Part shown: positions 1 through 64,000 of the stretch, in pieces
How the letters are laid out: every line of letters starts with the position of its first letter
Position numbering within the stretch: the first letter of the stretch is position 1
Source of the DNA: an uncultured Candidatus Binatia bacterium
Lineage (GTDB): Bacteria > Desulfobacterota > Binatia > Bin18
DNA: 64,000 nucleotides
Assembly: GCA_958296235.1 (NCBI GenBank)
Contig: OY282457.1
Location: 4,025,338-4,089,337, forward strand
Direction of reading: 5' to 3'
Program-made: the position numbers and the translations under genes
The notes under the pieces: generated by a model
The model's database searches: none
The model's input: only the letters and a program-made list of their open reading frames with translations
Told to the model about the DNA's origin: nothing

Positions 1-545
1 CTATGGTGAACACGGTGGTGGACACCTACGGCCGGATTGACTGCGCTTATAATAACGCAGGCATCGAAGGCCGGCTGGCTTCGACGGATGAATATCCCGA
101 GGACGTGTTTGATAAAGTGATCGACATTAACCTGACTGGCGTGTGGCTGTGCATGAAATACGAGCTGCCGCATATGCTCAAACAGGGCAGCGGAGCGATT
201 GTGAATACGGCCTCGGGGGCCGGTTTGATCGGAGTGGCCGGCATGTCTGCCTATGTGGCGAGCAAGCACGGGGTGGTTGGGTTGACCAAAACCGCGGCCC
301 TGGAATACGCCAAGTCTGGCATTCGGGTGAATTCCGTCTGCCCTGGGCTGATTCAGACGCCTATGGTGGAGCGTCTTACCGCTGACCAACCGCAACTGGG
401 TGAAGCTCTGGTTGCGGCCGAGCCGGTCGGGCGAACCGGCAAACCGGAAGAAATCGCCGAATCCGTGGTCTGGCTGAGTTCGGACGCGGCCTCGTTTGTG
501 ACCGGCCACGCCATGTCGGTTGACGGTGGGTTTGTGGCCCAATAA
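1..545 (+). CDS. SDR family oxidoreductase, 5' end outside the window
   Basis: C-terminal 180 residues of a classical short-chain dehydrogenase/reductase, an NAD(P)-dependent alcohol/ketone oxidoreductase. Numbering from the first ATG in view (position 3), the NNAG structural motif is at 17-20, the catalytic Ser at about 71, and the YxxxK catalytic pair at Tyr84/Lys88. The usual PGxxxTPM-like stretch follows, as does the C-terminal VDGG end typical of the family. The glycine-rich TGxxxGxG cofactor motif is missing, so the true start lies upstream of position 1 and the ATG at 3 is internal. The substrate cannot be told from this part. No partner gene is visible; a repeat-rich gap follows the stop. 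Confidence 0.9.
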   Translation, partial: MVNTVVDTYGRIDCAYNNAGIEGRLASTDEYPEDVFDKVIDINLTGVWLCMKYELPHMLKQGSGAIVNTASGAGLIGVAGMSAYVASKHGVVGLTKTAALEYAKSGIRVNSVCPGLIQTPMVERLTADQPQLGEALVAAEPVGRTGKPEEIAESVVWLSSDAASFVTGHAMSVDGGFVAQ

Positions 546-555
546 CCCTCGGTCT

Positions 556-648
556 TCCCTGTCCTGCTCCCTCTCCCCTGGAGGCCTGCCCTGAGCCTGT
601 CGAAGGGGAGGGGGCCAGGGTGAGGGGGAAATGGCAAACTGAGACACT
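556..648. repeat. Palindromic GC-rich repeat, family R1, with one TGTCTC end
   Basis: Intergenic repeat made of C-rich then G-rich blocks (ctccctctcccc ... ggggagggggcc). It ends in aaactgagacac at about 636-647. The same end and the same blocks recur near 15.5, 17.6-18.0, 33.1 and 39.7 kb. No coding potential is seen. Confidence 0.7.
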
Positions 649-667
649 ACGGAATATAGCGAAGTCA

Positions 668-739
668 GCAGGTCGGATGAGCAGAGCGTAATCCGAAAGG
701 GCGGGCTGTCGGCTTACGTCTGCGGCTCACCTGACCTGC
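668..739. repeat. Imperfect inverted repeat, REP-like
   Basis: The left arm begins gcaggtcggatgagc and the right arm ends gctcacctgacctgc. The arms (about 27 and 29 bases) pair with a few mismatches around a GC-rich centre, giving a long hairpin in the gap before the membrane protein gene. It resembles the widespread GGTCGGATTA-type bacterial interspersed palindromes. Confidence 0.6.
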
Positions 740-811
740 AAGGCTACACCTAAGGGTGAATTGCCCTGACTGAAAACAGGCCCGGGTATCGTGCCAGGCG
801 GAGGAACGGTC

Positions 812-1354
812 ATGGAAGCGCCACTGTGGTTATTGCTCGGCTGGGGCGGGATTGGCGCTATAGATTTTGTCTATAATCACATCTATCGCTACCGCCTCTA
901 CGCCCACGCCGCCAGTTTTCGCGAGCATGGTGTCCACACCCTGCTCGCCCTGGTCCTCACCGTTACGGTGGTGATGCTGGTCTTTGTTGAAATGGGGAGC
1001 GTCGGATTTACCATCTTTCTCGGCATTCAGGTCCTCGCCGTGATCTTCACTCTGTGGGATGTGTCAATCGAGCCAGCGTCGCGGGCGCCCCTGGGAGGAT
1101 TGCCGCGGCACGAATATGTGCTGCATACGGTTATTTTTCTGCTGCACGGAGCCTTTGTGTGGGCGGTGATTACCAACGCCCATCAGCTAGTTCACGGCGC
1201 GGGATTCGGGGTATGGCGCTGGCCGCCACTGCCCCTGTTTCTGCTTGTTGAGGCGGTGATCTTTGCGCTGGTCGGAGCCGGCGTCTGTGTCTTACACCTC
1301 TACCTGCTCAGCGTGGGCTACCGAACGCTCAAAACAGGGGTCGCGGCCGGCTGA
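812..1354 (+). CDS. Conserved integral membrane protein of unknown function
   Basis: 180-residue hydrophobic protein with about five predicted membrane segments (near 4-20, 42-60, 62-80, 103-122 and 139-160). Charged, His-containing loops carry short motifs such as YNHIYRYR near the first segment and RHEYVLH before the fourth. I do not recognise the family. The ATG at 812 is chosen because a GGCGGAGG ribosome site lies just upstream; the alternative GTG at 791 would put this site inside the gene. It stands alone between repeats and the toxin-antitoxin pair, so context gives no function. Confidence 0.7.
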   Translation: MEAPLWLLLGWGGIGAIDFVYNHIYRYRLYAHAASFREHGVHTLLALVLTVTVVMLVFVEMGSVGFTIFLGIQVLAVIFTLWDVSIEPASRAPLGGLPRHEYVLHTVIFLLHGAFVWAVITNAHQLVHGAGFGVWRWPPLPLFLLVEAVIFALVGAGVCVLHLYLLSVGYRTLKTGVAAG

Positions 1355-1560
1355 TGGAACCGCAGGAAGGCCAAATCGCATGGGCGTCCCCTCCTTTTGG
1401 AAGCCATCTAGCCCCGGCGGTGGGAGCGTGTCAACCGTTTCTTCTGTGTGAAATATAAGGTCTTTTTTCGGAAGTGGGAGCATCTTGCCCGCATGAGTCA
1501 CCTCCGAGGAGGGGAGGGGAAAGGGGCAAATGGATGCTGTAGAGGAGGGAGGGCAGCATA

Positions 1561-1984
1561 TTATTCCCAACACACGAGCTGAAACCGGCGATATTGCCGA
1601 ATATCAATAAAATCATGACGGTTCAGCGTAATGACAGTGGCTCCGATAGAACGAGCGGCGAGCGCGATTAAAACGTCAAAGGAGAGTTCTTGAATCTTCC
1701 GTTTCTCATAGCCTTTTTCAGCCGCAAGACGCGCAACGATGGTCGCACTGTCCTGCCAATCTTTCGCCGTCGGGGTAATCAGACGAAGACTGGCGGCCAG
1801 GTCTCGTGCAAATGCCTGTTCGGTGGCAGTCCGAGACCCTCTCAGCAATTCATGAATGACAACGGAACTGCCCCGAAACAAAAATGGGCTTGCGAGAATT
1901 TTTTGGGTAAAACGGCCGGGTACGGAAGTTATCGATGTAAACCGAGGTATCCAGAATGGCGAGACTAACGGTCTTGGAAGGCAT
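1561..1984 (-). pseudogene. PIN-domain toxin (VapC-type), frameshifted
   Basis: Two reading frames together make one PIN-domain RNase toxin. The N-terminal part starts at the ATG at 1984 and reads MPSKT then the PIN signature ILDTSVYID. After FRT the frame shifts near 1918-1920, at a run of three G (+ strand). The second frame continues with GRFTQKIL and the rest of the domain to the stop at 1561, with a conserved acidic patch (FDVLIAL) and a C-terminal NRHDF. Removing one base of the run restores a single product of about 140 residues, a normal VapC length. The start overlaps the antitoxin gene by 20 bases. Either the toxin is dead or the extra base is a sequencing error. Confidence 0.75.
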
Positions 1985-2156
1985 CCGGCTCGCCAACCCC
2001 ACTATACTTCTTCACAACTTTCTCATGCGCGGCTTTCTCGGCAACAAAGTCCAACGCGGCTCTTACCGTTTCAGCGGGACGCTGGGTCTTGAGATAGCGA
2101 CCGACTTGACGCAATTGTTTTTCCTCTAACCGAGTGGTGACATTCTTCTTGGGCAT
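1965..2156 (-). CDS. VapB-type antitoxin
   Basis: 63-residue protein with a short N-terminal strand then helices (TTRLEEKQLRQVGRYLK ... PAETVRAALDFVAE), the layout of a ribbon-helix-helix (MetJ/Arc-like) VapB antitoxin. It would repress its own operon and neutralise the PIN toxin encoded directly downstream with a 20-base overlap. A GGAGGG ribosome site sits 8 bases before the ATG at 2156. The antitoxin frame is intact although the toxin frame is broken. Confidence 0.7.
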   Translation of the reverse strand: MPKKNVTTRLEEKQLRQVGRYLKTQRPAETVRAALDFVAEKAAHEKVVKKYSGVGEPDAFQDR

Positions 2157-2243
2157 GAAGAATTCCCTCCGCTCTCCTGATGAATGTCAGCCTACCGGGT
2201 TCTCCGGGGGCCGGCAAGCGTGTGGACAGGGCGGAGCGCGTCC

Positions 2244-3653
2244 CTAGCCTTTTGGTTTTGTCATATCCGCCGGCCGGACCCAGGCGTCAAACTCTTCTGG
2301 GGTGAGATATCCGAGAGACAGGGCGGCCTCGCGCAGGCTGGTGCCTTCTTTATGCGCCTTTTTGGCAATTTCCGCGGCTTTCTCATAACCGATATGGGGG
2401 TTGAGGGCTGTAACGATCATAAGGGAATCCCGCAGATGTTCTTCAATGCGCGGGGTGTTGGGCTCGATGCCGACCGCGCAATGATCGTTGAAGGCCCCAC
2501 ACGCATCCGCAATCAGTTGGACCGATTCGAGCAGGTTATGCACCATGACGGGTTTGAACACATTGAGTTGGAAGTTGCCCTGGGAGCCCCCAAAGGCCAC
2601 CGCGGCATCATTGCCGAACACCTGCACGGCCACCATAGTCAGGGCTTCGGACTGGGTCGGGTTAACCTTGCCCGGCATGATCGACGACCCCGGCTCGTTC
2701 TCCGGGATGAGAATTTCTCCAATCCCGGCGCGCGGGCCGGACGCCAGCCAGCGCACATCGTTGGCGATTTTCATCAAGGCGCCGGCCAGGGTGCGCAGGG
2801 ACGCACTGGCGGTCACCATAGCGTCGTGGGCTGAAAGAGAGGCGAACTTATTGGGCGCGGAGACAAACGCCCGGCCCGTCTCCTCGGCCATCTTTGCCGC
2901 GGCCAGGTCGCCGAAGCGCGGGTGGGCGTTGAGGCCGGTTCCCACCGCGGTCCCGCCAATCGCCAACTCGTATAAGCCCGGAATCGCACGGCGGACGTCT
3001 GCCAGCGCAGCGTCGAGTTGAGCGACCCAGCCGCTGATTTCCTGGCCCAGGGTGATCGGGGTGGCGTCCTGGAGGTGAGTCCGGCCGACTTTGACGACAT
3101 CCCGAAACTGTTCGGCCTTTGCGTGAAGCGTGGCGCGCAGTCGGCTGACCGCCGGGATCAGGACGTCTTCCAACTGTTCGACCGCGGCGATATGCATGGC
3201 CGTGGGAAAGGTATCGTTGGAACTCTGGCCCCGATTGACGTCGTCATTGGGATGGATGGGCTTCTTGGAACCCATCTCGCCGCCGGCCAGTTCAATCGCT
3301 CGATTGGAGATAACCTCGTTCGAGTTCATATTCGTCTGGGTCCCGGAGCCGGTCTGAAACACGACCAGGGGAAAGTGCTCGTCGAGCTTGCCGGAGATCA
3401 CCTCGTCCGCCGCCTGGACAATAAGATCAACCTTCTCTTGGGGGAGTTGGCCGAGTTCACCGTTGGCCACAGCCGCTCCCTTCTTGAGTACCCCGAGCGC
3501 CCGGATAATGGCCCGCGTAAAGCGAAAACGCTCCACGCCAATCGGGAAGTTATTGCGCGAGCGTTCGGTCTGGGCGCCCCAATAGCGGTCTGCGGCCACT
3601 TCAATGGCCCCCATGCTATCCGTTTCTGTTCGGGTCTGTGGCGTAGCACTCAT
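2244..3653 (-). CDS. fumC: Class II fumarate hydratase (fumarase C)
   Basis: Reversibly hydrates fumarate to L-malate in the TCA cycle; an iron-independent cytosolic homotetramer. 469 residues, close to E. coli FumC. Visible motifs: [10 protein letters not shown] (101-110), SSND (144-147), GRTH with His193 (190-193), and the fumarase/aspartase signature [11 protein letters not shown] (322-332). The start at 3653 has a strong AGGAGG site; longer in-frame starts up to 3794 lack one and would run into the divergent promoter region. It is divergent from the class I fumarase genes, with a shared 152-base intergenic region. Confidence 0.96.
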
Positions 3654-3805
3654 TGGACTCCTCCTGCCTGTGTTCAATCTCATGAGCCGTGCGTTGCAGG
3701 CAAGCTCCTTACCACGCCTGGAAATTCCCGCCAAGATGGTCCCTGCTCCGCAGCCCGACCTAGACAGGTGGGGTGGACTTTGGCAGATTGTCACGCAGTC
3801 ACGTC

Positions 3806-4648
3806 ATGCGCACCATTGAAGCCCAACAGATCACTGACACGGTTGCCCGGCTGTGTATGGAAGCGAATTATCATCTGGGTGTGGACATGCTGGCCGCGTT
3901 CGACCACGCCCTCAAGACGGAGCGCTCACCGGCCGGCCGCGAAGTCCTCTCCATGCTCAAAGAGAATGCTCGGATCGCCCGGACCGAGCGTCTGCCGTAT
4001 TGCCAGGACACCGGGTTTGTCATCTGTTTTGCCGATGTCGGGCAGGACCTGCATATCAACGGCGGGCTGCTGGAGGACGCCATTAACGCAGGAGTGCGGG
4101 GCGGCTATACCCAGGGCTATCTGCGCGCCTCTATTGTTGAAGGCCCTTTTCGCCGTAAGAATACGGGCGACAACACGCCGGCCGTGGTCCATACCCAACT
4201 CGTTCCCGGCGACCGGCTCTGCCTCAGACTGATGGCCAAGGGCGGCGGCTGTGAAAACCGGAGCCAGTTCAAGATGTGTACCCCGGCGGAGGGGCTTGAA
4301 GGGGCGAAGGCGTTTGTGCTCGACTGCATCCAGAATGCCGGGCCGGATGCCTGCCCGCCGCTGATTGCCGGGGTCGGGATTGGCGGAACGTTTGAGAAAG
4401 CCGCTCTCTTATCCAAGCGCGCCTTGTTTCGTGACATCGGAACGCCCAACCCGGACGCGGAACTCGCTACGCTTGAACACGACCTCCTCAACGAGGCCAA
4501 TACGCTCGGGATCGGGCCGCAGGGCTATGGGGGTGATACCACAGCCTTTGCCATCCATATTAATACCTACCCGTGTCATATTGCCAGCCTGCCGGTGGCG
4601 GTGACCATCGAATGTCACGCCCACCGGCACCGGCAAGCGATCCTGTAA
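3806..4648 (+). CDS. Class I fumarate hydratase, alpha (Fe-S) subunit
   Basis: 280-residue N-terminal half of a two-subunit class I fumarase (TtdA-like family), an oxygen-sensitive [4Fe-4S] hydro-lyase acting on fumarate/malate. The cluster ligands are visible: Cys66 in YCQDTG, Cys149 in GGGCEN and Cys183 in ACPP, followed by GVGIGG. The ATG at 3806 gives an N-terminus that matches the family; an upstream start at 3773 adds an unlikely leader. The beta subunit begins 17 bases downstream. L-tartrate dehydratase has the same architecture, so the substrate is inferred from the fumC and sdh neighbours. Confidence 0.9.
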   Translation: MRTIEAQQITDTVARLCMEANYHLGVDMLAAFDHALKTERSPAGREVLSMLKENARIARTERLPYCQDTGFVICFADVGQDLHINGGLLEDAINAGVRGGYTQGYLRASIVEGPFRRKNTGDNTPAVVHTQLVPGDRLCLRLMAKGGGCENRSQFKMCTPAEGLEGAKAFVLDCIQNAGPDACPPLIAGVGIGGTFEKAALLSKRALFRDIGTPNPDAELATLEHDLLNEANTLGIGPQGYGGDTTAFAIHINTYPCHIASLPVAVTIECHAHRHRQAIL

Positions 4649-4665
4649 GCGCACTGGAGCGGCGG

Positions 4666-5226
4666 ATGGCGACAGCAGAGATGCGGCTCCTGACCCCGCC
4701 ATTGGCTGATAGGGACATTCTGGGTTTACGGGCCGGCGACCAGGTGCGGTTCTCCGGCGTATTGCTGACTGCCCGGGACGCTGCCCATAAACGACTGGTG
4801 GCCGGCCTCGACGCGGGTCAGTCCCTCCCGATTGATCTCTACGGACAGGTCCTATACTACGTAGGGCCGACGCCACCACGACCGGGTATGGTCATTGGCG
4901 CGGCCGGACCCACAACAGGAGGACGCATGGACGCCTACGCCTCCAAGCTGATGGCCCTGGGGCTTAAGGGAATGATCGGGAAAGGCGGCCGCTCGCGCGC
5001 CGTCCGCGAGGCGATGCAGCAGCATGGCTGCGTCTACTTCGGCGCGGTCGGCGGGGCCGGGGCGCTCCTGTCCAAATATATTCGGAGCGCGGAGGTCGTG
5101 GCCTACGCGGATTTGGGTACGGAAGCCGTTCGACGCCTGGTTGTCGAGGATTTCCCCGGTATCGTCATCAATGATGTCTATGGAAACGATCTGTATGAAG
5201 ACGGGCGTAGAACCTACGCACGCTGA
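4666..5226 (+). CDS. Class I fumarate hydratase, beta subunit
   Basis: 186-residue C-terminal half of class I fumarase (TtdB-like). It binds substrate and completes the active site of the alpha subunit. The family motif GPTTxxRxD is at 81-89 and GKGG at 106-109. The ATG at 4666 follows GGAG six bases upstream; an alternative ATG at 4612 would overlap the alpha gene by 37 bases. The last codons lie in a sequence that is repeated directly downstream (see the repeat at 5207-5295). Confidence 0.88.
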   Translation: MATAEMRLLTPPLADRDILGLRAGDQVRFSGVLLTARDAAHKRLVAGLDAGQSLPIDLYGQVLYYVGPTPPRPGMVIGAAGPTTGGRMDAYASKLMALGLKGMIGKGGRSRAVREAMQQHGCVYFGAVGGAGALLSKYIRSAEVVAYADLGTEAVRRLVVEDFPGIVINDVYGNDLYEDGRRTYAR

Positions 5227-5295
5227 ATAAACTAAAAAGGGCAACCACGGGGGGTTGCCCCTACGGTAGAACCTACGCGCGTGCGGAATAAACGC
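5207..5295. repeat. Hairpin element flanked by a duplicated gene end
   Basis: The end of the fumarase beta gene (gtagaacctacgc ... gaataaac, from 5207) is repeated at 5266-5295 as a near copy. Between the copies lies a hairpin, gggcaacc (5239-5246) pairing with ggttgccc (5253-5260), followed by ctac. This looks like a short palindromic element inserted with duplication of its flank. The hairpin could also stop or pace transcription between the fumarase and succinate dehydrogenase genes, but no T-run follows it. Confidence 0.7.
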
Positions 5296-5320
5296 AACAC
5301 TACGACGAGGGATGGTGAGT

Positions 5321-6106
5321 ATGAGTGATCAAGCCGTTGCTGTGAATAGAGGAGGCCCGACTGACAAAACACTCCGCATCGATGCTTGGTGGGTCGAGCC
5401 GGCGGTCACGGTCGGGATGCTCTCGACGTTTCTCATTTATACGACCTGGGCGGCCCTGGTGAATGAGCATTACTATGTCGCGCCCTATCTGTCGCCGTTT
5501 TATTCGCCCTGCCTGAGCACCTCGTGCGCGCATGTGACGCTTGGCCTGTTCGACTGGCCGTTGTCGCCGGCCATTCTGATTCTGTGGGCGCCGGCCGGCT
5601 TTCGCCTGACCTGCTATTACTACCGGAAAGCCTATTATCGCTCGTTCTGGATGTCGCCGCCGGCCTGTGCCGTGCGGGATGGCCACGCCCAATACTCCGG
5701 GGAAACGCGCTTTCCCCTGCTGATGCAAAACCTCCACCGCTATTTTTTCTACGCCGCTACTCTGGTGGTGCTCTTCCTGTGGTGGGACGCGCTGCTGGCC
5801 TTCCGCTTTCCGACTACGGATGGCGGCAGCGAGTTCGGCCTGGGCCTCGGGACGCTGGTGCTGATTGCCAACGCCGCGTTTCTGTCCCTCTACTCGTTTT
5901 CGTGCCACTCCTGCCGCCATCTGTGTGGGGGCGGCCTCGATGTGCTGTCGCAGTCTCCCCTGCGGCTCAAGCTGTGGCGTCAGGTCAGCCGCCTCAATGA
6001 AAACCATATGCTCTTTGCCTGGATCAGCCTGGTTGGGGTGATGCTGACGGATGTGTATGTGCGCTTCATATCAATGGGATATATTTCAGATGTGAGGTTC
6101 TTCTAA
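5321..6106 (+). CDS. sdhC: Succinate dehydrogenase membrane anchor, Sdh1-like
   Basis: 261-residue membrane subunit with about five membrane segments (near 30-46, 82-98, 141-160, 176-194, 231-248). It anchors the flavoprotein and Fe-S subunits encoded directly after it and passes electrons to quinone. It does not look like the paired E. coli SdhC/SdhD anchors but like the single anchor of mycobacterial Sdh1. Two Cys/His clusters stand out: SPCLSTSCAH (Cys64, Cys69, His71) and SCHSCRHLC (Cys195, His196, Cys198, His200, Cys202). In the mycobacterial enzyme comparable residues were reported to hold a membrane-embedded Rieske-type cluster. The ATG at 5321 follows GAGGGA; the ATG at 5312 overlaps that site. 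One base separates it from sdhA. Confidence 0.85.
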   Translation: MSDQAVAVNRGGPTDKTLRIDAWWVEPAVTVGMLSTFLIYTTWAALVNEHYYVAPYLSPFYSPCLSTSCAHVTLGLFDWPLSPAILILWAPAGFRLTCYYYRKAYYRSFWMSPPACAVRDGHAQYSGETRFPLLMQNLHRYFFYAATLVVLFLWWDALLAFRFPTTDGGSEFGLGLGTLVLIANAAFLSLYSFSCHSCRHLCGGGLDVLSQSPLRLKLWRQVSRLNENHMLFAWISLVGVMLTDVYVRFISMGYISDVRFF

Positions 6107-6107
6107 G

Positions 6108-7913
6108 ATGGCAAACGATAAGTACGAGACTCACGAATACGATGTGATCGTGATTGGTGCGGGTGGCGCCGGACTTCGCGCCGCCATCGAAGCCTCAGCG
6201 GCCGGCGTCAAAACCGCTCTTATCTGTAAATCCCTGCTCGGGAAGGCGCATACGGTCATGGCCGAGGGCGGGATCGCCGCGGCCCTGCGCAACGTCTACC
6301 AGGAAGACAACTGGAAGGTCCACTTCCGGGACACCATGCGCGGCGGCAAAATGCTCAACAACTGGCGCATGGCCCAGCTCCACGCCCAGGAGGCGCCGGA
6401 CCGGGTTTTGGAACTCGAAGAGTGGGGGGCGCTTTTTGATCGGACCAAGGACGGGCGTATTCTTCAGCGCGATTTTGGCGGGCATCGCTACGCGCGTCTC
6501 GCCCATGTGGGCGACCGGACCGGCCTGGAGATGATACGCACCCTGCAGCAGCACGCCGTTCATAAGGGCATCGATGTCTACATGGAGTGCAACATCCAGC
6601 GCCTGCTCAAGGACGGAGACCGCGTGTGCGGAGCGTTTGGCTACTGGCGTGAAAGCGGCAAGTTTGTCACCTTCAAATCCAAAGCCACTGTGCTGGCCAC
6701 CGGCGGGGTGGGCAAGGCCTGGAAGTTTACCTCAAACTCGTGGGAATACACTGGCGATGGGACGACCCTGGCGGCCGATGCCGGCGCCGACCTGATCGAT
6801 ATGGAAATGATCCAGTTTCATCCCACCGGCATGGTCTGGCCCAACAGTGTGCGCGGTATCCTGGTCACTGAAGGGGTGCGGGGCGACGGCGGGACCCTTC
6901 GGAATTCCGAGGGCGAGCGCTTCATGTTCAACTATATTACCGACTACTTCAGGGCGGAAACGGCCGAGACCGAGGAAGAGGCTGACGCCTGGTATGAGGA
7001 CAAAACAAATAACCGCCGCACGCCCGACCTGCTGCCCCGCGACGAGGTGGCGCGGGCGATTAACGCCGAGGTCAAGGCCGGTCGGGGCAGCCCGCACGGC
7101 GGGGTCTTGCTGGATATCGCCTCGCGCCGGAGCGCCGAGTATATTGCGCGGCGTCTGCCCTCCATGCACCACCAGTTCAAGGAGCTGGCCGACGTTGATA
7201 TTACAAAAGAGCCGATGGAGGTCGGTCCGACCTGTCACTACATCATGGGGGGCGTTCGGGTTGAAGCCGATACCGCCGCCACGACCGTGCCGGGGCTGTA
7301 CGCCGCGGGCGAAGTGGCGGCCGGCCTGCACGGAGCCAACCGCTTAGGCGGGAATTCGCTGTCCGACCTGCTCGTCTTTGGCCGGCGCGCTGGCCTGTAT
7401 GCGGCCCAATATGCGCAAGATCTCGAAGGCCATCCCAGCCCGGCTACCGACCAGATTGAGCAGTGCGCCCAAGAGCTGCTCGCCCCGTTCAACAACGACG
7501 GTGGCGAGAACCCGTATAGCGTCCACATGGCCCTGCAAGACTGCATGCAGAATCTGGTTGGGATCATCCGCGCCGAGAGCGAGCTCAAAAAGGCGCAAAC
7601 CGAGATTGCCAGTTTGAAAGAGCGGCTGGCCAGGGTCACGGTCGAGGGCCACCGCCAGTATAATCCGGGCTGGAATCTGGCGCTCGACTTGCAGTCGCTG
7701 CTGACGGTCGCCGAAGCTACCACCATGGGAGCGCTGGAGCGCAAAGAGAGCCGGGGCGGTCATACCCGAGAAGATCATCCCGGACCCGACCCGGACAAAT
7801 ACGGCAAGATCAATCTCGTGCTGCGTCGCAAAGACGGAGAGTTCAGCCTGTCCGCAGAGCCCTTGCCTGAGATGCCCGACGATCTCAAGGAATTATTTGA
7901 GGAGGGTAGATAA
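6108..7913 (+). CDS. sdhA: Succinate dehydrogenase flavoprotein subunit
   Basis: 601-residue FAD subunit that oxidises succinate to fumarate. The Rossmann GAGGAG is at 17-22. His48 in the AHTVMAEGG stretch is at the usual site of covalent FAD attachment. Active-site landmarks HPTG, GVRGDGG and HYIMGG follow, then the C-terminal FAD-binding GANRLGGNSL. The length matches the family. It is translationally coupled to sdhB: the last base of its stop codon is the first base of the next ATG. Fumarate reductase is the main alternative, but the anchor type and fumarase neighbours fit succinate oxidation. Confidence 0.96.
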   Translation: MANDKYETHEYDVIVIGAGGAGLRAAIEASAAGVKTALICKSLLGKAHTVMAEGGIAAALRNVYQEDNWKVHFRDTMRGGKMLNNWRMAQLHAQEAPDRVLELEEWGALFDRTKDGRILQRDFGGHRYARLAHVGDRTGLEMIRTLQQHAVHKGIDVYMECNIQRLLKDGDRVCGAFGYWRESGKFVTFKSKATVLATGGVGKAWKFTSNSWEYTGDGTTLAADAGADLIDMEMIQFHPTGMVWPNSVRGILVTEGVRGDGGTLRNSEGERFMFNYITDYFRAETAETEEEADAWYEDKTNNRRTPDLLPRDEVARAINAEVKAGRGSPHGGVLLDIASRRSAEYIARRLPSMHHQFKELADVDITKEPMEVGPTCHYIMGGVRVEADTAATTVPGLYAAGEVAAGLHGANRLGGNSLSDLLVFGRRAGLYAAQYAQDLEGHPSPATDQIEQCAQELLAPFNNDGGENPYSVHMALQDCMQNLVGIIRAESELKKAQTEIASLKERLARVTVEGHRQYNPGWNLALDLQSLLTVAEATTMGALERKESRGGHTREDHPGPDPDKYGKINLVLRRKDGEFSLSAEPLPEMPDDLKELFEEGR

Positions 7914-8659
7914 TGGCCAGTGAATTTACCATGCGCGTCTGGCGCGGCGACCTCTCAGGGGGTGAGTTCAAGGACTATCGGGTCGAGGCGCAGGAAGGGA
8001 TGGTTGTTCTGGATGTGATCCATACCATCCAGGCCACGCAAGCGCCCGACCTGGCGGTCCGCTGGAACTGCAAAGCCGGCAAGTGCGGCTCGTGCAGCGC
8101 CGAGATCAACGGCAAGCCCCGACTGCTGTGCATGACACGGATGAATCTCTTTGAACCGGGCGAAACCATTACGATCTCGCCGATCAAGACCTTTCCGTTA
8201 CTGCGTGACCTGGTGACCGACGTGTCTTTCAATTATGAGAAGGCCAAAAAGATCCCGGCTCTCAAGCTGAAAGCCAAAGAGGCGGACGGCACGCGGCGGA
8301 TGTATCAGGACGATGTGGACCGGGTGCAGGAATTCCACAAATGTATCGAATGCTTCTTATGCCAGGACGTGTGTCACGTCATCCGCGATCACGAAGACAA
8401 TAAGCCCGAGTTTGCCGGGCCGCGTTCGTTCGTGCGCCTGGCCTCCCTGGAAATGCATCCGCTTGACGAGGAGGACCGCCGGGAATTCCTGAAGGGTGAT
8501 GCCGGTCTGGGATATTGCAATATCACTAAGTGCTGCACCGAAGTCTGTCCCGAGGGCATTCACATCACCGACAACGCGATCATTCCGCTGAAAGAGCGGG
8601 TCGTTGATGCCTACTACGATCCGGTCGTGTGGCTGATGAACAAGCTGACGGGCAAGTAA
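7913..8659 (+). CDS. sdhB: Succinate dehydrogenase iron-sulfur subunit
   Basis: 248-residue electron-transfer subunit. The [2Fe-2S] ligands are Cys53, Cys58, Cys61 and Cys73 (CKAGKCGSC ... LLC). The ferredoxin-like half holds CIECFLCQDVC (Cys144, 147, 150, 154) and CNITKCCTEVC (Cys202, 207, 208, 212) for the [4Fe-4S] and [3Fe-4S] centres. It completes an anchor-flavoprotein-iron-sulfur gene order like the mycobacterial sdh1 locus. A hairpin 20 bases past the stop may end transcription. Confidence 0.95.
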   Translation: MASEFTMRVWRGDLSGGEFKDYRVEAQEGMVVLDVIHTIQATQAPDLAVRWNCKAGKCGSCSAEINGKPRLLCMTRMNLFEPGETITISPIKTFPLLRDLVTDVSFNYEKAKKIPALKLKAKEADGTRRMYQDDVDRVQEFHKCIECFLCQDVCHVIRDHEDNKPEFAGPRSFVRLASLEMHPLDEEDRREFLKGDAGLGYCNITKCCTEVCPEGIHITDNAIIPLKERVVDAYYDPVVWLMNKLTGK

Positions 8660-8679
8660 AGGTGGGCAATCGAGAAACA

Positions 8680-8701
8680 CCCTCTCCCTTGAGGGAGAGG
8701 G
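8680..8701. terminator. Perfect hairpin between convergent genes, possible terminator
   Basis: A 9-base stem, ccctctccc/gggagaggg, closes a ttga loop midway between the convergent stops of sdhB and the NIPSNAP gene. No T-run follows on either strand, and the same sequence is the core of the R1 repeats, so it may be only a repeat copy. Confidence 0.4.
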
Positions 8702-8715
8702 CTCGGGTCAAGCCC

Positions 8716-9018
8716 TTATACGGGCAACTTGGTCATTACCTGCAAGGTTTCGTCTTCGACACATTCTTCAATCGCCGGCACCCATTTCTGGAACGCGGGG
8801 TCCTGGGAGGCGATTTCCAGGGTGGTCTGGACCGAGTTGGCATCCGGGACTTCCCACACGTCAACCACGGTGTTCAAACGACCGATGACGTTGAAATAAC
8901 TCCCGTGGAGCTTCCAGCCGCCGTGTTGCTCCAAAAGCGGTGCCAGCGAGCCAAGCATTTCGGTGAATTTCTGGACCTTGCCCGCCCGAAGTTTGATGTG
9001 TGCAAATACGTACGCCAT
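8716..9018 (-). CDS. NIPSNAP-family protein
   Basis: 100-residue dimeric alpha-beta barrel protein. The N-terminal AYVFAHIKLRAGK strand, the central YFNVIGRLNTVVDVWEV and the closing VMTKLP resemble NIPSNAP/Dabb-like small proteins, often found beside catabolic genes but with no assigned reaction. It starts at 9018 after an AAAGGAGG site. The tandem repeat at 9031-9089 lies just upstream and may sit in its promoter. It is convergent with sdhB. Confidence 0.7.
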   Translation of the reverse strand: MAYVFAHIKLRAGKVQKFTEMLGSLAPLLEQHGGWKLHGSYFNVIGRLNTVVDVWEVPDANSVQTTLEIASQDPAFQKWVPAIEECVEDETLQVMTKLPV

Positions 9019-9030
9019 ACTGCCTCCTTT

Positions 9031-9089
9031 GGTTAGAGGTTAATTGGTTAGGGATTAATTGGTTAGGGGTTAATTGGTTGGGATTAATA
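9031..9089. repeat. 15-base tandem repeat, about four units
   Basis: Units ggttagaggttaatt, ggttagggattaatt, ggttaggggttaatt and a shorter ggttgggattaat follow head to tail immediately upstream of the NIPSNAP gene. The block is AT-rich compared with its surroundings. It could be slippage-prone or a cluster of binding sites. Confidence 0.85.
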
Positions 9090-9163
9090 ATACCTGTAGT
9101 AGTGCCTATCAATTCAGCGCTCATATGGTGCTCTTAGCACGGTGTGAAATGGAAATGCGAGCG

Positions 9164-9382
9164 CTAATTGCGGTCCACCCAGTCTTTGCCGGTCTGAAGG
9201 GCATATCCGTTGGCTTCTTCTTCGTTGGCAAAAGTTTGCTCGGTTCCCCGGAGCGGATAAAATTCATCGACCACCCCATCGATTAACCGAAAGACCCGGG
9301 CCACCGGTTTCCACGCGCCACTATCGAGTTGTTTCGAGCGCGGCTCAATGTAAAAACCCTCATATTCTTCGGTATCCGGCAT
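9164..9382 (-). CDS. Small conserved protein, unknown function
   Basis: 72 residues, starting MPDTEEYEG and ending GKDWVDRN. The pattern of a GFYIEPRS strand, a KPVARVF strand and a TFANEEEANGYAL helix suggests a compact alpha+beta fold. It is faintly like the C-terminal HlyU/DUF6566-type domains, but I cannot assign it firmly. The start at 9382 has a GGAGG site; a longer frame to 9475 would run into the upstream gene. It lies 28 bases after the glutaredoxin-like gene on the same strand, so the two are probably co-transcribed. Confidence 0.6.
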   Translation of the reverse strand: MPDTEEYEGFYIEPRSKQLDSGAWKPVARVFRLIDGVVDEFYPLRGTEQTFANEEEANGYALQTGKDWVDRN

Positions 9383-9410
9383 ATTGTGACCTCCTTCTCC
9401 TGCCCCGCCT

Positions 9411-9650
9411 TCAGGCAATTCCCAATAGCTCCTGGAGCCTGGCCTTCTGAAAACCAATAATGACCGCGTCATCAACAGTAATCACCGGTAAAGAGACCCG
9501 ACCCGGAAGTTGCCGGAGCCGCTCCTGGGCCGCGGTGTCAGTACTGACATCATAGGCGGTGAATGCTATGCCTGCCTGCGAAAGAAACTCCTTCGCCATT
9601 GTGCATGGGCCTCAGGTGGGGGTGGAATAGACGGCAACCTGTTTCTTCAT
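9411..9650 (-). CDS. Glutaredoxin-like protein with probable selenocysteine (in-frame UGA)
   Basis: A frame starting MKKQVAVYSTPT at 9650 meets UGA at 9614-9612, then continues GPC-TMAKEFLSQ to the stop at 9411, 79 codons plus stop in all. The product has the glutaredoxin/NrdH-like layout: a first strand, the redox motif, a helix, then LPVITVDD (the cis-Pro TVP-like region) and the closing IIGFQ. The UGA replaces the first Cys of the CxxC motif, giving UGPC with the second Cys kept. Downstream codons stay open and family-like, and a SECIS-like hairpin follows. Sec-containing glutaredoxin-like proteins are known. A nonsense mutation is the alternative; starting at the later ATG (9599) would remove the redox motif. 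No strong ribosome site is seen before 9650. Confidence 0.7.
9578..9596 (-). promoter_or_regulatory. Candidate bacterial SECIS hairpin
   Basis: Beginning 15 bases after the UGA, GCGAAG pairs with TTTCGC (five Watson-Crick pairs and one G-U) around the 7-base loop GAGTTTC. The loop begins with G and lies about 22 bases after the UGA. Known bacterial SECIS elements have a short stem, a G among the first two loop bases and a loop 16-37 bases after the UGA, so this fits. It would bind SelB to direct Sec insertion. Confidence 0.55.
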
Positions 9651-9732
9651 ACTGCGTTTGTATCGCTTTGGCCTGTGTCCGGTCAATGTTTCACTGCTGG
9701 AGCCTGGCACGCGCGCTGACGGGGAGTGATCT

Positions 9733-10251
9733 ATGCTTATTCGAGCCGAAAAAGAGAGCGATCGGACGGCAGTCTGTCGCATCAATACAGCAGCCTTTGC
9801 AACGCCGGCTGAGGCCGCGCTTGTTGAAACGCTGCGGGAATGCGTACAACCGCTTATTTCGTTCGTTGCCGAGGTGGACGCAGCAGTTGTCGGTCACATC
9901 ATGTTCTCGCCGGTCTCGGTGTCGGCAGACCCGAGGCTCAGAATGATGGGGTTGGCCCCGATGGCAGTGGCGCCGGCATATCAACGCCAGGGCATAGGTT
10001 CGGCTCTTGTGCGGGCCGGCCTTGCGCGCTGCAAAGCGCTGGCATTCTGCGCAGTCGTCGTTCTCGGTCACCCGGAGTATTATCCCCGCTTTGGTTTTTT
10101 ACCGGCCTCCCGGTTCGGGCTCCGCTGCGAATATAACGTTCCTGACGGGGTGTTTATGGCAATGGAACTGGAACCTGGAGCCTTTGAGCGGTGCATCCAT
10201 AGTGGCCAGCGCAGCGTGGTAAAATACCATACCGCGTTCAGCACTGTATAA
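9733..10251 (+). CDS. GNAT family N-acetyltransferase
   Basis: 172-residue acetyltransferase of the YhbS-like group. The acetyl-CoA binding loop is seen in VAPAYQRQGIGSALVRAG (the Q/RxxGxG/A motif), after the central strand MGLAPMAV. The C-terminal YYPRFGF pattern is common in this group, whose targets are mostly unknown. The ATG at 9733 follows a GGGGAG site. It is transcribed away from the glutaredoxin gene and is followed by about 100 bases before the peptidase gene. Confidence 0.85.
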   Translation: MLIRAEKESDRTAVCRINTAAFATPAEAALVETLRECVQPLISFVAEVDAAVVGHIMFSPVSVSADPRLRMMGLAPMAVAPAYQRQGIGSALVRAGLARCKALAFCAVVVLGHPEYYPRFGFLPASRFGLRCEYNVPDGVFMAMELEPGAFERCIHSGQRSVVKYHTAFSTV

Positions 10252-10356
10252 TCCTCCGAGCGTGTAATGCGTTCCCGGAACGCTTGTGAACCGCTCCGGG
10301 AAGGAAGACGCCATACCCGTGGCCGGCTGCTCCTTCCTCACGTATCATGCCAACCC

Positions 10357-13344
10357 ATGAAGCGTCATGTCATTATGTGCGCCCTCTTTGTTATGGAGGT
10401 TGCCTTTTTCGCCGACCCGCTACCCGCCGCCCTGACCCGGCAAGACGACCATTCCCGAAACCCCCAGGCGACTTCCGGTGTGACCGTCGCGCAATCGACC
10501 GCTCCGCAGACCTGGCGCGAAGCCCAGCTCGTGCGCAATATCCGCCAGTTGACCTTTGCCGGCCGGCGCGCCGGCGAGGGCTATTTCAGCCCCAATGGCT
10601 CGCAACTCGTCTTTCAGAGTGAACGTGAGCCCGACAATCCTTTTTTCCAGATTTATGTGATGAATCGCCTTACCGGGCAGACCCACCGGGTCTCGCCCGG
10701 AATCGGCAAAACGACGTGTGCCTGGTTCCATCCCTCACAAGACAAAGTCCTGTTTGCCTCAACGCATGAAGACCCGGACGCTGAAAAGAAGCAACGGGCA
10801 GAGCTGGCAGAACGGCGGGCGGGCGCTCAGCGGCGTTACGAATGGGATTTTGATGAGCAGTACGATCTTTTTGAAGTCAGGCTCGACGGGGGCGCGCGGC
10901 GAAAGCTGACTGCGGCCAGGGGATACGACGCCGAGGCTTCCTGGTCTCCGAACGGCGAGTTCATCGCCTTTGCCTCGAATCGCCACGCCTATGTGACACC
11001 CCTGTCAGCCGAGGAGCAGGCGCGCTTTCAGCGCGACCCGTCAGCGCAGCTGGACATCTACATCATGCGGGCGGATGGGTCAGACGTGCGTCGGCTGACG
11101 ACCTCGCTGGGCTATGATGGCGGGCCGTTTTTCAGTCCGGACGGCAAACGTCTGGTCTGGCGTCGGTTTTCCCCGGATGGCGCACAAGCCGAAGTCTGGA
11201 CCATGCGTATCGATGGGACAGATCAAAAGCAGGTGACGAAGCTGGAGGCCCTGTCCTGGGCGCCGTATTTTCATCCATCCGGCGACTATCTGATCTTTAC
11301 CACCAACCGCCACGGTTTTGGGAATTTCGAGCTGTATCTTGTGGACACGGCCGGGCGCTCCGAGCCGGTGCGGGTCACCTATACCAAGGGCTTTGACGGC
11401 CTGCCGGTGTTCACTCCAGACGGAAAGCGCCTGTCGTGGACCAGCAGTCGGACCGCGGATAAAAAAGCGCAGCTCTTTTTTGCCGACTGGGACGATGCCG
11501 CGGCCCGCTGTCTGTTGGGGCTCGACTCGACTGACGCGGCAGCCCTCCGAACGCATGAGGCGCGAACGTGTGAATTGCGCCAGGTCGTGGCCGACCTGGC
11601 CTCCGAACGTATGGCCGGGCGGCTCACGGGAACGGACGGCGAAAGGCTGGCAACGGAGTATGTCGCCGCGGTGCTGAAAGACAGCCGGCTCGAACCCGCG
11701 GGCGACAATGGGACGTTTTTTCAGTCTTTTGAGTTTACCGCCGGCGTCTCCCTTGGTCCGAAGAATGTGTTGAAACAACAGCCCGAGTCAACGCTGGAGC
11801 AGGGACGGACGTATGCCGTTGATACAGACTGGCGTCCGTTGACCTTCTCGCAGGTGGGCAATTATGCGCCGGCCGGCGTGGTCTTCGCCGGCTATGGCAT
11901 TGTGGCCCCGGCTGTTGATGAGCACCCGGAATATGACTCCTATGCCCATCTGGAGGTGCAAGACAAATGGGTTTTGGTGTTGCGCTATCTGCCCGAAGAC
12001 ATAGACGCCTCCTATCGCCAGCATCTCAACCGCTACGCCAGCCTGCGCTATAAGGCTATGGTTGCCCGAGACCGGGGCGCGCGCGGGCTGATTGTTGCGA
12101 GCGGGCCGACGACCACCGTCAAGGCGCAATTGGTCCCCCTCGTCTTTGACGCCTCACTGGCCGGCAGCAGCATCGGGGCGGTGTCCGTGACCGACGCGCT
12201 GGCCGAGGCATGGCTGCGGCAGGCCGGCAGGTCGCTGAAAGAACTCCAGGAGACCTTAGATACCGGACAGCTCATACCCGGCTTCAGCCTCGACGGCCTG
12301 ACGCTCGGAGCGACGATCGACATTCAGCAGGAGAAACGCCAGGGCCGGAATGTCCTGGCGCGGCTACGCGCCGCCGAGAGGACGGCGGATGCTGGCATCG
12401 TCGTGGTTGGAGCGCATATCGATCATCTGGGCACGGGCCTGGGGAATGGCTCGCTGGCCGGCGAGGGTGAAAAGGGTCATATCCATTTTGGAGCCGATGA
12501 CAATGCCTCCGGCGTGGCGGCCGTCCTGGGTATTGCCCAGACGCTTGCCGCGCAACAAGCCACCGGCGAGGTGGCGCTGAAACGCGATATTGTCTTTGCC
12601 TTGTGGTCTGGCGAAGAGTTGGGTCTTCTGGGGTCCAACCACTTTGCCAAAACATTCGGCCAGACAGAGCAGCAGACGCTCTCCCCGGCCATTATCGCCT
12701 ATCTCAATTTAGACATGGTGGGCCGTCTCGATACCGCCCTGGTGCTGCAAGGCGTTGGCTCAAGCTCGGTCTGGCCCAAGGAAATTGAACAGCACAACGC
12801 GCCAGTCGGTTTACCCATCACACTCCAAAACGACAGCTATCTGCCCACCGACGCGACCTCATTCTATCTCAAGGGCGTTCCCGTTCTGAACGCTTTTACT
12901 GGCGGGCACGCGGAATACCACTCGCCACGCGATACCGTAGAGAAGCTCAACTTTGCCGGCCTCACCCGCATTACCCGGCTGATGACCAGCTTGACGCGCT
13001 CGTTGGCCAGCACTGCGCGGGCACCGGATTATATCGCCATCGACAAGCCTCGGAGCCCTGTCGGGCGTGTCCGCCTGCGCGCCTATTTGGGCACCATTCC
13101 AGACTATGCCCAGGGCAATCTCACCGGGGTCAAGCTCTCGGGGGTGGTGACTGGCGGCCCGGCCGACCGGGCTGGGGCGCGGGCCGGGGATGTGGTCCGT
13201 GAGCTGGCCGGTAAGGCGGTTGAGAATATCTATGACTATACCTATGTCCTGGGGAGTCTCAAGGTTGACGCGCCGGTCGGTATGACGGTCCTGCGCAACG
13301 GGCAGCGGCTTGAATTGACAATTACACCCGCGTCACGGGAATGA
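10357..13344 (+). CDS. Secreted TolB-like propeller / M28 peptidase / PDZ protein
   Basis: 995 residues with an N-terminal signal sequence (MKRHVIMCALFVMEVAFF), so probably periplasmic or exported. Residues of about 45-385 hold repeated PD40/TolB-type propeller blades (SPDGKRL, SPNGEF, DIYIMRADGSDVRRLT). A PA-like insert (VFAGYGIVAP) precedes an M28 zinc aminopeptidase domain. Its metal-site landmarks are HIDH (687-690), GADDN (712-716), catalytic EE (753-754), LNLDMVG and EYHSPRD. A PDZ domain (SGVVTGGPADRAGARAGD) occupies about the last 90 residues. The start is taken as the ATG at 10357, which opens directly on the signal sequence; an earlier in-frame start at 10267 adds a charged leader. 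The next gene follows after 25 bases and is likely co-transcribed. Confidence 0.9.
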   Translation: MKRHVIMCALFVMEVAFFADPLPAALTRQDDHSRNPQATSGVTVAQSTAPQTWREAQLVRNIRQLTFAGRRAGEGYFSPNGSQLVFQSEREPDNPFFQIYVMNRLTGQTHRVSPGIGKTTCAWFHPSQDKVLFASTHEDPDAEKKQRAELAERRAGAQRRYEWDFDEQYDLFEVRLDGGARRKLTAARGYDAEASWSPNGEFIAFASNRHAYVTPLSAEEQARFQRDPSAQLDIYIMRADGSDVRRLTTSLGYDGGPFFSPDGKRLVWRRFSPDGAQAEVWTMRIDGTDQKQVTKLEALSWAPYFHPSGDYLIFTTNRHGFGNFELYLVDTAGRSEPVRVTYTKGFDGLPVFTPDGKRLSWTSSRTADKKAQLFFADWDDAAARCLLGLDSTDAAALRTHEARTCELRQVVADLASERMAGRLTGTDGERLATEYVAAVLKDSRLEPAGDNGTFFQSFEFTAGVSLGPKNVLKQQPESTLEQGRTYAVDTDWRPLTFSQVGNYAPAGVVFAGYGIVAPAVDEHPEYDSYAHLEVQDKWVLVLRYLPEDIDASYRQHLNRYASLRYKAMVARDRGARGLIVASGPTTTVKAQLVPLVFDASLAGSSIGAVSVTDALAEAWLRQAGRSLKELQETLDTGQLIPGFSLDGLTLGATIDIQQEKRQGRNVLARLRAAERTADAGIVVVGAHIDHLGTGLGNGSLAGEGEKGHIHFGADDNASGVAAVLGIAQTLAAQQATGEVALKRDIVFALWSGEELGLLGSNHFAKTFGQTEQQTLSPAIIAYLNLDMVGRLDTALVLQGVGSSSVWPKEIEQHNAPVGLPITLQNDSYLPTDATSFYLKGVPVLNAFTGGHAEYHSPRDTVEKLNFAGLTRITRLMTSLTRSLASTARAPDYIAIDKPRSPVGRVRLRAYLGTIPDYAQGNLTGVKLSGVVTGGPADRAGARAGDVVRELAGKAVENIYDYTYVLGSLKVDAPVGMTVLRNGQRLELTITPASRE

Positions 13345-13369
13345 GGCCGGACGGAAAACTTCCTGCGCT

Positions 13370-14620
13370 ATGTCTTGCTTACGGTGTATGCTGCTGGTCG
13401 TCTGGGCGCTGCATCTCTCGGGTGTCTCCGCGATAGCGGCGCTTCCCCTGGCGTGGACCGCCCTTGGGCCTGACGGTCAGGTGATCGTGCGCGTGGTGTC
13501 AAACGCGCCGGCCTGTCCGGTGGTACAGGTGAATGCCGAGCGCTTCCCACTGCGCGTACGCGCGCAGCCTTCCCGACCGGACTTTCCCATTTTGGTTTGC
13601 GAGGCTGCGTTGCCGCCCGACGCTACCAGCGTCACCCTAGCTGGACGACAACTGCCGCTTTTATCGCGCTCCCCGGAAAAAATCGTCATCTTGGGCGACA
13701 CCGGCTGTCGGATGAAAAACTCCCTGGTCCAGGCGTGTCACGATCCGAATGCCTGGCCCTTTGCCCGTATCGCCCGGAGTGCCGCGGCCTGGCGGCCTGA
13801 CCTAGTGCTCCACGTGGGGGATTATTTTTACCGCGACTCGCCCTGTCCGGCGGGTAACGCCGCTTGCGCCGGCAATCCGTGGGGAGACACCTGGGCGGCT
13901 GCCCAGGCCGATTTTTTTGCGCCGGCTGAACCCTTACTCAGAGCGGCGCCGTGGATATTTGTCCGGGGCAATCATGAGGCGTGTCAGCGGACGGGAAATG
14001 CCTGGTTTCGGCTGCTTGACCCCCGACCCTTCCCCCAGGAATGCAGCGACGAGACTGAGCCCTATAGGGTGCCCATCGGAGAGCGCACACTGTTTGTGCT
14101 GGATACCACAAGCGCGCATGACCTGCGGGCCGCGCCTGAGACGGTTACTCACTTCGCCGCTCAGTTAGCGACCCTGGCAGCGCAGCGCCCGGCCTGGCTG
14201 CTGTCTCACAAGCCGTTCTGGGCCTTTGGCGCGCGGGGACAGGCGCAGGGCAGAGACGCGCTCTTCCGAACAAACCCGACCCTCCAGGCCGCGGTCCGGC
14301 AGCACTGGCCCGACGGCATTGAATTGGTTCTGTCGGGTCATCTCCACACGACCGCGTTCCTGGCCTTTGCGCAGGGCAAGCCGCATCAGTTCGTGGTTGG
14401 GAATGGCGGGGCGCTGCTCGACCCTCCACTTGCCTCCGAGCTGGTCGGCCTCGACATAGCCGAGCGAACGGTCTCACACGCAGAAACGCTGATCGGCTTT
14501 GGCTATGTAACCCTGGAGCGGGGAAAGGCCGGCTGGACGGTCACTCCGCGCGACGTAGCAGGGCAGCCCCAACCGTGCCACTTCAGGAGTGCCGAGATGA
14601 ATTGTGCGGCGCAGGACTGA
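13370..14620 (+). CDS. Exported metallophosphoesterase
   Basis: 416-residue calcineurin-like phosphoesterase with an N-terminal hydrophobic leader (CMLLVVWALHL), probably periplasmic. The metal-binding motifs appear in order: GDTG with Asp110, HVGDY with His148 and Asp151, RGNHE with Asn201/His202, LSHKPFW, and SGHLHT. A substrate-capping N-terminal beta region covers about 30-100. The substrate is unknown; purple-acid-phosphatase-like or nucleotide phosphatase activity is possible. Its 3' end overlaps the convergent HAD gene by 38 bases. Confidence 0.85.
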   Translation: MSCLRCMLLVVWALHLSGVSAIAALPLAWTALGPDGQVIVRVVSNAPACPVVQVNAERFPLRVRAQPSRPDFPILVCEAALPPDATSVTLAGRQLPLLSRSPEKIVILGDTGCRMKNSLVQACHDPNAWPFARIARSAAAWRPDLVLHVGDYFYRDSPCPAGNAACAGNPWGDTWAAAQADFFAPAEPLLRAAPWIFVRGNHEACQRTGNAWFRLLDPRPFPQECSDETEPYRVPIGERTLFVLDTTSAHDLRAAPETVTHFAAQLATLAAQRPAWLLSHKPFWAFGARGQAQGRDALFRTNPTLQAAVRQHWPDGIELVLSGHLHTTAFLAFAQGKPHQFVVGNGGALLDPPLASELVGLDIAERTVSHAETLIGFGYVTLERGKAGWTVTPRDVAGQPQPCHFRSAEMNCAAQD

Positions 14621-15362
14621 GCAGGTCGCCTACGTCTTTCACCACGATGTCGGCCCCATTTTCTTTGAGCAAGTCACCATGTCCGCGGCGATCAACGCCA
14701 ATCACCAGCCCAAAATTCCCGGCGCGGCCCGACTGTACGCCTGAGATGGCGTCCTCAATCACCACGGCCCGGGCCGGCAAAACATCCAGTTTCTCTGCCG
14801 CGGCCAGAAACATATCCGGGGCGGGTTTGCCGGCCAACTGTTCCTGGGCGGCCACCTCTCTATCAACCCGGAGATCAAAGAGGTGGGTAATGCCGGCTGA
14901 GCTGAGCACGAGTTGACAATTCGCGCTGGGGGTGACAACCGCGGTTTTCAGCCCCAGCTGCCGGACATGGGTGGCAAAGGCTGTGCTGCCAGGGAAGGCC
15001 TCCACGCCGTCCGAGGCAATAACCTGATTGACCAGGCTGTCTTTTTGGACGCCTAAGCCGTGAACAGTCTCCCAATCGGGAGGCGCAGCCGGGCTTCCGT
15101 CCGGCAGCGCGATATGGCGGGATTCGAGAAAGCTTCGCACGCCGTCGTCCAGGGCTTTCCCGTCCACATACAAATTGTAATCGGTCTGAATATCAAAAGG
15201 CTGGAAGGACAGATTGTGAATTTCTGCATACTGGCGCAGAAAGCGGTCAAACATTTGTTTCCAGCAGGCGGCATGCATTTTTGCCGTGGCCGTCAGCACG
15301 CCGTCCAGATCAAACAGCACGGCGTCAAAGCGCTCAGGGGTAATAAAATTGGAATCACTCAT
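14583..15362 (-). CDS. HAD-superfamily phosphatase / beta-phosphoglucomutase-like
   Basis: 259 residues. The HAD motif I FDLDGVL (nucleophile Asp18, acid Asp20) opens the protein, then a helical cap, motif II VVTPS, motif III Lys in AGKPAPD and motif IV IEDAISG. The acid/base Asp and cap type match the beta-phosphoglucomutase/phosphatase subfamily that acts on sugar phosphates. The stop lies inside the convergent metallophosphoesterase gene, so the two 3' ends share 38 bases of antisense sequence. Confidence 0.85.
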   Translation of the reverse strand: MSDSNFITPERFDAVLFDLDGVLTATAKMHAACWKQMFDRFLRQYAEIHNLSFQPFDIQTDYNLYVDGKALDDGVRSFLESRHIALPDGSPAAPPDWETVHGLGVQKDSLVNQVIASDGVEAFPGSTAFATHVRQLGLKTAVVTPSANCQLVLSSAGITHLFDLRVDREVAAQEQLAGKPAPDMFLAAAEKLDVLPARAVVIEDAISGVQSGRAGNFGLVIGVDRRGHGDLLKENGADIVVKDVGDLLSPAPHNSSRHS

Positions 15363-15540
15363 GCGGATATGCTTCTGTTCTCCTTTATTCGGTCTTACCC
15401 CGACGCTCTACCCTAACATAGTTTCTGATGAAATGATTCCGGGGTGTTAAAATGAAGCGTATGTTCACACGAGCGCTGAATCTTCCAGCGCCCGGTACAG
15501 GACCCGTGCTCTCAGGTTGGAGAGCGGACCGTCGTTTGGG

Positions 15541-15674
15541 TAGTATCTCAGTTTCACATCTCCCGCCCCTGCTGCCGGCTCAGCCCCCCCACCCTGACCC
15601 TCCCCCTCAGAGGGGGGAGGGAATAGCTGCGGAGAGGGCTGGGGTGAGGGGGAAAATCCAAACTGAGCCACTAG
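15541..15674. repeat. R1 element with both inverted ends
   Basis: The most complete R1 copy in the window. It opens tagtatctcagttt and closes aaactgagccacta, imperfect inverted termini of about 14 bases. Inside are C-rich and G-rich palindromic blocks. No reading frame of note. This explains most of the 430-base gap before the polymerase gene; the remaining bases hold nothing I can identify. Confidence 0.75.
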
Positions 15675-15792
15675 CGCCGTTTGCCCGGAGCCCAAGAGCC
15701 GTCTGACTGACGACGGTATCCGTATTCTGTCTGCCGCTGAATTTTGTAATAATCCAGGGCGAGAGCCCAGCGCTCTTTTGGCAGGACGAAAC

Positions 15793-17619
15793 ATGATGCA
15801 GCCATACGAACAAGGCGTTCTCTTCCCGGAAGAGATGGGCTCTCAGGCAGAGCCGGCAACTCTGTCTGCGGCTCTGCCCAGGTGTGAAACGCCTGACTAT
15901 ACCGTGGTGGCGGAACCGGCTCAGCTTGAGTACGCGCTTCCCGTCCTGTATGCCGCGCCGGTCTTATCCTGCGATACCGAAACAACCGGGCTCGACTTTC
16001 GGAAAGACGCGCTGCGGCTCATTCAGCTCGCGACACCGGACCACGCCTATCTGTTTGATGTGCGCCGTATCCCCATCGCAGCGCTCTTCCCCCTGTTCAG
16101 CGCATCGCGCTGCTGGCTGTTCCACAATGCCAAGTTTGATCTGAAATTTCTTGTGTCCGCGGGCTGCCCCTGGCCCGATAGTGTCTTTGACACCATGTTA
16201 GCCAGCCAGATACTCAAAGCCGGGCTGCGCGTCCGCCATAGTCTCGAAGAGGTGGTCGAGCGGGAATTGGGTCGGGCCCTGCCGAAACACCTGCAAACTG
16301 CCGACTGGTCGGGAGAACTCAGCCCCGCCCAGTGTGAGTATGCGGCCCGGGATGTGGGGGTGTTGTGGCCGCTGTACGACCGGTTGCGACCGGCCCTGGC
16401 CGAGGCTGGCCTGGAACGGGCGGCGGAGATTGAGTTTCGCTGCGTCAAGGCGCTGGCCTGGATGGAAATTGCCGGTATCGCCTTTGACGCGCAAGGCTGG
16501 CTGGCGCGGACGCTGGAAGATGAAGCCCAACTCGAATCGCTCAGCCACCAGCTGCATACCCACGCCCGGGAGGTCGGCATGAGCGTCAACTGGGCGTCAT
16601 CGCCGCAAATCAAGACATTGTTCCAGACCCTCGGCATCGAGCTGCCCAATGCCCGCTCTGCCACGTTGAAGAAAATCGACCATCCCATTGCCAAGCTGCT
16701 GGTCAACCATAAAGAAGTCGCCAAACGGGTCAGTACCTATGGCCGGAGTGTGATCGACTCGTTTTTCGATACGGACTCCGGCCGGGTGTATCCAGTGTAT
16801 TTTCAGAACGGGACGGCCACCGGTCGCATGAGTTGCGGTGGCCCGAACATCCAACAGATCCCAAAGGCGCGCGCCTTTCGCGCCTGCTTTTGCGCCGCGC
16901 CGGAAAAGGCCCTGATTAAGGCCGACTATTCACAGGTCGAGCTGCGGATTGCCGCGGCCCTGGCCAACGACCCGACCATGCTGAAAGCGTTTCGAGAGGA
17001 AACCGACCTGCACGCCCTGACTGCCTCGCGCCTCCTGCACCTCCCGCTGAACCAGGTCGAACCGCGCCACCGCCAGCTCGCCAAGAGCGTCAATTTCGGC
17101 CTGCTGTACGGCATGGGGGTGAACGGCCTGCAACAGGATGCGGAAGCAAAGTATGGCGTCCGCATGTCCGACCGGGAGGCGGCCCAATACCACCGCGCAT
17201 TCTTTCTGACCTATCCGGGCATCGCCGGCTGGCATCAGCAGGCAAAACAGCAGGTCGAGCAGGTGCGGCATCAGGCGAGCGGACTCGAAACCCGGACCCT
17301 CACCGGACGCCGTTTTCTGGGGGTGCGGCACTTTAACGCGCTCCTCAATATCCCCGTGCAAGGCACGGGTGGAGACGGTCTCAAGCTGGCTCTGGCGCGT
17401 TTGTTTGAACACCGCGACCAAGCGCCACGGGCGTTGCCCGTGGCCTGCGTCCACGACGAAATTCTTATCGAAGCGCCCCTGGCCGACGCACAAGCCGCCC
17501 AGGCATGGCTGACCAGCCATATGGTTGAGGCCATGCGGGAGATCGTCGCGGACCAGGTCCCGATTGCCGTTGAAGCGGTGATTGGCAAAAACTGGGCCGG
17601 TACGCCGCTGGGCGATTAG
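15793..17619 (+). CDS. Family A DNA polymerase with 3'-5' exonuclease domain, no 5' nuclease
   Basis: About 608 residues. The exonuclease motifs are Exo I CDTET (Asp61, Glu63), Exo II FHNAKFDLKF and Exo III YAARD. The polymerase motifs are A (KADYSQVELR, Asp378), B (RQLAKSVNFGLLYG) and C (CVHDE, Asp555/Glu556). All catalytic residues are present. The 5'-3' nuclease domain of PolA is absent, as in stand-alone family A polymerases of some bacteria and phages, so a repair or auxiliary role is likely. The ATG at 15793 (or 15796) follows a GGA stretch; a TTG at 15778 is less likely. R1 repeats flank the gene on both sides. Confidence 0.9.
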   Translation: MMQPYEQGVLFPEEMGSQAEPATLSAALPRCETPDYTVVAEPAQLEYALPVLYAAPVLSCDTETTGLDFRKDALRLIQLATPDHAYLFDVRRIPIAALFPLFSASRCWLFHNAKFDLKFLVSAGCPWPDSVFDTMLASQILKAGLRVRHSLEEVVERELGRALPKHLQTADWSGELSPAQCEYAARDVGVLWPLYDRLRPALAEAGLERAAEIEFRCVKALAWMEIAGIAFDAQGWLARTLEDEAQLESLSHQLHTHAREVGMSVNWASSPQIKTLFQTLGIELPNARSATLKKIDHPIAKLLVNHKEVAKRVSTYGRSVIDSFFDTDSGRVYPVYFQNGTATGRMSCGGPNIQQIPKARAFRACFCAAPEKALIKADYSQVELRIAAALANDPTMLKAFREETDLHALTASRLLHLPLNQVEPRHRQLAKSVNFGLLYGMGVNGLQQDAEAKYGVRMSDREAAQYHRAFFLTYPGIAGWHQQAKQQVEQVRHQASGLETRTLTGRRFLGVRHFNALLNIPVQGTGGDGLKLALARLFEHRDQAPRALPVACVHDEILIEAPLADAQAAQAWLTSHMVEAMREIVADQVPIAVEAVIGKNWAGTPLGD

Positions 17620-17627
17620 CAGCGGTG

Positions 17628-18004
17628 GTGTCTCAGTTTGAAATCCGCCGCCTCTTTTCTGCCGGAAGCTCAGACCCGCCCCCAGCCCGCAAACAAGGAG
17701 TGCCGGCTTCCAGCCCGCAACGAATCGCGGCCAGGATGGCCGCGCTCCTCATGAAGGCGGCGCGTTTACGCCTTTCCTGCCAGGAGAGCGGGAGCCGCCC
17801 TACAGGAGGAGCAAGGGCAGGGGCGGCCCGGCAGGTCGTGTCTCAGTTTCACATCTTCCTTCACTTCTGCCTGCGTAACACCCCCCACCCTGGCCCTCCC
17901 CCTCAAGGGGGGAGGGAAGCAGAGCCCCTCTCCCGCTGGGAGAGGGGTTGGGGGGAGGGGGCGCTGAGCCGGCAACGGGCGAGGGAAAATTCAAACTGAG
18001 ACAC
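17628..18004. repeat. Composite repeat cluster: two R1 left ends, one R1 right end, one R2 copy
   Basis: R1 left ends gtgtctcagttt occur at 17628 and 17838, and the right end aaactgagacac at 17993-18004. Between the two left ends lies an R2 copy (17694-17755) with two hairpins: gccggcttccagcccgc and gcggccaggatggccgc. Palindromic CCCTCTCCC-type blocks fill 17880-17960. It looks like one repeat inserted into or beside another. No gene is seen in this roughly 500-base gap. Confidence 0.75.
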
Positions 18005-18122
18005 TATACTTAGCAGCGGACAGCCGGGGGACCGGTATTGTCGGAGCCAGGCAGGCTGCGTTACAAGTACAGACGCGAGGGCAGGGGGCGGACAAAAATC
18101 TCGGAGCGCTCTCGTGGAGCAC

Positions 18123-19739
18123 ATGCCAAGACAACACATCGCCGATACGCAACTCCTGCCCCGAGAACGCTGGAGCCGAAAAAAATTCCTTGAGGCCCTG
18201 GCAGATACCTTCTCCATCCACAAAGAGCCGCTCAAGACCGAACGGCGGACCCACTACGACACGGCTGACTGGCAACTCAGCCTGTACCGGCTGGCCCTCT
18301 GCATAAGCGCCAAGACGCTCGTGCTCCGGTCGTATGATGCGGTTTCCCCGCTTGAAGAGCTGCGGCGCCCCGCTCTTCCCGCTGTGGCAACGGAGCTGCC
18401 GCACAGCCGTTTGCGAGAGCGCCTGGTGACGTTGATTGACGACCTGCCGCTCACTCCGCTCTTCAGCCTGCACACCCGCACCCTGCCGATACGAATACTC
18501 GACCAGCGCCAGAAGACAACGGCCCGCCTGATTATTGAAGAGCATGTTCTCGCCAGGAAAAACCGCCAGCATTCCCTCCAGCCGCGTATCTGGGTCCAGC
18601 CGCTCAGAGGCTATCAGAAAGAGGCGCAACGCTTAGGGCTGTGGTGCCGGGAGCAGGACCTTATCCCGACGACCAGGGGCGTCACCCAGGAGGTGTTAGC
18701 GACAGCAGGGCGCTCGCCGGGTAAATATTCGGTCAAACGCCCTTTGCCGTTGCAACCGGAGACCCCGGTTGAGCGGGCGGTCCGTCGCCTCCTGCGCTTA
18801 CTCCTGGCTATGGTGCGCTATAACGAGCGGGGCCTGCGTCAGGGGGATGACCCGCTCTATCTGCACGACTTTCGGGTTGCCGTCAGACGGGCGCGCTCCC
18901 TGCTCGGACAGACGCGGGAGGTTTTTCCTTCCAAAGCAACTCAGCGGCTTCGAAAAGAGCTGGCCCACCTGGGCCGGTCAACTGGGAGCGCGCGGGATTT
19001 GGATGCTTTTCTCCTGGTGCAGGATACCTACCGTCAGCGGCTTTCGGCAGACAGTCGGTCCGCTCTCCAGCCTCTTTTCGCTTTTCTCCAGCAGGAACGG
19101 CGAGAACACTATCAGACCCTGGTGAAGACCTTTGAGACCAAGCGGTATCGGTCCGCGCTCCGAGAGTGGGAGGCGTTTGCGAGCCAGCCTGAGAAAAATG
19201 CTCCGCAGACCCCGACCGTCGAAGCCTTTGTTCTCGAACGTGTGGTCGAGAAGTATCGGGCGCTCGTCTCAGTAGAGCCGCACAGCCTGCAACACGCCGA
19301 CAGCGAGCAGCTTCATCGGCTGAGAATCGAATGCAAAAAACTCCGCTATCTGCTGGATTTTTTTATTACCGCCTTGCCGGAACTCCCTGTCCGGGCCGCG
19401 CTCAAGCAGCTGAAGCGTGTCCAGCGGACCTTAGGCCGAATACAGGATATCAGCGTCCAGAGCGTCCTGATCCAGCAGTTCAGCACGACCAGCGGAGGGT
19501 TTGCCTTTCACGAAAATGGGCCGCGCCCCGCCCTGGAAGTCCTGCTTACTTCGCTGATTTCAGAGCGGCAGAAACGGCAACAGCAGGTTGTGGAGGAGTT
19601 TCGGGCGTTGATTGCGGTGATTGATCCGATGCTCCCGCCCTTGAACGGTTCTGGCCGGGTTGAGATTGCCGGGCCGCAAGGTCGGCAAGATCGGCAGGAT
19701 CGGCAGGAGCAGGCGGAGAGCCAGGGTGAGCCTGATTGA
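18123..19739 (+). CDS. CHAD-domain protein with CYTH-like N-terminal region
   Basis: 538 residues. Residues from about 215 to 500 form a CHAD domain: conserved His in YLHDFRVAVRRARS, then GSARDLDAF, and LHRLRIECKKLRYLLDFF. The domain is helical, rich in conserved His/Arg, and binds polyphosphate. The N-terminal part (FLEALADTFSIHKE, then ERRTHYDTADWQL) resembles a CYTH triphosphate-tunnel domain, though weakly. CHAD proteins associate with polyphosphate granules. The ATG at 18123 follows GGAG. The last 65 codons lie antisense to the convergent ParA gene and encode a low-complexity RQDRQ-type tail derived from a roughly 9-base tandem repeat. Confidence 0.82.
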   Translation: MPRQHIADTQLLPRERWSRKKFLEALADTFSIHKEPLKTERRTHYDTADWQLSLYRLALCISAKTLVLRSYDAVSPLEELRRPALPAVATELPHSRLRERLVTLIDDLPLTPLFSLHTRTLPIRILDQRQKTTARLIIEEHVLARKNRQHSLQPRIWVQPLRGYQKEAQRLGLWCREQDLIPTTRGVTQEVLATAGRSPGKYSVKRPLPLQPETPVERAVRRLLRLLLAMVRYNERGLRQGDDPLYLHDFRVAVRRARSLLGQTREVFPSKATQRLRKELAHLGRSTGSARDLDAFLLVQDTYRQRLSADSRSALQPLFAFLQQERREHYQTLVKTFETKRYRSALREWEAFASQPEKNAPQTPTVEAFVLERVVEKYRALVSVEPHSLQHADSEQLHRLRIECKKLRYLLDFFITALPELPVRAALKQLKRVQRTLGRIQDISVQSVLIQQFSTTSGGFAFHENGPRPALEVLLTSLISERQKRQQQVVEEFRALIAVIDPMLPPLNGSGRVEIAGPQGRQDRQDRQEQAESQGEPD

Positions 19740-20475
19740 AGAGCGCCTCCATTGCTGTCCACAACTGTTCATACGCCTGGGAGGCCCGGGAATGCGGAAC
19801 AGAGACGAGCACCGGTTCCCGGTGGATGCCCATGTTTTCGACATCGACCAGATACGGGATGGCCTGCGGCAGGGCCTCGGGGTGGGAAGCGAGCAGCTCC
19901 CGCATGACGGACTGATGCAGCTTTTTTTGCCGTTCCACCATAGAGAAAAACGTGCGGAGTTTATCGGGATTATCGCCGTGTTTGGTGTAAAACGTGCGGA
20001 GCTGCTGATACGCATGGACCGACAGAGGTGAGGGAACAACGGGAATCAGGACGTAATCTGCGGCATAGAAAACGTTTTGAGCTATCAGGCTCACCCCGGA
20101 CGGACAGTCAAGGATCACATACTGATATTCGTCCCGAAGCGTAGTCAGGCTGCGGTGCAGGCAGCGTGCCGGGCGTTTGGTTTTCTGAAACACCTCCGTC
20201 AGGTGGCGGTGAGACAAGGCGCCCGGCAGCAGGTCCAGGTGCATAAAATCAGTCGCCTTGATGCTCTTTTCAAGATGCTTCCCGCCCCGCGCAAAAACCT
20301 TCTGCTTGGCTTTGAGCTTGGGTTGGACACGAAAGTAATAGGTGGCCGAAGCCTGGGGGTCGAGGTCGCAGAGGAGGGTCCGCGCCCCAGACTGTGCCGC
20401 CAGATAGGCCAGATTGACGGCGGCGGCCGTTTTTCCCACCCCGCCCTTCATATGATAGAGCGCCAACACCTGCAT
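19546..20475 (-). CDS. ParA/MinD-family ATPase
   Basis: 309 residues. The deviant Walker A motif KGGVGKT with signature Lys10 and Lys15/Thr16 is near the N-terminus, followed by LCDLDPQ and YVILDCPSG (Walker B-like). This is the Soj/ParA group that positions DNA or other cargo on the nucleoid. The start at 20475 places MQVLALYHMKGG at the N-terminus as usual. There is no parB beside it. Its C-terminal 60 or so residues (Pro/Ala/Asp-rich) are antisense to the end of the CHAD gene, with 194 bases shared. The partner and cargo are unknown; the CHAD/polyphosphate link is discussed under findings. Confidence 0.85.
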   Translation of the reverse strand: MQVLALYHMKGGVGKTAAAVNLAYLAAQSGARTLLCDLDPQASATYYFRVQPKLKAKQKVFARGGKHLEKSIKATDFMHLDLLPGALSHRHLTEVFQKTKRPARCLHRSLTTLRDEYQYVILDCPSGVSLIAQNVFYAADYVLIPVVPSPLSVHAYQQLRTFYTKHGDNPDKLRTFFSMVERQKKLHQSVMRELLASHPEALPQAIPYLVDVENMGIHREPVLVSVPHSRASQAYEQLWTAMEALFNQAHPGSPPAPADPADLADLAARQSQPGQNRSRAGASDQSPQSTPETPPQPAVAVSAALKSAK

Positions 20476-20588
20476 TGCACTCACACTCCGCTGGCGTCCT
20501 TTCCCTGCGGTGAGCCAGGAGCGCAATAGTGACAAGGATAGCGATGAAGCATAGTGTGTCTACATTATCACGCAAAGGGGGGAAGCCA

Positions 20589-21485
20589 ATGGCAGGCATG
20601 AGCATTGACAAACTGAAACAGATTTTACGTGAAAAACAGCTTCCGGCGGATGTTGAGCCACCGATTGAGGCCATGCGGAAAAGCATGGAAAAGCTGGCCT
20701 TCAGGGCCGCCGACGATATTGAAACGGAAGCGATAAGCGTGGCAAATCGTGACGCGGAGTGGGTCCGAGCGCCCGGCAGTCAGGCCGAGCGAGCCATCCT
20801 GTATCTGCACGGCGGAGGCTATGTGGTGGGCTCAATCAATACGCACCGCTCGCTGGCGGGAGAAATCTCTCGCTGCGCCCAGGCCGCGGTGTTGCTGGTT
20901 GATTACCGTATGGCCCCCGAAGACCCCTTTCCGGCCGCGGTTGACGACGGCGTGGCGTCTCTCAAATGGCTGGTTGAGCAAGGATTTTCGCCAGAAAAGC
21001 TATCCATTGGCGGGGACTCGGCCGGGGGCGGGCTGACCCTGGCGACCCTGGTTGCGGCGCGTGACAACAGCGTTCCCATGCCGGCGGCTGCGGTGGCGAT
21101 CAGTCCGTGGTCGGATATGACCTGCTCGAACGAGTCGTATCGGACCAGAGCCGCGGCCGACCCTATGGTGACCGTCCACGGTCTTAAACGCATGGCCGGC
21201 TTCTATGTTGGCGACAGCGACCCCAGGCATCCTTATGCGTCACCCAATCTGGCTGATCTCAGTGGCTTGCCGCCGGTGTTGATCCATGTCGGTCGGGATG
21301 AAATCCTGCTGGATGACGCTATCGCTTTTGACAAAAAGGCAAAAGCCGCGGGTGTCGAGTGTACCCTCGAAATCTGGGATAATATGATCCATGTCTGGCA
21401 CGCCTTTCACCCCATGCTGGACGAAGGAAAAAGAGGCATCGGACGGGTCGGGGAGTTCCTGCGCGAAAAATGGGCCGCGGCCTAG
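20589..21485 (+). CDS. Alpha/beta hydrolase, hormone-sensitive lipase family esterase
   Basis: 298 residues. The oxyanion motif HGGGYVVG and the nucleophile motif GDSAGGG identify the HSL (family IV) esterases. The acid Asp in VGRDEILLDD and the catalytic His in NMIHVWHAF follow at normal spacing. It hydrolyses short-chain esters, with an unknown natural substrate. The ATG at 20589 follows a GGGGGGAAG site. It is divergent from the ParA gene, with 113 bases between the starts. Confidence 0.9.
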   Translation: MAGMSIDKLKQILREKQLPADVEPPIEAMRKSMEKLAFRAADDIETEAISVANRDAEWVRAPGSQAERAILYLHGGGYVVGSINTHRSLAGEISRCAQAAVLLVDYRMAPEDPFPAAVDDGVASLKWLVEQGFSPEKLSIGGDSAGGGLTLATLVAARDNSVPMPAAAVAISPWSDMTCSNESYRTRAAADPMVTVHGLKRMAGFYVGDSDPRHPYASPNLADLSGLPPVLIHVGRDEILLDDAIAFDKKAKAAGVECTLEIWDNMIHVWHAFHPMLDEGKRGIGRVGEFLREKWAAA

Positions 21486-21515
21486 GAAAGTCGGAATGAG
21501 GGGCAGACCTTATGT

Positions 21516-21977
21516 CTACTCCTCCCAATACTCCGCATCCAGAACCTGCTCGACGGTAAACGGGCACTGAGCTGGAAACGCCTCCTCGCTGAGCCCGGTC
21601 TCATCGACAGCATCCGCCCGGGCCGCGGGATAGGCGTCCGCCAACATCCGGGCCGGTTGGCTCGTCAGGCTCGGACTGTCCTTCAGAAGGGTCTGAATCT
21701 CAAGGCGGCCGTTCCGAATAGACTTGCGCCAGGAGGGGGTGCGCTTGTCTGACTGATAGCGCCACTTGAGCAAATGCAGAGTCACGTTTCTGAGGTGGCT
21801 TTCCAAGGCCCGACGCTCGCGTTTCCCCATGTCTTCCAACTCCTCCGCAACATGGGCCGCGTCAATTTCAGCCAAGCGTCCTTGTCGAAGGAGGTCCGCA
21901 GTCTGAAACAGCCAGGCGTGGAAATCTTTGTCGTACAAGCTGAGATCGGGCAACGGAGTGGATACTGCGCTACTCAT
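21516..21977 (-). CDS. DUF29 family protein
   Basis: 153 residues. The stretches LYDKDFHAWLFQTADLLR, HVAEELEDMGKRERRAL and LHLLKWRYQ are the hallmark helices of DUF29, a family of unknown function common in cyanobacteria and other environmental bacteria. GAGGAG lies upstream of the ATG at 21977; the much longer in-frame extension to 22502 runs antisense to the Uma2 gene and is not believed. Divergent from the Uma2 gene, 117 bases apart. Confidence 0.85.
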   Translation of the reverse strand: MSSAVSTPLPDLSLYDKDFHAWLFQTADLLRQGRLAEIDAAHVAEELEDMGKRERRALESHLRNVTLHLLKWRYQSDKRTPSWRKSIRNGRLEIQTLLKDSPSLTSQPARMLADAYPAARADAVDETGLSEEAFPAQCPFTVEQVLDAEYWEE

Positions 21978-22094
21978 GAGGATACTCCTCACTGTCAGAT
22001 GTTCCTCTGAACATACGCTTTTTCTCTCCCCCTGACCACAGTTCGCCCGCGGTGCTGCTTCCCCGGCTGTCAGGCCCGTGGTAAGCTTCCCGTC

Positions 22095-22679
22095 ATGAAT
22101 CCGGCGCAGAAGCGAGCGACATACGAGGACCTGCTTCAGGTCCCTGAGCGTTTTGTTGCAGAGATCATTGATGGCGAATTGACGACTGCTCCAAGGCCGT
22201 CGTTCCCGCACGCCCATGCTGCCTCTTCCGTCACACAAGACCTTGGTCCCTTCTCCCGAAGGCCGGCCGGTCCTGACGGTCCTGGGGGCTGGTGGATTCT
22301 CTTCGAGCCGGAATTGCACCTTGGAGCGGATATTCTTGTGCCTGATATCGCCGGCTGGCGCAGAGAGCGTATGCCTGTGCTGGAAGACGTGCCGTATAGC
22401 GAACTGGCTCCTGACTGGGTCTGTGAGGTTGTTTCGCCCAGTACGGGCCGTAGCGACCGGGTGCTCAAAATGCCGATCTATGCCCGCGAGCAGGTACGCC
22501 ATTTATGGCTGGTTGACCCCGGCCTGCGCACCCTGGAGGTGTATCGTCTGGAAGCGCAACGCTGGGTCGTCATGAGTACCCACGGCGGGAGTGGCATGAT
22601 ACGGGCCGAGCCCTTTGCGGCCCTTGAGATTGACCTGGGCCGCTGGTGGCTGGAGCAAGAAGGACAGGGAGACGCATGA
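22095..22679 (+). CDS. Uma2 family (DUF820) PD-(D/E)xK nuclease-like protein
   Basis: 194 residues. The restriction-endonuclease-like fold of the Uma2 family is seen in LVPDIAGW (Asp84) and CEVVSPST (Glu111), with a downstream Lys in RVLKMPIYA. The N-terminal TYEDLLQVPE and DGEL segments also fit. The biological role of Uma2 proteins is unsettled. It overlaps the methyltransferase gene by an ATGA. Confidence 0.87.
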   Translation: MNPAQKRATYEDLLQVPERFVAEIIDGELTTAPRPSFPHAHAASSVTQDLGPFSRRPAGPDGPGGWWILFEPELHLGADILVPDIAGWRRERMPVLEDVPYSELAPDWVCEVVSPSTGRSDRVLKMPIYAREQVRHLWLVDPGLRTLEVYRLEAQRWVVMSTHGGSGMIRAEPFAALEIDLGRWWLEQEGQGDA

Positions 22680-23287
22680 ACGACGAACAGATTGCCCAAT
22701 TCAACGCAAAACAACGCCAGGCGTTTGATACTGTGTACGACCGTTTTCTGGTCGATTTGCCCCAGGATGTCTGCGCCCGCATGGAACGCATCGTTGCGGC
22801 GCCGGATATTCAGGCCGGGGAAAACGTGCTCGACGTTGGGACGGGAACGGGGGCGCTCATGCCGGACATTCGCAAGTATCGGCCCGGCCATATCTACGCC
22901 TGCGACCTGTCCGGCAAGATGCTGGAACAGGTCGCCCAGCGTTACCCCGAAGTCGAACGCCACCAGGCTGACATCCGGGACCTGGACCTGCCCGACGCCT
23001 GTGTCGATGTGGTCTTCATGAACGGCATGTATGGCAATATCGCGGACAAACCTGGGGCGCTGCGCAATATCCTGCGTATGCTGCGACCGGGCGGGCGGGT
23101 CGTGATCAGTCACCCGGAAGGCCGGGCGTTTGTTGAAGGGCTGGTCCGCTCGGAGCCGTTTCCGATTACGTCACTCCCCTCACCGGACGAAGCGCATTCG
23201 TTCCTGGGGTCGTTTGGATTGACGGTGACGCAATATACGGATGAGGAAAAATTGTTGATCGTTGTTGCGGTTAAGAGCAAGAAGTAA
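22676..23287 (+). CDS. Class I SAM-dependent methyltransferase
   Basis: 203 residues. SAM-binding motif I VLDVGTGTG, motif II YACDLS, motif III HQADIRDLD and the post-motif LRPGGRVVIS define a class I methyltransferase. No target-specific domain is visible. The start overlaps the stop of the Uma2 gene (ATGA), so the two are translated together. The substrate is unknown. Confidence 0.87.
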   Translation: MNDEQIAQFNAKQRQAFDTVYDRFLVDLPQDVCARMERIVAAPDIQAGENVLDVGTGTGALMPDIRKYRPGHIYACDLSGKMLEQVAQRYPEVERHQADIRDLDLPDACVDVVFMNGMYGNIADKPGALRNILRMLRPGGRVVISHPEGRAFVEGLVRSEPFPITSLPSPDEAHSFLGSFGLTVTQYTDEEKLLIVVAVKSKK

Positions 23288-23342
23288 CAGGCATCTCTAA
23301 CGCATGGGTGACTCCCCTCCGTCATTCTGTATCCTTGCCGTT

Positions 23343-26030
23343 CTACTGCCAACTCTGGCCGAACAGTTCTTCCAACCCCATCATACTAGCTGGCAGGTCC
23401 TGTTCGCACGTTATCCCCAGATACGTAGCCGCCCGTGTGGCACCGACGTAGAGATATTTATCAAAAAGATCAGGGCGAAGCTCCGCGAGTCGATCGATTC
23501 CAACGAAAAACACCGCTTCAAATTCCAGCCCCTTGATATGTTGGACATTGAACACCCGAACCGCGCCCTCACGTCCGCGGACCTGTCCGTCCGAACAGGG
23601 AATAACCCGGATATTCTGATCGGCTAAGGAATCATCAAGGGCGGTCGCGATAGGATGCACGGCTTCTTCTCCGTTGACAAACACCGCGATCGACGGCAAG
23701 TCCTGGACGAAACGTTCGATTTCTCCGATGCGCTCAGCGAGCCACTCCGCAATCGCTGGGACCTCGGTCATGTCTTTCGCTAGAACCGGTGCAACACCGT
23801 CATTGTCCTCATAGTCGGACAACTCGACATCGGCACCGCTGGAACCCACGATCTTCCGGGTGAGGTCATGCAACTGACGGCTCTGCCTGTACGCTACAGA
23901 AATATTTCTGCTCTCCATATCAGCCACCGCCCACTTCATTTCCTCGACCGAACGGGTGCCCCAGTTCGTAACGCGTTGGTTGAAGTCACCGCAGGCGAAG
24001 AACGAACGCGTTCCGGGGTGTGCCAGCGCCGCCATGCACGCCAATTGGATCGGCGAGAAATCTGTCGCCTCGTCTACGAGCACCTGAGTGCGGTACAGCA
24101 GCTGTAGCCTCTCTAAAATGGAGCGTGACGGATTATCCGTATCACGCAAACTTCGCGCACCCGTAACCAGATCGTCGGTGCCTCGAATCATCGTCAACAG
24201 GAGGATGTCCACCTCCAGAGGATGAATATCCGCAGGGTTGAATCCGTCAGCGCGGTACCACCGTTTCTCGCCCTGCCGCACTTGGCGGAACCTCCGATAC
24301 CGCGCCGGTACGTTGTTGATATATCTGCGGATAGGATTGACGAACCATCTGAGCGCCGACTGAACTATAAGGCTGCCGCCGACGGCCAGCAGGTCCTGTT
24401 CGCCGAGCGACCTGTCACCTAGCCATTCGAGCAGTCGTCCTGTGCGGCTCGCCTTACCAACACTCCGCCCTCTTGCTCGTGCTCTGGCGTGTGAACGAAC
24501 TGCCCGCATATACTGTGCAACGGCGGCGGTTCGCCCAACTCGTGGCGGAGTGGGCTCCTCCTCCTCGGATTCCTGACCTTCTGGTTCATCGCTCAGATCT
24601 GCCAGCCCTGCGATGAATTTTGCCATGTCGTCCAAGAACTGCTTGTCCCGGTTGACCTGGAGGTTTAGGACCCTGTAGATCTTCTGATCCGTGGTTTCCT
24701 TCATCCTGTTGACAAGACTTTGTATCTCACTTGCCGCTGACATGAGGGGGACAAAGACGCTAGGCTGCGGCTTTGGTCCGGTCGTATCTAGGATCGCGAG
24801 AAGCTTGCTCCCGAGTTTCGATACCTCCTGTGCTGCGTTCTCGCTCAAACTCCGTGCCGAAGCCTGTATTTCTTCCCAAAAGGCCGACTTCTGCCATTGG
24901 TCAAAATCGGAAAACCAAGTGATCTGATCGGTTACGGTCTCGGTCTCAAGAGTTTTCGCACTGTCCCTCATCACAAAGGAGCCGCTGTTGTCCGCCGAGC
25001 GCAAAATGCTGAACTTGTTCCTTGCCAGATCACCGCGGTAGTCCGTCCATGTGCTGATGTGTTCGTCCGACGCCGGGATACCTTCCCTGTTGAACGCCTC
25101 TTTCACATACAATTTCAGCAACTCCGTTGGCGTGAACATGATCCAGCTTTTTGTGTGTCCGTCCTCTCCTCCCAAAGTGTTAGCCTGGATTGCGCGCCGT
25201 TCGTCCTCGTCCAGGAAGGCTGGATCAAGCTTCTGGCCGAGCCGTCTTATCAGCGTCGTCGTCTTGCCCGTACCGGCAGCGCCGAGAATAAGCAGGCGGC
25301 TATTCAACGGTAGGCGGAATATATCGTCCTGATATTTGTCGAGGATAGGTTGGTCGCGCAGGTCCATTTTCGTGATGACACTTCGACGTAATCCCTTTCG
25401 TACATTGTCGGCTTTTTTTTCTTCCTCCAGAAGACTCTCAAGCACTGTGGCGTCTATTTCGTCGTCGCCTCGCTTGAGCAAAGCGCGCAGCGACTCAACG
25501 GTTAGTGTCCTATACGCATCGATTTTGAGAACCGATTTCTTGGAGTCCCATTCCCGGCCCTCCAGTCTCGGATGGAACGCCGCGTGTTCCAGGACCTCGA
25601 CCGTGGTCGTTTGACCGCCGATACACCAGCTATGCTCTTCCCCAATGGAAAGAGCGGCGAGCCGTCCCGCAGGCGAACGGTAACTCGCCAGCTCCATTCC
25701 TGTGGTGCCGAGAGACATCGGCGGTGGCGCTGCACGACAGATGTAGTACGCTGTCCGGGCTCCGTCCTCTTTGAGTACTATCACACGGGCGATAGCAGGC
25801 TCATGGCTCAGCCTCCTATAGTCTTCAATATTGGTCTGGCTAATCTGTTCCTTGTTCTTGGCTGCCTCGGGGGAATTCAATGTGTTGATGCTAGCGAACG
25901 CTCCAGATCCGCTGGCGCGCAAAGCGTTGGTAAGATGAGACTCTGCGGATTCGGCTACCTTCGAGAAGACTTCTAAACTCTCATTCGCAATGACTTCGAT
26001 GTGATTCTGGGTGTCCTTGGCACTCGCCAT
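23343..26030 (-). CDS. SF1 (UvrD/HelD-like) helicase with GreA-C-like N-terminal domain
   Basis: 895 residues. The helicase core is clear: Walker A GAAGTGKTT (Lys256), Walker B LVDEATDFSP (Asp653/Glu654), CGDFNQ, and the C-terminal QHIKGLEFEAVFF and YVGATRA motifs of UvrD-type enzymes. Residues of about 85-160 (ELASYRSPAGRLAALSIGEE ... TVEVLEHA) resemble the FKBP-like C-terminal domain of GreA/GreB, which docks at the RNA polymerase secondary channel. A long insertion with coiled-coil and acidic segments separates the Walker A and B motifs. This layout suggests a HelD-like RNA polymerase-associated ATPase, or a defence helicase. The gene is visibly less GC-rich than its neighbours and stands alone. 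The ATG at 26030 follows GGAGGG; 26045 is an alternative. Confidence 0.8.
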   Translation of the reverse strand: MASAKDTQNHIEVIANESLEVFSKVAESAESHLTNALRASGSGAFASINTLNSPEAAKNKEQISQTNIEDYRRLSHEPAIARVIVLKEDGARTAYYICRAAPPPMSLGTTGMELASYRSPAGRLAALSIGEEHSWCIGGQTTTVEVLEHAAFHPRLEGREWDSKKSVLKIDAYRTLTVESLRALLKRGDDEIDATVLESLLEEEKKADNVRKGLRRSVITKMDLRDQPILDKYQDDIFRLPLNSRLLILGAAGTGKTTTLIRRLGQKLDPAFLDEDERRAIQANTLGGEDGHTKSWIMFTPTELLKLYVKEAFNREGIPASDEHISTWTDYRGDLARNKFSILRSADNSGSFVMRDSAKTLETETVTDQITWFSDFDQWQKSAFWEEIQASARSLSENAAQEVSKLGSKLLAILDTTGPKPQPSVFVPLMSAASEIQSLVNRMKETTDQKIYRVLNLQVNRDKQFLDDMAKFIAGLADLSDEPEGQESEEEEPTPPRVGRTAAVAQYMRAVRSHARARARGRSVGKASRTGRLLEWLGDRSLGEQDLLAVGGSLIVQSALRWFVNPIRRYINNVPARYRRFRQVRQGEKRWYRADGFNPADIHPLEVDILLLTMIRGTDDLVTGARSLRDTDNPSRSILERLQLLYRTQVLVDEATDFSPIQLACMAALAHPGTRSFFACGDFNQRVTNWGTRSVEEMKWAVADMESRNISVAYRQSRQLHDLTRKIVGSSGADVELSDYEDNDGVAPVLAKDMTEVPAIAEWLAERIGEIERFVQDLPSIAVFVNGEEAVHPIATALDDSLADQNIRVIPCSDGQVRGREGAVRVFNVQHIKGLEFEAVFFVGIDRLAELRPDLFDKYLYVGATRAATYLGITCEQDLPASMMGLEELFGQSWQ

Positions 26031-26118
26031 TACTCTACCCTCCATGTTTGCGGTTTCTCTCAGCCGCTCACCGAAGCGGGGGCATCATTATCAAACTGCA
26101 AAACGGCGACATCACATC

Positions 26119-26985
26119 CTACCCGTGCTTATCCAGAAAATAATCGATCAACCGGCGCGAAATACTGATGCGGCCCGGAATGGACGGCATGGCATCCGGG
26201 CTGAACCAGGCCGCTTCGGCGATTTCCACGCCGTCCACTGCAATCTCGCCGCCCGCATACTCGGCGGTAAAACCGAGCATGAGCGAATTCGGAAACGGCC
26301 ACGGCTGGCTGGCAAAATACCGGATATTATCCACCGTGATGCCGACTTCTTCCTTGATTTCTCTGGCGACGCATTCCTCTATGGTCTCGCCGGGTTCCAC
26401 AAAGCCGGCCAGCACGCTGTACATTTTGGTTGGAAAATGGGGCGAACGGGCGAGCAGGATTTTTCCGGCGCGCTCCACCATGACAATAATGGCGGGTGAC
26501 AAGCGGGGGAAGCTCAAGAGCTGACACTTGGGACAGCGCTTGGCCCGCTCATCCTGTTTGGTTTCATTGCGGGCTCCACACCGCCCGCAGTATTGATGCG
26601 TGCGGTCCCACTCCACAATCTGAACGGCGCGGCCACCCAGCACAAACAAATCTTCGTCAATTCCGCTGTGTGCCTGTCGGAGGTCCTGGAAGTCCAGGTG
26701 GTCAGGCGCGGCTGCGTCCGGTACATCAACGGCATAACACGCCCGCCCGTCATACCGTCCAAGATAATGCCGATTCCCCGCGGCCACCCCCAACTCTTCA
26801 AAGCGTTCCAGGCAGGGCACCTGCAACGTCGCGTCAGTCTGCTGTAGCAGGAGCCGGTTGCGGTGAAAGCCGAACCACCAGGCCGGGCCGGACAGGTTGG
26901 GGGGCGGCGCGACTTCGGAGATAAATGTTTTTCGCAGGCCAAAGATCGGCTGGCCGTGGGCGTGCGGGGCGGTGCGGGAAGACAT
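26119..26985 (-). CDS. nudC: NAD(H) pyrophosphatase NudC
   Basis: 288 residues. Hydrolyses NADH to NMNH and AMP, and can remove NAD caps from RNA 5' ends. The zinc ribbon uses Cys133, Cys136, Cys151 and Cys154. The Nudix box (GFVEPGE through REIKEEVG) covers 194-216 and the NudC signature SQPWPFP is at 226-232. The start at 26985 gives MSSRTAP; an extension to 27027 is possible but has no better site. It is transcribed away from the acyl-CoA dehydrogenase genes. Confidence 0.93.
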   Translation of the reverse strand: MSSRTAPHAHGQPIFGLRKTFISEVAPPPNLSGPAWWFGFHRNRLLLQQTDATLQVPCLERFEELGVAAGNRHYLGRYDGRACYAVDVPDAAAPDHLDFQDLRQAHSGIDEDLFVLGGRAVQIVEWDRTHQYCGRCGARNETKQDERAKRCPKCQLLSFPRLSPAIIVMVERAGKILLARSPHFPTKMYSVLAGFVEPGETIEECVAREIKEEVGITVDNIRYFASQPWPFPNSLMLGFTAEYAGGEIAVDGVEIAEAAWFSPDAMPSIPGRISISRRLIDYFLDKHG

Positions 26986-27051
26986 ACGCGAATCCTCCAG
27001 TCGTGACTTATGGCAGGAGCATAGCAAACCGTCTGCCGGCTGTATCCCCCA

Positions 27052-27139
27052 GGCTCCTCGACTTCGCTCCGCTCAGGGTGAACGCTGGGAGCCGTTCGTA
27101 CTGAGCGTAGCCCCGGAGGGGCGAAGTCGAAGTATGAGG
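27052..27139. repeat. R3 palindromic repeat (CTTCGACTTCGC type)
   Basis: Left arm ctcgacttcgctccgctcag and right arm ctgagcgtagccccggaggg, then gcgaagtcgaag. They form a long imperfect hairpin between nudC and the acyl-CoA dehydrogenase operon. The same arms recur in the clusters at 39.9-40.3 and 46.0-46.6 kb. This family of palindromes is widespread in environmental bacterial genomes. Confidence 0.75.
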
Positions 27140-27233
27140 GACGCCGCACGACAAGGGGGATGGAGTACGGACTAGGATTTCCGCAACAGCCTGATACATA
27201 GAGCAGACTGCGCCCGACGAAGAGGAGTAGGCT

Positions 27234-28412
27234 ATGGATCTCAACTATTCTGCCGAAGAAATGGCCTTTCGTGACGAAGTGCGCGCCTGGCTCAAAGACA
27301 ATCTGCCGGACGCACTGCGCTATAAAGTCGTCAACTATGAAGAGCTGACCAAAGAGGACCTGCTGCGTTGGCAAAAAATAACGGCAGAGCGCGGCTGGGG
27401 AGCGCCCGACTGGCCGGAAGAGTGGGGCGGCACGAACTGGACCATCGTGCAGCGGCATATTTTTGAAGAAGAATGCGGCTATGCCGGCTGCCCGCCGCGG
27501 ATTCCCTTTGGCGTAGCCATGTGCGCGCCCGTCCTGCATAAATTTGGCACGCAGGAGCAGAAACAGCGCTTTCTGCCCGGCATGTATAACGGCGACGTGT
27601 TCTGGTGTCAGGGCTATTCCGAGCCGGGCTCGGGTTCGGACCTGGCTTCACTCAAGACCAGCGCGGTCCGCGAGGGCGACAGCTATGTCGTCAACGGCCA
27701 GAAAATCTGGACCACCTGGGCGCAGCACGCCGACTGGATTTTCTGTCTGGTTCGGACCAATACCGATGTGCCGAAAAGACAACAGGGCATTTCCTTTTTG
27801 CTGATGGATATGAACACGCCGGGCATCAGCGTCCGACCGCTGATGCTCATGGACGGCGGCCATGAAGTGAACGAGGTGTTCTTTGACGATGTGCGCGTCC
27901 CCGCGGAAAACCTCGTTCACGAAGAAAATGATGGCTGGACGGTTGCCAAATATCTGCTGGGCTATGAGCGACTCGGCACGGGCAACACGGGCGCGTCAAA
28001 ACGAGAAGTGCTGCGCGTGAAAGAGCTGGCGGCCCAGCAGTCCAAAAACGGCCGGCCGCTCATGGACGACCCGCGGTTCCGCGACCGGCTGTCCCGGGTG
28101 GAAGTCGAGCTGATGGCTCTGGAGATTACCAATTTGCGCTTTCTGGATCAGATGCGGGGCGGGCGGGCGCCGGGCGCGGAAGTCTCCCTGCTCAAGATTC
28201 GCGGAACGGAAATCCAACAGGCGCTCACGGAGCTCATGCTGGAGGCGGTCGGGCCGCTTGCCCAGCCGTTTCGGTCGCTGCGCGCCACGGACTTTGACCA
28301 ACACACGGCCAGTATCGCCCCGCGCTACTGCAACTACCGTAAGACTTCGATCTATGCCGGCTCCAATGAAATCCAGCGCAATATCATTTCCAAGGCGTCC
28401 CTCGGGCTGTAA
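27234..28412 (+). CDS. Acyl-CoA dehydrogenase, first of a pair
   Basis: 392-residue flavoenzyme that removes hydrogens from an acyl-CoA thioester. The N-terminal helical region (DLNYSAEEMAFRDEVRAWL), the middle barrel with CQGYSEPGSGSDLASL and the C-terminal IYAGSNEIQRNIISK segment match the family. The ATG at 27234 follows GAAGAGGAG. The next gene, another acyl-CoA dehydrogenase, starts 15 bases later; such pairs often form heterotetramers, as in actinobacterial sterol side-chain FadE pairs. The substrate is unknown. Confidence 0.92.
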   Translation: MDLNYSAEEMAFRDEVRAWLKDNLPDALRYKVVNYEELTKEDLLRWQKITAERGWGAPDWPEEWGGTNWTIVQRHIFEEECGYAGCPPRIPFGVAMCAPVLHKFGTQEQKQRFLPGMYNGDVFWCQGYSEPGSGSDLASLKTSAVREGDSYVVNGQKIWTTWAQHADWIFCLVRTNTDVPKRQQGISFLLMDMNTPGISVRPLMLMDGGHEVNEVFFDDVRVPAENLVHEENDGWTVAKYLLGYERLGTGNTGASKREVLRVKELAAQQSKNGRPLMDDPRFRDRLSRVEVELMALEITNLRFLDQMRGGRAPGAEVSLLKIRGTEIQQALTELMLEAVGPLAQPFRSLRATDFDQHTASIAPRYCNYRKTSIYAGSNEIQRNIISKASLGL

Positions 28413-28427
28413 ACAGGAGAGCGCAGC

Positions 28428-29561
28428 GTGAATTTTGACTACAGCGAAGAACAACACCTGCTGGCGCAGAGCGTCCGGCAATTTCTGACCAAAGAATACA
28501 CCTTTGCCGCCCGCCAGGCGATCATCGAATCCGACCAGGGTTATAGTGAGCAGGTCTGGGCCACGTTTGCTGAAATGGGCCTGCTGGGCCTGCCCTTTGC
28601 CAGCGATGTTGGCGGCTTTGGGGGCAATGCTGTAGACCTGATGCCGGTCATGGAGGCGATTGGCGACGGGCTGATTGTCGAGCCCTACCTGGCCAGCGTC
28701 GGTCTGGGCGGACAGCTCATTGCCAGGGGCGGCAGTCAGGCCCAAAAGCAGGAGATTCTACCGGCTCTCGTCACCGGCCAGTGCAAGCTGGCGTTCGCCC
28801 AAACCGAGCGCGAGGCGCGCTATAATCTGGCGCATGTCGCCTGCCGGGCGGAGAAGACCGCTCACCGCTATACGCTTGAGGGCGAGAAATGTGTCGTCCT
28901 GCACGCGCCCTGCGCCGATAAACTCATTGTGTCGGCGCGCACTACAGGGCCTGCTACCGCCGCGGACGGCATCAGTCTGTTCGTGGTAGACCGCAACGCG
29001 CCGGGTGTGACGCTCACGCCCTATCGCACGATTGATAATTTACGCGCCGCGGATGTGCGTTTCGCCGGGACGGTTGTGCCGGCTGAGGCGCTGATCGGCC
29101 AGGAAGGACAGGCCCTGCCGCTGATCGAAGCCGTGGTGGACTATGCAACTGCCCTGGTCTGCGCCGAGGCGGTTGGGGCCATGCAGTTTGCGAACGACAC
29201 CACGCTTGAGTATCTCAAGACCCGCAAGCAGTTCGGGGTGCCGATCGGTTCGTTTCAGGCCCTGCAACATCGCATGGTAGAGATGACGATTATTTTTGAG
29301 CAGGCCAAATCCATGACCTGTCTGGCCTGTGTGAAAGCCGATAGCGCAGATGCCGACGAACGCCGTCGGATCATATCCGCGGCGAAAATCCATATTGCCG
29401 AGGCGTGCCGTCACATCAGCCAGGAGGCCGTTCAGTTGCACGGGGGGATGGGCATGACTGAGGAATTGAAAATAAGTCATACCTTTCGCCGGCTGACCAT
29501 GATCGCCCAGACCTTTGGCGACGCGGACCACCATTTGGAACGCTTTGCCGCGTGTGGATAA
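28428..29561 (+). CDS. Acyl-CoA dehydrogenase, second of a pair
   Basis: 377 residues. NFDYSEEQHLL at the start, LAFAQTE in the middle and QLHGGMGMTEELKISHTFRR near the end are family motifs. It starts at GTG 28428 after an AGGAGAG site. It shares only the general fold with the gene before it, as expected for the two different subunits of a heteromeric dehydrogenase. It differs from its partner around the FAD-contacting C-terminus, which supports division of labour, but this is inference. Confidence 0.9.
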   Translation: MNFDYSEEQHLLAQSVRQFLTKEYTFAARQAIIESDQGYSEQVWATFAEMGLLGLPFASDVGGFGGNAVDLMPVMEAIGDGLIVEPYLASVGLGGQLIARGGSQAQKQEILPALVTGQCKLAFAQTEREARYNLAHVACRAEKTAHRYTLEGEKCVVLHAPCADKLIVSARTTGPATAADGISLFVVDRNAPGVTLTPYRTIDNLRAADVRFAGTVVPAEALIGQEGQALPLIEAVVDYATALVCAEAVGAMQFANDTTLEYLKTRKQFGVPIGSFQALQHRMVEMTIIFEQAKSMTCLACVKADSADADERRRIISAAKIHIAEACRHISQEAVQLHGGMGMTEELKISHTFRRLTMIAQTFGDADHHLERFAACG

Positions 29562-29607
29562 CGGGAGACCGCTTTCCTTGCGTCATATCTCTGGTACGGT
29601 CGGAGTG

Positions 29608-29649
29608 TTTTTCTTCTCCACTTTTTCTTTTCCACTTTTTCTTCTCCAC
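29608..29649. repeat. 14-base polypyrimidine tandem repeat, three units
   Basis: Units tttttcttctccac, tttttcttttccac and tttttcttctccac lie head to tail between the dehydrogenase stop and the ribosome site of the antitoxin gene. The tract falls where the toxin-antitoxin promoter or leader should be. Slippage or use as an operator is possible. Confidence 0.85.
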
Positions 29650-29660
29650 AAGGAGCACGT

Positions 29661-29927
29661 ATGAAGGAAGGCGTCTCAAAAGCGCTGGAAGTGATGGGAA
29701 CCATTGACGAGCAGCATCAGTTGCGTCTCGACAGCCCGCTTCCGCTCTCCGGTCCGAGTCGGGTGAGGGTCATTATCGTCTTCCCGGAAGAGGCTGACGT
29801 TACCGATATGGATGAGAAGGAGTGGCTGCGGGCGGCCGGGCAGAATCCCGCCTTTGATTTTCTGAAAGACCCTACGGAAGACCGATATACACTGCGTGAC
29901 GGGAAGCCTTTTCGTGCCCAAGGGTAA
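29661..29927 (+). CDS. Antitoxin of MazF/PemK-type pair
   Basis: 88 residues with an N-terminal strand-rich part (GTIDEQHQLRLDSPLPLSGPSRVRVII) and an acidic C-terminal part (WLRAAGQNPAFDFLKD). This layout is common to small antitoxins paired with MazF-like toxins. AAGGAG precedes the ATG at 29661. The toxin gene overlaps its end by 14 bases, so the two are translationally coupled. Confidence 0.72.
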   Translation: MKEGVSKALEVMGTIDEQHQLRLDSPLPLSGPSRVRVIIVFPEEADVTDMDEKEWLRAAGQNPAFDFLKDPTEDRYTLRDGKPFRAQG

Positions 29928-30261
29928 GATTGTTCTTGTTCCCTTTCCTTTTGACGATCTGTCCACAGGAAAGGTCCGACCGGCGGCCTGCCTGACCGAA
30001 GCGGTCGGTCCACACCACCATCTTGTCCTGGCTTTTATTACCAGTCGTATTCCCGCCCCGTTGTTGGACAGTGATCTTGTGATCGATTCAGAGCATCCCG
30101 ATTTTGCCGGAACCGGGTTGCAAGTCTCTTCCACGCTGAGGCTTCACCGCCTTATGACGGTAACAACCGGCCTGATTCAGCGCGAGCTTGGTGAGTTGTC
30201 GCCAGAATTGCAGTCCCAAGTCGCCAGGAAGCTGGAACGGTTATTTAGCCTGAGTGGGTAG
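29914..30261 (+). CDS. MazF/PemK-family mRNA interferase toxin
   Basis: About 116 residues. KIVLVPFPFDDLSTGKVRPA is the N-terminal signature of MazF/PemK/CcdB-fold endoribonucleases, with the usual loop then LVLAFITSRIP and the later TLRLHRLMTV strand. The GTG at 29914 is chosen because GGGAAG lies 8 bases before it; the GTG at 29896 is an alternative. It would cleave mRNA when not bound by the antitoxin. Confidence 0.87.
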   Translation: MPKGKIVLVPFPFDDLSTGKVRPAACLTEAVGPHHHLVLAFITSRIPAPLLDSDLVIDSEHPDFAGTGLQVSSTLRLHRLMTVTTGLIQRELGELSPELQSQVARKLERLFSLSG

Positions 30262-30337
30262 TGGGTCTGAAAACAGGCGAAATCCAGTATAGGATACACT
30301 CGGACGCCGAAGCCGTGGCAGGGTGTCGGAAGCGCTC

Positions 30338-31600
30338 CTAGCGAACCGACAACGACGGGCGGTTGTTCAATATGTCCGGGTCGAAGCCGGCCGTGCGTTT
30401 ATACGAACGGGAGATGTCTTCCAGTTCGCGTTGGCTGATTACCTCGTCAAGATTGGTAAAACCGTCCGGGGCGCGTTGCTCGACAAGCTCCATGCACTGT
30501 TCCGGGCCGACTGTACGATTGGCCTGCACAACTGCTGCTGTAGCCGGCCGCCGCTCAGCGTCATAGGCGGCCACGGCGCGTTCAACCGACGGCTGAAGCG
30601 CGAGCTCCCGGGCCAATATGCGCGCGTCAATAATGGCCTGGGACGCTCCGTTCGAGCCGACCGGATACATGGGATGGGCCGCGTCGCCCAGCAGCGTCAC
30701 CCGCCCGAAGTCCCAGGTTGGCAGCGGGTCGCGATCGACCATCGGATATTGGTAAATGGTCTCGGCCTGCCGCATCAGCGCCGGCACATCGAGAAAATCA
30801 AAGGTAAACGAGGCGAAGGGGGCCAAGGCGTCTTCAAGACGAGCCGTATGCGCCCAGTCTTGCGGGGGCATGGGTTGATCGTCAGCGACCTTGAATTCTG
30901 CCACCCAGTTGATGCGCGCCTGGCCCCGGTCCTCGTGGCGTTTTGAAATCGGATAGACCACCACCCGTCGCTGAAAATAGCCGGCCATCAGCATCGTGCG
31001 ACCCGACAGAAACGGCTTCCCCACGCTGACCCCGCGCCACATGGTAATCCCGTTCCATTTGGGCGGGCCCTCGCCAGGATAGAGCTGCTGACGGACGCCC
31101 GAGTGGACACCGTCGCAGGCCACGAGCAGGTCGGCCTCGACCTGACGTGCGGATGCCTTTCCGGCTCTATCGACGAACTCGCCCCAGACCCTTCCCCCTG
31201 CCTGCCCGAAGCGGCCTAAATGGTGGCCGGTGTGGACCCGTGTCTGGCCGAGCCGCTCCAATACGGCCTGGTGGAGTACTTGCAGCAGCGCGCCGCGATG
31301 AATCGAGAACTGGGGCCAGTGATAGCCCGCGGCGCGGCCGCGGGGCTCGGCCCAGATGCGCTGGCCGTGTTTGGAGTAGAAGACCAGCTCGCCGGTGGGA
31401 ATGCCGACCGCGGCGAGGCCATCCAGCAGACCAAGTTCGGTCAGCTCGCGGACCGCATGCGGCAGGACGTTGATGCCGACGCCCAACTCACTGATGGTGT
31501 GAGTGGATTCATAAACATCGACCTCGCTGAGGCCGGCGTCATGGAGCGACAGGGCCAGCGTCATACCGCCGATACCCCCACCGATAATGGCGATTTTCAC
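30338..31600 (-). CDS. FAD-dependent aromatic monooxygenase (salicylate hydroxylase / UbiH type)
   Basis: 420 residues. The Rossmann motif GGGIGGMTLALSL is at the N-terminus, with the DG motif VACDGVHSGVR in the middle and the second FAD motif VTLLGDAAHPMYP near the C-terminus: the three signatures of class A flavoprotein monooxygenases. It probably hydroxylates an aromatic or heterocyclic acid using NAD(P)H and O2. A broken monooxygenase gene and a MetE-like gene follow upstream on the same strand. Confidence 0.9.
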   Translation of the reverse strand: MKIAIIGGGIGGMTLALSLHDAGLSEVDVYESTHTISELGVGINVLPHAVRELTELGLLDGLAAVGIPTGELVFYSKHGQRIWAEPRGRAAGYHWPQFSIHRGALLQVLHQAVLERLGQTRVHTGHHLGRFGQAGGRVWGEFVDRAGKASARQVEADLLVACDGVHSGVRQQLYPGEGPPKWNGITMWRGVSVGKPFLSGRTMLMAGYFQRRVVVYPISKRHEDRGQARINWVAEFKVADDQPMPPQDWAHTARLEDALAPFASFTFDFLDVPALMRQAETIYQYPMVDRDPLPTWDFGRVTLLGDAAHPMYPVGSNGASQAIIDARILARELALQPSVERAVAAYDAERRPATAAVVQANRTVGPEQCMELVEQRAPDGFTNLDEVISQRELEDISRSYKRTAGFDPDILNNRPSLSVR

Positions 31601-31626
31601 CCGGCTTCCCCTACCGCGCGCGGAGC

Positions 31627-31856
31627 CTAGACAGCGCGCACATACGGCAGCACATATTTGCCAAAACGTTCCAGCGAGCGCAGCACCTTAGCGTGCGCCA
31701 TGCCGCCGAAGTTGACTTCAAACAGCATATAGGTCAGGCCCAAGCCTTCCTTAATATTTTGGAAAAGGCGTAATGCCGGGCCTGGTCGTTAATGCGCTCG
31801 ACCCGGCCTTTCTCATACTGTTCCAGGGAACCAAACACGGTCGTGTACTCCGCCAT
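31627..31856 (-). pseudogene. Remnant of a luciferase-like monooxygenase gene
   Basis: Frame one runs from the ATG at 31856 (AEYTTVFGSLEQYEKGR ... DQARHYA) and stops at a TGA after about 40 codons. A second frame then reads LFQNIKEGLGLTYM and FEVNFGGMAHAKVL, ending RFGKYVLPYV at the stop at 31627. The latter is the typical C-terminal end of luciferase-like flavin monooxygenases. The total length is not a multiple of three, so a frameshift or deletion has left about 75 residues of the C-terminal part only. Confidence 0.65.
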
Positions 31857-31913
31857 ACCGCTCCCTCCTGACGCTGTCGGCCCGTTCGGCTGTGAACCCA
31901 CCTATAGCCTGTG

Positions 31914-32912
31914 TCAGCAGCGTTTTGCTACCGCAACCATGCGTGAGACTTTGCCCATCGCAATATCGGTTGTGCGACGGCCCAAGCCGCAGGACGGCGC
32001 AATCCACAGCCGGTCGGCGGCGATATATTTGAGCACCTCACGAATGCGCTCCTCAATCTGCGCGTTGGTTTCGACCGGCGCTTTGACATCAACAATGCCG
32101 GCAATAACCTGCATGCCGGTGGGAATATCGCGCAGACAGGCCCGGTCGGCCCATTGGCCGGGGTGGGAGCATTCCAGGTGGACCTTATCGATCACGCCGG
32201 CCAGCCGCTCAATATAGGGCAGCAGAGCGTGGAGATTATGGATGGTGACGGCGGACTGCGAGCCCAGGTCGCCCAGGCAACAGTGGATGGTTTTGAGCGT
32301 ATCCACCCCTTCAAAACTGCGGGCTATCAAATCGGCCGCCTCTTCGGGAGCGAGGCGGTCCAGGACGGAGCGAATGGCGATCGTGGGAATATCCAGTTGG
32401 ACCTCCCGGACCTTGGCCGCGGCCAGCCCACGCAGCTCTCGATTCACGATGGCGATGGCCCGTGGAAGCTGGGCGCGGACCGCATCCGTCCATTTCAGGT
32501 GTCCCAGCACTTCCAAAGGGCCGGGGACGGCAACTTTGTCCAGGCTCGGTTCAATATGAGATTCCCGGCGGAAGGCCTCGACATAGCCCAGGCCGCGGGG
32601 GGCCTCGATATCGCCGGTCAGTTCGTAGCGGGCCACATCCCGATACGTCCGTAATGCGTCGGCTTGGGGTTTCACCAGGCTGATGCCTGTGAGTTGGCGG
32701 GGAATGTGTTGAATGAAAACCTCGGCGAAAAACTCGCCGCCCATGAACTGGGTCACGCCGGTCGCCCGCTGCTCGCGGATGGCCACTTCTGCCGCGCCGC
32801 TGAGCGTCGGTTTGACGAGCATGTCCGGCAGTTGTCCCCGGTGATACTGTAACAAGCGGTTCCGGTACTGTTCAGGCAGAGGCCAGCTTCCTACGACCGT
32901 TGTGCGGATCAT
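31914..32912 (-). CDS. MetE-like methyltransferase (C-terminal catalytic domain only)
   Basis: 332 residues, matching the catalytic half of cobalamin-independent methionine synthase. It opens TTVVGSWPLP. The zinc site is visible as HCC in TIHCCLGDLG, Glu in VHLECSHPG and Cys in APSCGLG. The N-terminal folate-binding half of MetE is absent. Such core-only proteins transfer methyl groups from other donors in archaea and many bacteria, so the real donor and acceptor are unknown. Confidence 0.83.
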   Translation of the reverse strand: MIRTTVVGSWPLPEQYRNRLLQYHRGQLPDMLVKPTLSGAAEVAIREQRATGVTQFMGGEFFAEVFIQHIPRQLTGISLVKPQADALRTYRDVARYELTGDIEAPRGLGYVEAFRRESHIEPSLDKVAVPGPLEVLGHLKWTDAVRAQLPRAIAIVNRELRGLAAAKVREVQLDIPTIAIRSVLDRLAPEEAADLIARSFEGVDTLKTIHCCLGDLGSQSAVTIHNLHALLPYIERLAGVIDKVHLECSHPGQWADRACLRDIPTGMQVIAGIVDVKAPVETNAQIEERIREVLKYIAADRLWIAPSCGLGRRTTDIAMGKVSRMVAVAKRC

Positions 32913-33047
32913 GGCAACTCCCGGCAGCGATATATCCTTCCCGCTTTACACCTGACAGGCATGAGACGAGAGGGCCACGGTAGCGTACTCCTGCCCGGAA
33001 CGGAAGCCGCGTACCGCCGTCCGGTAGTGGTTCCGGTTGCTTATTCC

Positions 33048-33168
33048 CCCTCACCCCAGCCCTCTCCCTCCAGGGGAGAGGGAGCAGACAGGGGAGAGGG
33101 AGCAGCTATTCCCTCCCCCCTCTGAGGGGGAGGGTCAGGGTGGGGGGGGACAATGCAAACTGAGACAC
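33048..33168. repeat. R1 element with right TGTCTC end
   Basis: Within the 356-base gap between the MetE-like and VOC genes. Palindromic CCCTCTCCC and CCCTCCCCCC blocks end in aaactgagacac (33157-33168). The bases between 33169 and the VOC ribosome site are free for its promoter; nothing else is recognised in the gap. Confidence 0.7.
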
Positions 33169-33268
33169 CATCCCCGCCCTGTATCTGCCTTGACAGCAAG
33201 GGTATGATTAGTCACGAACAGGAGCGGACAGCACAGGCTGTCAGAGAACAACACCAGAGGAGGGGCAT

Positions 33269-34162
33269 ATGATTCACGTCACAGAGCTGGGCTATATGGG
33301 GATAGGCGTCAAAGACCTCGACACCTGGAAGCATTTTGCGGCCAATATCATTGGCTGGGAAATTGCGGATGAAGGCGAGGACGACCGTTGCTACGCGCGC
33401 CTGGACTACTGGCATCATCGGATTGTCCTGCACGCCGACCCCAGCGACGATCTGCGCTACCTGGGCTTTCGGGTTGCCGGGCCTGAAGAGTTCGGGCAGA
33501 TGCAGCGGCAGCTGTCCGAAGCCGGCATTGACTACCGCCTGGGAGCGCCGGACGAGGCCGCTGAGCGCCGCGTGCTGGAGGTGCTGAAACTCGCCGACCC
33601 CAACGGCAATCCGGTCGAGATTTTCCACGGCCCGCAGGTCCAGTTCAGCCAGCCTTTCTATCCCGGACGCCGCATGCACGGCCGATTCAAGACCGGCGCG
33701 GGCGGATTGGGGCACTGTATTGTCGGCCAGCAGGATACGGAGGCGGCCTATCGCTTTTACCGCGCCCTGGGCATGCGTGGCAGCGTGGAATACAAAATTC
33801 ACCGGGGTCAGACCGTCATCGCGCCAGTTTTCATGCACTGCAATGAACGGGACCACTCCGTGGCCTTTGGGATAGGCCCAGCCGAGCAGCGCCTGAATCA
33901 CATTATGGTCGAGGTGGACAATCTGGACGATGTGGGCCTGACCCACGAGATCGTCCGTGAGCATAAGGTGCCGGTCGCCATTACCCCCGGCAAACACTCG
34001 AACGACCATATGTATTCCTTCTACTTCCGCACCCCCTCGGGCTGGCTGATCGAGTATGGCTGGGGCGGACGGCCGGCGACGCATCAGTCCGAATACTACG
34101 TGCGCGACGTGTATGGACATGCCCCTGAAGAGGGCGGTTTTGACGCGCGGAGCGCATCCTAG
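33269..34162 (+). CDS. VOC-superfamily extradiol dioxygenase
   Basis: 297 residues with two VOC (glyoxalase-fold) domains. The first (about 1-125) begins TELGYMGIGVKD; the second (about 140-270) holds the metal ligands His in GLGHCIV, His in LNHIMVEV and Glu in IEYGW. This is the layout of BphC-type enzymes that cleave catechols with Fe(II). AGAGGAGGGG lies before the ATG at 33269. It may act after a hydroxylase such as the FAD monooxygenase 2 kb away, but the two are not in one operon. Confidence 0.9.
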   Translation: MIHVTELGYMGIGVKDLDTWKHFAANIIGWEIADEGEDDRCYARLDYWHHRIVLHADPSDDLRYLGFRVAGPEEFGQMQRQLSEAGIDYRLGAPDEAAERRVLEVLKLADPNGNPVEIFHGPQVQFSQPFYPGRRMHGRFKTGAGGLGHCIVGQQDTEAAYRFYRALGMRGSVEYKIHRGQTVIAPVFMHCNERDHSVAFGIGPAEQRLNHIMVEVDNLDDVGLTHEIVREHKVPVAITPGKHSNDHMYSFYFRTPSGWLIEYGWGGRPATHQSEYYVRDVYGHAPEEGGFDARSAS

Positions 34163-34529
34163 TAGACGCTGATCTGTAATGAAGACGCCTCATGTGTTCA
34201 GTCTCAAATTGCGCATGTCGGCGCGTCCATGCCATGCCGGCCACGACTGAAGCGAGACGGAAGGGACCGACATGGGAAAGCAGAGAATGAGGATCAGCGA
34301 TGCGCGGGCACGCCCTTCACTTCGCCGCCAGGACGCGAAGCTGTGCCATAGGACGGTACATCGCGTCGGGGCTCTGAATGCGGCCGCGGGCGGGTGGACG
34401 CAAGATCGTTCACCCGCGGCTCGGGCGCGCAGTGGTCAAGCGTAGTTTGAGTCTGGTAGACATAACTGTCGCTGAAGTCTCTGGTGCAGTGGGATATTGT
34501 TCCGAACTCTGACAAAGAAAGGAATCATC
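34163..34529. other. Intergenic region, no gene recognised
   Basis: 367 bases. The longest frames are short and show no family motif. The GC content falls towards the 3' side, towards the visibly AT-richer gene that follows. AAAGGA near 34517 is the ribosome site of that gene. No repeat of the R1-R3 families is present. Confidence 0.6.
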
Positions 34530-35954
34530 ATGAGTGCTCTCGATGACATTTTGAAAGATGCCGAACCCGCACGGCTCATCCCTACCGTTGCCGAATCCAG
34601 TAAGGAAAAGCGGATAGTATCCATTCTACTTGCAACACTGTCCGTGGTGCGTCCGCTTGCTGAACAATTATTGGGGCGTTGTGGAGTGAGGGTGGGAAAG
34701 ACATCCGGCCTACAGAGTTATACCGAGGTTGAGTTTGTAGCCGACGATGGAAGCAGAAAAGACCGGCCCGACGGCGTCTTGAGCCTATTGACACGCAAGT
34801 CCCGGTGGACAGCGCTTATTGAGGCTAAAATTGGCAATAATGAGATAGACGAAGAACAAGTGCAAAGATATGCAGAGCGCGCGCACGAATATGGGGTCGA
34901 TGCCGTGATCACGTTGTCAAATCAACTGGCATCTTTACCATCACATGTTCCGTATTCAGTCCCGAAGAAGCTCAGTAATCGTGTTGAATTTTTCCATATC
35001 TCCTGGGTTAGCGTACGCACGCAAGCACTACTGATTTTGAGAGATAACGAAGGGGTAAGTCCTGAACAAGCGTTTATTCTTCAAGAGATGGTACGCTATT
35101 TCAAACATCCGAGTTCTGGGGTTAAGGATTTTGATCAAATGAACTCTGAATGGCACTCTCTCGTTCTTGGGGTTCGTAATGAGCAACAGTTCAAACGATC
35201 TTCGCCTGAGATCGAAAATACCGCTGCGAGCTGGCATCAGGAAGAACGAGATGTATGTCTGATTTTGAGTCGTTGTATTGGCGAACATGTCGATATCCGC
35301 CTTCCGCGTAAGCACCAGGCAGACCCCGCATTTCGGCTCCAAGATACATGCGATTCGTTGATTGCTGACCAGAAATTGCGCTGTGCCTTCAGTATACCGA
35401 ACGCTGCCAGCGATCTCGAAGTAAGAGCTGATTTGCAACGCAGAACCATCTCCTGCTCCATGAAACTCAATGCACCGAGTGACAAGAAGCGAGCTAGCGC
35501 GAGGGTAAACTGGCTCGTTCGGCAGTTGCGAGGCGTTAAGGACGCCGATGTGATCGTTCGGGCATTCTGGCCCGGGAGGGGAGGGCCAACTCAGGCGTCA
35601 TTGGCGCAGATCAAGACAGACCCCAAGTGTCTTGAGAGCGGACGTTCGGATGCGGCCCCGACAAGCTTCGAGGTTGCCATGATCAGAGATCTCGCTGGCC
35701 GATTCTCTGGACGACGAACCTTCATAGAAGACTTGGAAAAGCTGATACCAGAGTTCTATAACTTCATCGGCCAAAATTTGCGGCCCTGGGTTCCACCACC
35801 ACCCTCGATCGATAAGCGTGATCCAATTCAGGACACCGATATTGTCGAAGCGGGCGAAGAGCGTAGTAAGGACGGTATCTCGCAGTCGGAGTCCGACCAA
35901 TCTCGTGCGCCACAAGAGCCAAGCGATACGGGCGTTCCATTCGTAGAGGATTAG
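34530..35954 (+). CDS. Orphan PD-(D/E)xK nuclease-like protein
   Basis: 474 residues. The N-terminal domain has the restriction-nuclease core: Glu66/Glu68 in TEVEFV, Pro80-Asp81 in DRPDGVL, Glu98-x-Lys100 in LIEAKIG and Gln110, followed by YGVDAVITLSNQ. The rest (about 180-475) is not recognised and ends in an acidic, Ser-rich tail. Codon and base use are visibly AT-richer than the flanking catabolic genes, a sign of transfer. There is no methyltransferase next to it. A defence role is plausible but unproven. The ATG at 34530 follows AAAGGA; an upstream start at 34497 adds 11 residues. Confidence 0.7.
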   Translation: MSALDDILKDAEPARLIPTVAESSKEKRIVSILLATLSVVRPLAEQLLGRCGVRVGKTSGLQSYTEVEFVADDGSRKDRPDGVLSLLTRKSRWTALIEAKIGNNEIDEEQVQRYAERAHEYGVDAVITLSNQLASLPSHVPYSVPKKLSNRVEFFHISWVSVRTQALLILRDNEGVSPEQAFILQEMVRYFKHPSSGVKDFDQMNSEWHSLVLGVRNEQQFKRSSPEIENTAASWHQEERDVCLILSRCIGEHVDIRLPRKHQADPAFRLQDTCDSLIADQKLRCAFSIPNAASDLEVRADLQRRTISCSMKLNAPSDKKRASARVNWLVRQLRGVKDADVIVRAFWPGRGGPTQASLAQIKTDPKCLESGRSDAAPTSFEVAMIRDLAGRFSGRRTFIEDLEKLIPEFYNFIGQNLRPWVPPPPSIDKRDPIQDTDIVEAGEERSKDGISQSESDQSRAPQEPSDTGVPFVED

Positions 35955-36169
35955 TAGAGGTTGTGGAGAATCGTGACTACCGTTCTAGCCAGAGAAGCGT
36001 TGATTTTGCGCCAACCGTGCTAGAACCGTGTCCTGAAAGCGCTACGGTTTTGAGATTTGGACGGAGATGGAAAGGCATCCGGTAGGTTGTTGCATAAAGC
36101 ATTGTAATTGAAGCTGTTTCGTCCCTGCTAGACGAAGCTATAGAGTCGAAAAAACCGGAGATATTTGCT

Positions 36170-37135
36170 ATGAAAATCGATGTTCACACCCATTTCTTAT
36201 CCGAGCATATCGCCCGCACGCTCGAAAAACGGAGTGACTTCCCCTACACCCGGCTGGTGGACGGCACCTATCATTTTCACTGCTGTCAGGGCTTAACCAT
36301 TCCCATGCTGCCTCCCCTGTACGACATGCAGACCAAGCTGGCGCATATGGATGAGGCCGGTATCGATATCTCCATCCTGAGTCTTGCCGTCCCCGGCCCG
36401 GACCGGGTCGGGGGCGCTCAGGCGGATGCGTTGGCCCGGACTGCGAACGATCTCCTGGCCGAACTCATTGCCGCTCGCCCGGACCGTTTTTGGGGCTACG
36501 CGACTTTGGGCTTTGGGGATACCGACGCTACGCTGAAGGAGCTTGACCGCTGTATCTCGGAGCTTCACTTTCGCGGCCTTCAACTGTATTCCAATATCAA
36601 TGACAAGCCGCTCGACTCTCCCGAGTTTCGGCCTATTTTCGCGCGTATGGCCGAGCTCGGGCGGCCCATTTTCATTCACCCCACGGTTCCCTTGAATCAG
36701 CGCTATCTGATGGACCTGGTGCCGGTGCCGGTGCTGGCGTTTATGGTTGATAATACGCTGGCGGCCATGCGTCTGGCCCTGTCCGGGGTGCTGGCCGACT
36801 ATGCGGACGCGCCGATCATCATTCCCCACGTTGGCGCGACCGTGCCGTATCTGATGGGGCGGCTGGACGGGATGCTGGGCGCTTTTGGTGGGGAGGACAT
36901 AGTGAAGGAGCCGAGTCGGTTTCTGAAAAAACTGTATATGGATACAGTGGCCTATGAGCCGGAACCGCTCGAATGGTGCCTGTCTCTGATGGGAGCCCAG
37001 CAGTTCGTGCTGGGCACGGACCATCCCTACGGTTCCTGGCAGCGGCCCATTGAACTGGTGGAGCAGCTGGCCTGCTCCGACGACGAGCGCGAGCAAATAT
37101 TACACGGCAACGTCGAACGTTTGTTTGCGGTATGA
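36170..37135 (+). CDS. Amidohydrolase 2 (ACMSD-like) family hydrolase/decarboxylase
   Basis: 321 residues in a TIM-barrel metal-dependent fold. HTH near the N-terminus (His6, His8 in MKIDVHTHF), FIHPT in the middle, IIPHVG and LGTDHPYGSW with the conserved Asp are the metal and catalytic landmarks of the ACMSD/amidohydrolase-2 group, which decarboxylates or hydrolyses aromatic-ring-derived acids. It is first in a three-gene operon with a hydrolase (52 bases later) and a luciferase-like oxidoreductase. Confidence 0.9.
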   Translation: MKIDVHTHFLSEHIARTLEKRSDFPYTRLVDGTYHFHCCQGLTIPMLPPLYDMQTKLAHMDEAGIDISILSLAVPGPDRVGGAQADALARTANDLLAELIAARPDRFWGYATLGFGDTDATLKELDRCISELHFRGLQLYSNINDKPLDSPEFRPIFARMAELGRPIFIHPTVPLNQRYLMDLVPVPVLAFMVDNTLAAMRLALSGVLADYADAPIIIPHVGATVPYLMGRLDGMLGAFGGEDIVKEPSRFLKKLYMDTVAYEPEPLEWCLSLMGAQQFVLGTDHPYGSWQRPIELVEQLACSDDEREQILHGNVERLFAV

Positions 37136-37187
37136 GTAAAAGTCTCAATTTCGGTGATGAGTTGCCATCCATAAACACAGGTGAAGC

Positions 37188-37979
37188 ATGAGTCGGACTA
37201 TTCAGGCGCGCCGGTTGACGTTGCACGGCGTACCGCTTGACATATATGAGCGCGGCCAGGGCCGCCCGATCCTCGTCTTACACGGGGAAGACGGGCCGTG
37301 TCCCCAGGCTCCGTTTTTTTCTCTGTTAGCCAATCAGGGCCGGGTGATCCTGCCGACCCATCCTGGCTTTGGCCAGGCGCCCGAGGCAACCGACATCGAT
37401 ACAGTGGATGACCTGGCCTATCTCTATCTCGATCTGCTCGACGAGAATGACCTCCGGGACGTGGTTGTCATTGGCTGTTCGCTTGGGGGCTGGATCGCCG
37501 CGGAAATGGCGGTGAAGTCTACCGCTCGTCTCAGCCGACTGGTCCTGGCCGCGCCGCTCGGTATTAAGGTCGGGGACCGGGAGACGCGCGACATCCCGGA
37601 TATTTTCGCCCTGCCAGAAGAAGAGGTCGCCCGGCTGCAATACCACGATACGGCCCAGGGCAGGGTTGATTACGCCAGCCTGTCCGATGATGCGCTCACC
37701 GTAATTGCCCGCAATCGGGAAGCCACCGCCCTGTATGCCTGGGAGCCGTATTTCCACAATCCCAAGCTGCGCCAGCGCTTGCGCCGGGTCGCGATTCCGA
37801 CGCTGCTCGTCTGGGGGGCGAGTGATCGTTTTGTGACCCCCGGCTATTATGGCGCGGCCTATTGTGACGCTATTCCCGGTGCACGGCTGATTGTCATTGA
37901 CCGGGCCGGACACTGGCCGCACCTGGAACAGCCCGAAGTCTTTGTCGAGCGGGTCGGAGCGTTTCTTGCCTCAGCATAA
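37188..37979 (+). CDS. Alpha/beta hydrolase
   Basis: 263 residues. The nucleophile elbow GCSLGG (Ser98), LVLHGEDGP near the oxyanion hole, acid Asp in WGASDRFVTP and His in GHWPHLEQP define a canonical triad. It is like the meta-cleavage-product (C-C bond) hydrolases and ester hydrolases. With the amidohydrolase before it and the flavin oxidoreductase after it, it probably cuts a ring-cleavage or ester intermediate. Confidence 0.9.
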   Translation: MSRTIQARRLTLHGVPLDIYERGQGRPILVLHGEDGPCPQAPFFSLLANQGRVILPTHPGFGQAPEATDIDTVDDLAYLYLDLLDENDLRDVVVIGCSLGGWIAAEMAVKSTARLSRLVLAAPLGIKVGDRETRDIPDIFALPEEEVARLQYHDTAQGRVDYASLSDDALTVIARNREATALYAWEPYFHNPKLRQRLRRVAIPTLLVWGASDRFVTPGYYGAAYCDAIPGARLIVIDRAGHWPHLEQPEVFVERVGAFLASA

Positions 37980-37995
37980 AAAAGGAGCCGTGTTC

Positions 37996-39150
37996 ATGCG
38001 CGCCTGGCATTTCAGCGAAAACGCCTACCATCTGCTGCCCGATGCAAAGGAGTACGACTCAATTCGTGTCACTCTCCCGAATCGTTACTACGATCCGCAA
38101 ATCGGAGCCGACCTGTACCACCGCTTTATCGACGAATGGTTGATTGCCGAGGAACTGGGGCTTGACATCATGGTGAACGAGCACCATCAGACGGCGACCA
38201 ATCTCAACCCGGCCGGCCCTGTCATCATGGGCATCCTCGCCCGCGAAACCCAAACGGCCCGCCTGCTGATTCTCGGCAACCCGATTGCCAACCGGCGTGA
38301 GCCTGTGCGCGTGGCAGAAGAGATGGCCATGGTCGATGTCTACTCCCGCGGCCGCTTGGAGGTGGGTTTTGTGCGTGGGGTGCCGTATGAAATGTCGGCC
38401 GGCAACCATCGCCCCACGCGCATGATGGCGCGTTTCTGGGAAGCGTATGACTTGATCCTCAAAGCCTGGACAAGTCACGACGGGCCGTTCAACTGGGAGG
38501 GCAAATACTTTCACCACCGTCAGGTCAACATCTGGCCCCGGCCCTATCAGCAGCCGCATCCGCCCGTCTGGATCACGGCGCTCAGTCCGGGCTCCGCCCA
38601 GGCGGTTGGTGAGCGGGGTGATATCGTGGCCTGCTTTTTGACTGGCTTCGATGGGTCAAAGCGGGTGTTTGACGCCTATCGGGCACGCCGGGCCGCACTC
38701 GGCCTGGCGGCTGCCGGCCTGGATCGTTTTGCCTATGCCGCCCTGGTCTACACCGGGGAAACGGACGAAGAAGGCTATGCCGGGGCGCGCAAGCTGATGT
38801 GGTATGTGGAGGCCAATAAAGTGCCGTTCCAGTTCACCAGCCCGCCGGGCTATCATCCGCCGGCGGCAATGGCCGACGCGCTCAAAGGACCGGCCTCGGG
38901 TGTGTTCAAGATGTTCCAGAACCCGAAGCTGGAGAGCTTTATGGAGCATGGACTGGTCTTTGCCGGCAACCCGGATTCCGTGTACCGGCAGATTGTCAGG
39001 TTTTACGAACACGTAGGCGGCTTTGGTCATCTCCTGCTGATGGGCCAGGCCGGCTTCCTTGACCATCAAGAGACGGTCACCGGCATGAATCTCTTTGCCC
39101 GAGAGGTGTACCCGCGTCTGAAAGAGCTGAGCCCTGCGGTCGCGGCCTGA
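37996..39150 (+). CDS. Luciferase-like (LLM class) flavin-dependent oxidoreductase
   Basis: 384 residues in a TIM barrel that uses reduced flavin and O2. NEHHQTATNLNPAG, RRPRRVAEE-like RREPVRVAEEMAMVD and GRLEVGFVRG are typical bacterial-luciferase-family motifs. An AAAGGAG site precedes the ATG at 37996, 16 bases after the hydrolase stop; the longer frame to 37891 overlaps that gene and is rejected. It likely catalyses an oxygenation or Baeyer-Villiger-type step of the operon's pathway. Confidence 0.9.
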   Translation: MRAWHFSENAYHLLPDAKEYDSIRVTLPNRYYDPQIGADLYHRFIDEWLIAEELGLDIMVNEHHQTATNLNPAGPVIMGILARETQTARLLILGNPIANRREPVRVAEEMAMVDVYSRGRLEVGFVRGVPYEMSAGNHRPTRMMARFWEAYDLILKAWTSHDGPFNWEGKYFHHRQVNIWPRPYQQPHPPVWITALSPGSAQAVGERGDIVACFLTGFDGSKRVFDAYRARRAALGLAAAGLDRFAYAALVYTGETDEEGYAGARKLMWYVEANKVPFQFTSPPGYHPPAAMADALKGPASGVFKMFQNPKLESFMEHGLVFAGNPDSVYRQIVRFYEHVGGFGHLLLMGQAGFLDHQETVTGMNLFAREVYPRLKELSPAVAA

Positions 39151-39246
39151 GATCGTTTGTGTTGTCTGACTTGACAGGGTTCAGGCGTTTCTGCTCCCCT
39201 GGCCGCGCCTGTAGAAATAGAGTTTTTCATCTGAAGGAGGTTGAAT

Positions 39247-39663
39247 ATGAAGGTTCCGTTTTCCGGTGGCTGCGCGTGTGGCGCGATCCGCTATAGCTGT
39301 GCCGCCGAACCGCTCTATATGGGGAATTGTCATTGCCGGGACTGCCAGCGCGCAACCGGCAGCGCCTATTTTGCGGCGGTCATCGTCAAACAATCCGACT
39401 TTTCTCTCACGGGCGAGCTGGCCTGGTTTGAGAAGCCGGCCGACCGCGGCCACACTATGGGGCGTGGGTTCTGCCCCGCGTGCGGCTCTCCCGTCCTCTT
39501 GACCAACGGGGCAGCGCCGGACTTCAGGGTCCTGTACGTGGGCAGTCTTGACGATCCGAGCTGGTATCAACCCCAGCGGGATATTTATGTAGCCAGCGCT
39601 CAGCCGTGGGACGTTATGCATCCAGATGTGCCAAAAGTGGACGGTATGCCAGCGTCGTTTTAA
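39247..39663 (+). CDS. GFA family (Gfa-like) zinc protein
   Basis: 138 residues. Zinc ligands appear as CACG (Cys9, Cys11), NCHCRDCQ (Cys29, Cys31, Cys34) and FCPACGSP, the pattern of glutathione-dependent formaldehyde-activating enzyme homologues. Most family members have no proven activity. AAGGAGG lies before the ATG at 39247; a TTG at 39241 overlaps that site's spacing. It stands alone after the operon, with a repeat cluster behind it. Confidence 0.9.
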   Translation: MKVPFSGGCACGAIRYSCAAEPLYMGNCHCRDCQRATGSAYFAAVIVKQSDFSLTGELAWFEKPADRGHTMGRGFCPACGSPVLLTNGAAPDFRVLYVGSLDDPSWYQPQRDIYVASAQPWDVMHPDVPKVDGMPASF

Positions 39664-39689
39664 CGCAGGCCAATGGGGTCCGTACCGTT

Positions 39690-40440
39690 TCTTTGTGGAG
39701 AGTGGAGGAGAGTGGAGAGTGGAGAGTGTCTCAGTTTGGATATTCCCCCTCACCCCAACCCTCTCCCAGCGGGAGAGGGCCGCTTGTCTCTCCCCTAATC
39801 TTTCCCTCTCCCCTGGAGGGAGAGGGTGGCCCTGAGCCTGTCGAAGGGCCGGGTGAGGGGGCCTGCGACCAGGGTGAACGGAAAGACCCTTCGACTTCGC
39901 TCCGCTACGCTCAGGGCGAACGGAGCTGATTCGCTGGCGCTACGCTCAGGATAAACGGCGCACCCGTTCGTGCTGATTCGCTGGCGCTACGCTCAACGTG
40001 AGCGGAAAAACCGTTCGTGCTCACTGAGGAGTGCGGGCTTCCAGCCCGCAAAGAATCGCGGCCAAGCTGGCCGCGCGCCTCATAAACTGCGCAGGCGCTG
40101 CGCTCAACGTGAGCGGAAAAACCGTTCGTGCTGAGCGTAGCCCTGGAAGGGCGAAGTCGAAGCCCCCTTGATGCCCCTCACTGAGGAGTGCGGGCTTCCA
40201 GCCCGCAAAGAATCGCGGCCAAGCTGGCCGCGCGCCTCATAAACTGCGCTAGCGCTGCGCTCAGGATAAACGGCGCGCCCGTTCGTGCTGAGCGTAGCCC
40301 TGGAAGGGCGAAGTCGAAGCCCCCGCTGCGCGCCCTGCGCCTTCTATTCCCTCCCCCCTCTGAGGGGGAGGGCCAGGGTGGGGGGGCGCTGAACCACCCC
40401 CGCTGAAGCGCAAGCCTTGCCTGAGTTGCCTTAGTATGTT
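39690..40440. repeat. Dense repeat cluster upstream of the LRR gene
   Basis: No gene in this stretch. It holds a GGAGAGT tandem tract (about 39697-39728), an R1 left end gtgtctcagttt at 39726-39737 with CCCTCTCCC palindromes, several R3 arms (cttcgacttcgc / gcgaagtcgaag) around 39890-40160 and 40255-40320, two R2 copies (40024-40090 and 40181-40247), and an R1-like G-rich block near 40350-40390. The two R2 copies lie 157 bases apart inside a longer segment that is itself largely duplicated. Confidence 0.8.
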
Positions 40441-40500
40441 GTAGTGCTCTGCCTCCCCACAGGAGCAGATGCAGAACATAAGCAACGGAGCAGAAAAGCC

Positions 40501-43500
40501 ATGTCACACCCACGCCCCCTCACTTTACCCCCCCCGAAAAACCCCAATAAAAATCGCCAGTCAGAGACGCCCCCGAAGCGCCCCGCGCCAGCCCGACGGT
40601 TCCTGCTCTCAGTAGTGAGCAGTCTGCTGCTGGGGGGCCTCGTCCTGGGCTGGCCCGGGACCGGCGGCGCGCAAACCACCTACACCTGTACCCGAGCCGG
40701 CTCAACCGTAAGCTCGACCACTGCCCTGCACACCGATTGCAACACCCTGCTGAATCTCAAGACGGAGCTGCGCGGAACCTTTACCGGGACCGATCCCCTG
40801 AACTGGGTTAACACGCTCAATATGAACTCGTGGACGGGCGTCACCATAGAGGGGACCCCGCCACGGGTGACCAAGCTGCAAATCGCACCCTTCGCCTTCC
40901 CCGGAAGCACTCCCACTCCCTCCCTGAGGGGCACCATGCCGGCCGCCCTGAACAATCTGACCGCGTTGACGCGCCTCGAACTGCACAACAACGCGTTGAC
41001 TGGCGACATCCCGGATTTGAGCGACCTGGACGACTTGCAGATTCTGAATCTCAGCAACAACGACTTCAACGAGGGGGTGATCCCGACCTGGGTGAACAGC
41101 CTGACCAATTTGGAGGAACTGATTCTGTCCGAGACCCAACGGACGGGCTCCATCCCGGACTTGGACGACACCGCGTTGACGGACCTCGTTCTCGCCGGCA
41201 ACCAGTTGAGCGGCGCAATCCCGGACTCCCTGAACGATCTGACCACGTTGACGGACATCGATCTGAACGGCAACCGGTTGACCAGCCTCCCGGAGGATTT
41301 GAGCGCCCTGGACGCGTTGGTGCAGCTGCAGCTGCACAACAACTGGTTGGAAAGCCCCATCCCGGATTTGAGCGACCTGGCCGCGTTGAAGGAGCTTATT
41401 CTGTCCTACAACCGGTTCAGCGGCACAATCCCGGCTTCGAGCGCCCTGCCCTCGACGTTGACGCGCCTCGAACTGCACAACAACCAGTTGGTCAGCCCCA
41501 TCCCGTCTTTGAGGGACCTGACCGCTTTGGCGACCATTAATCTGTCCAACAACCAGTTGACCGGCACAATCCCGGCTTCGAGCGCCCTGCCCAGGGCGGT
41601 GACGTGGCTTAGTCTGGCCGACAACCAGTTCAGCGGCGAAATCACGGATTTGAACGACCAGACCGGTTTGTCGGACCTGCGTCTGTCCAACAACAACTTC
41701 ACCCCAGGGCCGGTACCAGCTTGGCTGAGCAGCTCGACCGCACCGTTCAAGGACTCGTTGTATACTCTTTATCTCAACAACACCAACCGGACCGGGGCCT
41801 TCCCGAATTTAAGCAACCTGACCATCTTGGCGAACCTGTATCTGCAAGACAACCAGCTGAGCTCCATCCCGTCTTTGAGCGGCCTGACCAACTTGCAGTG
41901 GCTGTGGCTGCAAAACAACCAGTTGACCGGCCGCATCCCGTCTTTGAGCGGCCTGCGCAACTTGCAGCTGCTGTATCTGCACAACAACCAGTTGAGCGGC
42001 GAAATCCCGGCTTTCCCCACGGGTGCGGGCCGCCTGCGCAACTTGCGGCAGCTGCTTCTGTACAACAACCAGTTGAGCGGCACCATCCCGGCTTTGAGCA
42101 CCCTGACCAACTTGCAGTATCTGTGGCTGCAAAACAATCAGTTGAGCGGCACCGTCCCGGCTTTGAGCAGCCTGGCCAACTTGCGGGAGCTCAGGCTGTA
42201 CAACAACCAGTTGAGCGGCACCATCCCGTTTTTTGGTGCCCTGACCGCGCTGAGACTCGTCGATCTGTCCAACAACCAGTTTGTCAACGGCATGCCGACT
42301 CCTTTGAGCGGCCTGGTCAACTTGCGGAGCCTTAATCTGTCCAACAACCAGTTGGACGGCCCCATCCCGACAGATCTGAGCCCCCTGACCTACTTGCATA
42401 CCTTTAATCTGTCCAACAACCGGTTGACCGCCGGCATCCCGACAGCTTTGAGCGGCCTGGCCTACTTGCGGCACCTTCGGCTGTCCAACAACCAGTTGGA
42501 CGGCCCCATCCTGACCTGGAGCAGCACCCAGACCAATTTGCAGACCCTTGATCTCGGCAACAACAACCTCACCCCAGGACCGGTCCCGACCACGGTGAAC
42601 ACCAACCTGACCAGTTTGACGGAGCTGCGGCTCAACAGCACCAACCGGAATGGGGTCTTCCCGGACTTGAGCCGCCTGACCCTGTTGCAGATTCTTGATC
42701 TCAGCAACAACAACTTCGACCCAGCAGGAGCGGTCCCGGACTGGGTGCGCGCCCGGACCACGTTGACGGAGCTGCGGCTCGCCAGCACCAACCGGACCGG
42801 GGTCTTCCCGGACTTGAGCCGCCTGACCCTGTTGAAGATTCTGGATTTGAGCAGCAACCAGTTGGACGGCACCATCCCCTCGTACCTGAGCGGTTTTCCC
42901 TTGGAGGAACTCTACCTGAACGACAACCGACTCACCGGCCGCCTGCCGTCCGGGCTGCGTACCGTAGAGGTCCTGCGGCTTGATGGCAACACCGCCTGCT
43001 TCGATTCCCCCTGCCCCTCCAACCTCATCACCGTCACCACCCTGGCCGACACCCTGGACGCCGACTTTGCCACCCATGATCCGTCCAGCGACGAGTGTGG
43101 GACGATTGTGGACATTGACGAATTCCCTGCCAATCCCACCCTGCGCGAAGCCCTGATCTACGCCAACTCGACCGACGGAGCCGAGACCATCACCTTTTCC
43201 TCCTATCTGAGCGGTCGGACCCTGACTCTGGCCGACGGGACCGACGACTACACCGATCCCGACGCCCTCCCGCGGCTGTGTGGGGGCAACCTCACCCTGG
43301 ACGGGGACATGAACGGAGACGGGAAGCCCGATATCACCCTCGACGGGACCGGGACCTCAAACACCACCGGGCTGGCCATTTCCGCGTCCGATATCACCGT
43401 CAGCAACTTCCGGATCACCAACATGGATATCGGCATCCACGTCTACCAAAACAACTACCTCGTGGACTTTGGGGCCACCCCGCCCGTGACCGGCACCCAG

Positions 43501-46005
43501 ATTACCAACAACACGATCACCGGCGGCACCGGCAGCAGGTACGGCATTCTGGTTCAGGCCGGCTTCGCTACCATTTTTCCCGGGACCATCTCAGCCACCA
43601 CGATACGCGACAACACCATCACCAAAACCAGCGTGGCGGGGATCGGGGTCGAGATCTTTGCGCCCGGGTCCACCCTCACCAACACCACCATTGAGCAGAA
43701 CGAAGTCTTCGCGAACACCGGCGACGGCATCTCCGCCTGGTCCAAGTCGGTCAACACCGCACTGGTGCATAGCATCAACAATCTCACTATCCGTGACAAC
43801 CACATCCATGACCATCCCACCGGCAGCGGCATCACCGTGACCGGCGGGTTCGACGGCGGCAACTACAACCGGGTGACGGCCACGCTCACCGGGAACACCG
43901 TCTGGCGCAGCGGCCGAACCGGCGATGCCGGCCTGGCCCTCACCGGCGGCAGGAAAAACGCGGACAACAATGAGGTGGAGGCCACCCTGAGCAACAATTT
44001 CGTGGCCCGGTATGCCGAGCTCTCTAGCGGGAGCGCCGGGCACGGGCTGGCGTTGCAGGCGGCCGCGGCCGACCCCACAAGTTCCACCTCCAGCGATAAC
44101 ACGCTGACCGTCTCAGGGGAGGGAAACCTCATCGCCCTCACGCGCAACACCGGGGACACCAGCCACTACGACATTTTCCGGCAACAGGGCAACGCCGGCA
44201 CTCGAACCGGCAACACCCTGACCGACCGCCTGACCGGCACCATCTTCGCCAACCAGAATCGGCTTACCAGCGACGTCCCCACCATTACCGACCCCGACAT
44301 GAAGGACCTGTTCGACCGCAACATGGGCCGTCCGCTCGACACCCCCGACACCTTCGTCACCCTGCCCCCCGACCCCGAACTCCCCGCCCTCCCCGAAGTC
44401 GATGCCTTCACCATGAGGCTGGTCCCTGCCAGTCTGGTTCCCAGAGCGGATCCCCCGCTAAACACGGAGTTCTCCACCGGCATGCACTTCTTCGACATCA
44501 CCGTGTCGCTGATGGGGACGGCCGTCACCACCCGGCTGACCACGCCCGTCCGGGTCTGTTTACCCCGCCCCACGGATGTGCCGGCCAGCCAGGCCCATGT
44601 CTTGCGCTACGATGCGGCCACCGCCAGATGGGTGCGGCTGACCGCGGGTCGCACCGTCTCCAACAGCCAAGTCTGCGTCAACGTCTTCCAGTTCTCGTAT
44701 TTCACCGTCGGGAAGGAGCTCCGGCTCGGTGATGTCGGAGGTGGCGGAGGTGGCGGTGGTGGCGGTGGCGGCACTCCCACCGACACCCACGGCAACACGC
44801 CGGCAACGGCCACCGCGCTGAGGCCCGGCACGCCGGTCGCCGGGGAGCTGGTGTCCAGCAGCGACGTAGACTACTTCCGCTTCACCCTGCCCCGGCCCGG
44901 CACCCTGCGTATCGAGACGACCGGCTTCACCAACACCGTCGGGACGCTGTGGCACGCGGACGAAGCGACCGCCCTGGCAACCGACGACGACAGCGGGGTG
45001 CGGAGCAACTTCCGCCTCGCCCAGACTGTCACCACAGGCACGTACACGCTCGCCGTCAGCGGCAAGAGTGGAGCCACCGGCCCCTACCGCCTGACCGTGG
45101 ACTACCGCCCCGGCTTCTTCGAGAACCCCGCCGATACCACCTTCCAGAGCGGCATCGGGGTCCTGTCCGGCTGGGTGTGTAATGCCGAGCGCGTGGTCAT
45201 TGAGTTTGACCGGCCCAACGGCAGCGTGTGGCGCGAGCCAGCGGCCTATGGCGCCAGCCGATCCGACACCGCCTCCGTGTGTACGGACTCGAACAGCGGC
45301 TTCGGATTGTTATGGAACTGGAACAAGCTGGGGGCGGGACAGCAGACCGTCCGGGCGGTGGTGGATGATATCGTATTAGCCGAACACACCATTACCGTAA
45401 CCACGTTAGGGTCAGGCAAAGACTTCGAATTCCCACGCGGTCTCAGCGGGGAGTACGAAGTGCCCGACTTCCCTGAGGAGGGGGAGACGACCATGATCCA
45501 GTGGCAGGAAGCGCAGCAGAACTTCGCCATCGTGTCCGGTGAGGGCGGAGGCGGGGGGAATAGCGGCGACGGCCTCACCGCCTACTTGGACAATCCGCAG
45601 CCCGGCTCCTTTCAGAGTGGGATCAGCGTCCTGTCGGGCTGGGTGTGTGATGCGGAGACCGTTGAGTTGAGGTTTGAGAACGGGGTGACGGGCGAGACCT
45701 TCACCGAGCCGACCGGCTATGGCACGAGTCGGCGGGACACCTTGGACGAGTGTGGCGACACGGACAACGGCTTCGGGTTGCTGTGGAACTGGAACCTGTT
45801 GGGGGCGGGGCAACATACGGTACGGGCCCTGGCCGATGGAGAAGAGTTTGCCCACAGCACCTTCACGGTGACGACATTAGGGGAGGAGTTTGCGCGGGGG
45901 TTGGAGGGCGCGGCGGATTTGGAAGATTTCCCGACTGCGGGCCAGACGGTGACGGTGGAATGGCAACAGAGCCTTCAGAACTTTGTCATTACCGACCGGC
46001 AGTAG
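40501..46005 (+). CDS. Giant secreted leucine-rich-repeat / beta-helix protein
   Basis: 1834 residues. After a Pro/Lys-rich start comes a signal segment (RRFLLSVVSSLLLGGLVLGW, likely cleaved near Ala57). About 120-830 hold close to 28 plant-type LRRs (LxxLxLxxNxLSGxIP). About 845-1270 form a right-handed beta-helix with a LREALIYAN entry motif. A short domain follows, then a 12-Gly linker (near 1412-1424), a bacterial pre-peptidase C-terminal domain (about 1430-1535) and two copies of a roughly 140-residue domain (about 1540-1680 and 1694-1834) built on LSGWVC, GFGLLWNWN and GAGQ-TVRA. Probably a cell-surface or exported adhesin-like protein. The start at 40501 directly precedes MSHPRPL. It is flanked by repeat clusters on both sides. 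Confidence 0.88.
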   Translation: MSHPRPLTLPPPKNPNKNRQSETPPKRPAPARRFLLSVVSSLLLGGLVLGWPGTGGAQTTYTCTRAGSTVSSTTALHTDCNTLLNLKTELRGTFTGTDPLNWVNTLNMNSWTGVTIEGTPPRVTKLQIAPFAFPGSTPTPSLRGTMPAALNNLTALTRLELHNNALTGDIPDLSDLDDLQILNLSNNDFNEGVIPTWVNSLTNLEELILSETQRTGSIPDLDDTALTDLVLAGNQLSGAIPDSLNDLTTLTDIDLNGNRLTSLPEDLSALDALVQLQLHNNWLESPIPDLSDLAALKELILSYNRFSGTIPASSALPSTLTRLELHNNQLVSPIPSLRDLTALATINLSNNQLTGTIPASSALPRAVTWLSLADNQFSGEITDLNDQTGLSDLRLSNNNFTPGPVPAWLSSSTAPFKDSLYTLYLNNTNRTGAFPNLSNLTILANLYLQDNQLSSIPSLSGLTNLQWLWLQNNQLTGRIPSLSGLRNLQLLYLHNNQLSGEIPAFPTGAGRLRNLRQLLLYNNQLSGTIPALSTLTNLQYLWLQNNQLSGTVPALSSLANLRELRLYNNQLSGTIPFFGALTALRLVDLSNNQFVNGMPTPLSGLVNLRSLNLSNNQLDGPIPTDLSPLTYLHTFNLSNNRLTAGIPTALSGLAYLRHLRLSNNQLDGPILTWSSTQTNLQTLDLGNNNLTPGPVPTTVNTNLTSLTELRLNSTNRNGVFPDLSRLTLLQILDLSNNNFDPAGAVPDWVRARTTLTELRLASTNRTGVFPDLSRLTLLKILDLSSNQLDGTIPSYLSGFPLEELYLNDNRLTGRLPSGLRTVEVLRLDGNTACFDSPCPSNLITVTTLADTLDADFATHDPSSDECGTIVDIDEFPANPTLREALIYANSTDGAETITFSSYLSGRTLTLADGTDDYTDPDALPRLCGGNLTLDGDMNGDGKPDITLDGTGTSNTTGLAISASDITVSNFRITNMDIGIHVYQNNYLVDFGATPPVTGTQITNNTITGGTGSRYGILVQAGFATIFPGTISATTIRDNTITKTSVAGIGVEIFAPGSTLTNTTIEQNEVFANTGDGISAWSKSVNTALVHSINNLTIRDNHIHDHPTGSGITVTGGFDGGNYNRVTATLTGNTVWRSGRTGDAGLALTGGRKNADNNEVEATLSNNFVARYAELSSGSAGHGLALQAAAADPTSSTSSDNTLTVSGEGNLIALTRNTGDTSHYDIFRQQGNAGTRTGNTLTDRLTGTIFANQNRLTSDVPTITDPDMKDLFDRNMGRPLDTPDTFVTLPPDPELPALPEVDAFTMRLVPASLVPRADPPLNTEFSTGMHFFDITVSLMGTAVTTRLTTPVRVCLPRPTDVPASQAHVLRYDAATARWVRLTAGRTVSNSQVCVNVFQFSYFTVGKELRLGDVGGGGGGGGGGGGTPTDTHGNTPATATALRPGTPVAGELVSSSDVDYFRFTLPRPGTLRIETTGFTNTVGTLWHADEATALATDDDSGVRSNFRLAQTVTTGTYTLAVSGKSGATGPYRLTVDYRPGFFENPADTTFQSGIGVLSGWVCNAERVVIEFDRPNGSVWREPAAYGASRSDTASVCTDSNSGFGLLWNWNKLGAGQQTVRAVVDDIVLAEHTITVTTLGSGKDFEFPRGLSGEYEVPDFPEEGETTMIQWQEAQQNFAIVSGEGGGGGNSGDGLTAYLDNPQPGSFQSGISVLSGWVCDAETVELRFENGVTGETFTEPTGYGTSRRDTLDECGDTDNGFGLLWNWNLLGAGQHTVRALADGEEFAHSTFTVTTLGEEFARGLEGAADLEDFPTAGQTVTVEWQQSLQNFVITDRQ

Positions 46006-46009
46006 GGGG

Positions 46010-46690
46010 GAAGGCCCCCTCACCCGGCCCTTCGACTTCGCTGGCGCTACGCTCAGGGTGAACGGAAAGGCAAAGGCGTAAACGCGCCCTCAAACAAGGA
46101 GTGCGGGCTTCCAGCCCGCAAAGAATCGCGGCCAAGATGGCCGCGCTCCTCATAAACTGCGCTGGCACCCCGCTCAGCGTGAGCGGAAAAACCGTTCGTG
46201 CTGAGCGTAGCCCTGGAAGGGCGAAGTCGAAGCACCCTGCACGCCCTGCGACTCCTATTCCCTCCCCCCTCTGAACGTGTGATGCAGATTACATGGCTCG
46301 GCGACCCCCAGCCGGTTCGACCCTCACCCCAACCCCTCTCCCAGCGGGAGAGGGGCTCTTGTCTTTCCCTCTCCCCTGGAGGGAGAGGGTGGCCCTGAGC
46401 CTGTCGAAGGGCCGGGTGAGGGGGCCTGCGACCCATGCCGCTGATGCCCTCAGCCCACCCGTCTGGCCCTTCGACTTCGCTAGCGCTACGCTCAGGGTGA
46501 ACGGAGCGGCCGTTCGTGCTGATTTGCGGGCGTTCCGCTCAGGATAAACGGCGCGCCCGTTCGTGCTGAGCGTAGCCCTGGAAGGGCGAAGTCGAAGCAC
46601 CCTCGGCGCGCCCTGCGACTCCTATTCCCTCCCCCCTCTGAGGGGGAGGGTCAGGGTGGGGGGGCGCTGACCCGGCAGCGGGGGCGGGAG
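46010..46690. repeat. Dense repeat cluster downstream of the LRR gene
   Basis: No gene in this 750-base gap. R3 arms occur at about 46030-46075, 46165-46235 and 46460-46605. One R2 copy lies at 46096-46160, and R1-type CCCTCTCCC/GGGAGAGGG palindromes lie at 46320-46440 and 46625-46670. The order R2 then R3 then R1 resembles the cluster before the LRR gene, so the gene is bracketed by related arrays. Confidence 0.8.
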
Positions 46691-46757
46691 ATGTGAAACA
46701 GCTTTATGGGAGGCTGGGAATGAGTATTTCCGCGAAGCTGGGTTTACGTGTAACCTG

Positions 46758-47453
46758 ATGCCGGAATTCAGCGACAAACAGATTGTGACTTCGTGGCATA
46801 CGAACGCCGGCCCCTGGACGAAAGCTGTCCAGAACGAAGAGATCGAAAGTCGCGCCCTGGTTACCAACCGGACCATAGTCCAGACCGTGACAAGCCTGAC
46901 GCCGCGGCGCGTGCTTGACGTCGGCTGTGGAGAGGGCTGGCTGGCGCGTGCGCTTGCGGAGCGTGGCATCGAGGTTGTCGGTATCGATGTTGTGCCCGAA
47001 CTGATAGCCACGGCGCAGCGACTTGGGGGCGGACGGTTTCAGGTGTGCTCCTACGAGGATATGGCCGCCGGCCAGCTCAGCCCAGACCGGTTCGACACGA
47101 TCCTCTGCAATTTTTCATTGCTGGGAAAAGACTCGGTTGAGCATCTGCTCTACGCCCTGCCGCGCTATATGCAGCCCCAGGGCCACGTGGTCATCCAGAC
47201 CCTGCACCCTGTTCTGGCGTGCGGCGACCGGCCCTATTGTGACGGCTGGCGGCCCGGCTCGTGGGACGGCTTCGGGCCGGAGTTCACCGACCCGGCCCCC
47301 TGGTATTTCCGTACGGTGGAGTCCTGGATTCAACTCCTCCGAGACAGTGGTTTCGATCTCCTGGAATGCGGCGAGCCGCTCCATCCGAGAACAGGCAGGC
47401 CGGCTTCGATCATCTTCGTGAGCCGGCCGGTTGCGCGGCGTGTCAGCCGCTAG
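46758..47453 (+). CDS. Class I SAM-dependent methyltransferase
   Basis: 231 residues. Motif I VLDVGCGEGWLA, motif II VGIDV, the motif III region ILCNFSLLG and the post-motif QPQGHVVIQT match small-molecule methyltransferases of the UbiE/UbiG type. The N-terminal SWHTNAGPWTKAV is also seen in that group. The gene is convergent with the next one, 4 bases between the stops. Substrate unknown. Confidence 0.87.
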   Translation: MPEFSDKQIVTSWHTNAGPWTKAVQNEEIESRALVTNRTIVQTVTSLTPRRVLDVGCGEGWLARALAERGIEVVGIDVVPELIATAQRLGGGRFQVCSYEDMAAGQLSPDRFDTILCNFSLLGKDSVEHLLYALPRYMQPQGHVVIQTLHPVLACGDRPYCDGWRPGSWDGFGPEFTDPAPWYFRTVESWIQLLRDSGFDLLECGEPLHPRTGRPASIIFVSRPVARRVSR

Positions 47454-47457
47454 GACG

Positions 47458-48432
47458 CTACAGGCCGCGCACGCTCGGCAGCACCTCTTCCGCAAAGCGC
47501 TGCATCGCCACCTTCACCTGTTCGTGGAGAACGGTTCCACCGGGATTGAAGGAACAGATCAGGGAATCTAATCTGGCCCGTTGCTGCACCGCTGCAATCC
47601 GGTCTATGCACTCCTGCGGGTTGCCGAATATGGCCATATTCTCTTCCGCAGCCTCATATGTGGTGCGCTGGCCTATGGGGTGACGGGCAAAGCTGTCGGC
47701 CATCTGCCGGCGCACCGCGGCGCGGTCCTGAGCGGTAAAAACAAAAAACACGGCTGACACCTGCGCGTTTTCCGTGGCCTGTTTGGCCGCGGCATCGCGA
47801 TACCGCCCGAGATGCGTAAGAAAATCATCCGGCCAGGGATGAATGGGGGCGGCCATTAACAGGCGCAAGCCGCGCCGCCCGGCAAACTCGGCCGTGCTCG
47901 GACTATTGGCCGCAATATGCAGCGGTGGGCCAGGCTGCTGAAGTGGCTTGGGAACGACGGTGACGGACTCGAACTGATAGTGCCGGCCGTGGTAGGTCAG
48001 CGGGGCATCGGTCCACGCCTGTTCCAGGATATCAACCGCTTCTTCCAGTCGGGTGGTGCGTTCTTCCCACGGAATGCCAAAACCGTCGAAATTGTGATTC
48101 CAGGTCCCCCGCCCAATGCCGAAGTCCAGTCTTCCGCCGGTGACAATATCAACCGTTGCGGCTTCTTCGGCTACGCTGACCGGATTATGGAGCGGGAGCT
48201 GGCTGACCCCGATACCCAAACGGATACGCTGGGTACGCCCTGAGAGGGCCGCGGCAACCACCAGCGGAGCCGGCATGGTGGAAAAGCCGGCGTCAAAATG
48301 GGCCTCGGCCAGCCAGGCCGAGTCAAAGCCCAACTGGTCCGCGTGGGCAATCTGCTCGAACGTCTCCCGATAGCGTTGCGGAACAGACTGCCCAGGGGCG
48401 CAGGGTAACTGATAAAAGACGCCGAACTGCAT
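47458..48432 (-). CDS. Luciferase-like (LLM class) flavin-dependent oxidoreductase
   Basis: 324 residues. FDSAWLAEAHFD near the N-terminus, SEE-type SVAEEAATVDIVTGGRLDFGIGRG in the middle and PLQQPGPPLHIAA are hallmarks of the bacterial-luciferase family, group FMN/F420 oxidoreductases. The C-terminus ends EVLPSVRGL. It is the second intact family member in the window and is only distantly like the one at 38 kb. Alone on its strand. Confidence 0.88.
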   Translation of the reverse strand: MQFGVFYQLPCAPGQSVPQRYRETFEQIAHADQLGFDSAWLAEAHFDAGFSTMPAPLVVAAALSGRTQRIRLGIGVSQLPLHNPVSVAEEAATVDIVTGGRLDFGIGRGTWNHNFDGFGIPWEERTTRLEEAVDILEQAWTDAPLTYHGRHYQFESVTVVPKPLQQPGPPLHIAANSPSTAEFAGRRGLRLLMAAPIHPWPDDFLTHLGRYRDAAAKQATENAQVSAVFFVFTAQDRAAVRRQMADSFARHPIGQRTTYEAAEENMAIFGNPQECIDRIAAVQQRARLDSLICSFNPGGTVLHEQVKVAMQRFAEEVLPSVRGL

Positions 48433-48614
48433 GGACTTGTGTCCTTCCTTGGTGTGGGTCTGTGCAGGGCTGACTGCGTATTACCGGCGAGCGCCCGCCC
48501 AATTCCGTCCTCTATCAAGTCCGCCAGGAAGAGGCAATGCAAAGGCCGCCCGCGGACTGGCCGGGTGCGGCCGGCCCGTTTGTCGGCCCCTGATGCAAAC
48601 CCTGGCGTGCGCGA

Positions 48615-48620
48615 TATAAT
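48615..48620 (+). promoter_or_regulatory. Candidate -10 box of the RND efflux operon
   Basis: A perfect TATAAT lies 42 bases before the ATG of the outer membrane factor gene, in an otherwise GC-rich intergenic stretch. A good -35 box at the right spacing is not apparent, so the promoter would be weak or activator-dependent. Confidence 0.35.
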
Positions 48621-48661
48621 AAAGCGATACACAGACGTACAGGTGAAAGCCCCTCTCGCTC

Positions 48662-50140
48662 ATGGCACGACAACAGCACGTTTTCCAACGAATGTATTTC
48701 CGGTGGATGGTCGCGTTCTCGCTCGTGGTGGCAGGCTGTAGTCCATACGCCGTGCGTTCTCTTGAGCAGCCGACGGTTGCCATCCCGCCGGCGTATCATC
48801 ATGGAGCGACGGGCGAGCGTGTTCTGGGTCAGTGGTGGCGGGAGTTTGGCGACCCCCGGCTGAATGCGGCAATGGAGGTCGTCTTTGCCGAGAATTTCGA
48901 GTTGAGGCAGACCTGGTCGCGGCTGGCGCAGGCCCAGGCCCTGGCCCGGATTGCGGGGGCTGAGCGGATTCCCCAGGTCGAGGTCCGCACGGGTGCCTCG
49001 CGTCTCCACAGCGTTGACCGGGAAACGACCGGCCAGCGAGGGAGCAGCCTGACGCGGACGACGAATCCTGACCGCTATTTCGTGGCAACGGGCCTGACGT
49101 ATGAAATTGATATCTGGAAGCGGATTGCGGCCCGGCGGACTGCGGCCCGGCTTGAATCGGTCGCCTCGCGTCAGGACGTTGAGGCCACGGCGCTGCTGCT
49201 CACCGGCACGGTGGTGAATGTCTGGCTCAGCTGTCAGGAGCAGTACGCCCTGTTAGACGTGCTGCGGGAACAGATTCAGGTGAGCCAAACCCTGCTCAAG
49301 CTGACCGAACTCCGCTTCAGCGTTGGGACGGGCTCAGCCGTGAATGTGTTGCAGCAACGGCAGCAGCTGGCCGACACACAGGCCCAGATACCGGTCGTCC
49401 AATCGTTTCTGGAGACGGCCTTGAATCAACTTGCGGTCCTCCTCGGCCGCGCGCCAGGCTCGCTTGACGAGCTGCTGCCCGGTCGCGCGCTGCCGGCGCT
49501 GCCGTCGTTTCCCCAGCTGGTTTCCCCTGTTGCGCTGCTCGTGTCCCGGCCGGATTTGCAGGCCGCCCAGCTCCGACTCCAATCCGCGGACTATCGGGTC
49601 GCCGCGGCCGTGGCCGAGCGCCTGCCCCGCCTGGCATTGCAGTTGTCCTACGAGTTCAGCGCCAGGAGTTGGGACACCTTCTTTCGTCAAGAAATCGGTT
49701 CGCTGCTGGGTGATATGCTCACGCCGCTGGTTGATGGTGGCCGACGTCGGAACGAGGTGGCCCGGCAAAAGGCGCGCGTCCAGGAATTGCTCGACCGCTT
49801 TGGACAGACGTATCTGACGGCCCTGCGCGAGATTGAAGACGCCCTGGTCCGGGAACATCAGCAACGAGAACTCATCCGCAATCTTGAGCGGCAAATGACT
49901 CTTGCGCAGTCAACCCTGGATGTCTCCCGTTCCCGCTACACCCACGGTCTTATTGATTACCTCAATGTGCTCGTGGCGGTGCAATCGCTTCAGGCTCTCC
50001 AGCGTCGGGTGATTAGCGAGCGGAAGACCCTGTTGAGCCGGCGGGCCGAGCTCTACCGCGCCCTGGGCGGCAGGTGGACGGAGAGCCTGGAAGCTCCGAC
50101 CGCCATCCGCCTGGCGGCTCTCTCAGGAGGACGGTTGTGA
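48662..50140 (+). CDS. Outer membrane efflux lipoprotein (TolC/OprM/NodT family)
   Basis: 492 residues. A signal sequence ends in the lipobox VVAGC (Cys26), so the mature protein is a lipoprotein. Two OEP repeats follow, with helix pairs such as EVRTGASRLHSVDR, FVATGLTYEIDIWKR and RYTHGLIDYLNVLVA. It forms the outer-membrane channel of the efflux pump encoded by the next two genes. Its stop overlaps the GTG start of the adaptor gene. Confidence 0.93.
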   Translation: MARQQHVFQRMYFRWMVAFSLVVAGCSPYAVRSLEQPTVAIPPAYHHGATGERVLGQWWREFGDPRLNAAMEVVFAENFELRQTWSRLAQAQALARIAGAERIPQVEVRTGASRLHSVDRETTGQRGSSLTRTTNPDRYFVATGLTYEIDIWKRIAARRTAARLESVASRQDVEATALLLTGTVVNVWLSCQEQYALLDVLREQIQVSQTLLKLTELRFSVGTGSAVNVLQQRQQLADTQAQIPVVQSFLETALNQLAVLLGRAPGSLDELLPGRALPALPSFPQLVSPVALLVSRPDLQAAQLRLQSADYRVAAAVAERLPRLALQLSYEFSARSWDTFFRQEIGSLLGDMLTPLVDGGRRRNEVARQKARVQELLDRFGQTYLTALREIEDALVREHQQRELIRNLERQMTLAQSTLDVSRSRYTHGLIDYLNVLVAVQSLQALQRRVISERKTLLSRRAELYRALGGRWTESLEAPTAIRLAALSGGRL

Positions 50141-51426
50141 CGCGAGCCGCGGGGAAGAAAGCGTGGGCGACGCATCTGTTCCGGTTCGGGCTGCCGCTGC
50201 TTATTCTTATTGCCGGCCTGCTGGGCGCCCGTGCGCTGATCGCCAGCCGGCCGCCGGTTCCCAAGGTTGACCGGGAAGCCGTGCCCACGCCGGTGGTGGT
50301 GCTCACGGTTCACGCTCAGGACGAACGCGCGGTATTGCCGGCGTATGGTGCCGTTCGGGCCCACCGGGAACTCACTCTCTTCCCCCGGGTCGAGGGCTAT
50401 GTCATTGCCCAGCATGACGAGCTGATCGACGGCGGCCTGGTCCGGGCGGGTGAGGCCCTGCTTAAAATTGACCCGCAGGATTACCGCCTGGCGGTCGAGG
50501 CTGAGCGGGGCAACCTGGCTCGGGCGGAATTCGAGCTGCAAGTCGAACAGGGCAACCAGGTCGTCGCCCACCAGGAATGGGACCTGCTGGAGTCGTCTAT
50601 CGAGACCAGCGAGCTTGGTCGGGTCCTGGCGCTGCGCCAGCCCCATCTCAAAGAGAAGCGGGCCGCGGTGGCCGCGGCAAAGAGTCGCCTGGCTCAGGCC
50701 GAATTGAACCTGACCCGCACGGTGGTCTCAGCGCCGTGCAATGCCCTGGTGCTGAACGAGACGGTTGAAGCCGGGCAATTGGTCAACGCGCGTAGCGCGG
50801 TGGCGACCCTGGTGTGTACCGATGTGTTTCGGGTCGAAGTGAGCGTGCCGCTCAATCAATTGGGCTGGGTGGAATTCCCGACCGCGGTTCAAGCGCCACC
50901 GCCTCAGGCCTCCGACCTGGCTGCGTCGGCAAAAGGCTCTGCTGTCCGTATTCTGCGTGATCTCGGCAGCGGAGAAGCCGTCCAGTGGACGGGCTGGGTC
51001 GAGCGTCTGCTCGGCGACGTGACCGAAAATGGCCGCATGGCCCGGGTGCTGGTCCTGGTCCCGGACCCGCTCGGTCTGGAGCCCTTTGACTCGGCTCAGG
51101 GCAGGCCCGGTGAGGAGCTTCGTTCGCCGCTCCTGCTCGGAGAGTATGTCCGGGTTGAGATTCTCGGTCCAGTTCTGCCCCAGGCGATAGTCCTGCCGCG
51201 CAGCAGCTTGCGCGAGGACGAGCGGGTGTGGGTGTATAACGCGCAACAGGAATTGGAAATTCGGCCCGTAGAGGTAGGGCTGCGCCGGCGGGACTCGGTG
51301 TTGATTCGAGCCGGCCTGGCGGACGGCGACCAGGTCGTCATCGGCTCACTGCCGGCTGCGCTGCCGGGCATGCGCTTGCAGGCCGTGGAGGCTGAGCCGG
51401 CCTTGACACGCGCGGACGAGGAGTAA
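50137..51426 (+). CDS. RND efflux periplasmic adaptor (membrane fusion protein)
   Basis: 429 residues. One N-terminal membrane segment (about 13-30) is followed by a biotinyl/lipoyl half-motif (GYVIAQHDELIDGGLVRAGE), a coiled-coil hairpin (AEFELQVEQGNQVV ... KRAAVAAAKSRL) and beta-barrel parts. The start is the GTG at 50137, which overlaps the previous stop (GTGA) and has AGGAGG six bases before it; an upstream ATG would overlap that gene by 67 bases. It links the inner-membrane pump to the outer-membrane channel. Confidence 0.92.
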   Translation: MTRAAGKKAWATHLFRFGLPLLILIAGLLGARALIASRPPVPKVDREAVPTPVVVLTVHAQDERAVLPAYGAVRAHRELTLFPRVEGYVIAQHDELIDGGLVRAGEALLKIDPQDYRLAVEAERGNLARAEFELQVEQGNQVVAHQEWDLLESSIETSELGRVLALRQPHLKEKRAAVAAAKSRLAQAELNLTRTVVSAPCNALVLNETVEAGQLVNARSAVATLVCTDVFRVEVSVPLNQLGWVEFPTAVQAPPPQASDLAASAKGSAVRILRDLGSGEAVQWTGWVERLLGDVTENGRMARVLVLVPDPLGLEPFDSAQGRPGEELRSPLLLGEYVRVEILGPVLPQAIVLPRSSLREDERVWVYNAQQELEIRPVEVGLRRRDSVLIRAGLADGDQVVIGSLPAALPGMRLQAVEAEPALTRADEE

Positions 51427-51433
51427 GCCGGCC

Positions 51434-54400
51434 GTGGCCGACAGAATTGACACAGCGCCGCATGCCGGCGGTCCAATCGCCTGGATGGCGCGGAACCACG
51501 TGGCCGCCAATCTGGCGATGCTGCTGTTTCTGGTGGGCGGCCTCATGCTCAGCACGCGCGTCAAACAGGAAATTTTCCCCGAGTTTGCCGTTGATACCAT
51601 CAGCGTCTCTGTGCTGTATCGCGGGGCCAGCCCCGCGGAAGTCGAGCAGGGGATTATTCTGTCCATCGAAGACGAGGTGCGGGGGCTGGATGGCGTCAAG
51701 GAAGTGACCGCGGTGGCGACCGAGAGCCGGGCCAGGGTGACGGTTGAACTGCTGAGTGGGACGGATACGAGCAAAGCCTTGCAGGATGTCAAGAATGCGG
51801 TTGATAGTATTTTATCTTTTCCCGAGGAGGCGGAACGCCCGATTGTGAGTCTGGTTGAGGTGCGCAATCAAGTCCTCACCATTCTGGTTCATGGAGAGCA
51901 GGACGAACAAACGCTGCGGGCTTTGGCCGAAAGAATCCGAGATGATCTGTTACAACGGCCAGGTATTACTCTGGTTGAATTGGCCGCGACCCGACCGCTG
52001 GAGATCAGCATTGAGGTCCCGCAGCAGAATCTGCGCGCCTATAATCTGACCCTTGACGGCATTGCCCGCGAGGTCCGTGAAGCAGCTATTGAACTGCCGG
52101 CGGGCGGGGTCAAAACCACGGGTGGAGAAGTCTTGCTGCGTACCCAGGAACGCCGGGACTTTGCGCGTGAATACGCCAATATCCCGGTCGCGTCCGCCCC
52201 GGACGGCTCTCAGATTCTGGTGAGCGATATTGCGAATATATACGACGGCTTTGAAGAGACTGACGAAGAAGCCTTTTTCAACGGCCAGCGAGCCGTCAAA
52301 GTCCAGGTCTATCGGGTTGGCAATGAAACCCCGCAGTCTGTCTCCGATACGGTCCGGGCCTATCTGGCTGAGGTTGAACCGAGTATCCCGACCGGCATTG
52401 GGCTGACGGTCTGGAATGACCGCTCCGAGGTGTACCGCGACCGCATTAATCTGCTGGTCAAAAACGCCTCTCTGGGACTGGTTCTGGTCTTGTTGCTGTT
52501 GGGAGCCTTTCTCGACCCCAAGCTGGCCTTTTGGGTGACTTTGGGCATTCCCATCTCCATTTTAGGCTCGTTTCTTTTTCTGCCGATTACTGGTGCCTCG
52601 ATTAACATGCTCTCGCTCTTCGCCTTTATCGTGACCCTGGGCATTGTGGTGGATGATGCGGTTGTGGTTGGGGAAAACGTGTATGAAAAGCGCGAACAAG
52701 GACTGTCCTTTCTGGCCGCGGCGATTGAAGGGGCAAAGGAGATAGCCGCGCCCGTCCTCTTTGCCGTGTTGACCAATATCGTCGCGTTTCTGCCCCTCTT
52801 TTTTGTGCCCGGCGCCACGGGAAACTTCTTTCGTCAGATCCCGGCTGTTGTGGTCGCCGTGTTTACGGTGTCGCTGATTGAATCGCTTTTTATTCTGCCG
52901 GCCCACCTGTCTCACCAAACGCCCGAGAATCGGGTGTGGAAAATACTCGGAAAGCCACGCCAGCTCTTTGCCGCGCTCTTGCAACGCAGCATTACGCAGG
53001 GCTATCAGCCGTTGTTGCGGGTGGCGCTGGCCAACCGCTACGTGACACTCGCAACCGGAATAACGCTGCTTATTCTTGCAGTCGGAGGGGTAGGCGGGGG
53101 CTATATTCAGTTCAGTTTTATTCCGCGTATTGATGCCGATATCGTCGCAGCCCAGGCAACACTGCCGTTTGGGGTTCCGATGGAGACCGCTCGACGCGTG
53201 CAGCGCCAATTGCTGGCCGCGGCTTCGGCCACCGTTGAGGAACAGGGCGGAGCGGACATTGTCCGGGGGATGTACACCCAGATCGGGAGTCTGTTGCAGA
53301 GGTTGGGGCCTCCAATCCCCGGGAGTGGGGGGGCGGGCGGGAGTCACCTCGTGGGTGTCCAAGTCGCTCTCGTTCCCGAGGACCGGCGTGAGACCGGCAG
53401 TCTTGAATTTGCGAATGCCTGGCGCGAGGCAACCGCGCATATCACGGGAATCGAAACCCTGACCTTTAACGCTGAGACCGGGGTAAGCGAGGGCGCGGCG
53501 CTCGACATTCGGCTCACGCATCGTTCGCGGGCCACGCTTGAGGCGGCCGCCGCGGAGTTGGCTCGCTCCCTGGCGGGCTACGCTGGGGTGCGCGATATTA
53601 ATGATGGCTTTGCGCGGGGCAAGCCGCAGCTCAGTCTGACGGTCAAGCCCGAAGCGCGCAGCCTGGGGATCAATGCCACGGATTTGGCCCGTCAAGTTCG
53701 GAGTTCGTTCTATGGGGCGGAAGCCCTCCGGCAGCAGCGCGGGCGCAACGAAGTGCGGGTGATGGTCCGCCTGCCTGAAAACGAACGGCGCACCGCCCAT
53801 ACCGTAGAGCAGCTGATTCTGCGCACCGACCACGGCGGTGAGATTCCACTCTTTCAGGCTGCGGGCGTTGAACGCGGGCACGCCTATACTGAAATTCGGC
53901 GGCGTGAAGGGCGGCGGATTCTTGCCGTGACCGCGGATGTCGATGAAACAGTGTCCAACGCGAATACCATTATGGCCGAGGTGCTGAGCCAGGAACTGCC
54001 GGCGCTGGTGCAGAAATATCCCGGATTGAGTTATGTCCTCGAAGGTGAACAAGCCTCCCAACAAGAATCCCTTGATGCGCTGGGGATCGGGTTTTTGTTT
54101 GCCCTGCTGGGTATCTATGGCCTTTTGGCTGTTCCGTTCCGCAGCTATGTCCAGCCGTTGATTGTCATGCTGAGTATCCCGTTTGGGATTATTGGGGCGA
54201 TCATTGGGCATATATTGCTTGGCTACGGCTTGAGCATCATCAGCCTGTTCGGGATCATTGCTCTGTCTGGGGTAGTCATTAACGACTCCCTGGTTTTGGT
54301 TGTGACGGCCAACAGGATGCGTGAAACACAGCAGCTCTCACCGAGCGCAGCCATCAGCCTTGCCGGAGTACGCCGTTTTCGACCGATTTTACTTACCTCG

Positions 54401-54634
54401 CTGACCACGTTTTTCGGATTGACGCCAATGATTTTCGAGACCTCGCTTCAGGCGCGCTTTCTGGTGCCTATGGCGATTTCCCTTGGCTTTGGGATCTTGT
54501 TTGCGACCGTGATTATCCTGGTGCTCTTGCCGGCCTCATATTTGATCCTGGAAGACCTCCAGCGGCTTCCGCACGCCCTGCGGGCGCTGCGCGGACAACC
54601 GTCCGCGCCGACACATTCGGAGGGGCGGCCCTAG
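51434..54634 (+). CDS. RND efflux pump inner-membrane permease (AcrB/HAE family)
   Basis: 1066 residues, the size of HAE-type RND pumps. The first membrane segment (LAMLLFLVGGLML) is followed by a large periplasmic loop, then helices 2-6 with GIVVDDAVVVGENVYEKRE, a second loop and helices 7-12 (SIISLFGIIALSGVVINDSLVL). It starts at GTG 51434, 7 bases after the adaptor stop. It exports hydrophobic or amphipathic compounds by proton exchange; the specificity cannot be told. The stop overlaps the convergent DUF983 gene by 4 bases. Confidence 0.94.
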   Translation: MADRIDTAPHAGGPIAWMARNHVAANLAMLLFLVGGLMLSTRVKQEIFPEFAVDTISVSVLYRGASPAEVEQGIILSIEDEVRGLDGVKEVTAVATESRARVTVELLSGTDTSKALQDVKNAVDSILSFPEEAERPIVSLVEVRNQVLTILVHGEQDEQTLRALAERIRDDLLQRPGITLVELAATRPLEISIEVPQQNLRAYNLTLDGIAREVREAAIELPAGGVKTTGGEVLLRTQERRDFAREYANIPVASAPDGSQILVSDIANIYDGFEETDEEAFFNGQRAVKVQVYRVGNETPQSVSDTVRAYLAEVEPSIPTGIGLTVWNDRSEVYRDRINLLVKNASLGLVLVLLLLGAFLDPKLAFWVTLGIPISILGSFLFLPITGASINMLSLFAFIVTLGIVVDDAVVVGENVYEKREQGLSFLAAAIEGAKEIAAPVLFAVLTNIVAFLPLFFVPGATGNFFRQIPAVVVAVFTVSLIESLFILPAHLSHQTPENRVWKILGKPRQLFAALLQRSITQGYQPLLRVALANRYVTLATGITLLILAVGGVGGGYIQFSFIPRIDADIVAAQATLPFGVPMETARRVQRQLLAAASATVEEQGGADIVRGMYTQIGSLLQRLGPPIPGSGGAGGSHLVGVQVALVPEDRRETGSLEFANAWREATAHITGIETLTFNAETGVSEGAALDIRLTHRSRATLEAAAAELARSLAGYAGVRDINDGFARGKPQLSLTVKPEARSLGINATDLARQVRSSFYGAEALRQQRGRNEVRVMVRLPENERRTAHTVEQLILRTDHGGEIPLFQAAGVERGHAYTEIRRREGRRILAVTADVDETVSNANTIMAEVLSQELPALVQKYPGLSYVLEGEQASQQESLDALGIGFLFALLGIYGLLAVPFRSYVQPLIVMLSIPFGIIGAIIGHILLGYGLSIISLFGIIALSGVVINDSLVLVVTANRMRETQQLSPSAAISLAGVRRFRPILLTSLTTFFGLTPMIFETSLQARFLVPMAISLGFGILFATVIILVLLPASYLILEDLQRLPHALRALRGQPSAPTHSEGRP

Positions 54635-55014
54635 GGGCCCGGCCGCGACCGTTCGCTGTCTTTGGAAGACTGGGTAAAGAAATAGTCCAGACCCCTCCAC
54701 AGGCTTTTTGAGTGACGGAAGCAGAGAAGGGGAAAGCCGATGGCAAAGGCGCTCCAGACCAGCATTTGGTATGTCAGCGACCAATCCGTCCAATAATCCA
54801 GGACCAAAAAGCCGGGGGTGGCAATCAACACCGTTGCGGCGTAATTGAGATAAATCGCGCCGACGTAATAGCCCTGTTCCGGTTCAAAAGACAAAGCGCA
54901 CGCGGGACACTGCTCACGGAGCGTAAAGACGCGCGCAAACAGGCGGCCCTGTCCGCAGCGGGGACAGCGCAGGCGGAGACAGCGACCGAGGATGGGCAGG
55001 AGGCGGCTGAGCAT
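54631..55014 (-). CDS. DUF983 family membrane protein
   Basis: 127 residues. An N-terminal zinc-ribbon-like motif CPRCGQG ... CPAC is followed by two membrane segments (YLNYAATVLIATPGFLVLD and LVWSAFAIGFPLL). This is the layout of DUF983, a family of unknown function often encoded near respiratory genes. It ends antisense to the RND pump stop. Confidence 0.85.
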   Translation of the reverse strand: MLSRLLPILGRCLRLRCPRCGQGRLFARVFTLREQCPACALSFEPEQGYYVGAIYLNYAATVLIATPGFLVLDYWTDWSLTYQMLVWSAFAIGFPLLCFRHSKSLWRGLDYFFTQSSKDSERSRPGP

Positions 55015-55089
55015 AAGGGGTCTTTCTAATGCCTCATTGGATTGCCCATGATAAAGTACATTGACGCAGAATCAATGAGGAAAATGATT

Positions 55090-56517
55090 ATGAAAGAACG
55101 CCGCCTTGTCTTCATCAGCCACGCCAATCCCGAAGATAACGAGTTTGCCTCCTGGCTTGGTACTAGATTGACCGCCGCTGGCTACGAAGTATGGGCAGAT
55201 GTACTTAAGCTGCTCGGCGGCGAGACGTTCTGGCGAGAGATTGGTAATGTAATCAAAGAAGAAGCCGCTGTCGTTATTGTTGCCTTATCCTACGCGTCGT
55301 ATCAGAAGGATGGCGTCCTTAATGAAATTGCTCTGGCCGTAGACAAAGGTGGCAAGCTTAACAAAGACCAATTCGTCATACCCGTTCGTCTCGATGCCCT
55401 TCCTTTCTCGGACTTTCCCGAACAGTTGATCCGCCTAAACGCGATTGATTTTTCATCCAACTGGGCGGACGGATTGAGTACGCTTTTGAAGACTCTCAAC
55501 GAAACCCAGATTCCACAATCGACCGGTGATTTCGGAGAAGCCTTGGCCGCTTGGCAGCAGTTTAAGCTACGACAAAGTGCATCTATCTCTGATACACAGG
55601 AGTCGATATTCTCTAACTGGTTTCAAATTAACTCCTTGCCATCTCATATCAAGTTTTCCCGTTTCAAGGCGTCACAAGAGTCCATAGAGCTTGCGTTCAG
55701 TGAATTTCAAAGTCCTGTAGCCCAACATGAACGTTTGGCCCTCAGCTTTGCTGAGGCGGCTACGCTTCAAATGGAGACTCCCGATATTCCACTTGAGCGC
55801 GCTTATCGTGTTCCATTGGCACAATTTCTCGATGGTCAGGCAACTGACGGGCCACAAGTCGCACGGCGGGATGCTCGAAACATGGTGACCCGCCTTCTTC
55901 GCAAGGCGTGGGACCAATTCGCACTGAGTCAGGGGCTGTTGCTTTGTGAATTTGCGCACGGGAGTGCGTGGTTCGTCCCCCTCAATCTGATCGAAGGAAA
56001 TATTGCCACTTTTCAAGATGAAAACGGTAAAAAACGGCGACGCCGGCTGGTTGGCCGAAGCGAGAAAAGAAAAGTCTATTGGCACTTTGCGGTATCAGGC
56101 AAGGTAAGTATCGCTGCCCCTCAGCATCTTACCTTGCGCCCTCATGTTGTCTTCACTGAAGATGGCAAAACGCCACTGAACAGCAAACTCCGAGCCGCCC
56201 GCCTGCGAAGGAGCTTCTGCAAAAGTTGGTGGAATGACCGCTGGCGCGACCTGCTTCGCGCCTTAGTTGCTGTCCTAGCGAGCGATAAAGAAGAATTTTC
56301 TCTACCGCTTGGCGGTGACGCCGTGGTGAGAATAGCCACCTCTTCTATGAGCTTTGACGCCCCTCTGTCTATCATCGAGAATGGCTCAACGCCCATAGCC
56401 GAAGAAGACCATGCAGAAGACGAAACAGAGGCCGACGTTCTGGATGATCTTGGGGACGACTTGGATGAAAAAGGGTTCGACGACCTATTTGACGATGAAG
56501 ATAGAGAAGCGGTATGA
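55090..56517 (+). CDS. TIR-APAZ protein of a short prokaryotic Argonaute (SPARTA-type) system
   Basis: 475 residues. Residues 1-135 are a TIR domain: LVFISHANPED, GYEVWADVLKLLGGETFWREI and LNEIALA, with Glu79 at the place of the catalytic NADase Glu. The rest (about 150-475) is a helical, beta-containing APAZ region that pairs with the short Ago encoded next. The last 38 residues include 21 Asp/Glu. On guide-directed target binding the TIR domains of such complexes assemble and deplete NAD+, killing or arresting the cell. GAGG lies 9 bases before the ATG at 55090; earlier starts at 55048-55084 are possible. It overlaps the Ago gene by an ATGA. Confidence 0.9.
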   Translation: MKERRLVFISHANPEDNEFASWLGTRLTAAGYEVWADVLKLLGGETFWREIGNVIKEEAAVVIVALSYASYQKDGVLNEIALAVDKGGKLNKDQFVIPVRLDALPFSDFPEQLIRLNAIDFSSNWADGLSTLLKTLNETQIPQSTGDFGEALAAWQQFKLRQSASISDTQESIFSNWFQINSLPSHIKFSRFKASQESIELAFSEFQSPVAQHERLALSFAEAATLQMETPDIPLERAYRVPLAQFLDGQATDGPQVARRDARNMVTRLLRKAWDQFALSQGLLLCEFAHGSAWFVPLNLIEGNIATFQDENGKKRRRRLVGRSEKRKVYWHFAVSGKVSIAAPQHLTLRPHVVFTEDGKTPLNSKLRAARLRRSFCKSWWNDRWRDLLRALVAVLASDKEEFSLPLGGDAVVRIATSSMSFDAPLSIIENGSTPIAEEDHAEDETEADVLDDLGDDLDEKGFDDLFDDEDREAV

Positions 56518-58031
56518 CAAACTCTCTACTTCAACACATCAAAGAACCACGACTAGGCTTCCGCTACGGCCAGGAGTTAGAGCATCCGAAGGATGGACTC
56601 TTTCTGTTCGGTCCCTTGGATGACCGAGCTAACCCTGCCGAAATGCGTATAGGCGTCATTGGAACACCGGACGGTCTGAATTGCTTTCGCGAATGGGGGA
56701 AAAGCATCCAGAGTTATATTCCTCCTGGGGAATTGGATAAACCGCACCACGCTAGTTGGCCTGGGTTCCAGGCCGTTTTCGGTACTCGGTGGCCAGAGGA
56801 GCCTCTTGTTGAACTGCCAGTCCAGGAAAAGGAGGTTCGTGATTCGCTCCGAATCTCCGACCGGTACGAGGCGGTCTATAAAACGGTTGAGCTTTTTGTA
56901 GAGCCTATACGCCGACATTTACGCCAAGAAGAAGCACCGCCCGCCGTTTGGTTTGTCGTCATACCAGAAGAGGTTCACCGCTACGGTCGTCCCAAGTCAT
57001 CAGTCCCCAAGGAAGAGCGCATTAAAGGAAAACAGTTTCTCACTGCCAAGAGTGGGCGGGAGATTCTCCGCGAAGGTTCGCTTTTCCCCGAAGACCGAGA
57101 AGCCGCGGAGATTTATCGCTATGAGCTTAATTTTCATCACCAGATGAAAGCCCGTCTCTTGGATCAGAAGGCAGTCCTTCAGATTGTACGTGAGACGACA
57201 CTTACGCCCCATAAATTTGTGCAAAACAATCGTCCAATTCGTAATCTCCAAGACCCTGCCACAGTTGCCTGGAACCTCTGCACGACAGCCTTCTTCAAGG
57301 CCAGCGGTAAACCCTGGAAACTAGCGGCGGTCCGACCGGGGGTTTGCTATGTTGGATTGGTTTACAAGCAGGACCATACTGACCCGGCTGCTGGCAATGC
57401 TTGTTGTGGTGCCCAAATGTTTTTGGACTCGGGCGATGGCGTTGTTTTTCGAGGCGCAGTTGGTCCCTGGTATTCAGAGGAACTCAAAGAATACCACCTT
57501 AACAAAGAAAAAGCCTCTGAATTGATGAATCTAGTCGTTGAGGCCTACCGGGATCTCCACGGAAAGCCACCCGCCGAGCTTTTCATCCACGGCAAGACGC
57601 GATTCAACGACGACGAGTGGGAAGGCTTCAAATCCGTTGTCCCAAACGAGACCAACCTAGTCGGTGTGCGTATTCGTCCGACCAGTGAACTGAAACTCTA
57701 TAGGCCAGGTAAGATGCCCGTGTTGCGGGGCAGTGCGTACCTGCCGACAGAATGGACAGGATACCTTTGGACCAAGGGGTTTATTCCTCGGCTCAATACC
57801 TATCCTGGTTGGGAGGTGCCTAATCCGCTGCTGATCCAAATCCACAGAGGCGAAGCCGACCTGCTCAGGGTTATGACGGATGTGATGGGCCTAACCAAGA
57901 TCAACTTCAATACCTGCCAGTTTGCAGACGGACAGCCTGTCACACTCAAGTTTGCTGATGCGGTAGGCGAGATTCTTACGGCTGCACCTGTTCCCGATCT
58001 GCCACCTCTCCCGTTCAGGCATTACATATAG
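56514..58031 (+). CDS. Short prokaryotic Argonaute (MID-PIWI, catalytically inactive)
   Basis: 505 residues, the usual size of a short pAgo with MID and PIWI but no N-PAZ half. PIWI landmarks are present but the DEDX catalytic residues are not: VGLVYK has Val283 where the first Asp should be, and FIHGKTRFNDDEW (about 357-369) lacks the canonical Asp before its His. It binds a guide and target nucleic acid without cutting, and signals to the TIR-APAZ subunit. The start overlaps the partner's stop (ATGA). The gene is visibly less GC-rich than the efflux operon before it. Confidence 0.9.
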   Translation: MTNSLLQHIKEPRLGFRYGQELEHPKDGLFLFGPLDDRANPAEMRIGVIGTPDGLNCFREWGKSIQSYIPPGELDKPHHASWPGFQAVFGTRWPEEPLVELPVQEKEVRDSLRISDRYEAVYKTVELFVEPIRRHLRQEEAPPAVWFVVIPEEVHRYGRPKSSVPKEERIKGKQFLTAKSGREILREGSLFPEDREAAEIYRYELNFHHQMKARLLDQKAVLQIVRETTLTPHKFVQNNRPIRNLQDPATVAWNLCTTAFFKASGKPWKLAAVRPGVCYVGLVYKQDHTDPAAGNACCGAQMFLDSGDGVVFRGAVGPWYSEELKEYHLNKEKASELMNLVVEAYRDLHGKPPAELFIHGKTRFNDDEWEGFKSVVPNETNLVGVRIRPTSELKLYRPGKMPVLRGSAYLPTEWTGYLWTKGFIPRLNTYPGWEVPNPLLIQIHRGEADLLRVMTDVMGLTKINFNTCQFADGQPVTLKFADAVGEILTAAPVPDLPPLPFRHYI

Positions 58032-58123
58032 GATACGCTCAACAAAATCGTCTCACTCCTCTGCCAGGCCTCGGCAAAGTGTGTGACTTCCTCCGGCGGG
58101 AAGCGTCCGCCCGCTGACATCTC

Positions 58124-58140
58124 ACTCTCGGTGGGAGAGT
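58124..58140. terminator. Hairpin between convergent Argonaute and HNH genes
   Basis: ACTCTC pairs with GAGAGT around a five-base loop, midway in the 145-base gap between the convergent stops. No T-run follows, so it is only a weak candidate for a two-way terminator. Confidence 0.3.
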
Positions 58141-58176
58141 CACTTCTTGAGCATCTGGAAAAGCCCTGCATCATTT

Positions 58177-58929
58177 TTATTCTGATTTCTCGCCGATGGT
58201 CTGACGTAATACGTCCTTGACGAATTCGGGGACGTTCTTTCGAGCATGTCTGGATAGCCGGACAAGATGATCGTATTGAGGCACTTCATCGTCAGACCAC
58301 GTAACATCCAAACGTCGGATTAGACGTAAGGCAATATGAGTATAATTCTCCGGGTTTGCCCAATAGCAGGCTTTACAGACTTCGAGTGAGTGGTCCGTCG
58401 TCCAGTTCTTGCAATGCTCGCATGACCACGACTTTGCACGGTTACAGGAACCACAGAGCAGCATAAATTCGGCTGTGTCCAATGTTCCGGCGGGATCACC
58501 ACCGACTTCGTAGGGAACACAATGATCAATTTGAAGATAGCGGGGAGCGTAGTCAGTAAAACACGCCCTACAGCACGAATCGTAAAGTTCAACCAAGGTT
58601 TCTTTGAAGTTTTTTGGCCAGGTCTTGCGCCCACCCAGTTTACCACTTTTGATGTTCGCGGGATCACCGAACCTGTAGGCTCCGATTTTGCGTCCGTGCG
58701 AGCCTGTCACGCGGAAGGTCTCTAACGGTATACCTTGCTCTCGCACGTCGCGGGCGGCTCGTGGTGGATGATCGTACCCGTATTTGTCGCTCAATTCTTC
58801 AGTCGTAATATGGCCGTGCTTCAGAATGTGATCTATGACGGTCTTGGGACGCTTTGCGCTAACGGCCTGTAGGAGATCAAGGAATTCCCTCGGCAGCGCG
58901 GTTCTCTGGTTGCGTTTTTTCTTTGCCAC
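58177..58929 (-). CDS. HNH endonuclease, restriction partner of the adjacent methyltransferase
   Basis: 250 residues. A winged-helix-like N-terminal part (DHILKHGHITTEELSDKYG) precedes an HNH module: CRACF, the catalytic QIDHCVPYEVGGD, and LLCGSCNRAKSW, with a further CEHC...CKACYW cysteine set that can bind zinc. GTG start at 58929, 10 bases after the methyltransferase stop. It would cut unmodified DNA at the methyltransferase's site; the site is unknown. Confidence 0.83.
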   Translation of the reverse strand: MAKKKRNQRTALPREFLDLLQAVSAKRPKTVIDHILKHGHITTEELSDKYGYDHPPRAARDVREQGIPLETFRVTGSHGRKIGAYRFGDPANIKSGKLGGRKTWPKNFKETLVELYDSCCRACFTDYAPRYLQIDHCVPYEVGGDPAGTLDTAEFMLLCGSCNRAKSWSCEHCKNWTTDHSLEVCKACYWANPENYTHIALRLIRRLDVTWSDDEVPQYDHLVRLSRHARKNVPEFVKDVLRQTIGEKSE

Positions 58930-58939
58930 CGTTGGACCT

Positions 58940-59842
58940 CTACCAGAGGGAGAGTTGATGTTTACTGGTGCGTCCGGCTCGTTTGAGCGAGGCGGTCAGA
59001 GCCGGAGACAAATATAATGATTCATAGGTCATATCTGACCGGCCCAGGAGCGTGGCTTGCGTAGATCGTCCGGCGCATATTTCCAAACGGGTTAATTGCA
59101 AGAAATCAGGAAGGGACTTCCCGTAGGTCCTGGTGCCAGTCCGTCCATCATATGAGACGGCAAACATAATATGCCGGGCATTGAGTTTTGCGAGTTCGCC
59201 GCAGAATTCGTTGTGATTGACCGTGGGAAGATAGCGCTGATCCCGACTTCCACACACACCCTGATACGGTGGGTCCATGTAGACGAGGGCCTCTGCCGTA
59301 CAGCCGTCAAGAACTTTCTTATAGTCCCATGCGGTGAGGCGTGTTCGCTCTCGTAACAGCGTCGAAGCGCGGCAGAGCCGCCGGCGCATTTCAGTCGGGC
59401 GCGCGCCTCTGCGGCGATTATCCGGCGTGTTGTTAAACGCGCCGTTCGCGTTATATCGAACTGCGGCCTTCACGCAACGAGCAAGCAGATACAAGAAGTC
59501 GCCCGGAGCGTGGTCCGTGTTGAAGCGCCTGCGCACGGTATCGAAATACTCACGTTCACGCCCAATCTGGTCGTTCCAAAGAAGTGTGTACATATCAGCC
59601 AATTCAGCCGGACAGTGAACGATTTGCTCCCATAATTCGATCAGCGGGGCATGGGCGTCATTGATCCAGAATTGAGAGGCCCGACAGCTTGCCGCGGCGG
59701 CAATCGACAAGGCCGCGGAACCGGCGAAAGGCTCCACCAGACGGGATATGGGCACCGGGAAATACTGGAGGATAGTCGGCGCAATTTGGCGTTTGCTTCC
59801 CTGATACGGAATCGGCTGCGGTACAGCGGGGGAACCGTTCAT
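58940..59842 (-). CDS. DNA adenine methyltransferase (D12 class, Dam-like)
   Basis: 300 residues. PYQGSKRQIAPTI (SAM-binding lead), EPFAGSAAL (motif I) and MDPPYQG (motif IV, the catalytic DPPY) define a class alpha N6-adenine methyltransferase. The middle region holds the target recognition part. With the HNH gene after it, it makes a type II restriction-modification operon whose two genes lie 10 bases apart. The recognition site is not readable from the sequence alone. Confidence 0.92.
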   Translation of the reverse strand: MNGSPAVPQPIPYQGSKRQIAPTILQYFPVPISRLVEPFAGSAALSIAAAASCRASQFWINDAHAPLIELWEQIVHCPAELADMYTLLWNDQIGREREYFDTVRRRFNTDHAPGDFLYLLARCVKAAVRYNANGAFNNTPDNRRRGARPTEMRRRLCRASTLLRERTRLTAWDYKKVLDGCTAEALVYMDPPYQGVCGSRDQRYLPTVNHNEFCGELAKLNARHIMFAVSYDGRTGTRTYGKSLPDFLQLTRLEICAGRSTQATLLGRSDMTYESLYLSPALTASLKRAGRTSKHQLSLW

Positions 59843-59964
59843 CTCAACGACTCTTCTTCAATCGGCCTCAGCCCTGGTATCCCAACCTTATACGCCACCG
59901 CGGTCACAGTATAGACTGAAAGTATGCCAGTATGTCTACCACTTTGATTATCGACGCGAGGCCC

Positions 59965-60573
59965 TCACCGCCCGGCTGGGTTGACCGGCGGCGAACGGAG
60001 CGTCATGGTGTGGGCCAGCCACAGCAGGCCGGGCACAACGAGGCTCCACACGAGTGCCAGGGCCGTCAGCGTGACCCCCGCCGCGGGGACAAAGGTCAGC
60101 GCGCCCAGACGGTCGCCGGCATAATAGCTCAGCGGCCCGCCAAGCGCGCCAAAGAAAGAGGCCAGGCCATAGCGTCCGTGCAGCCAGCGCATAGCGTGAT
60201 TGAGGGTTGAGGCAAACCCCATCCACAGCGTCGTCAGCCATACCGGACACAGCCAGGCGAGGGCATGATTCGGGAAGGTGTACAGACCGCTCAGCATGAG
60301 CAGCGAATCCAGACAGGTCCCGAGCAGGCCGGTGACCAGTATGAAGCGCAGTTCCTGGATGCGGTTTTCCGTGAGCGCGAGATGCAGAACCAGTACAGCG
60401 GCCATGACCAGGACGCCCAGCCACGGCATATTCCGGGTCGCGCCCAGGAGGCAGGCAAACCAGCCGAGGTAGAACGAGGCGATGTTGATGAAGGGATGAA
60501 CCATAGGCGGCCAGGGATGGGCAGACTTCAGCCGGGATACTCCGGGCTCACGTCGCCACAGGGTCTCGTCCAT
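59965..60573 (-). CDS. DUF2878-like integral membrane protein
   Basis: About 202 residues with six to seven membrane segments after a charged N-terminus. The stretches [53 protein letters not shown] and [20 protein letters not shown] fit the DUF2878 family, of unknown function. The ATG at 60573 is chosen over 60618 because it needs less leader sequence; the ATG at 60504 is also possible. Divergent from the ABC ATPase gene, with a 235-base intergenic region. Confidence 0.8.
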
Positions 60574-60715
60574 ACCTTCCGTATATCGCCCAGCCGCGGC
60601 TCTCAACACCACTCGCACTGCAATAAGGAACCCGGCCCGGCGGCCACCGCGCGGCTGGCAGGCGCAGCTTCCTGGGAATGGGCATCGCCCGCGCCAGAGC
60701 CGGAGGGCTTCTCAG

Positions 60716-60755
60716 TTTCTGTCAGGTCTATACAATGGGAGGAAGCTGACAGAAA
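60716..60755 (+). promoter_or_regulatory. 10-base inverted repeat, candidate operator of the ABC pair
   Basis: tttctgtcag (60716-60725) and ctgacagaaa (60746-60755) are perfect inverted arms around a 20-base spacer containing tatacaat, which could be a -10 element. The layout suits a dimeric repressor site over the ABC operon promoter, or a leader hairpin. It ends 52 bases before the GTG start. Confidence 0.4.
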
Positions 60756-60807
60756 GAGAATCAGGGGAAATCGTCCTGGCGTGGGAAACAGAGGGAAGGA
60801 TCAGGGG

Positions 60808-61584
60808 GTGAATAGTCCGCTGAGCAGGGAGGAGAAGGCGGCCGGCCCGAACCGCAGTCAGGCCGGCTCGGGCCGGGCGCTTATTGCGTTACGAGACCTG
60901 ACCAAGGTGTATCAGGAAGGCGAGCGCCTCCAGCCGGTCTTGCGCCAAGTCAATTTATCCATTCACTCCGGCGAATTCGCCGTTCTGCTCGGACGGAGCG
61001 GGTCTGGAAAATCCACCCTGCTCAATATGCTGAGCGGTATCGACCTGCCGACCAGCGGTGAGGTCGTCTTTTCCACCGACCGGGGCGAGGTGAATCTTAC
61101 CCGCCTCAGCGAACGCGAGCGGACCTTATTCCGGCGCGTCCATATCGGCTTTATCTTCCAGTTTTTTAATCTGATTCCGACCCTGTCGGTCGAAGAAAAC
61201 CTGCTCCTGCCGCTGGAACTCAACGGTCGGACAGGGCCGCCGGCGCGCGACCGGGCGCGCGGCCTGCTTGAGGCCGTCGGCCTGGCCGACCGCGCCCGGA
61301 GCTTTCCCGACCGTTTGTCCGGCGGAGAGCAACAGCGCGTCGCCATAGCCCGGGCCTTGGTCCACGACCCGTTGCTGCTGCTTGCGGATGAACCAACCGG
61401 CAACCTTGATCTTGAGACCGGGCAGCGGGTGCTTGGGTTGCTGGACCGACTGACCCGACAACGCGGCAAAACGCTGATTATGGTCACTCACAGCCCCGAG
61501 GTGATTGGGGTCGCCGACCGTTTGCTCAGGCTGCACGCCGGTCAAGTGGTGGTGTGTGACGACCCTGCCGAGGCGTCTGGATGA
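60808..61584 (+). CDS. ABC transporter ATPase, MacB/LolD-type
   Basis: 258 residues. Walker [10 protein letters not shown] (Lys68), signature LSGGE (170-174), Walker [10 protein letters not shown] (Asp194/Glu195) and a switch His in VTHSPEV are present. The group energises FtsX-like permeases that handle lipoproteins or export peptides and macrolides. GTG start at 60808 after AAGGATCAGGGG; the GTG at 60781 is an alternative. A long frame from 60265 is mostly antisense to the DUF2878 gene and is rejected. It overlaps the permease gene by an ATGA. Confidence 0.92.
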
Positions 61585-64000
61585 GTCGGCTGTTGTGGCG
61601 TTCCAGCCGCGGCTATTTACGCCAGCATGTCTGGCAGGTCGGTCTGGCGCTGCTGGGGGTTGCCCTCGGCGTGGCGGTCGTGGTGGCGATTGACGTGGCG
61701 AACGAGAGTGCCCGGCGGGCCTTTGTGCTGGCGACCCAGAGTATCGTCGGACGAGCGACGCATCAAATTGTTGGCGGGCCGAATGGCGTATCCGAGGAGG
61801 TCTATCGCCAGCTGCGGCTGACGGGAAAAGTCCGGGCTCTTGCGCCCGTGGTTGAAAGCGATGTCGCCGCGCCAGATTATCCTGGCTGGATTTTTCATGT
61901 GCTCGGGGTGGACGCGTTTGCGGAAGCGCCCTTTCGTCCGTATCTCAGCAGCGCCGGCGTGAGCCCTGACAATGACTTTTCTGCCTTTCTGACGCAGCCG
62001 GCCACCGGCCTGATTGCCGCCGCCACTGCCCGACAGCTGGGGCTCGCTATTGGAGACCGGCTGCGCATCCGGGTTGGGACCCGGCATCAGTTTATCACTC
62101 TTGTGGGTTTGCTCGCTCCGAATGAGAGCGGCGCCAGCGCGGTAGAGAATCTGCTCATCACGGATATTGCCACGGCTCAGGAAATCCTGGGGCTGGGCGG
62201 CCAGTTGAGCCGGGTTGACGTACGGGTGCCTGAGGGTGAGGCCGGGCAAAAACTCCTGGCAACGATTCGTCAGCTTTTGCCCGCGGGAGTGGAAATCCTG
62301 TCGTCGCGCGGCCGTTCTCAGGCTATCGAGCAAATGATACGCGCCTTTCAGCTCAATCTGACGGCGTTGAGCCTGTTGGCGCTGATCGTCGGAGCGTTTC
62401 TCATTTATAACACGATGATCTTCTCTGTAGTCCAGCGGCGTGGCCTGCTCGGCCTGCTGCGTATCCAGGGTGTGACCCGCCGTGAGATTTTCCTGTTGGT
62501 GCTGGGTGAAGCCGCGCTCATAGGTGGGGTGGGGACGGTGGGCGGTCTTGGTCTGGGGATTCTGCTCAGCCAGGGCCTGGTGCAGCTCGTGACGCGGACG
62601 ATTACCGATCTGTACTTTGTCCTCACTGTACGTGAACTCGCGCTGACCCCGGTCGTGCTTGGCAAAGGCCTGGCGCTCGGCCTCGGAGCCAGCCTGCTGG
62701 CCGCCCTCAGGCCGGCCTGGGAAGCCACTACGACGCCCGCGCGCGTGACCTTGCAGCGTTCGAGCCTGGAGACGCTCGCCCGACAAACCGCGCCGCGGAC
62801 TATGCTCCTGGGCCTGCTTGCGCTTGCTGTCGGACTCGGCGGTCTGTGGATATCGGGGACGAATTTATGGCTGAGTTTCGGCTCCCTGTTTGGTGTGCTC
62901 CTGGGCTGTGTGCTGATGACGCCGTTGACGACCGTTGGCTGCATCCGGCTGTTCCAACCCGCGCTGAGCGCCTGGGGCGGGACGCTCGGGCGCTTGTGCG
63001 GACGGAGCGTAGTGGCCACGCTGAGTCGGACCGGGGTGGCGATTGCCGCGCTGATGGTGGCCGTGTCGGTCACGGTTGGCGTAGGAATTATGGTGCAGAG
63101 CTTTCGCCAAACCGTGGTGCGCTGGCTGGAATCCTCACTCCACGCCGATGTCTATATTGCCCCGCCCAGTCTGATCGCCCGCCGGAGTGACGCTACGCTC
63201 GATCCGGCGCTGATGCAGCGCCTGACGTCCGCCCCCGATATCGCGCGGGTGAACACCTATCGAGGGCTCCAGGTCGAATCCCGGCTGGGTCTCACCCAAC
63301 TGGTTGCTATTGACCTGGCAGAACGCAGCTATGACGCCTTTACGTTCATTGCCGGTGAGCCGCACGCCCTCTGGCCGGCTTTTCAAAACGAGGCTGCGGT
63401 CATTATTTCCGAGCCGTATGCCTATCGGCATGAGCTGCGCCTCAATGAGACGCTTCAACTCCGCACGGACCGCGGTGAACACGCGTTTCGGGTCGTTGGG
63501 ATTTTTACGGATTATGGCTCGGATCAGGGCCTTGTGATGATGAGCCGCCACACCTATGACCAGTGGTGGCAGGATGCAAAAATTTCCTCCCTCGGCGTGT
63601 ATGCCGAGCCCAACAGCGATGTTGACCGGCTGGTCGAATCCCTCCGCCGGCTGGCCGGAGCAGAGCACGAGGTTCTCATCCGTTCCAATCGGACTTTGCG
63701 CGCAGCCTCGCTCGAAGTCTTTGATCGCACCTTTACCATCACCACCGTCCTCCATCTGCTCACCACGGTGGTGGCCTTCGTCGGGGTCTTGAGCGCGCTG
63801 ATGGCCCTTCAGCTTGAACGGGCGCATGAACTTGGAGTGCTGCGCGCGACCGGCTGTACCCCCGGTCAGGTCTGGGGGCTCATGACCTCCCAGACCGGGT
63901 TGATGGGCCTTATTGCCGGTCTGCTGGCCGTACCCGTCGGGGTTGGGCTGGCGCTGATTTTAGTCCTGGTGATCAATCGGCGCTCGTTTGGCTGGACCCT
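61581..64000 (+). CDS. FtsX-like ABC permease, 3' end outside the window
   Basis: ATG at 61581 overlaps the ATPase stop. The frame stays open to the window end, giving at least 806 codons. An N-terminal membrane segment ([19 protein letters not shown]) is followed by a periplasmic domain, FtsX blocks with [18 protein letters not shown] and a second half repeating the plan (SAFVG-type [14 protein letters not shown]). The last readable residues NRRSFGWT match the family's C-terminal region. The double-length (about 850-residue) form resembles DevC/LolE-like permeases that work on the outer-membrane lipid or lipoprotein side. Partner of the ATPase before it. Confidence 0.9.

Follow-up and report, generated by a model that had tools for sequence, protein, structure and literature searches.

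The window analysed here, a 64,000-nucleotide stretch of DNA from an uncultured Candidatus Binatia bacterium, carries on its minus strand a short glutaredoxin-like reading frame in which a UGA stands at the position of the first redox cysteine. Does this UGA end the gene, or is it read as selenocysteine (Sec)? The window lies within the single contig that makes up the 4.62 Mb genome of this member of Ca. Binatia, and the features of the locus are as follows.

9411..9650 (-): predicted selenoprotein gene encoding a 79-aa glutaredoxin-like (YruB/NrdH-type) protein, MKKQVAVYSTPT-U-GPC..., with the TGA read through; based on PF00462, TIGR02196, selection and an AF2 model
9612..9614 (-): in-frame UGA, codon 13, predicted to be read as selenocysteine, the attacking residue of UGPC; UGA or Cys in homologues
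9603..9605 (-): codon of Cys16, expected to act as the resolving cysteine of UxxC; invariant in alignment A1
9597..9599 (-): internal Met, codon 18, the ATG that ordinary gene callers would pick; CTG or GCA in relatives
9578..9596 (-): bacterial SECIS hairpin within the coding sequence, with an 8-bp stem GCGAAGGA/UCUUUCGC and the loop GUU at 9588-9586; pairing conserved in homologues
9164..9382 (-): downstream gene for a 72-aa protein with weak DUF6566/HlyU similarity (Pfam 2e-4, below cut-off)

Reading frame and hairpin around the UGA

Translation from the ATG at 9650 yields MKKQVAVYSTPT-UGA-GPCTMAKEFLSQAGIAFTAYDVSTDTAAQERLRQLPGRVSLPVITVDDAVIIGFQKARLQELLGIA, which runs up to another UGA at 9413-9411, and Cys16 follows three codons past the in-frame TGA (9614-9612) to give U-G-P-C, which bears out the original prediction that the UGA occupies the first redox Cys position. 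The frame was also said to be family-like on both sides of this codon, and with Cys in place of UGA it matches PF00462 (Glutaredoxin) at 5e-16, with the S/T-T-P-T-U residues conserved before the UGA. Ordinary gene calling on the window reports just a 62-aa ORF starting at 9599, the later start that had been anticipated. No strong ribosome-binding site is visible upstream of the ATG at 9650. The gene is real, and standard annotation would truncate it. A first look through the window for other UGA-containing genes (long frames with the TGA read through, combined with Pfam) gave no convincing Pfam-supported extension.

The hairpin GCGAAGGA-GUU-UCUUUCGC starts 15 bases after the UGA, forms 8 bp and has G as the first base of its apical loop, so that its position, stem and loop G are all as originally proposed. 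It thereby has the form expected of a bacterial SECIS, namely a hairpin just past the UGA, in coding sequence, with a small apical loop containing G. The folding energy of the isolated hairpin region is unremarkable (z -0.89), and an Rfam search over 8-11 kb of the window returned nothing credible. When the window's own sequence was recoded synonymously 20,000 times, all eight pairs arose just 57 times, and because such pairing is rare under recoding and the hairpin is conserved, it represents more than chance.

The hairpin has hardly changed in base sequence among 30 homologues with UGA, 28 of which form 7-8 of the 8 pairs; the other two are L075 with 6 pairs and L044 with 3 in register, where a shifted pairing is possible by eye. 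Homologues with Cys (n=10) have 2-6 of the 8 pairs, and the difference between the two groups has a Mann-Whitney p of 1.6e-6, the compared sequences being related and not independent. The UGA homologues average 7.5 of 8 pairs, compared to 4.7 +/- 0.18 (maximum 5.5 in 2000 trials) under synonymous recoding that used the codon usage of their own genes. Furthermore, L062 carries a compensatory double change in the stem from C-G to U-A, and the loop G comes from a Glu codon that is GAG in all UGA homologues (30/30) and mixed in the Cys homologues.

The UGA in relatives and the selenocysteine machinery

The relatives are metagenome assemblies (MAGs). Within the genus, codon 13 is UGA in G003, G005, G006 and G001, and G002 has TCA (Ser) there; in another genus of the family, G011 (L028) has UGA in a protein that is 60% identical. 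None of the genus has TGC or TGT at this codon, and since the same UGA is present in independently assembled relatives, a local sequencing error cannot account for it. In the phylum sample, 79 of 395 genomes contain a homologue (E 1e-9), a large share of them with exactly one internal TGA. The codon was read at the best-scoring loci, which are not an unbiased sample, and the column contains 30 UGA, 10 Cys (TGT or TGC) and 1 Ser (TCA) in the main lineage, to which paralogue loci add 7 UGA and 1 TGT; the resolving Cys is present in 49/49 loci. UGA homologues reach down to 40-50% identity across the phylum and alternate with Cys homologues, so the UGA is not unique to this genome. Plasmid records contain distant homologues only, all under 60% identity, and the best match among them, from Acetoanaerobium, has TGT at the column.

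The decoding of UGA as Sec further depends on the sel genes, and all four, selA, selB, selC and selD, are present in the same genome, at the following genome coordinates.

2956302-2956393: selC, tRNA-Sec with anticodon UCA (68.6 bits, over cut-off)
about 2954362-2955738: selA, near selC (TIGR00474, 595.7 bits)
1539268-1541157: selB (385.7 bits)
256428-257342: selD (309.8 bits), inside a 772-aa frame

The machinery is not confined to this genome, as tRNA-Sec passes its cut-off in 6 of the 7 genomes that represent the genus, and selB does so in 15 of 16 from the family. By eye, SelD is fused behind an N-terminal NADH dehydrogenase-type flavoprotein-like domain (L019 211-2529, +). In addition, a degenerate second tRNA-Sec copy that lacks about 16 bases of the variable arm (L009 10798-10878, (-), 52.9 bits) lies 1 kb from selC (9799-9894), in this genome only of the genus. 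The 5' flank of selC occurs in three copies within 2 kb, with the repeat also present from L009 11723 onward, and an ORF that is HNH-like by eye lies in between. The second copy looks like a duplication or an element insertion at selC.

Three other explanations of the in-frame UGA have to be weighed. If the UGA were a true stop, the working gene would be the shorter ORF from ATG 9599, which contains no redox motif and is what standard gene finding reports. However, the equivalent of this ATG is CTG in L025 and L027 and GCA in L028, and this lack of conservation of the start removes the main rival; the conservation across the phylum of the residues before the UGA, the homologues with Cys in its place and the Sec machinery of the genome also argue against it, which makes a true stop very improbable. 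It is harder still to credit that the gene recently became a pseudogene through an ordinary nonsense mutation. Other lesions do exist in two congeners, a Ser at the catalytic position in one and a frameshift in the other, but the same UGA and hairpin recur in independent lineages at 40-60% protein identity, and the UGA is conserved outside the genus. Within the genus, comparison with four congeners gives dS of 0.31-0.39, dN of 0.04-0.06 and dN/dS of about 0.1-0.2, and by this substitution pattern the protein after the UGA is kept by purifying selection; ahead of the UGA there are 12 codons, not enough to estimate dN/dS firmly.

A changed genetic code, with UGA specifying a standard amino acid such as Trp, has nothing in its favour beyond the UGA standing in frame, and it is contradicted by a tRNA-Sec with anticodon UCA together with selA, selB and selD, by a homologous column that has Cys and not Trp, by the use of UGA as the gene's own terminator, and by the first look through long frames of the window, which brought up no convincing Pfam-supported case; its probability is next to nil. 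As judged from sequence, then, the gene almost certainly encodes a Sec-containing glutaredoxin-like thiol:disulfide oxidoreductase with the in-frame UGA read as Sec. What the sequences show directly is the gene itself, the Sec machinery, and a UGA and hairpin that are both conserved; the proposed decoding would run as follows. When the ribosome arrives at the UGA of codon 13, SelB carrying Sec-tRNA(Sec) would be recruited by the hairpin that begins 15 bases further on, still within the coding sequence, and Sec would be inserted in place of termination. In the predicted catalytic cycle, Sec13 would be the nucleophile that attacks and Cys16 the residue that resolves, and disulfides or similar bonds in putative partner proteins would be reduced.

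The lesions in the congeners deserve separate mention. G002 (L023, 1501-1737) has TCA (Ser) at the Sec codon though selB, the hairpin and a second Sec-glutaredoxin are intact, and this TGA-to-TCA change is possibly a recent loss of Sec or a sequence error. The tRNA-Sec was not found in the G002 assembly, which is fragmented. In G001 (L027, 1501-1789), a 52-base internal insertion, a partial duplication, shifts the frame, and a search for the selenoprotein gene in G004 gave no match. Owing to the Ser in G002, the frameshift in G001 and the missing match in G004, the gene seems to be dispensable, or in decay, in some members of the genus.

Family placement and comparison with known selenoredoxins

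With C for U, the protein scores 59.1 bits with PF00462, well above the cut-off of 22.9. The best of the finer models is TIGR02196 (YruB family; 2.9e-23), which is covered nearly in full at 82.1 bits, somewhat under its cut-off of 88.55. Scores with the NrdH redoxin model TIGR02194 (49.3 bits, cut-off 85.75), Uxx-star NF041212 (48.6 bits, cut-off 66) and the classical GSH-dependent Grx3 model TIGR02181 (44.5 bits, cut-off 90) also fall short. Alignment A1 has the superfamily motif, with U/C13, C16 and P55 (the cis-Pro position) invariant, and contains LPV and IIGF where TVP and GG would stand. TVP and GG are the GSH-site motifs of GSH-binding glutaredoxins, and because they are missing, the term YruB/NrdH-like selenoredoxin suits the window protein best. 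The AF2 model built from the alignment (pLDDT 94.5) has a glutaredoxin fold that matches BC3987, cGrx1 and NrdH/Grx structures, with Grx/NrdH structures at the head of the PDB list. The initial assignment as glutaredoxin-like is thus supported by PF00462 and the fold, and can be refined in that YruB/NrdH-like redoxins and cGrx1 resemble the protein more closely than a classical GSH-binding glutaredoxin does.

Sec at the attacking Cys of such proteins is uncommon, as had been stated, but it is well documented (PMC1088965, PMC1794560, PMC13188914, PMC7642778). Reports of Sec-glutaredoxins with UxxC go back to 2005 and cover the Sargasso Sea, Geobacter, Alkaliphilus and Moorella (PMC1088965; PMC1794560; review PMC13188914 Table 1). 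The window protein shares with this family the PF00462 fold, UxxC, the in-frame UGA with a bacterial SECIS and widespread Cys homologues, and differs in its taxon, Binatia, for which no earlier report of a Sec-glutaredoxin was found in the literature searched. In Clostridium (Alkaliphilus) oremlandii OhILAs, cGrx1 occurs naturally as a selenoprotein, and its motif is U(C)PXC (PMC7642778). Its structures (PDB 7c10/7c12/7c13) rank near the top in the fold comparison (TM 0.87-0.91, rmsd 1.3), with about 40% identity over the full length, whereas the window protein has UGPC, not UPxC, and comes from a different phylum. In C. oremlandii the MsrA partner is also a selenoprotein; a paired Sec-MsrA of this kind was not found here, the one MsrA found in the genome having no in-frame stop.

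Members of the YruB family (TIGR02196) need not contain Sec. NrdH redoxins share with the window protein the fold (1h75, 4fiw, 4hs1) and a single G-F replacing the GSH-binding GG motif, and a scan of neighbouring genes turned up no ribonucleotide reductase. Proteins of the Uxx-star family (NF041212) are related in fold and carry Sec at the equivalent position, whereas the window protein keeps the resolving Cys (UxxC). Tentatively, and with more doubt than confidence, one may ask whether these proteins form a subgroup of UxxC selenoredoxins that spans the phylum, lies between YruB, NrdH and cGrx1, has near-identical SECIS elements at 40-50% protein identity and might serve a specific partner unlike that of the GSH-dependent glutaredoxins.

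The same genome encodes a second Sec-glutaredoxin at 969769-969990 (L036 1498-1749, +), which is of the Grx3 type with STDY-U-GFC and passes the Grx3 model TIGR02181 (99.1 bits). It has UGA in all congener copies found, a hairpin of its own, and Cys in G014. Glutathione synthetase is present in the genome, and the two Sec-glutaredoxins might plausibly divide the labour between them. In all the congener loci that were read (L023-L027), the 72-aa gene downstream adjoins the selenoprotein gene, at 90-94% identity; it was not found at L028. It is probably co-transcribed with the selenoprotein gene, and its product is a possible functional partner.

Significance for Binatia and for Sec decoding

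The known picture of selenoproteins is unchanged by this locus, as Sec-glutaredoxins with UxxC were already known; what is added is a well-supported selenoprotein with complete Sec machinery for a Ca. Binatia genus. The near-fixed SECIS with its matched UGA and Cys homologues offers a neat set for tests of SelB recognition, and the natural TGA-to-TCA variant with an intact hairpin is a test case for Sec loss. With regard to the organisms themselves, selenium is probably important in the redox physiology of this uncultured Binatia group.
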